Positions 1 through 25,433 of a DNA stretch of 25,433 nucleotides are shown here, in pieces; positions within the stretch are counted from its first letter, which is position 1, and each line of letters opens with the position of its first letter. The DNA comes from Plasmodium relictum (Eukaryota; Apicomplexa; Aconoidasida; Haemosporida; Plasmodiidae). The DNA lies in contig NW_021628626.1 of assembly GCF_900005765.1 (NCBI RefSeq), forward strand, positions 1 to 25,433, given 5' to 3'. The translations under genes were made by a program, and so were the position numbers. The notes beneath the pieces were generated by a model. It was not told the DNA's origin. It saw only the letters and a program-made list of their open reading frames with translations, and ran no database searches.

Positions 1-245
1 AATTAAAAGAAGATATTAATTCTTTGTAAATAACAACTCATTTATAGCTGTTAATAGGTTTATTAAAAGATGCAGTAAAATTTAACTTCAATTAAATATT
101 ATGCATCATAAGAAAACAGTATATATATATATATATAATAAAAACGAATATATATACATAAACGTATACTTAGTTATACATGCTCTTTATTAATTTGTTT
201 GTTTAATACTCTAGCAAAGTCATTAAACAGGCAATTAATAAATCA
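1..245 (+). mobile_element. solo LTR, 3' part (runs off window)
   Basis: This is the right-hand part of the LTR family described under 13858-14521, ending in the typical GGCAATTAATAAATCA. The 5' part lies outside the window. It contains the family's internal landmarks: the TTCTTTGTAAATAA box, the AAAGATGCAGTAAAATTTAA box, a TA-rich tract, and the CTCTTTATTAATTTG...ACTCTAGCAAAGTCATTAA end module. It matches, in inverted orientation, the LTR that starts at 25247. Confidence 0.8.
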
Positions 246-310
246 GTATGTCTCCTTATGATTTTTCTGAATAATCATTGTTTTCAAACTCTTTTTCTAA
301 TTTATCTTGT
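246..310 (-). pseudogene. 65-bp coding remnant between inverted LTRs (integrase-like, end of frame)
   Basis: These 65 bases are the exact reverse complement of 25182-25246. On the minus strand they read as a short frame ending EFENNDYSEKS and a stop. In the right-hand copy this frame continues, in phase, the integrase-like remnant at 24532-24646 across an LTR insertion. CTTGT at 306-310 is the reverse complement of the ACAAG target duplication seen there. The integrase assignment rests on that joined context; alone this piece is too short to identify. Confidence 0.6.
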
Positions 311-780
311 TGATTTATTAATTGCCCTCTTAATGACTTTGCTAGAGTATTAAACAAACAAATATTAATTGTTATAAATGAGTTTTTATTTACAAAGAAT
401 TACCTATTCTTTTAATTAAAAACATACAAATAAACTATAACAATTAATAAAGTCAAAACTTTATATTACTCAATGTTATTTCAAAATATACATTGATTAT
501 AACAAAACATTATTAATTTTATCTTTTATTTTTATAAAATATAATTTTTTTTTATTTACTAAAAATTTTCTCACACTAAAAAAAAAAATATATTTTTTTT
601 TATTTTTATTAGTGTCAGTACATATTAGTTTGTACATACATATACAATAAACTAGCTTAGTGCAGTACAAAAATTATAATATCCTTTGTTAATTGATCAG
701 TGCATGGGTAACTTGTATATACACATACAGTAACCTAGCATATCGTACTGAAAAAGGATAATAATAGCTTTTATTAACCA
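311..780 (-). mobile_element. solo LTR with internal deletions
   Basis: The element starts TGATTTATTAATTGCC and ends CTTTTATTAACCA, so it is the LTR family in minus orientation. A deletion joins the end module directly to ATTAATTGTTATAAATGAG near 362, removing about 150 bp. The same junction occurs in the inverted copy 24647-25181, so the two are copies of one deleted element. It carries the long form of the terminus, with a tandemly doubled terminal block. The expected downstream CTTGT duplication is missing at 781, so 780/781 is a rearrangement breakpoint. Confidence 0.82.
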
Positions 781-933
781 AAGAATAAGTAATTCTTTGT
801 AAATAAAAACTCGTTTATAACAATTAATAAGTCTATTAAAAGAGGCAATAAAATTTAACTCAGTTATAAATGCTCTTTATTAATTTGTTTGTTTAATACT
901 TTAGCAGTCATTAAGCGGGCAATTAATAAACCA
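781..933 (+). mobile_element. partial solo LTR (3' part)
   Basis: This piece begins at AAGAATAAGTAATTCTTTG and ends CAATTAATAAACCA. It carries the AAAAGAGGCAATAAAATTTAA variant, otherwise seen only in the LTR at 1778-2364. It is followed by CATGACTAAC, the remainder of a minus-orientation LTR. This is the same insertion position as the nested element at 1778-2364, so both are probably copies of one nested insertion. Confidence 0.75.
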
Positions 934-1011
934 CATGACTAACTTGTACGTACACAAGTAGTAAACTTGCTCAGTATACTACAAAAGGTTAATAACAAAT
1001 TTTATTAACCA
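934..1011 (-). mobile_element. terminal fragment of minus-orientation LTR
   Basis: The fragment contains ACTAACTTGTACGTACAC, a TAAACTTGCTCAGTATACTAC stretch and the terminal GGTTAATAACAAATTTTATTAACCA region. It begins CATGA, one base from the CATGG at 1773-1777. It is best read as the host half of a nested insertion whose other half has been lost. Confidence 0.7.
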
Positions 1012-1245
1012 AAATGTAAACATACAACTCTAAATTACTAAGTAAATAATATGATATATATGAAAAATAAAAAGAATTAAAATTATAAAAATAATGTAAT
1101 TTAATATTTTTGAGTTATAATAGTAGTATTATTTTCAGTAGGATGACAATTTAGTTAAGATCTTTCTATTTTAGGAAAAATGAAATGTAAACTGAGTGCA
1201 TGTAATACCAAATATTCTTTATAAATAAAATATTTAATCAATATG

Positions 1246-2420
1246 TGGATTTACTAATTGCTTGCTTAATGGCTTTGTTAAAGTATTAAACATACAAATA
1301 AAGAGCATACATAAATGAATATATTTTTTTAAATATATATATAATGTTTTCTTGTGATGCATAATATTTAATCGGAATTAAAACTTATTACATCTTTTAG
1401 TACATCTATCAATTGTTATAAATGAGTTTTTTTATTTACAAAGAATGAGTTTATTCTTTTAATTAAAAACATACATACAATTTATAACAATTAACAAAAG
1501 TCAAAACTGTAATTTATTTAATGTTATTTCAAAAATATACATTAAATATTACATAAACATTATACTTTTTCATTAAGTTTTTCATTTTTTTTAAGTAAAA
1601 AATTAATTCTCTTTTTAATTCGAACAGATGCCAGCTCACAAAAAAAAAAAAATTCATTTATTTATTTTTTTTTTTTAATTATAAAGAGGCATATACAATA
1701 AAATAAACAAAACAAAAAAAAATAACTTTATATATATATATATTTTTTTTTTTTTTTTAACTAGTGTTATTGCATGGTGGTTAATAAAAGCTATTATTAA
1801 CCTTTTTCAGTACAATATGCTAGGTTACCGTACGTGTATATAAAAGTTATCCATGCACTGACTGATTAAAAAAAGATATTGTAAATTTTTTCTAGTACAC
1901 TAAGCTAGTTTATTGTATGTTTATTTACAAACTAATATGTACTGATACTAATAAAAATAAAGAAAAAAAAAAAATACATATTTTTTGTTTGTTTATTTTG
2001 TTTTTGAAATATTCAAAAAAAAAAAAATATTTTTTTTCTTTTTTTTTGGCGAGAAAATTTTTAGTAAATAAAAATATATTTATCTTTTATAAAATTAAAA
2101 GATAAAATTAATAATGTTTTGTTATTATCAATGTTATATTTTGAAATAACATTGAATAATATAAAGTTTTGACTTTATTAATTGTTATAGTTTGTATGTA
2201 TGTTTTTAATTAAAAGAATAAGTAATTCTTTGTAAATAAAAACTCATTTATAACAATTAATAAGTCTATTAAAAGAGGCAATAAAATTTAACTTATAAAT
2301 GCTCTTTATTAATTTATTTGTTTAATACTCTAGCAAAGTCATTAAGCGGGCAATTAATAAATCAGACTTGTAAACTAACTTAATGTACTATAAAAGGTTA
2401 ATAACATCTTTTATTAACCA
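1246..2420 (-). mobile_element. solo LTR interrupted by a nested LTR
   Basis: The outer element runs from TGGATTTACTAATTGC (variant of TGATTTATTAATTGC) to CTTTTATTAACCA. With the nested element at 1778-2364 removed it is about 588 bp, the family length. Flanking pentamers ATATG (1241-1245) and ACATG (2421-2425) match at 4 of 5 bases and may be a decayed target-site duplication. The short-form terminus is seen. Confidence 0.83.
1778..2364 (+). mobile_element. complete solo LTR nested in another LTR
   Basis: This 587-bp element starts TGGTTAATAAAAG and ends CAATTAATAAATCA. It lies inside the CATGG of the host LTR terminus. The upstream CATGG is intact (1773-1777). The downstream copy is lost here, but CATGA is present at the equivalent place at 934-938. 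It carries the doubled terminal block (units at about 1778-1864 and 1868-1957). It has no open frame that looks coding; the 62-codon frame at 1917-2105 is low-complexity A/T sequence. Confidence 0.87.
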
Positions 2421-3112
2421 ACATGACAATAAAAATTTATAAAAAATGGAAAAATAAATAAATTAAAAAATTAAAATAATAGAATTTTAGATATATTTAC
2501 AATAATAATAATAATAATAAATTTCATTATAGTTTATTGAAAAATTGAAGAAAATTATTTTTTAAAGAAACAAAAAAACATATAACATAAGTTTTTAGTA
2601 TCTGATTAATATATTAATAAATAAATAATATGAGATAGAGCTAGCAAAGTAACTAAAAGTTTGCAATCTTAAGAAAAATGAAATGTAAAATGAAGAAATA
2701 TAATAATTTATAAATAAATAGTACATTATTAAATAACAAATGAACATATTAACCTTTTTTAAAGTAAAAAATATTTATATGAAAACAGAATAAAAAGTAT
2801 CTATTAGGACCAGCTACTATATAACGAGAAAAAAAAAAGAAAAAAAATAATTTTTTAAATATATTTGAATTTCATACAATATCATAAAAATAAATATAAA
2901 ATAAGATGAATGAATTTTATTGATGATAAAATATCATAAACATTAATATATTATTAAACATGTTGTGTTTGTGTTTTTATAGTGTTCTTATTATATGTTA
3001 AATATTATGTTATTTTGTAAATATTCATTTTATTTAATTAACTTATTAATTAATATTAAATATAAATTACTTTAAAAAAATAAGATAACATAAAATAAGT
3101 AGAGGTTATTTA
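2421..3112. other. AT-rich intergenic DNA, no gene seen
   Basis: This is non-repetitive AT-rich sequence with short trinucleotide (AAT)n around 2500-2520 and frequent stops in all frames. I see no LTR similarity, RNA gene or coding signal. Confidence 0.6.
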
Positions 3113-3180
3113 ACATGCTTTTTATTAATTTGTTTATTCAATACCCTAGCAAAGTCATTTGAAAGATCAATTAATAAATT
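3113..3180 (+). repeat. orphan LTR end module
   Basis: About 68 bp match only the 3'-end module of the LTR: CTTTTTATTAATTTGTTTATTCAATACCCTAGCAAAGTCA and a CAATTAATAAAT end, with several substitutions. The rest of the LTR is absent on both sides. A similar orphan in the opposite orientation lies downstream of the RBP gene at 12881-12950. Confidence 0.7.
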
Positions 3181-4563
3181 AATTATATATTACAAGAAAA
3201 ATGATGATAAAAAAGATAAAAAATTAGCATATACAAAAATATAGATAATGAGGTTTTTATTTATAATTATTATGATGATAATTATTATTTAGATATAGTA
3301 TATTGAAAATCTACTTATGATTTTAGTGATTCGACAAAGTGCTAATATTTTAGAAATAAAATGAAATAAAACATAATAATTATATAAGTAACTATAAATT
3401 AAAATCAACAAATTTAATGAATATATTTTAATATAATTTAATTCCATGCAAATGATGATAATATATATTTTATATTGTTAAATATTTTACATTAACAGTT
3501 TAAATGTGTGCAACAAAATAGTTATATTAAAATTTCATTAAAATGAATATATATATTTATATTTACTGATTTACTCCATATCAAATTTTGCTTAAGAAAA
3601 AATTAAATAAGAAAAATAATAGTGAAAAATAAAAAAAAATTTAACACTAATTATATGGGTAATGATTATGTGAATAAACTTTATCTCTGTTTTATTGTTT
3701 GCATGTTGATAGATAAATAATAAAAAAATTTGATAAATAGAGAATATCCATATAAACGGCTTTTTCAAAATTTCTTCATATAATTAACTCCCGTGAAATT
3801 CTATTTTTTTAGATAAATCAAAGCTCATAATTTATTATTTTTTTTTAAAAGTAAAATTTAATATAATTTTTTAAGTCCTCTTAATATTAAAAATGACTTA
3901 GACTATCTAGAATTTATATATATATTTGTATATGTATATATATTTTTAATTCTTGTTACGTTAATATAAACGCATCTAAAAATTTCATATTTTATTTTAT
4001 TTTTTTACCTTTTGTTCTATTTATAATATATTTCTATACACAACATAATGTGTTGTGAACTAATATATGGTTAAAAAAAAAGATATTCTTTTTAGGTTAG
4101 ATATCACATTGTGCTTCTTAAATAATATAATATTATTTTATCCAGAACTTAATTACATAATTTTTATGTTATTTTAAATAATTTTTACATTATATTTTAC
4201 TTTTTTTACATTTTATATATATTAACATAAGTGTAAATATATACTCCTTTTTTATTTTTATATTATTTTGTTTTTTTTTCCCTTATTGTTCTTTTATTTT
4301 CCTTGTGTGTACTTTCAATATAGTTACATTGTTGCAATTTATTAGATATAACTTATTTTAAGTTATATACTCACAATTTTATTATTAATTTTATAATAAA
4401 ATATTTATTTCTGGATAAAAAAAATGTACAAATATATTTTCAAACTTAATGCGTAAAATGATATTATAAATTTAAATTTATATAAAATTTTCTACAACTT
4501 ACTAAAAAAAATATCATAAATTATTTTTAAGTTTTAAAAAGAAAAATTAATGTCTATTTAAAT
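3181..4563. promoter_or_regulatory. 5' flank of the RBP gene; no other gene seen
   Basis: This AT-rich sequence upstream of the RBP start holds the promoter and 5' UTR by position. One GTGCA (3508-3512), the core bound by the merozoite factor AP2-I in P. falciparum, lies about 1 kb upstream of the ATG. A perfect 7-bp hairpin, CACAACA-TAATG-TGTTGTG, is at 4039-4057. Neither is proven functional; a five-base motif is expected by chance in this length. Confidence 0.35.
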
Positions 4564-7500
4564 ATGAAAAAAAAAGAATGGATAGTTTATTTTACTCTTC
4601 TATATACCTTTTTTGGTAATGAAAAATATACATACGTATGAATTGTTATATTTCCTATATATATATTTCTATTGATATAATTGTTTTTTTATGTTATCAT
4701 ATTCATTAATTTTTATTATATATATACATAAATACATATATAGGTTTAAGTTATGAGAATAAGCTTAAAATATCGTCAAATAAATTTAAATCAAGTACAA
4801 AGAAACTATCATCAGATTGGAACTTAAAAAAAAATAAAAATTTAAACAATAATACTATAAAAAAATATAACGAAAAAAGGAAAAATGAGGAAATTATCAA
4901 TTTTCAAAGTAGTGGATATAAAAAAAAAATTAATAATTTAAAAAATGAAGTTAAAAAAAAATCATATTTATCTAAAATTTCATCAGAAAAAATAAAAAAT
5001 TCTATAATTAGAACAAAATCTCCATATTTGGTAAAAATAAAAAGAAATAATCCATATTCATTTGAAATAAATAATATCAAAGAAGAGAAAATAAAGAAAA
5101 CATTAAATGATATTATAAATTCTTTTATACAAACTAGAAATTTAGAGCCAATTGAATTAAATATTTTAACTGATTACAGTAGTTTAATTAGAACTATTGA
5201 CGAAAATTATACTAAAGTAAAAGACTTTTACATTAAAGCACATACGTATCTAAGCTATGGATCTTATTTATTACTTAATGATTATGCTAAAGGTGTATAC
5301 AAAAATTCTATAGAACCTAGTATTAATCAATTAATTAGTCAGATTAATGATGCAATACTCTTTTATGAATCATCAAGAAATGATATGAGAGAAAGATTAA
5401 ATAATTTACAACTTCAAAATGACAAGACACAGAACAACTTATACGATACAAAACTTAGTGAATTTAAAAGTAAAACAGAAGAAATTCTAAGTAAGGCAAG
5501 AAGTCATCTTGAAGATATTACTAAAATAAATGGAGTCATTTTTGATCGTGTAGCATATTATATGAAATATGTGACTCTTATCTCTAGGATTTATTTCGAA
5601 ATAGAAAAGATGTATAAAAAAAAAGTTTCTGATTATGTTAATAGGAATAGTTTAAATAGCAAAGTTCATGAAGACTTTTTAAAAGAAGTTGAAAATTTCT
5701 TGAATATTGATAATATTGCAAATTTTAAACAAAATAAATGTTATAAGAATAATATTAAATATAAAATTAAACTTCTAATGGAGGAAATTTCTGATATACA
5801 AAAGATTTATAAAGAAAACTTTAATTCTATATCCAAAAATCATGATATATTAGTAAATTGCAATAAATCTATGACCCCATGGACTGTAGAAGTATGGAGA
5901 TATTCGTGGCGTAGAGATGAATGTGTAGCAAACATTTTTATTCCTATGAACTCTTTGAGTTCAATTCAAATTTTAGAAGAATGTAATAGAAAATTAAGAG
6001 AAAAATTTGAAAAAAAAAAAAAGGATATTTCTGATTTATTCACAGTTACAGTAAAAGAATTGGAAGGAAAAATAAATTCTCTAGTTTATCCTGAAGATTT
6101 AGAATTAGAAAGTGAAAAAAATATTTCAAGTTCTCAAGAGATAATAAATAATGTAAAACTTACAATTAGTGAAAATTCAAGAAGTTTAGAAGATTTATCG
6201 AATAACTATCGTAGTGCAAAATTTTCTAGTATTAAAAATAAGCTTGCTCAATTATATGCCGAGGTAATTGTACATAATGATAATATGATAAGTATATTTG
6301 ACTCTATGAATGAGAAAAATAATTATATCAAATCTTCAAAGAATAAAATAGAAAATCTAAAAAGCAAAAGAATATCAACTCAAGAAGGAAACATAGAAAA
6401 GATAATAGATGGCCTATCAAATATAATAGAAAATGTTGAAAGTGAGATAACATTGATAAAAAGTAAATTTGATGCATTAAATCAGAATTATCTAGAATTA
6501 CAAGAGTTTAAAGATAAAATTGATCAATTAAAAACAACAATACAAGGAAATAATGATGAAATTCAAAGGTTAAAGAGAGAAGAAGATGAAAGTAAAAGAA
6601 AAATCATAGAGCAGATTGAGCAGGAGTTAGAAAAAATAAATATAAAAATAACTGACTTAAATGAAATCATGGGTTTAAAAGAAAAAGAAAATAAAGATCT
6701 TAAGATAATTGAAAAATTAATTAATGGAGCATCATGTGATATGAATAAATACATAGAAAAAAAAAAAGAAGCAAATGAAAAAATTAATTTAGCACTTAAT
6801 GCCTTAATTAGTAATGGGAAACTTGAAGCATGTAGGGAAATATCACATTTTGTAAATGAAAAAAAAAAAGAAAGAGGATTTGATTATACTTCATATGATT
6901 TAGATGATGTTAATAAAATATTAGAAGAAGTAAAGGAAAAATCTACTAGAATAGATAGTATTTCTAGTGAAACTACATCTATTATGGAAAATGATGTAAA
7001 ACCAGAAATAAATAATATTAGTCAACTTAAAAATGATATTATAATCAAATTAACTGAAGATTTATACAGTAAAATGAAAGATTTATTAGAAAATTTTAAT
7101 AAAATATTAGATAAAGTATCTAGAAGTATATCTGAATATGAAGCAAAAAAAGAAATACTAGAAAGTTATGAGCATAATATGATAAAAAAAAAAAATGAAT
7201 TTTTAAATAAACTTATTGAAGAAGATAATGAAATTCTAGAAGAAGAAAATATATTTCAAGAAATGTATCTTCAATCAATTAATTCTGATGATAAAAATGA
7301 AATAAATAAACAAATTGCTAATGCACAAGATATTATAATCACTCTAAAAGAACAATTAGATTTATGTAAGAATGTAGAGGTATTTTTTGATAAGCTTAGT
7401 GACACTAAAATTGATAATTTCAAAGCTTTAAAATTACGTATTAATCAAGAGATTATAGATAATTTAGATGAATATCAAGAAAGATTTAATAATATAACTA

Positions 7501-10500
7501 GTTCAATAGAAAGTAGTATAGAAACAATTAATTTATCAAAAAAAGTTATAGAAACTCTTAAAAATTTAAATAATATTATAAATGAATCCAATAATAATCG
7601 TAAATCGATTGAAGAATTAAGTAGAAATATAAATATTATAAAAGAAAAAATAAATGAGGAAATGGATATAATTAATAAAGAGACTTTAATAGGTGATATG
7701 AAAACTAGATTTTTGAATAATTTAGAAAACAAAAAAGGAGCTATAGAGGAAAAAAAAATAGAAATTGATAATTTAGGGGAAGAATTAATTTTATTATTAA
7801 AATATATTGAGACATTAAAAGAAAGTAATGGCAAAGTTAAATTTATTGGAGAAGTAGAACCCTACTTAAAAAATGCGTTAAGTAAAAAAAGAGAATTGAT
7901 AGATATTGTAAATAAAATAGAAGATATAAAATTAACAAATGATACATTGAATAAGGAAATTAATGATATAATTAAAAGTGTAAAAGCTCAAATTATAGAA
8001 TCAATTTATGGTCACATAATTAATTTGAATCAAGAGATAAATAATGAAGTGAATAGAAATTTGGATATTTTAAATCAAACAAAACAGACATTTGAAAATT
8101 CCAATTTTGAAATTAATGTAAAGGAAGATAAGATGAATAATAACAAACAAGAAATAAATTCAATAGTACAAAAAATTAAGCATTTTATAAGTAAAATTGA
8201 TGATAATAAGGAAAAATTGACAGCTATTCAAAGCAATTCTAAAGAGCAAGTTGTTGCAGCTCATATAATAAAAGAAAATAATAAAAATTTTAATGGCAAA
8301 AAAAGTAATATGAAAAGTCATTATGAAGAAATTAAAAAATTTTTAGATGAATTAAATACAGTAAAAAATGAATCAAAATCCTTAATAAAAGATGTAAATG
8401 CATTGAAATTAGAATATGAAAGATCAAAAGTATACGAAATTGTTCAACTAATTAGTGATGAAAAAAGAAAGTCCGAAGAAGATATGTTGAATATTAATGT
8501 ATTTAAAAATAAGATTGAAGACTTAAAAAAAAATACAGCAGAATTCATAGGAAATGAATTAAGAAGTTTTAATTATGAAGAATATCTTAATAAAGCTAAA
8601 AAGAACCAGGAACAAATAAATCAATTAGAAAAAAAAGCTAATACATTAAAAGAAGAGGCTTCTAATTCTGAAATAAAAGATGTTGAAAATATCAAAATGA
8701 AAGTTGAACAAAAAATGAAAGATATTATGGTTTTCAGGAGTGAAATATATGATTCATCAAATGAAATTAAAAACATGGAAAATTTATTAATGATGACAAA
8801 ATTTAAAAGCATTATGGATGACATAAAGAATAATATAAAAAAAGCTAGAGAAGAGAATGCAAATTTAAAAAGTAAACTTAAAAAATTAGATAATACAAAC
8901 AAATTAATATTAGATAATTTTCAAAAGTCAGAACAATTAAAAGGCTCAATTACTAGTAATTCTGAAGAAACTGTTATTAATGAAAGTGTGGATGAAATTA
9001 GAAAAATTAAAGAACTTATAGTAAATAATATAAGAAATATGGGAATATTTTCAATAGAAGTTGAAAAAAGCAAAGGAGCATCCTTATTGTATTTTCACAA
9101 TATAGTAAGAGGGAAAAATAAAATAGATTATTTGAAGAATCACGACCAAGATAAAGAGAAAAAAATAACAAAAAATATTATTGATGAAATAGATGGATAT
9201 ATACATGAATCTGAAGGTTATTCAAATGAAGCGAATAACATTGCTCAAACTTTTAATACAAGTTATGAGATAATATTAAATTATGAAAATAAGATTAGAG
9301 ATCTTTTAAATGAATCTTTAATCTTAGCCGAAAAAATAAAGATTGAAAAAGCAAAAGATGACGCAGAAAGTGTTATGAAAGAAATTCAGAATGTTTATTC
9401 TAGTTCTCAAAAATTGTTAGATAAATCAAAAGAAAAATTAAATGAATTAAATGTACAAACCAAAAACATAAAAGAACATAATGATGAAATAAATAATGAA
9501 AAATCCATGAATGCACTTGGAGAAATAGAAATTATCATAATAGATATAAATAGTATTTTATCAGATATAGAAACAATAAAAAAAGATATACAACATATTC
9601 TTAATACATCTGAGAATGAAATGGAATTATTTTCAACAATTCATGAAAGTAAAGAAAAAGATTTATTGAGTAGATTAAAAAAAGAACAAGACAATTTAAG
9701 AAATGCATTGAAATTTTTAAAAAAGATTAAAAATGAAAAAGATATTTTAAATCAAGAATCAAGCAAAATAGCAGATATAGAGAGTAAAATTAATAGTATA
9801 GAAAATAAGTTAGAAACTAATAAAAAATCCTACGAAGAAGGAATTTTGCAAAAGATTAAAAAATTAGCTGATCAAGACAAGGAATATATTTTGCGAATAA
9901 AAAATTCAATAAATTTAATAATTGATATCTCAAACTCCCTTTTTAAGAAATCTACATTAAAAGAAAATGATATAAGGCATCTATTGGAGGATTATGAAAA
10001 TAAAATGGAGGAAATAGAAAATAATTTTAATAAATCTTACAAAGCGATAGAAATATTTTTGGTAGAAGTTACAAAATCTTCTATAAGTTACGAAGAAGCA
10101 AAAAATAAAAGAGAAAAATCTCAAATGGAAACAAAAAATCTCCATGAAAGAAAAGAGGAAATGAAAATATTATTGAATGATATCAATAATTCTAAAAATA
10201 ACTTGACTTTAAAATTAATAACTAGTATGGAGAAAGATTTAAATAAAATAAATGAAAAATCTGAGAAAGATTATTCAAAAGTGAAAGAATACCTTAAAGA
10301 AATTGAAAAATATATTGAAAATATAAAAGGTTCTGATGATGTAAATATTGTTTTAAAAGAACTTGATAAAGCAAAAAATAAAGATAGAGAAATAAAAGAA
10401 ATTAAAAAAAATAATTTTGGTTATAAAAATGAAGCAGACATAATATATAGTAATATAATTGAAACAGCAAAATTCATTGATATGCATCTAGAAACCAAAA

Positions 10501-12770
10501 CAGAATTAGATGGTTATAAAGTTATTAGTAATTCCAAAGAGATTATTTCTAAAATACAAAATAATTCAAATGATATAGATAACAAAGAAAAAGAAAGCAA
10601 AGACTTCCTTACAAAAGCTAATAGTCTTTATGAACAAATAAAATTAAGAGATGAGTTAATAAAAATAATTAATGAAACAAAGCAAAAGCTAGATGACACT
10701 TCATATGAAATAGAATCTTCCTTTAATAAATTTAAAAAAATAAAAGAGATAAATGTTCATGACGTAATTTATGATGAAATTTTTAAAAATTATAAAGATT
10801 ATAAAAATTTACAAGAACTTAAAAATTCATTTAAAGAAAGATCAAGTAGAATAGAAAAAGAATTAAAAATAGATGAAATAAGAAAATATATTGATTATAA
10901 TAAGAACTCTATAAATTATATAGAAAAAATTATTTATACAACAAAGGGAGATGGATCTTCTACAAATATATTAGAGCAAGCAAGATTTGATATAAATATA
11001 CTTGTAAATAATGTGAATAATATATATAATAATATCTTAGAAGTAAATTCATCCCTTGATGAAATACTAAAAGTAGGAAAAAATTACGAATTATCTATTC
11101 TTTTATCAATTATTTCAATTCTTGATGTTGAAATATCTAAAGATATATTAATAATCAAAAAAAAAGAAAATGATATTGCATTAGATGTAGAATATGTGAG
11201 AAACAATTATAACTCTATAAATAGTGACATTGACATTTTAAATGAATATTCGACTAAAAATAAAATTAATAAATATGCATCAAATCATGTTGAAGAAGCA
11301 AATCTATATGAAGACAATTTTAAAGAAATGGAACAAAAAGTAGTGGAAACTATTGATAATATGAAAGAGGCATTTTTGACAATGAATAATAAAAAAAATG
11401 AAGATAATGTAAATGAATATCTGCAAGAGTTAAAAATTCTTTATAAACAACTCAAAAATGAAAAGAAGCATATAAATGATATTTATAGAAATATGAATAA
11501 TGTAAAACTAAAAGAAATGGAAAAAAAAGCTGATAAATTAATGGAAATGGCAAAATTATATAAGAATATAACAGATACTGTAAAACAAAAATTATTAGAT
11601 TATGAAAAAAAGTTAAAGCAAATTGAAGATTCTATAAGAGAAAAAGAGCATGAATTACTTTGTATTGAGTACATGAGTGCACAGTTATATATTCAAAAAG
11701 TTAATGAAACTTGTGAAGAAATTTCAGATCAAATTAATAAAATAAGTGAATTTGAAAATGACAATGATGAAAATAATAAAATTATAAAATATGAAGGAAA
11801 TATTATAAATTTAATAGAAAGGACAAATTTTTTATTAGATAAAGTTGAATTATACCAATATGAAAAAGATTACGATTTATCAGAAGAAGAAAATAATAAA
11901 AGATTAAGTGAAGTAAATAATTACATAGAAGTTATTAAGAAAAAAACAAATGAGTCAAAAAAAGAATTTGAAGATATATTAAATAATATAAAACAAATTA
12001 AAGAGACTTTGTTTAATAAAAATTATATTTTTCATGATATTTATAGTATTATAAAGAATATAAATGAAATAAAAGAAAATTCCCCAAAGAAGGCTATTGA
12101 AAAAGATATAGAAAGAAAAATAAAAAATCATTTAAATGAAATTAAAATAATAATAAATGAAAATCGAAATGATATATATAAAGAAATAAATGATACACAA
12201 AATGATAATGAACAATTAAAGAGCCAACAATTAATAATTAAAAATATACTGAAAAAAATCAAAGAAGAAAAAAAAAAAATGGACGAATTATTTAGTGACA
12301 TGTTATCAGGTGGAAATTCAAACACATATCCAAATATAAAAGCTTATTTAGAAGAGGCAGAAAAATTAATTAAAGAATTAGTATATAAAATAGATCAGAT
12401 AGAAAGTTTAATTAAAGGTAATAACATTGAAATAGAGCAATTAAAGGATCGAAATAATATAATGATAAAAAAAACAATTATGAAAAACTCTAAACATGAT
12501 AAACAAAAACAGGAATCGGATGAAACAGGTGATAATGAAAGAAATAGCAAAGGAAAGAATAAATTTTTTAATACCAAAACTGCATATGTAGGAGGCATAT
12601 TATGTTGTTTATTTGTTTGTTCTAGTATAGCTTTTGTCTTTTTAAATGAAGATAAATGTAAAGAAAATAATAGTGAAAAAATTAATTTATTTGATAATAG
12701 AAATGATAATGATTATGATATACATAAAGAAGAAATAATTGACGTTATTTTTGAAGATGAAATCTCTTAA
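4564..12770 (+). CDS. reticulocyte-binding protein (RBP/RH/NBP family), two exons
   Basis: The gene is spliced: exon 1 is 4564-4615, the 128-bp intron 4616-4743 is GTAATG...ATATAG, and exon 2 is 4744-12770. The junction falls in a Gly codon (G|GT) and keeps frame through 2692 codons to TAA. Exon 1 encodes a signal peptide, MKKKEWIVYFTLLYTFFG. A short signal exon followed by a very long exon is the classic RBP layout. The N-terminal domain has cysteines at about 350, 390, 411 and 431, around a PWTVEVWRYSWRRDEC block (394-411). Then follow some 2100 residues of Lys/Glu/Asn-rich coiled coil. One membrane helix (YVGGILCCLFVCSSIAFVFL, 2632-2651) and a 41-residue acidic tail end the protein. In this family such proteins sit in merozoite apical organelles and bind red-cell receptors. 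The frame is unbroken, including through A10-12 runs, so it is probably functional. The exact paralogue cannot be named. Confidence 0.93.
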
Positions 12771-12880
12771 AAAAATAAAAATATTTTATTTTAAAATAAC
12801 TTTAAAATATTCAATGATTTTTTTAATTTTTTTTTTTATTATTACTATTGTGAACTTGATTTTTTTTTATTCATATATTG
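12771..12880. other. 3' flank of the RBP gene
   Basis: T-rich and A-rich runs follow the stop codon directly. By position this is 3' UTR. No terminator-like structure was recognised. Confidence 0.4.
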
Positions 12881-12950
12881 TTCTTTTATTAATTGCTTAT
12901 TCAAAGACATTTCTAGAGCATTGAACACAAATTAATAAAGAGCAAGTATG
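12881..12950 (-). repeat. orphan LTR end module, degenerate
   Basis: This is a diverged end module in minus orientation: TTTTATTAATTGCTTATTCA, then TTTCTAGAGCATTGAACACA and AATTAATAAAGAGCA. The rest of the LTR is not adjacent. It mirrors the orphan at 3113-3180 across the RBP gene. Confidence 0.65.
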
Positions 12951-13108
12951 ATTATACTAATTCTTAATTTCATACTTATTTTTACTTTAAATACAAATAA
13001 ATTTATATTTATAATATTTAATTTAAGAAGTTTTTTTATTATTTCAGGGTCATTTACTTATTTTGATAAATGTATACTTTATTTTTGCGAAAAAATTAAA
13101 TCCTCTTT

Positions 13109-13162
13109 TGATTTATTAATTAACTCTTTAATTACTTTACTAGAGCATTGGCTAATAAAGAA
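13109..13162 (-). repeat. orphan LTR end module, degenerate
   Basis: TGATTTATTAATTAACTC is followed by TTTACTAGAGCATTGGCTAA, a worn copy of the LTR end module. It runs directly into the dispersed repeat at 13135-13408, whose second copy also retains an ACTAGAG...ATAATAAAG stretch. The module may therefore have been part of the duplicated block. Confidence 0.55.
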
Positions 13163-13408
13163 ATATATTAACCTGTATGCATGCCAACAAGGGATTCGTA
13201 CTTATCGAATAGCTCAAATCGTATGAAAATTAAAACTCATACGGGATCGTAACTTTTCACTTTTCAAAATTAAGTAGAAAATACATATTTTTCTTAATAT
13301 TTATACATATATTTGTGTTTGTTTTTATATTTTTTTTATAATTATTTTGTGAATTTTATTTACAAAATGATTACAGTATGTAAGGGTATATTTTTGTTAT
13401 TGAAATAT
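13135..13408 (+). repeat. dispersed two-copy repeat, copy 1 (unknown)
   Basis: Most of this block recurs at 16018-16298 at roughly 80-85% identity by eye. Shared landmarks are GCCAACAAGGG, AGCTCAAATC, TATGAAAATTAAAACTCATA and GGGATCGTAACTTTT, then a T-rich 3' part ending GTTATTGAAATAT. The GC content of the first 90 bases is well above the surroundings. CGTATG...CATACG could form a 6-bp stem here. An LTR has inserted immediately after GAAATAT. No coding frame is conserved between copies. Function unknown; strand arbitrary. Confidence 0.75.
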
Positions 13409-13857
13409 TGATTTATTAATTGCCCGCTTGATGACTTTGCTAGAGTATTAAAAAACAAATTAATAAAGAGTATGTATAAATAAATATACGTTTATATATA
13501 TATACTTGTTTTATTATATATATAATGTTTTCTTATGATGCTTAATATTTAATTTGAATTAAATTTTACTTCATCTTTTAATAGACCTATTAATTGTTAT
13601 AAGTTTTTATTTACAAAGAATCAATTTATTCTTTTAATTAAAAACATGCAAACAAATTATAACAGTTAATAAAGTCAAAACTATAATTTATCCAATGTTA
13701 TTTCAAAAATATACATTGAATATTACATAAACATTATACTTTTTCATTCTTAATTTTTTATAAATAAAAGATAATTCTTTGTTTAATTCGAAAAACAAAA
13801 ACGTCAACCAACAATCCCCAAAAAAAAAAAAAAAATAATTTTTTTTTTTTAAATTAC

Positions 13858-14377
13858 TGGTTAATAAAAGATATTATTAACCTTTTTCAGTACACTAATA
13901 GGTTACAGATCGTGTATGTACAAGTTATCCATGCACTGATTGGTCAAAAAAAGATATTATAATTTTTGTAGTACACTAAGCTAGTTTACTGTACGTGTAT
14001 GTACAAATTAGTCATATACTGACATTAAAAAAAAAAAAAAAATTTTTTTTTTTTTGGGGAATTATTGTTTATTTGTTTTTGTTTCTTCGAATTAAATAAA
14101 TAATTAACTTATAATCTTAAAAATTTAAGATATAAATATATGAATAATATTAATGTAATATTCAATGTATATGTTTGAAATAACATTGAATAAATTATGG
14201 TTTTGACTTTATTAATTGTTATAATTTATTTGTACGTTTTTAATTAAAAGAATAACTAATTCTTTGTAAATAAAAACTTTTTTATAACAGTTTAACATAC
14301 TTATTGAAAGATTCAGTAAAATTTAAATCAAATTAAATATTATACATCATAAGAAAACAATATATATATAATAAAAC

Positions 14378-14438
<61 letters not shown>

Positions 14439-14521
14439 AAAATGTATATTTATTTATATATGCTCTTTATTAATTTGTTTATTTAATACTCTAGCAAAGT
14501 CATTAAGCGGGAAATTAATCA
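13858..14521 (+). mobile_element. complete solo LTR with 5-bp target-site duplication ATTAC
   Basis: This is the clearest reference copy of the family. It begins TGGTTAATAAAAGATATTA and ends AATTAATCA, with ATTAC on both sides (13853-13857 and 14522-14526). The interrupted host LTR is continuous across a single ATTAC when compared with uninterrupted copies. TG...CA ends with a 5-bp duplication are typical of retroviral-type integrase insertion, as in Ty3/gypsy LTR elements. The terminal 83 bp are tandemly doubled (13858-13940, 13941-14023). A (TA)n tract of about 56 bp lies at 14380-14435. No protein-coding frame is present. Confidence 0.9.
14380..14435. repeat. (TA)n microsatellite within LTR
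   Basis: About 28 uninterrupted TA dinucleotides occupy the position where other LTR copies have 5-12 TA units. The length difference accounts for much of this LTR's larger size (664 bp). Confidence 0.9.
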
Positions 14522-14683
14522 ATTACAAAGATGTATATAAATAAAAATAAACAAACAAAAAAAAAATTTATATATTTTTTTTTCTTTTTTTTACTAGTGT
14601 CAGTACATGTCTAATTTGTACATATACGATCAGTAACCTAGCTTAATGCACTGAAAAAGGTTAGTAATATCTTTTATTAACCA

Positions 14684-15048
14684 GCATGTTAAACTGTTAT
14701 AAAAGAGTTTTTATTTACAAAGAATCATTTTATTCTTTTAATTAAAAACATTCATATAATTCATAACAATTAACAAAAGTCAAAACTCTAATTTATTCAA
14801 TGTTTTTTCAAAAATATACATTGAATATAATATGAACATTATACTTTTTTATTCTTAATTTTTATGAGTAAAAGTTAATTCTTTATTTAATTCGAAAAAT
14901 AAAAATGTCAACCAACAATCCCCAAAAAAAAAAAAATAATTTTAATTTTTTTTTTTAACTAGTGTCATTGCATGGCTAACTTGTACATACACAACTAGTA
15001 AACTAGCTTAGTATACTACAAAAGGTTAATAATATCTTTTATTAACCA
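14684..15048 (-). mobile_element. partial solo LTR (minus orientation)
   Basis: The piece abuts the preceding LTR without a gap. It begins inside the family at ATGTTAAACTGTTATAAAAGAG and runs to ATCTTTTATTAACCA. The end module and the TA-rich third are missing. It has the short-form terminus, including the GCATGGCTAACTTGTA box. Confidence 0.82.
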
Positions 15049-15659
15049 GATGAATAATATTTAATTTGAATTAAATTTAACTGCATCTTTTAATAAATTT
15101 AAACAAATTAATAAAGAGCATGTATAAATAAATATAAGTTTTATATATATATATATTTGTTTTGATTATTTATATAATGGTTTCATATGATACATAATAT
15201 TTAATTTGATTTAAATTTTATTGCATCTTTTAATAAATATGTTAAATTATTATAAAGGAGTTTTTATTTAAAAAGAATAAGTATATTCTTTTAATTAAAA
15301 GAATATATATATTTTATAACAATTAACAAAAGTTAATCTCTAGTTCATTCAATGTTATTTCAAATATATACATATTGAATATTACATAAACATTATATCG
15401 TTTCATTTATTAAGTTTATATGTAAGTAAAATTAATTCTCTTTTTAATTCGAACAAATGTCAACAGACAAAAAAAAATAATTTATTTATTTTTTTAATTA
15501 CAAAGGCGTATATACAATAAAAATAAACAAAACAAAAAAAAAAATATAAAGTTATTTTTTTTTTTTTTTTTAACTAGAGTCAGTGCATGGCTAACTTGTA
15601 TATACACGATTAGTAAACTTAATGTACTATAAAAGGTTAATAACATCTTTTATTAACCA
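15049..15659 (-). mobile_element. solo LTR with rearranged 5' end
   Basis: 15049-15103 is a displaced internal piece (ATATTTAATTTGAATTAAAT, then ATCTTTTAATAAA). It joins TTTAAACAAATTAATAAAGAGCATG, after which the LTR is continuous to CATCTTTTATTAACCA at 15659. The outermost part of the end module (TGATTTATTAATTGCC) is missing. The repeated TTTAATAAAT at the junction suggests replication slippage or recombination between adjacent LTRs. Confidence 0.78.
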
Positions 15660-16017
15660 CATATATTAGTTATTATTGTTTTAGATGCATTTGTTTACTT
15701 TAATAAAAATGCACCTTTATTTTTATTTTAAATCAAAATCTTCATTAAAGTCGTTTAATATGTAAAATAAATAAATAGCGCAAACAAAAAATATAACCTC
15801 TAATTAGTAGCAGTCTTTTGAAAACACGTAAAAATTAAACACTGATAAAATAAAATTCCTTTTTTTCTTTTAAAACTTCGAATTCAATTTTTTTTTTTTC
15901 ATCATTTAAGAATTAATTATATTTGAAGATATAATTTTTATATTCAAAAAATTCATAAAATTAGATCATTAAAATCTCTCTTATAAAAAAAAAAACCCTT
16001 CTTTTTAATATTCCAAA
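15660..16017. other. intergenic DNA with a possible minus-strand coding scrap
   Basis: No gene is intact. On the minus strand, 15803-15723 reads as a 26-codon tail with a hydrophobic stretch (VIFFVCAIYLFYIL) followed by an acidic end (NDFNEDFDLK) and a stop, like the end of a membrane protein. An in-frame stop lies just upstream and no larger frame supports it. It may be a gene remnant or chance. Confidence 0.25.
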
Positions 16018-16298
16018 CTAGAGAACTTAATTTGGATAATAAAGGTATATATTAATTGTATGCACGCCAACAAGGGGTGCATATTATTGAAAAGCTCAAA
16101 TCATATGAAAATTAAAACTCATAGGGGATCGTAACTTTTGACTTTTCGAAAGTGTTTAAATAAAAAATACATATTTTTCTTAATATTTATATATATATAT
16201 TTGTGTTTGTTTTTATTTTTTTTTATAATTATTTTGTGACTTTTATTTACAAAATAATTATTACAATTTATAAGGGTACATTTTTGTTATTGAAATAT
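16018..16298 (+). repeat. dispersed two-copy repeat, copy 2 (unknown)
   Basis: This is the second copy of the block at 13135-13408, with the same landmarks (GCCAACAAGGGG, AGCTCAAATC, CATATGAAAATTAAAACTCA, GGGGATCGTAACTTTT). It continues into ATATATATAATG at the point where copy 1 is cut by an LTR, so this copy preserves the pre-insertion sequence. The putative stem seen in copy 1 has a mismatch here, so a conserved RNA structure is not supported. Confidence 0.75.
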
Positions 16299-16553
16299 AT
16301 ATATAATGAAAAATATTTATAGCAAAGAAAGGAAGAATTTTTCAAAGAAAAAGCATATATGATTAATTAAATAAATGCATATAAAATGTTACAAAAATGT
16401 TATACGAGAATACATTTTTATTATACATAATATGTTTAGTTTTTATTTAAGAGTTTTGTTATATGTTGTATATGTATTTAACTCCTAAAGAATAATATAC
16501 TTAAATAATTTAACTTCATTAAACTTCACTGTAACTTCAAAATTTTCATTATT
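16299..16553. other. AT-rich intergenic DNA, no gene seen
   Basis: An 18-codon frame at 16306-16362 (MKNIYSKERKNFSKKKHI) is too short and unsupported to call. Nothing else was recognised. Confidence 0.5.
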
Positions 16554-16653
16554 CTAATTAAAAGAATATCATTAGATCTTTATCTACATACTCTTTATTA
16601 ATTTGTCTCTTTAATACTCGAGCAAAGTCATTCAATAGGCAATTAATAAAACA
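16554..16653 (+). repeat. truncated LTR 3' end
   Basis: The fragment has TAATTAAAAGAATATCATTA joined to CTCTTTATTAATTTGTCTCT and the end module up to GCAATTAATAAAACA. The intervening LTR interior is deleted. A weak second end-module-like string (TTATTGAACACC, TAATTAATAAAC) follows at about 16668-16695. Confidence 0.65.
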
Positions 16654-16789
16654 ATATTCTAATCAAATTATTGAACACCTAATTAATAAACAAGCATTTC
16701 ATTTATTATATTGTTTGCTTAATAAGTGATACATTTAATCTTATATATATTTTTTATTGCATAATAATATTAATTAAAAAAGATTATTA

Positions 16790-18180
16790 AAATTTTTTTT
16801 TATATTTTTTTTTGATTCGTTTGTACATTAATATAATGTAAATTACTAAAAGAGATAAAGTATATATAAATCGAATGCTTTGTGTAAAGTTAGACAATTT
16901 TTAATGCTACATATAATATACATGAATAAAATGATAAAACAAAATTAAGGGATGATAAAACTAATTTTAAATTACTTTTACATTTGTCATGAATTCTCTC
17001 ATTAAATTTTTTTTTTTATTTTTCTCTTTTATCTCAATTACATTTACATGTTTTAAATTTATATTTTCATTTATTTTATTTTTTTCTTTTCTTTATTCTA
17101 GATCTAATTCTATCATTATTTGATATTGACAAAATTTTAATACATCTTTTCTTTTTTTTCTTATATCTTTATTTTCTTCTAAGTATTATTTAGCTTCTAA
17201 ATCTAATGTACTTTTTAAATAATTTTTGTAATTCCACAATATAAAGGAAGATACTTAAGTGGTAAGAAAGCATTCAATATTTAGTTAATAGAAGAATGTT
17301 ATTAATCTTTTTAAATATAAAATTAGCTTACTAGTTGGGAAAATATAAGTCATTCATGCATTAATACTAGTTATAAAAATATATATATATATATAGCTGT
17401 ATTTTTTTTTATACATCTTTGTAATTTAAAAAAAAAAAAAGATTTAATTTTTTTTTTGTATTATTAATGTTTTTGAATTGAAATATTATTAATTTTTAAT
17501 TGAAAAATAAAAATTAACGTTTAAACAATATGTTTATGTCGTATTTGATTTGTATGTTTTGAAATAACATTGAATGACTTAGATTTTAATTAAGTTTTTT
17601 GTTATAAATTTTTTGTGTTTTTAATTAAAGGAATATGCATACTCTTTGTAAATAAAAATACATTTATAAAAGTAAACATATGCTTTCTAAGCAATAAATA
17701 ATTGTTTAATTCAAATTAAATATTATTTATTATAAAATGCTATTATATATATAATAAAATAAGTATATATATATAAAAATCCGTATATTTAGTTATACAT
17801 GCTCTTTATTAATTTGTTTGTTTAATACCCTAGCAAAATCATTAAACAGGCAATTAGTAAATCATATATTTAAAAGAAAAACAAAAAAGGTTTTTTTAAT
17901 ACTAATAAAATTATAATTTAAAAAAATAGTAGTAACAAAAAAAACATAAATATTTTTAAGTATTATTATTATCTTACATTATTAGAACATCGTAATATCT
18001 AAATTAAAAGGTTAAATGTAGAAAACATTATAAGAGAATTTAATATATTTTTTTTTCTTTTTTATTGTATATTTTTAAAGTTGCCATATTTGTAGTAATA
18101 AAGCCCTTAGATAAATGAGTATAGTACCTATAATGTATCTTAATATTAGGGGTAATCATATTATAATTTTTTCTGTTTAT
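16790..18180 (-). pseudogene. exported-protein pseudogene, paralogue of the gene at 19786, split by an LTR
   Basis: On the minus strand this region aligns with the intact PEXEL gene at 19786-20574, including its intron. Exon 1 remnant: about 18180 to 17978, sharing KIYNKKEKK and the donor context TTCTAATAAT|GTA. The intron starts at 17977 and is interrupted by the LTR 17282-17864. Exon 2 remnant: 17236 down to about 16790, starting WN and sharing the register of LK..L.L..K..L.ENK.I.K.R and CKxNxKLVL.S. Damage includes frame loss and a TGG-to-TAG change in exon 1, TAA at 17188-17186, a second TAA, and a frameshift near 16985. The first exon 2 stop replaces the Arg of the PEXEL (now stop-YLEE against RSLAE). 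The gene is clearly dead. It lies head-to-head with the intact paralogue. Confidence 0.82.
17282..17864 (+). mobile_element. full-length, diverged solo LTR inside a pseudogene intron
   Basis: This 583-bp element starts TAGTTAATAGAAGAATGTTA (decayed TGGTTAATAAAAG...) and ends CAATTAGTAAATCA. It has many more substitutions than the other complete copies, so it is probably old. It sits in the intron of the minus-strand pseudogene. Flanking AATAT (17276-17280) and TATAT (17865-17869) match at 4 of 5 and may be a worn duplication. Confidence 0.83.
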
Positions 18181-19785
18181 TTTTTTTTAAAATTAAAATA
18201 TTTCTTTTTAAAAAAGTTAAATTTTTATTTCTTAGGTTTTTTTATGTTTTAGAAGAAGGATGATCAAATGATATAAATAATTTAAAAGAATCGCTTTAAA
18301 TGTGAAAAGGCGATTAACTTTTATTTTTAATTTTTTTTTATATTAAAAAAAAAAACTTTTAAAAAAAAATTTTATATATGCGTATTTATAAATTATGTTG
18401 TTATATTGTAGAGAATAAATATATTAGAGCAAAATATTTTAAAGTTATTACTTTTTCATATGGTTTAGTGCTCATTTATATCATATTATTAACACTATAT
18501 ATTAATGCATGCATATATATGTTAATTTAAAAATTAATAAACTCCCACATTCATTAAAAAATGTTTTAACAATCAATTTAATAAATCAGCATCTTTATTA
18601 ATGTTAAATTCTATTTTATATTAATATATTTTATTTTCTTAGTTATAATTTCTTTTTTAATCATAGTTGTATGCATAAATATATGGTAGATATTATTTTT
18701 GACCTGTCATTTATTTTTATTTAAACATTATAATTTTTTTTTGAAAAAATATGCATATGTGTGTGCTAAATTTTATATTTATTTGTAATTTTTCATCATA
18801 ATTAAAAAGTTAATACATCGCAAAGTCACTATATTATTATTAAAACAATAATGAAATTATTATTGATTGCATTCCTAACGTGGATTTCATATCATATTTT
18901 TTCTTTATAAATCTAATTATTAAAATATAATTACTTCTATTTTTACAATTGTTATAAGTGCATGTATTCCTTTTATATTTATATATTTTTTTAATTTTTT
19001 CTCTTTTTTTTTCCTGGGTATTTTTATTACCATTAAATAATTTTTTTTATAAAAAAATTGATATATGCAGAAATTTTTAATTTTAATTTTGTTTCTTCAT
19101 ATATAAAAATTTTTTTTATTATATTACACATCATTGTAATGATATATTATAATAAAAGATAAAACTATAATTTATAATCTCTATTATAATATAAAAAGAA
19201 TCATTAGTTATATGATCTTTAAAATTTATTTAACATATATATCTTAAAAATCTACGGAATTATTATCACCATATTTATGATTTAAATTATAAAGTAATTA
19301 TTTTTATATTTTCTGTTTATACTTTCGGTTGTTACTAGAATTAATAATGCGTATATATATACCTTAAGTACAACAAGAATATAATTTAATTAAAATTTTA
19401 AATTGTATAAATATTATTCTTATTTTACTATTTGAATTATATGTTTTTTTTTTTTTTAAAGCAAATAAGAAGTTAGAAATACTCAATTGTTATTTTAAAA
19501 GAAATTTTAAAAAAATACTCAATTTTCAATCTTATTACATATTTAATGTGTACATTTTTAACAATTTATTCATTGATTCTATTTCAATAATATTAATACA
19601 TAACATTTTTATAAATATTTTAGATGGAAAACTAAATAAAAAGTTTTAATGTTATTTTTTTTCTTAAATATTTTAACATTTATTATTTTAACAGAGTTTT
19701 AAAATTCTTATAATTTATTTTTTATCTAAACTTATTAATATTAATTATACCTAAAAATAACTAAATTTATAATAATAAAAAAAAA
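18181..19785. promoter_or_regulatory. intergenic region between divergent paralogues; promoter of the exported-protein gene
   Basis: The region has no LTR and no supported gene. It must hold the promoter of the gene at 19786, and formerly that of the pseudogene. A TGCATGCA octamer lies at 18506-18513. That sequence is the known target of the ApiAP2 factor AP2-EXP, which controls exported-protein genes in P. falciparum; it is about 1.3 kb upstream of the start, so a role is only inferred. A 19-residue hydrophobic frame (MKLLLIAFLTWISYHIFSL, 18851-18910) resembles a signal-peptide exon but has no partner exon that I can find. Confidence 0.4.
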
Positions 19786-20574
19786 ATGAGAAGGAGAAGT
19801 AATTTTATCTGGAACATTTGTGTAAATTCTGGGTACTATTCCTATATAGGTGAAGATTGTATTGTTAAAGATATGTCAGCTTCAAAAATATACAATAAAA
19901 AAGAGAAAAAATATACATTAAATTTTTTTATATTTACCTTTTTAATTTGGATACTACAGTGTTCTAATAATGTAGGATAATAATGATAGTTAAAAATATA
20001 TATGTTTTTCTTGTTATTACCATTTTTTTGAATTAAAATTTTATTAGAATAAAAGAAGCATTTTTTATAATTCTGAATATATTTTTTGCTATTTTAGTGG
20101 AATTCTTGCAGATCATGGAATCACGAAAGTGACTTAAAAAATGTGCTAAATTTAGGAGATAAAAGATCATTAGCGGAAAATAAGGGTATAATAAAACAAA
20201 GAAGCGAAGGATTAAAATTATACGAAGAACAAGATATAATAGAGGTAAATTTAGACTTAGAGAATAAACAAATTGGAATAGGGGAAAATATAGATGCAAA
20301 ACAAGAAAATGAACAAGAGGAAAAAGGGGAAAATAAAAAATTAAAATTAAAAGAAAGTATTTTGGAAAAGTGTAAAAATAATTTCAAACTAGTTCTTTTA
20401 TCTATTCTTTTTATCCTATCTTTTATTTCACTTATATTTATTTTAATTGATTATTTTGATCTTGATTTGCAAAGGTTTTTGTGGGTTATTAGATCTTCTA
20501 AAATATCTATTTTAATACTTTCATTCCTTACATTGTACGAGCAAATAAAAAAAAAACGTAATAATAAATCTTAA
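19786..20574 (+). CDS. PEXEL-containing exported protein with C-terminal membrane segments, two exons
   Basis: Exon 1 is 19786-19971, the intron 19972-20097 is GTAGGA...ATTTTAG, and exon 2 is 20098-20574. This gives 220 residues plus TAA with the splice between codons. Residues 46-59 (NFFIFTFLIWILQC) form a recessed hydrophobic signal. The PEXEL export motif RxLxE is R85-S-L-A-E89, shortly after the splice site, as in many Plasmodium exported proteins. A charged Glu/Lys-rich stretch follows (91-158). Two hydrophobic segments are at about 159-180 and 197-209, with a short basic tail. The layout recalls small two-exon, two-membrane-segment exported families such as Pfmc-2TM, and the subtelomeric fam families of avian malaria; I cannot assign the family. 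A decayed paralogue on the opposite strand (16790-18180) conserves the exon-intron structure, which supports this model. The substrate or partner is unknown. Confidence 0.86.
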
Positions 20575-20661
20575 GTAACATTTCTAATGAAAACTATTGA
20601 ACATTAAAAAAGAGGAATATACAGTATAAGATTAAACTTATCTTAAATGCTACTATAGTCC

Positions 20662-20760
20662 TGATTTATTAATCATATTCTCAATGAAATATGAAAGATA
20701 TTTAACAAACAGTTTCATAAATAATATGTTGATTAATAAAAGACATATTAACCTTTTATA
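20662..20760. repeat. decayed LTR termini
   Basis: TGATTTATTAATCATATTCT at 20662 resembles the LTR end module. TGATTAATAAAAGACATATTAACC at 20730-20753 resembles the opposite LTR terminus, including its hairpin. Only the two tips are present, probably remnants of separate LTRs. Confidence 0.5.
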
Positions 20761-20796
20761 AAATAATATCTGGTTCTTCATAAGATAAATGATGAG

Positions 20797-21327
20797 TTAG
20801 TCATTAAGTAATTATTCATTCAATGACTTTTCTAAAGTATTCAACCAAACTAATTAATATAGAACATGTGGATATACCTCTATTGGTTTTAATTATTAAA
20901 ATTACTTTATTTAATCTAGTAATACGTAAATTTTATACATACAATTTACATAAATGAGCAATTTATTTTTTAATAAGCATTTATTTATTTTAATAAAATC
21001 ACAATTTTGTTTTTTTATTAAAAACATAAACCCGCATAAGATTATTGATTATATAAATTTATTAACTAAAGCAAAAAAAAAAAAATTTAACTATAGTTAT
21101 TAATTGTATTTCTAAAAAATACATAAAAATTAACTATTAGTGAAAACAGAATTCTTCTTGTTTTTCTTTTTTAATATTAAATTTAACTTCTTATTTTAAA
21201 ATTTAATTCGACAACAAAATTTTACAAAAAAATAATTTTTTTTTAAATAAATAAAAATAAAAATAAATTTTACAATAACAATATATATACAAGAAATAAA
21301 TTAACATACTTTTTTTTTCTTTTTTAG
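20797..21327 (-). mobile_element. old, degenerate solo LTR (minus orientation)
   Basis: The order of landmarks follows the family: end module (AATGACTTTTCTAAAGTATTCAACCAAAC), TTTAATTCGACAACAAAATTTT, A-rich/T-rich tracts and TTTTTTTTCTTTTTTAG. Many substitutions and indels are present. The terminal TTAACCA part is missing, replaced at 21328 by coding-like sequence. Confidence 0.6.
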
Positions 21328-21350
21328 CTGAAGAATAGTATCTGGAAAGC
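21328..21350 (+). pseudogene. integrase-like coding remnant, part before the LTR insertion
   Basis: Seven complete codons (LKNSIWK) plus GC, the first two bases of a Gcn codon, are read in the same frame as 21935-22022 if the LTR 21351-21929 and one AAAGC are ignored. See the entry at 21930-22048 for the assignment. Confidence 0.55.
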
Positions 21351-21929
21351 TAATTAATAAAATATGTTATTAACCTTTTGTAGTACCCTAAGCTAGTTTA
21401 CTAGTCGTGTATGTAAAAGTTATCCATGCACTGACTCTAGTTAAAAAAAAAAAAATATAAAGTTATTTTTTTTTGTTTGCTTATTTTTTATTTATATACA
21501 TCTTTGTAATTAAAAAAAAAAAAAAATTAAATTTATTTTTTTTTTTTATTGACGTTTGTTTTTCGAATTAAATAAAGAATTAACTTTTACTTATAAAAAC
21601 TTAATATATAAAACGAATGATGTTTATGTTATAATTAATGTATATTTTTGAAATAACATTGAATAATTTAAAGTTTTGACTTTATTAATTGTTATAATTT
21701 GTCTGTATGCTTTTAATTAAAAGAATAACTTATTCTTTGTAAATAAAAACTCATTTATAACAATTAATAGGTCTATTAAAAGATGTAGCAAAATTTAACC
21801 TATATTAAATATTATGCATCATAAGAAAACTATATATATATATAAACGTATACTTAGTTATACTTGCTCTTTATTAATTTGTTTTTTTAATACTCTAGCA
21901 AAGCCATTAAGCGGGCAATTAATAAATCA
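21351..21929 (+). mobile_element. complete solo LTR with 5-bp target-site duplication AAAGC
   Basis: The 579-bp element starts TAATTAATAAAATATGTTAT (TGG mutated to TAA) and ends GGCAATTAATAAATCA. It is flanked by AAAGC at 21346-21350 and 21930-21934. It has the short-form terminus with one terminal block. The flanking coding-like frame is in phase across it. Confidence 0.9.
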
Positions 21930-22048
21930 AAAGCTCTTTATTTTCCACATGAGCAACTGACAATAACTCTGGCAACCAAATGGTATTATTTTCCTATTTT
22001 AAACAATATTAATGGTCGGTGAATGATAATATACGTCTATTCTATACA
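21930..22048 (+). pseudogene. retrotransposon integrase-like remnant (zinc-binding region)
   Basis: The frame 21930-22022 ends at TGA after 30 codons. It contains a His followed by TITLATKWYYFPILNNI. The spacing of Thr to aromatic-aromatic-(W/F)-Pro resembles the integrase H2C2 region of Ty3/gypsy Pol, where T...YYWP.. is typical. The downstream cysteine pair is not visible before the stop. GC content is higher than in the surroundings. Identity is inferred from pattern only. The element is broken and non-functional. Confidence 0.5.
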
Positions 22049-22538
22049 TGACTAATAAAAGATATTATTAACTTTTTATAATACAAAATTAATTTACTAA
22101 TCAGGAAAATGCAAGTTAACTGTGCCTTGCCGCTAGTTAAAAATATATATATACATATATATATATATTTATATTTTTTTTTGTTTATTTTATTTATATA
22201 TATTTTTGTCATTTTTTTACTTGTTTTTTTTTATTGATGTTTTTTTTGAGAGATTATTAATTTTTAATTAAAATATAAAAATTAATATGAAAGATATAGT
22301 TTTTATAAAGTATTTTATTTGCATATTTTGAAATAATATTGAATATCTTGGAGTTTAATTTTTGTTATTTGTTACAACTTAAATTTTTTTTTTTTTTATT
22401 TAAAGGACATAATTATTTTTTGTAAAAAAAAATACATCTGTAAAAGTAAAAATACATCTGTTAGGCAACACATAATCGCTTAATTCAAATTAAATGTTAT
22501 TATAATAAAAATAACTATATATACTAAAAATTCGTATA
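22049..22538 (+). mobile_element. solo LTR lacking its 3' end module
   Basis: The start TGACTAATAAAAGATATTATTAAC and the internal order fit the family, but the copy is heavily diverged. It stops at AAAATTCGTATA, where other copies continue TTTAGTTATACATGCTCTTTATT. Instead the end module in reverse orientation follows at 22539. Confidence 0.72.
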
Positions 22539-22614
22539 TGATTTATTAATTGCCCATTTAATGACTTTGCTCAGGTATTGATGAGCAATGTAATAAAGAG
22601 CATTTTTATAATGT
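22539..22614 (-). repeat. LTR end module in reverse orientation
   Basis: TGATTTATTAATTGCCCATT, ATGACTTTGCTCAGGTATTGA and AATAAAGAGCA are present, then the complete minus LTR at 22615 begins. The module replaces, in flipped orientation, the end module missing from the plus LTR 22049-22538. Confidence 0.7.
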
Positions 22615-23235
22615 TGATTTATTAATTGCCAGTTTAATAACTTTATTAGAGTATTTAACAAACAAATTAATAGAGCATGTATAACTAAGTATACGTTTAT
22701 ATATATATATATTATATATATTCGTTTTTATTATATATATAAGTTTTCTTATAATGCATAATATTTAATCTGAGTTAAATTTTACTGCATCTTTTAATAA
22801 ACCTATTAATTGTTATAAATAAGTTTTTATTTACAAAGAATTACTTGTTCTTTTAATTAAAAATATACAAGCAAACTATTAGAATTAATAACGTCAAAAC
22901 TTTAAATTATTCAATGTTATTTCAAAAATATATATTGAATATAATATAAACATTATTCTCTTATCTCTTAAGTTTTAATAAGTAAAAGTTAATTCTTTAT
23001 CTAATTTTTAAAAATACCAACGTCAAAAAAAAAAAACAACAAAAAAAAATAATTTCAACAACTATTTTTTTTTAATTACAAAGATGTATATATAAATAAA
23101 TAAACAAAAAAAAAATAACTTTATTTAATTTTTTCTTTTTTTTAACTAGCGTCAGTGCATGGCTAACTTATATGTACATGACCAGTAAACTAGTTTAGTA
23201 TACTAAAAAAGGTTCATAACATATTTTATTAACCA
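22615..23235 (-). mobile_element. complete solo LTR (minus orientation)
   Basis: This 621-bp copy runs from TGATTTATTAATTGCCAG to ATATTTTATTAACCA with every landmark of the family and the short-form terminus (GTCAGTGCATGGCTAACTTA). Flanking AATGT (22610-22614) and AATAT (23236-23240) match at 4 of 5, a probable decayed target-site duplication. Confidence 0.86.
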
Positions 23236-23674
23236 AATATTTAATGTTTTTATCAGTTTATGCTTTTCCTTTTTAATGCAGTTGTATAAAGATGATAAAA
23301 TGTTAAATTATTTAATAATTAATTAGTATTCAATAATTAACATATAATTAACATGTAATAAATATCTTATATAAACATACATAATATCCTTGATTAGAGA
23401 TTATGTCTTTTAATTAAGTTTATATATTCTTAAACATCTTCATCCTTTCTAAAAGAAAAATATTTCCAAAAAAAAATTAAAAACAATATCTTTCTTTACG
23501 AAACCAAAATGTAAAAAAAAAATTAATTAAAGAATTTTTTTTTATATATATTTAGCTAAAAGCGCATGATTGGTGTTGATAACATTGTGTGAGAAGATAA
23601 ATTTTTTCATTGATATTTTAGCTAGTTATTATATACAAAAAATTAATATACATACTTTTATTAACTAGTATATT
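23236..23674. other. AT-rich intergenic DNA, no gene supported
   Basis: A somewhat GC-richer patch at about 23560-23605 reads on the minus strand as a short frame (MKKFIFSHNVINTNHALLAK), but nothing extends it. No RNA gene or LTR was recognised apart from a possible LTR tip near 23655. Confidence 0.4.
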
Positions 23675-23747
23675 AGTTGTACATCTCTTTATTAAATTGT
23701 TTGTTCAGTACTCTAGCAAAGTTATTGAACAAACAACTAATAAATCA
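23675..23747 (+). repeat. orphan LTR end module
   Basis: CTCTTTATTAAATTGTTTGTTCAGTACTCTAGCAAAGTTATTG and the end ACTAATAAATCA form the 3'-end module only. It directly abuts the coding remnant at 23748. Confidence 0.7.
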
Positions 23748-23846
23748 ACTGAAGAAAGCAGCAAGATTCTCGAAGCCGGAGATAATAGAACCCCATTGGA
23801 TTAATAAAGTCCAAGATGGAAGAAGATATCAAAAACCTTAGATTAC
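23748..23846 (+). pseudogene. retrotransposon integrase-like remnant (GPY/F-like region)
   Basis: The 30-codon frame 23749-23841 ends TAG. It contains RFSKPEIIEPHWINKVQDG and RRYQ. This spacing resembles the GPY/F module of gypsy-type integrases, where a basic-Leu-x-Pro-Lys-x-x-Gly-Pro-(Phe/Tyr) stretch is followed by an I/V-rich segment, D-G and an aromatic. Here EPH takes the place of GPY/F. At about 39% GC it stands out from the surroundings. It lies between an LTR end module and LTR tips. Assignment is by pattern only. Confidence 0.5.
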
Positions 23847-23861
23847 TGGTTTATTAATTGC
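23847..23861 (-). repeat. 15-bp LTR tip
   Basis: TGGTTTATTAATTGC is the outer tip of the LTR end module in minus orientation, cut off after 15 bases and followed two bases later by the plus LTR at 23864. Confidence 0.6.
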
Positions 23862-23863
23862 TT

Positions 23864-24529
23864 TGGTTAATAAAATATGCTATTAACTTTTTGTAATACA
23901 CTAAGCTAGTTTACTAGTCGTGTATGTACAAGTTAACCATGCACTAACGCTAGTTAAAAAAAAAAAGAAAGATATAAAGTTATTTTTTTATTTGTTTGTT
24001 TTATTTTATTTATATACATCTTTGTAATTAAAAGAAAATTAAAATCATTTTTTTTTTTTTGGAGGATTGTTGGTTGACGTTTTTGTTTTTCGAATTAAAG
24101 AAAGAATTAACTTTTACTTATAAAAACTTAAGAATGAAAAAGTATAATGTTTATGTTATATTTAATGTATATTTGTGAAATAACATTGAATAAATTAGAG
24201 TTTTGACTTTTGTTAATTGTTATGTATTGTATATATGTTTTTAATTAAAAGAAAAAACTGATTCTTTGTAAATAAAAACTCTTTTATAACAGCTAATAAG
24301 TCTATTAAAAGATTCAGTAAAATTTAATATCCAAATTAAATATTATGTATCATAAGAAAACATTATATATATATATAATAAAAACAAGTATATATATATT
24401 TAAAAACGTATATTTATTTATACATGCTCTTTATTAATTTGTTTGTTTAACACTATAACAAAGTCATTAAATAGACAGTTAACAAATCAATACCCTAGCA
24501 AAGTCATTAAACAAGCAGTTAATAAACCA
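23864..24529 (+). mobile_element. solo LTR with a partly doubled 3' end module
   Basis: The LTR starts TGGTTAATAAAATATGCTAT and reaches a first end, CAGTTAACAAATCA, at 24490. It then repeats part of the end module (ACCCTAGCAAAGTCATTAAAC...CAGTTAATAAACCA) to 24529. It has the short-form terminus and all internal landmarks. The extra 39 bp could be slippage or a second LTR end joined by recombination. Confidence 0.83.
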
Positions 24530-24646
24530 ATATCACAAAACAAAAGGGAAAAGCAAATGAAAGGTATAAAGAAAAACAAAAATCTAAGAAAAGTGATGAA
24601 GATTTTACTAGAAAAGGAAATAGAGTCCATATGATAAGTAGACAAG
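24530..24646 (+). pseudogene. retrotransposon integrase-like remnant, interrupted by an LTR
   Basis: The frame 24532-24645 has 38 codons containing ANERYKEKQKSKK and FTRKGNRVHMI. A basic RYK helix followed by F-x-x-G-(D/N)-x-V resembles the segment after the catalytic core of gypsy-type integrases. The frame continues in phase at 25187 (GAT...) if the LTR 24647-25181 and one ACAAG are removed, and ends at TAA 25234-25236. A different 63-codon frame starting at 24443 overlaps but begins inside the LTR and has simpler composition, so I prefer this reading. Confidence 0.55.
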
Positions 24647-25181
24647 TGGTTAATAAAAGCTATTATTAACCTTTTTCAGTACAATCTGCTAGGTTACTGT
24701 ACGTGTATATACAAGTACCCATGCACTGACTGAGTAACAGAGGATATTATAATTTTTGTAGTACACTAAGCTAGTTTAGTGTATGCGTATGTACAAACTA
24801 ATATGTACTGACGCTAATAAAAAAAAAAAAAATATATATATATATATTTTTTTTTGTGTTTGTTTATTTTGTTTTTGAAATATTTTAAAAAAAAAAAAAA
24901 ATAATTTTTTTTTTTTGGTGAGACATTTTTAGTAAATAAAAATTTAATTATCTTTTATAAAAATAAAAGATAAAATTAATAATGTTTTGTTATAATCAAT
25001 GTATATTTTGAAATAACATTGAGTAATATAAAGTTTTGACTTTATTAATTGTTATAGTTTATTTGTATGTTTTTAATTAAAAGAATAGGTAATTCTTTGT
25101 AAATAAAAACTCATTTATAACAATTAATATTTGTTTGTTTAATACTCTAGCAAAGTCATTAAGAGGGCAATTAATAAATCA
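24647..25181 (+). mobile_element. solo LTR with internal deletion and target-site duplication ACAAG
   Basis: The element begins TGGTTAATAAAAGCTATTA and ends GGCAATTAATAAATCA, flanked by ACAAG at 24642-24646 and 25182-25186. It has the doubled terminal block. A deletion joins CAATTAAT to ATTTGTTTG near 25131, the same junction as in the inverted copy 311-780. It splits a coding remnant without changing its frame. Confidence 0.9.
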
Positions 25182-25246
25182 ACAAGATAAATTAGAAAAA
25201 GAGTTTGAAAACAATGATTATTCAGAAAAATCATAAGGAGACATAC
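25182..25246 (+). pseudogene. integrase-like coding remnant, part after the LTR insertion
   Basis: These 65 bp continue the frame from 24646 and end at TAA 25234-25236. They are the exact reverse complement of 246-310. They are bounded on the right by the minus LTR starting at 25247. Confidence 0.6.
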
Positions 25247-25433
25247 TGATTTATTAATTGCCTGTTTAATGACTTTGCTAGAGTATTAAACAAACAAATT
25301 AATAAAGAGCATGTATAACTAAGTATACGTTTATATATATATATTCGTTTTTATTATATATATATATACTGTTTTCTTATGATGCATAATATTTAATTGA
25401 AGTTAAATTTTACTGCATCTTTTAATAAACCTA
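25247..25433 (-). mobile_element. solo LTR, first part (runs off window)
   Basis: It starts TGATTTATTAATTGCCTG and follows the family through the end module, the TA-rich tract and ATGCATAATATTTAATTGA. It is the inverted counterpart of 1-245 with very few differences. Confidence 0.83.

Follow-up and report, generated by a model that had tools for sequence, protein, structure and literature searches.

The repeat that fills much of this stretch of Plasmodium relictum DNA is almost certainly the long terminal repeat (LTR), about 500-660 bp long, of a Ty3/Gypsy retrotransposon family, here called family B, that is primed by tRNA-Ser(GCT) and inserts by TG...CA ends at 5-bp staggered cuts, with T three bases before the duplicated pentamer, T(-3), and A three bases after it, A(+3). 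The same reading, held as firmly, is that most copies are solo LTRs, that they are often nested, and that some LTRs have been exchanged between loci. The window, by which we mean the whole stretch analysed, is one entire contig of 25,433 bp, and the genome searched for repeat ends and domains comprises 22.60 Mb in 514 contigs. The earlier note on this DNA had inferred a subtelomere; the contig is unplaced, and a subtelomeric position is likely.

Twenty-nine LTR pieces longer than 60 bp lie in the window, 27 from family B and two of them weak matches to another LTR family. The earlier note had counted about two dozen whole or partial copies; the true number of copies is below 27, some pieces being parts of one copy and a few of the 27 being weak. 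Together they cover 8,559 of the 25,433 bp (33.7%), with none inside the open reading frame (ORF) at 5028-12770. Pieces of note are given in the table.

Table. LTR copies and target-site duplications (TSDs) in the window.
Feature	Position	Strand	Remarks
LTR 3' part, cut by contig end	1..245	+	
LTR with chimeric flanks	311..780	-	upstream flank like C360 element, downstream like 24647-25181
Older LTR interrupted by 1778-2364	1247..1777, 5' part 2365-2420	-	
LTR inside minus-strand LTR 1247-1777/2365-2420	1778..2364	+	without intact TSD
Older LTR, 3' part, interrupted by 13858-14521	13409..13857	-	5' part is 14527-14683
5-bp target duplication ATTAC	left copy 13853..13857, right copy 14522-14526	.	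around 13858-14521
Solo LTR, family B, 664 bp	13858..14521	+	TSD ATTAC; internal ~83-bp tandem duplication of 5' end; nested in older minus-strand LTR
5' part of LTR interrupted by 13858-14521	14527..14683	-	3' part is 13409-13857
LTR copy, 3' end incomplete	14694..15048	-	
LTR copy	15101..15659	-	
Old LTR copy, without exact TSD	17282..17864	+	
Solo LTR, exact TSD AAAGC (21346-21350/21930-21934)	21351..21929	+	5' end TA, not TG
Diverged LTR copy	22049..22547	+	
Solo LTR, TSD 4/5 (ATATT/ACATT)	22615..23235	-	
LTR copy, without exact TSD	23864..24489	+	second 3' end motif at 24529
Solo LTR, exact TSD ACAAG (24642-24646/25182-25186)	24647..25181	+	inserted in short gag-pol remnant
LTR 3' part, cut by contig end	25247..25433	-	

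The three exact duplications that the earlier note had read from the letters (ATTAC, AAAGC and ACAAG) are all where it placed them, and its near match at 22615-23235 is indeed four of five. Its other examples did not hold. CATGG at 1773-1777, offered as a fourth duplication, is not repeated where that LTR ends on its far side (2364|GACTT). The supposed sister junction at 934 reads CATGA and follows a different LTR fragment, and the two could not be tied to a single insertion. The near match at 17282-17864 agrees at one of five bases in register, and the one at 1246-2420 belongs to a composite, a minus-strand LTR interrupted by a plus-strand one. TG...CA ends, claimed for the whole group, occur in many copies, the one at 21351 being an exception. 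The claim of no internal coding was nearly right: tblastn of four element frames against the window listed no match at 1e-5, but the insertion at 24647 sits in a piece of gag-pol.

To count duplications in a wider sample, LTR ends were set by short terminal motifs in the window and in loci chosen for reverse-transcriptase or LTR matches, and same-strand ends 400-800 bp apart were paired. An exact 5-bp TSD flanks 25 of the 73 candidate pairs, where 5,000 shuffles of the flanks yielded 0.83 on average and never more than 6; none of the 73 was dropped, and at least 12 of them begin falsely at a duplication within the LTR's 5' end, while a few others pair the wrong ends. In the same pairs an exact duplication of 4 bp was found once and one of 6 bp never. 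The internal duplication, a tandem repeat of about 83 bp seen in the window at 13858-14022, produces a false 5' start in other copies too. Twenty further copies were picked by similarity and near-full coverage alone, independent of the TSD: seven have an exact 5-bp duplication and 12 match at four or more of five bases (shuffles: mean 0.55, maximum 6 in 10,000), while 13 are without an exact one. Two of the 20 are preceded by a purine tract and are thus 3' LTRs of elements. The earlier note had proposed that copies elsewhere in the genome should carry 5-bp duplications, and in the part of the genome read this proved correct in both samples.

The copies with exact TSDs number 33 and have 33 distinct flanks. 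By a strict criterion 22 of the 33 have a related unoccupied site; in 19 the alignment is ungapped around the junction, and some of the matches are weak. This count of 22 replaces one of 27 obtained by a looser criterion. For the other 11 no unoccupied relative appeared in the DNA searched. When the flanks of the copy at 13858-14521 were joined, 27 matches spanned the junction, and the best is ungapped near it.

The bases around the duplications are not random. The set of 33 includes the copy at 13858-14521, added by its true ends since the motif had mis-ended it. T(-3) is present in 30 of the 33 (binomial p 3.8e-10 against local composition) and A(+3) in 29 (p 1.4e-8). The preference was replicated at ends not selected by a TSD, from which PBS- or PPT-joined ends and exact-TSD copies had been removed, with T(-3) at 46 of 55 (p 5.7e-11) and A(+3) at 47 of 57 (p 1.6e-9). 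Within the pentamer T is rare at the first base (2/33, and 5/55 at the ends chosen without a TSD) and A at the last (2/33 and 6/57; p <=3e-5 for each of the four counts). A dyadic integrase complex would be expected to give just such symmetry, and the symmetric T(-3)/A(+3) target preference is new here. The HIV-1 consensus in PMC4422553 has a 5-bp duplication, and the positions that the paper numbers -3 and +7 are T and A; according to the same source, four viruses whose duplications are 5 bp long disfavour T and A at the two end bases of the pentamer. Family B has the same length of duplication, the same two preferred outer positions and the same avoided pentamer bases as these HIV-1 integration sites (PMC4422553), a likeness that is a parallel of mechanism only, not of kinship, and that was measured in family B against an A+T-rich background.

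The LTR belongs to a coding element. Three complete arrangements, each on one strand, read 5' LTR, PBS, gag zinc knuckle, pol, tail, PPT and 3' LTR (C7, C14 and C346; the first is 5,703 bp long), and the earlier note's proposal that copies should flank reverse-transcriptase/integrase frames is borne out by these three, in the right order and strand, in the part of the genome read. None of the three has an exact TSD (AGTAT/AGAAA, CATAT/CCATC and AATAT/TCTAC), so that insertion is not directly shown there; with LTR pairs that differ by 11-17%, age or exchange may explain this. At E <=0.001 the genome has 90 profile matches to RVT_1 and 45 to rve. A pol frame of 864 residues on C266 carries, by Pfam, a protease (34-129), reverse transcriptase (253-415), RNase H (478-606), H2C2 (693-751) and rve (772-864), the last at 31.7 bits, just under the cut-off of 32.6. 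This is the Ty3/Gypsy order of protease, reverse transcriptase, RNase H and integrase, and it rules out Ty1/Copia, in which integrase precedes reverse transcriptase. A retrovirus with env was likewise rejected: the pol tail stops just 141-151 bp short of the 3' LTR in all six cases with enough flank, one of which (C172) has a weak tail match (34%). Three of the nine tract matches were not used for this spacing, two being on pieces too short and one a chance match inside pol. A single tail frame of 209 residues gave no Pfam match when examined for a chromodomain, a search that could miss a diverged one, and Pfam returned nothing for the pol tail, the gag piece or three window ORFs.

A purine-rich tract of the GTGGAGTA type, a putative PPT, stands directly before the LTR. 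At the other end the PBS is antisense to the tRNA-Ser(GCT) gene, which lies on C14, plus CCA; in nine leaders, 14-18 of the first 18 positions match. The nearest described relative is a Ty3/Gypsy retrotransposon of P. gallinaceum, to which the C266 frame is 70% identical over residues 5-864 (the database protein being taken as PGAL8A_00410600). Both elements are about 5.7 kb long, and a PBS for tRNA-Ser(GCT), 15 nt in length, is reported for the P. gallinaceum element as well (PMC5880244); its LTRs, in contrast, are reported as 459 and 469 bp. Judged by eye, the first gag residues of family B resemble those of the P. gallinaceum polyprotein.

These observations bear on three other accounts of the repeat. 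A non-autonomous LTR element of the TRIM or LARD kind, mobilised in trans and with no genes inside, would agree with the lack of attached internal sequence in most copies, but the same LTR flanks coding gag-pol in three complete and several partial arrangements, which leaves this account only a slight chance; no complete LTR-PBS-PPT-LTR unit lacking gag-pol came up incidentally among the loci read. Slighter still is the prospect of a simple subtelomeric satellite, or a block of segmental duplication, spread by recombination rather than by integrase. Copies do cluster, the chimeric flanks of one window copy suggest ectopic recombination, and both ends of the contig are inverted 3' parts of the LTR followed by the same ten bases. 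A spreading block would nonetheless not be expected to give 33 distinct flanks around 33 exact-TSD copies, a duplication of exactly 5 bp rather than 4 or 6, unoccupied relatives in pol frames, or copies joined to PBS, PPT and gag-pol; the unoccupied sites and the duplications already refute it. A short palindrome-like stretch in the 5' end might speak for terminal inverted repeats, and so for a DNA transposon or MITE, but this account is given a negligible probability. The gag-pol anatomy already refutes it, and the TG...CA ends, the PBS and PPT junctions and the same-strand direct repeats around gag-pol all stand against it. Integrase-mediated LTR insertion, as the earlier note had proposed, is supported by the excess of TSDs together with LTRs that flank reverse-transcriptase/integrase frames.

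Short end patterns detected 1,653 3' ends and 1,446 5' ends of the family in the genome, with none for the reversed-pattern controls, in accord with the hundreds of copies that had been predicted. Only 55 3' ends run into a primer site, and the purine tract stands before only 67 of the 5' ends, from which it follows that most copies are solo. The solo excess of about 20- to 30-fold is an upper estimate, since the PBS- and PPT-joined patterns are longer at an equal mismatch limit. Solo LTRs are normally formed when the two LTRs of one element recombine. The joined flanks of the 33 exact-TSD copies matched a family B LTR in eight cases, a family A LTR (see below) in four, family B internal sequence in five and family A internal sequence in one, and 15 matched none of the references; these counts are no measure of targeting, the loci having been chosen for element content.

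The LTR at 311-780 has flanks from two places. Its upstream flank is that of the C360 element (locus L033) with one mismatch in 60 bases, and its downstream flank is that of the copy at 24647-25181 with none in 60, which suggests a product of exchange between loci. The upstream flank is itself LTR sequence, and the arrangement may also have arisen by separate insertions at the same position of related LTRs, two in number, and a later deletion.

What has been observed is the identity of the LTR, the anatomy of the element, the duplications, the bases preferred at the target, the excess of solo copies and one case of chimeric flanks; the enzymatic steps and the route of recombination are what we infer. 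Integrase would cut the target with a 5-bp stagger and join the TG...CA ends to it, and new copies would often land in older LTRs or pol frames. The insides of most insertions would then be lost by recombination between their own two LTRs, leaving solo LTRs, many with an intact TSD, and LTRs at separate loci would at times recombine to give chimeric flanks.

The sequence between the 5' LTR and the gag ATG, the leader, resembles the primer tRNA far beyond its end. Against antisense nt 19-59 of tRNA-Ser(GCT) the nine leaders match at 301 of 369 positions, compared with about 148 when the downstream sequence was shuffled; against nt 60-85 the figure is 104 of 234 (control 92.5). A standard PBS of 18 nt and nothing more was rejected, as the match extends well past 18 nt. 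Two of the nine leaders came from a search with a tRNA pattern, and an inverted LTR interrupts a third; the six others match at 28-36 of the 41 positions of nt 19-59, and position by position they agree well to nt 53 and poorly at 54-57. In two leaders, L032 and L071, the match reaches nt 59; in L071 its final two bases run into an A tract. In 7 of 8 leaders tested the ATG follows 63-74 nt after the AT adjoining the LTR. Four family A leaders compared with tRNA-Ser(GCT) matched at no more than 3 of 18 and 0 of 41 positions, and tRNA-Leu compared with the family B leaders matched at no more than 19 of 41, about the shuffled level.

The leaders differ in their fidelity. L071 (on C29) and L072 (on C109) are exact copies of the tRNA over 59 and 44 nt, and six leaders (L032, L033, L035, L042, L044 and L048) are diverged, with a GGG to AAA block and two extra bases in common. 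The gag starts of C29 and C109 are 92.7% and 92.3% identical to those of L033 and L044, which have diverged leaders; these are pairwise identities and not a tree. Among the 55 ends joined to a primer site, five (C29, C139, C440, C109 and C437) overlap a 48-nt tRNA match, found with two adjoining patterns that each allowed a single mismatch.

On balance we favour, with real reserve, the reading that the leader is a copy of the 3' part of the primer, antisense to tRNA-Ser(GCT) from the CCA mostly to nt 53 and in two cases to nt 59, just before G26, and that it is at times rewritten by plus-strand copying far past A58. It would then span the CCA, the T arm, the variable arm and the anticodon loop. 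That the two elements with exact leaders are near relatives of elements with diverged ones suggests that the tRNA is sometimes re-copied far past the usual stop; in the simplest reading, reverse transcriptase would at times copy the primer well past A58, to about G26, and so rewrite the leader. G26, the proposed stop of this over-extended copying, carries a dimethyl modification in many eukaryotic tRNAs. Retroviral copying normally stops at m1A58, and short over-extensions are known (PMC13191261). The lentiviral case described there resembles family B in that plus-strand copying of the tRNA goes beyond the 18-nt PBS and is matched by sequence downstream of it; the lentiviral products, however, end at nearby T-loop modifications (pseudouridine 55 and m5U54), whereas the family B match reaches antisense nt 53-59, through the anticodon loop (PMC13191261). 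New here is that the leader, directly before the start of gag, is antisense to its primer over 53-59 nt rather than the usual 18 or so; if confirmed, a tRNA-derived leader would extend the rule by which synthesis of the plus strand ends 18 nt into the primer. Two other tRNA-like stretches were observed. At L039:328-373 (C48) two inverted LTR ends enclose some 40 nt of tRNA-Ser with CCA, likely an aberrant product of reverse transcription, and C217:140-187 is a tRNA-Ser-like stretch with no LTR end listed beside it.

A second family, A, was seen at L034, L038, L040 and L046, with an LTR of about 450-520 bp, its own pol and its own primer-site sequence; a candidate primer tRNA for it was located by pattern at C1:246593-246611. 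Similarity between the LTRs of the two families was rejected: apart from the 3' terminus, the LTR of a second-family element on C6 is no more like that of family B (71.1%) than a reversed control is (70.5%). The C6 element shares the genome and, by tblastn, the Ty3/Gypsy pol order with family B, but its pol is 55% identical and its primer-site sequence different. It is probably the retrotransposon of P. relictum chromosome 6 that PMC5880244 calls the most complete, with LTRs of 253 and 257 bp. Self-comparison of the C6 element gave LTRs of about 512 and 451 bp, and if it is that element, the published LTRs may be truncated. LTR pairs are 83-89% identical in the three complete family B elements and 89-98% identical in three family A pairs, by which family B looks the older.

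Ty3/Gypsy retrotransposons have been published for P. relictum and P. gallinaceum (PMC5880244). The class of element is therefore already known for P. relictum, and the earlier note's description of the repeats as remarkable for Plasmodium was overstated. The main text of that paper has no occurrence of "solo", "target site" or "TSD", and PMC9141347 has none of "solo" or "target site". Among the papers listed by our literature searches we recognised no description of solo LTRs, TSDs or a long tRNA leader in these parasites. Read together, the 5-bp TSDs, the two-base target signature and the large solo excess document how copies were inserted and recombined in a Plasmodium genome, and so show both the integration and the disappearance of an avian-malaria retrotransposon family.

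Dense repeats of this kind could mediate exchange between invasion-gene loci, and the window has such a gene as well as an LTR whose flanks look exchanged. The gene is the large ORF at 5028-12770, which over the 600 residues searched is 100% identical to "reticulocyte binding protein, putative [Plasmodium relictum]" and has no match in Pfam. A smaller ORF at 20143-20574 encodes 143 residues with a hydrophobic stretch and no Pfam match, and is possibly an exon of a subtelomeric family gene.
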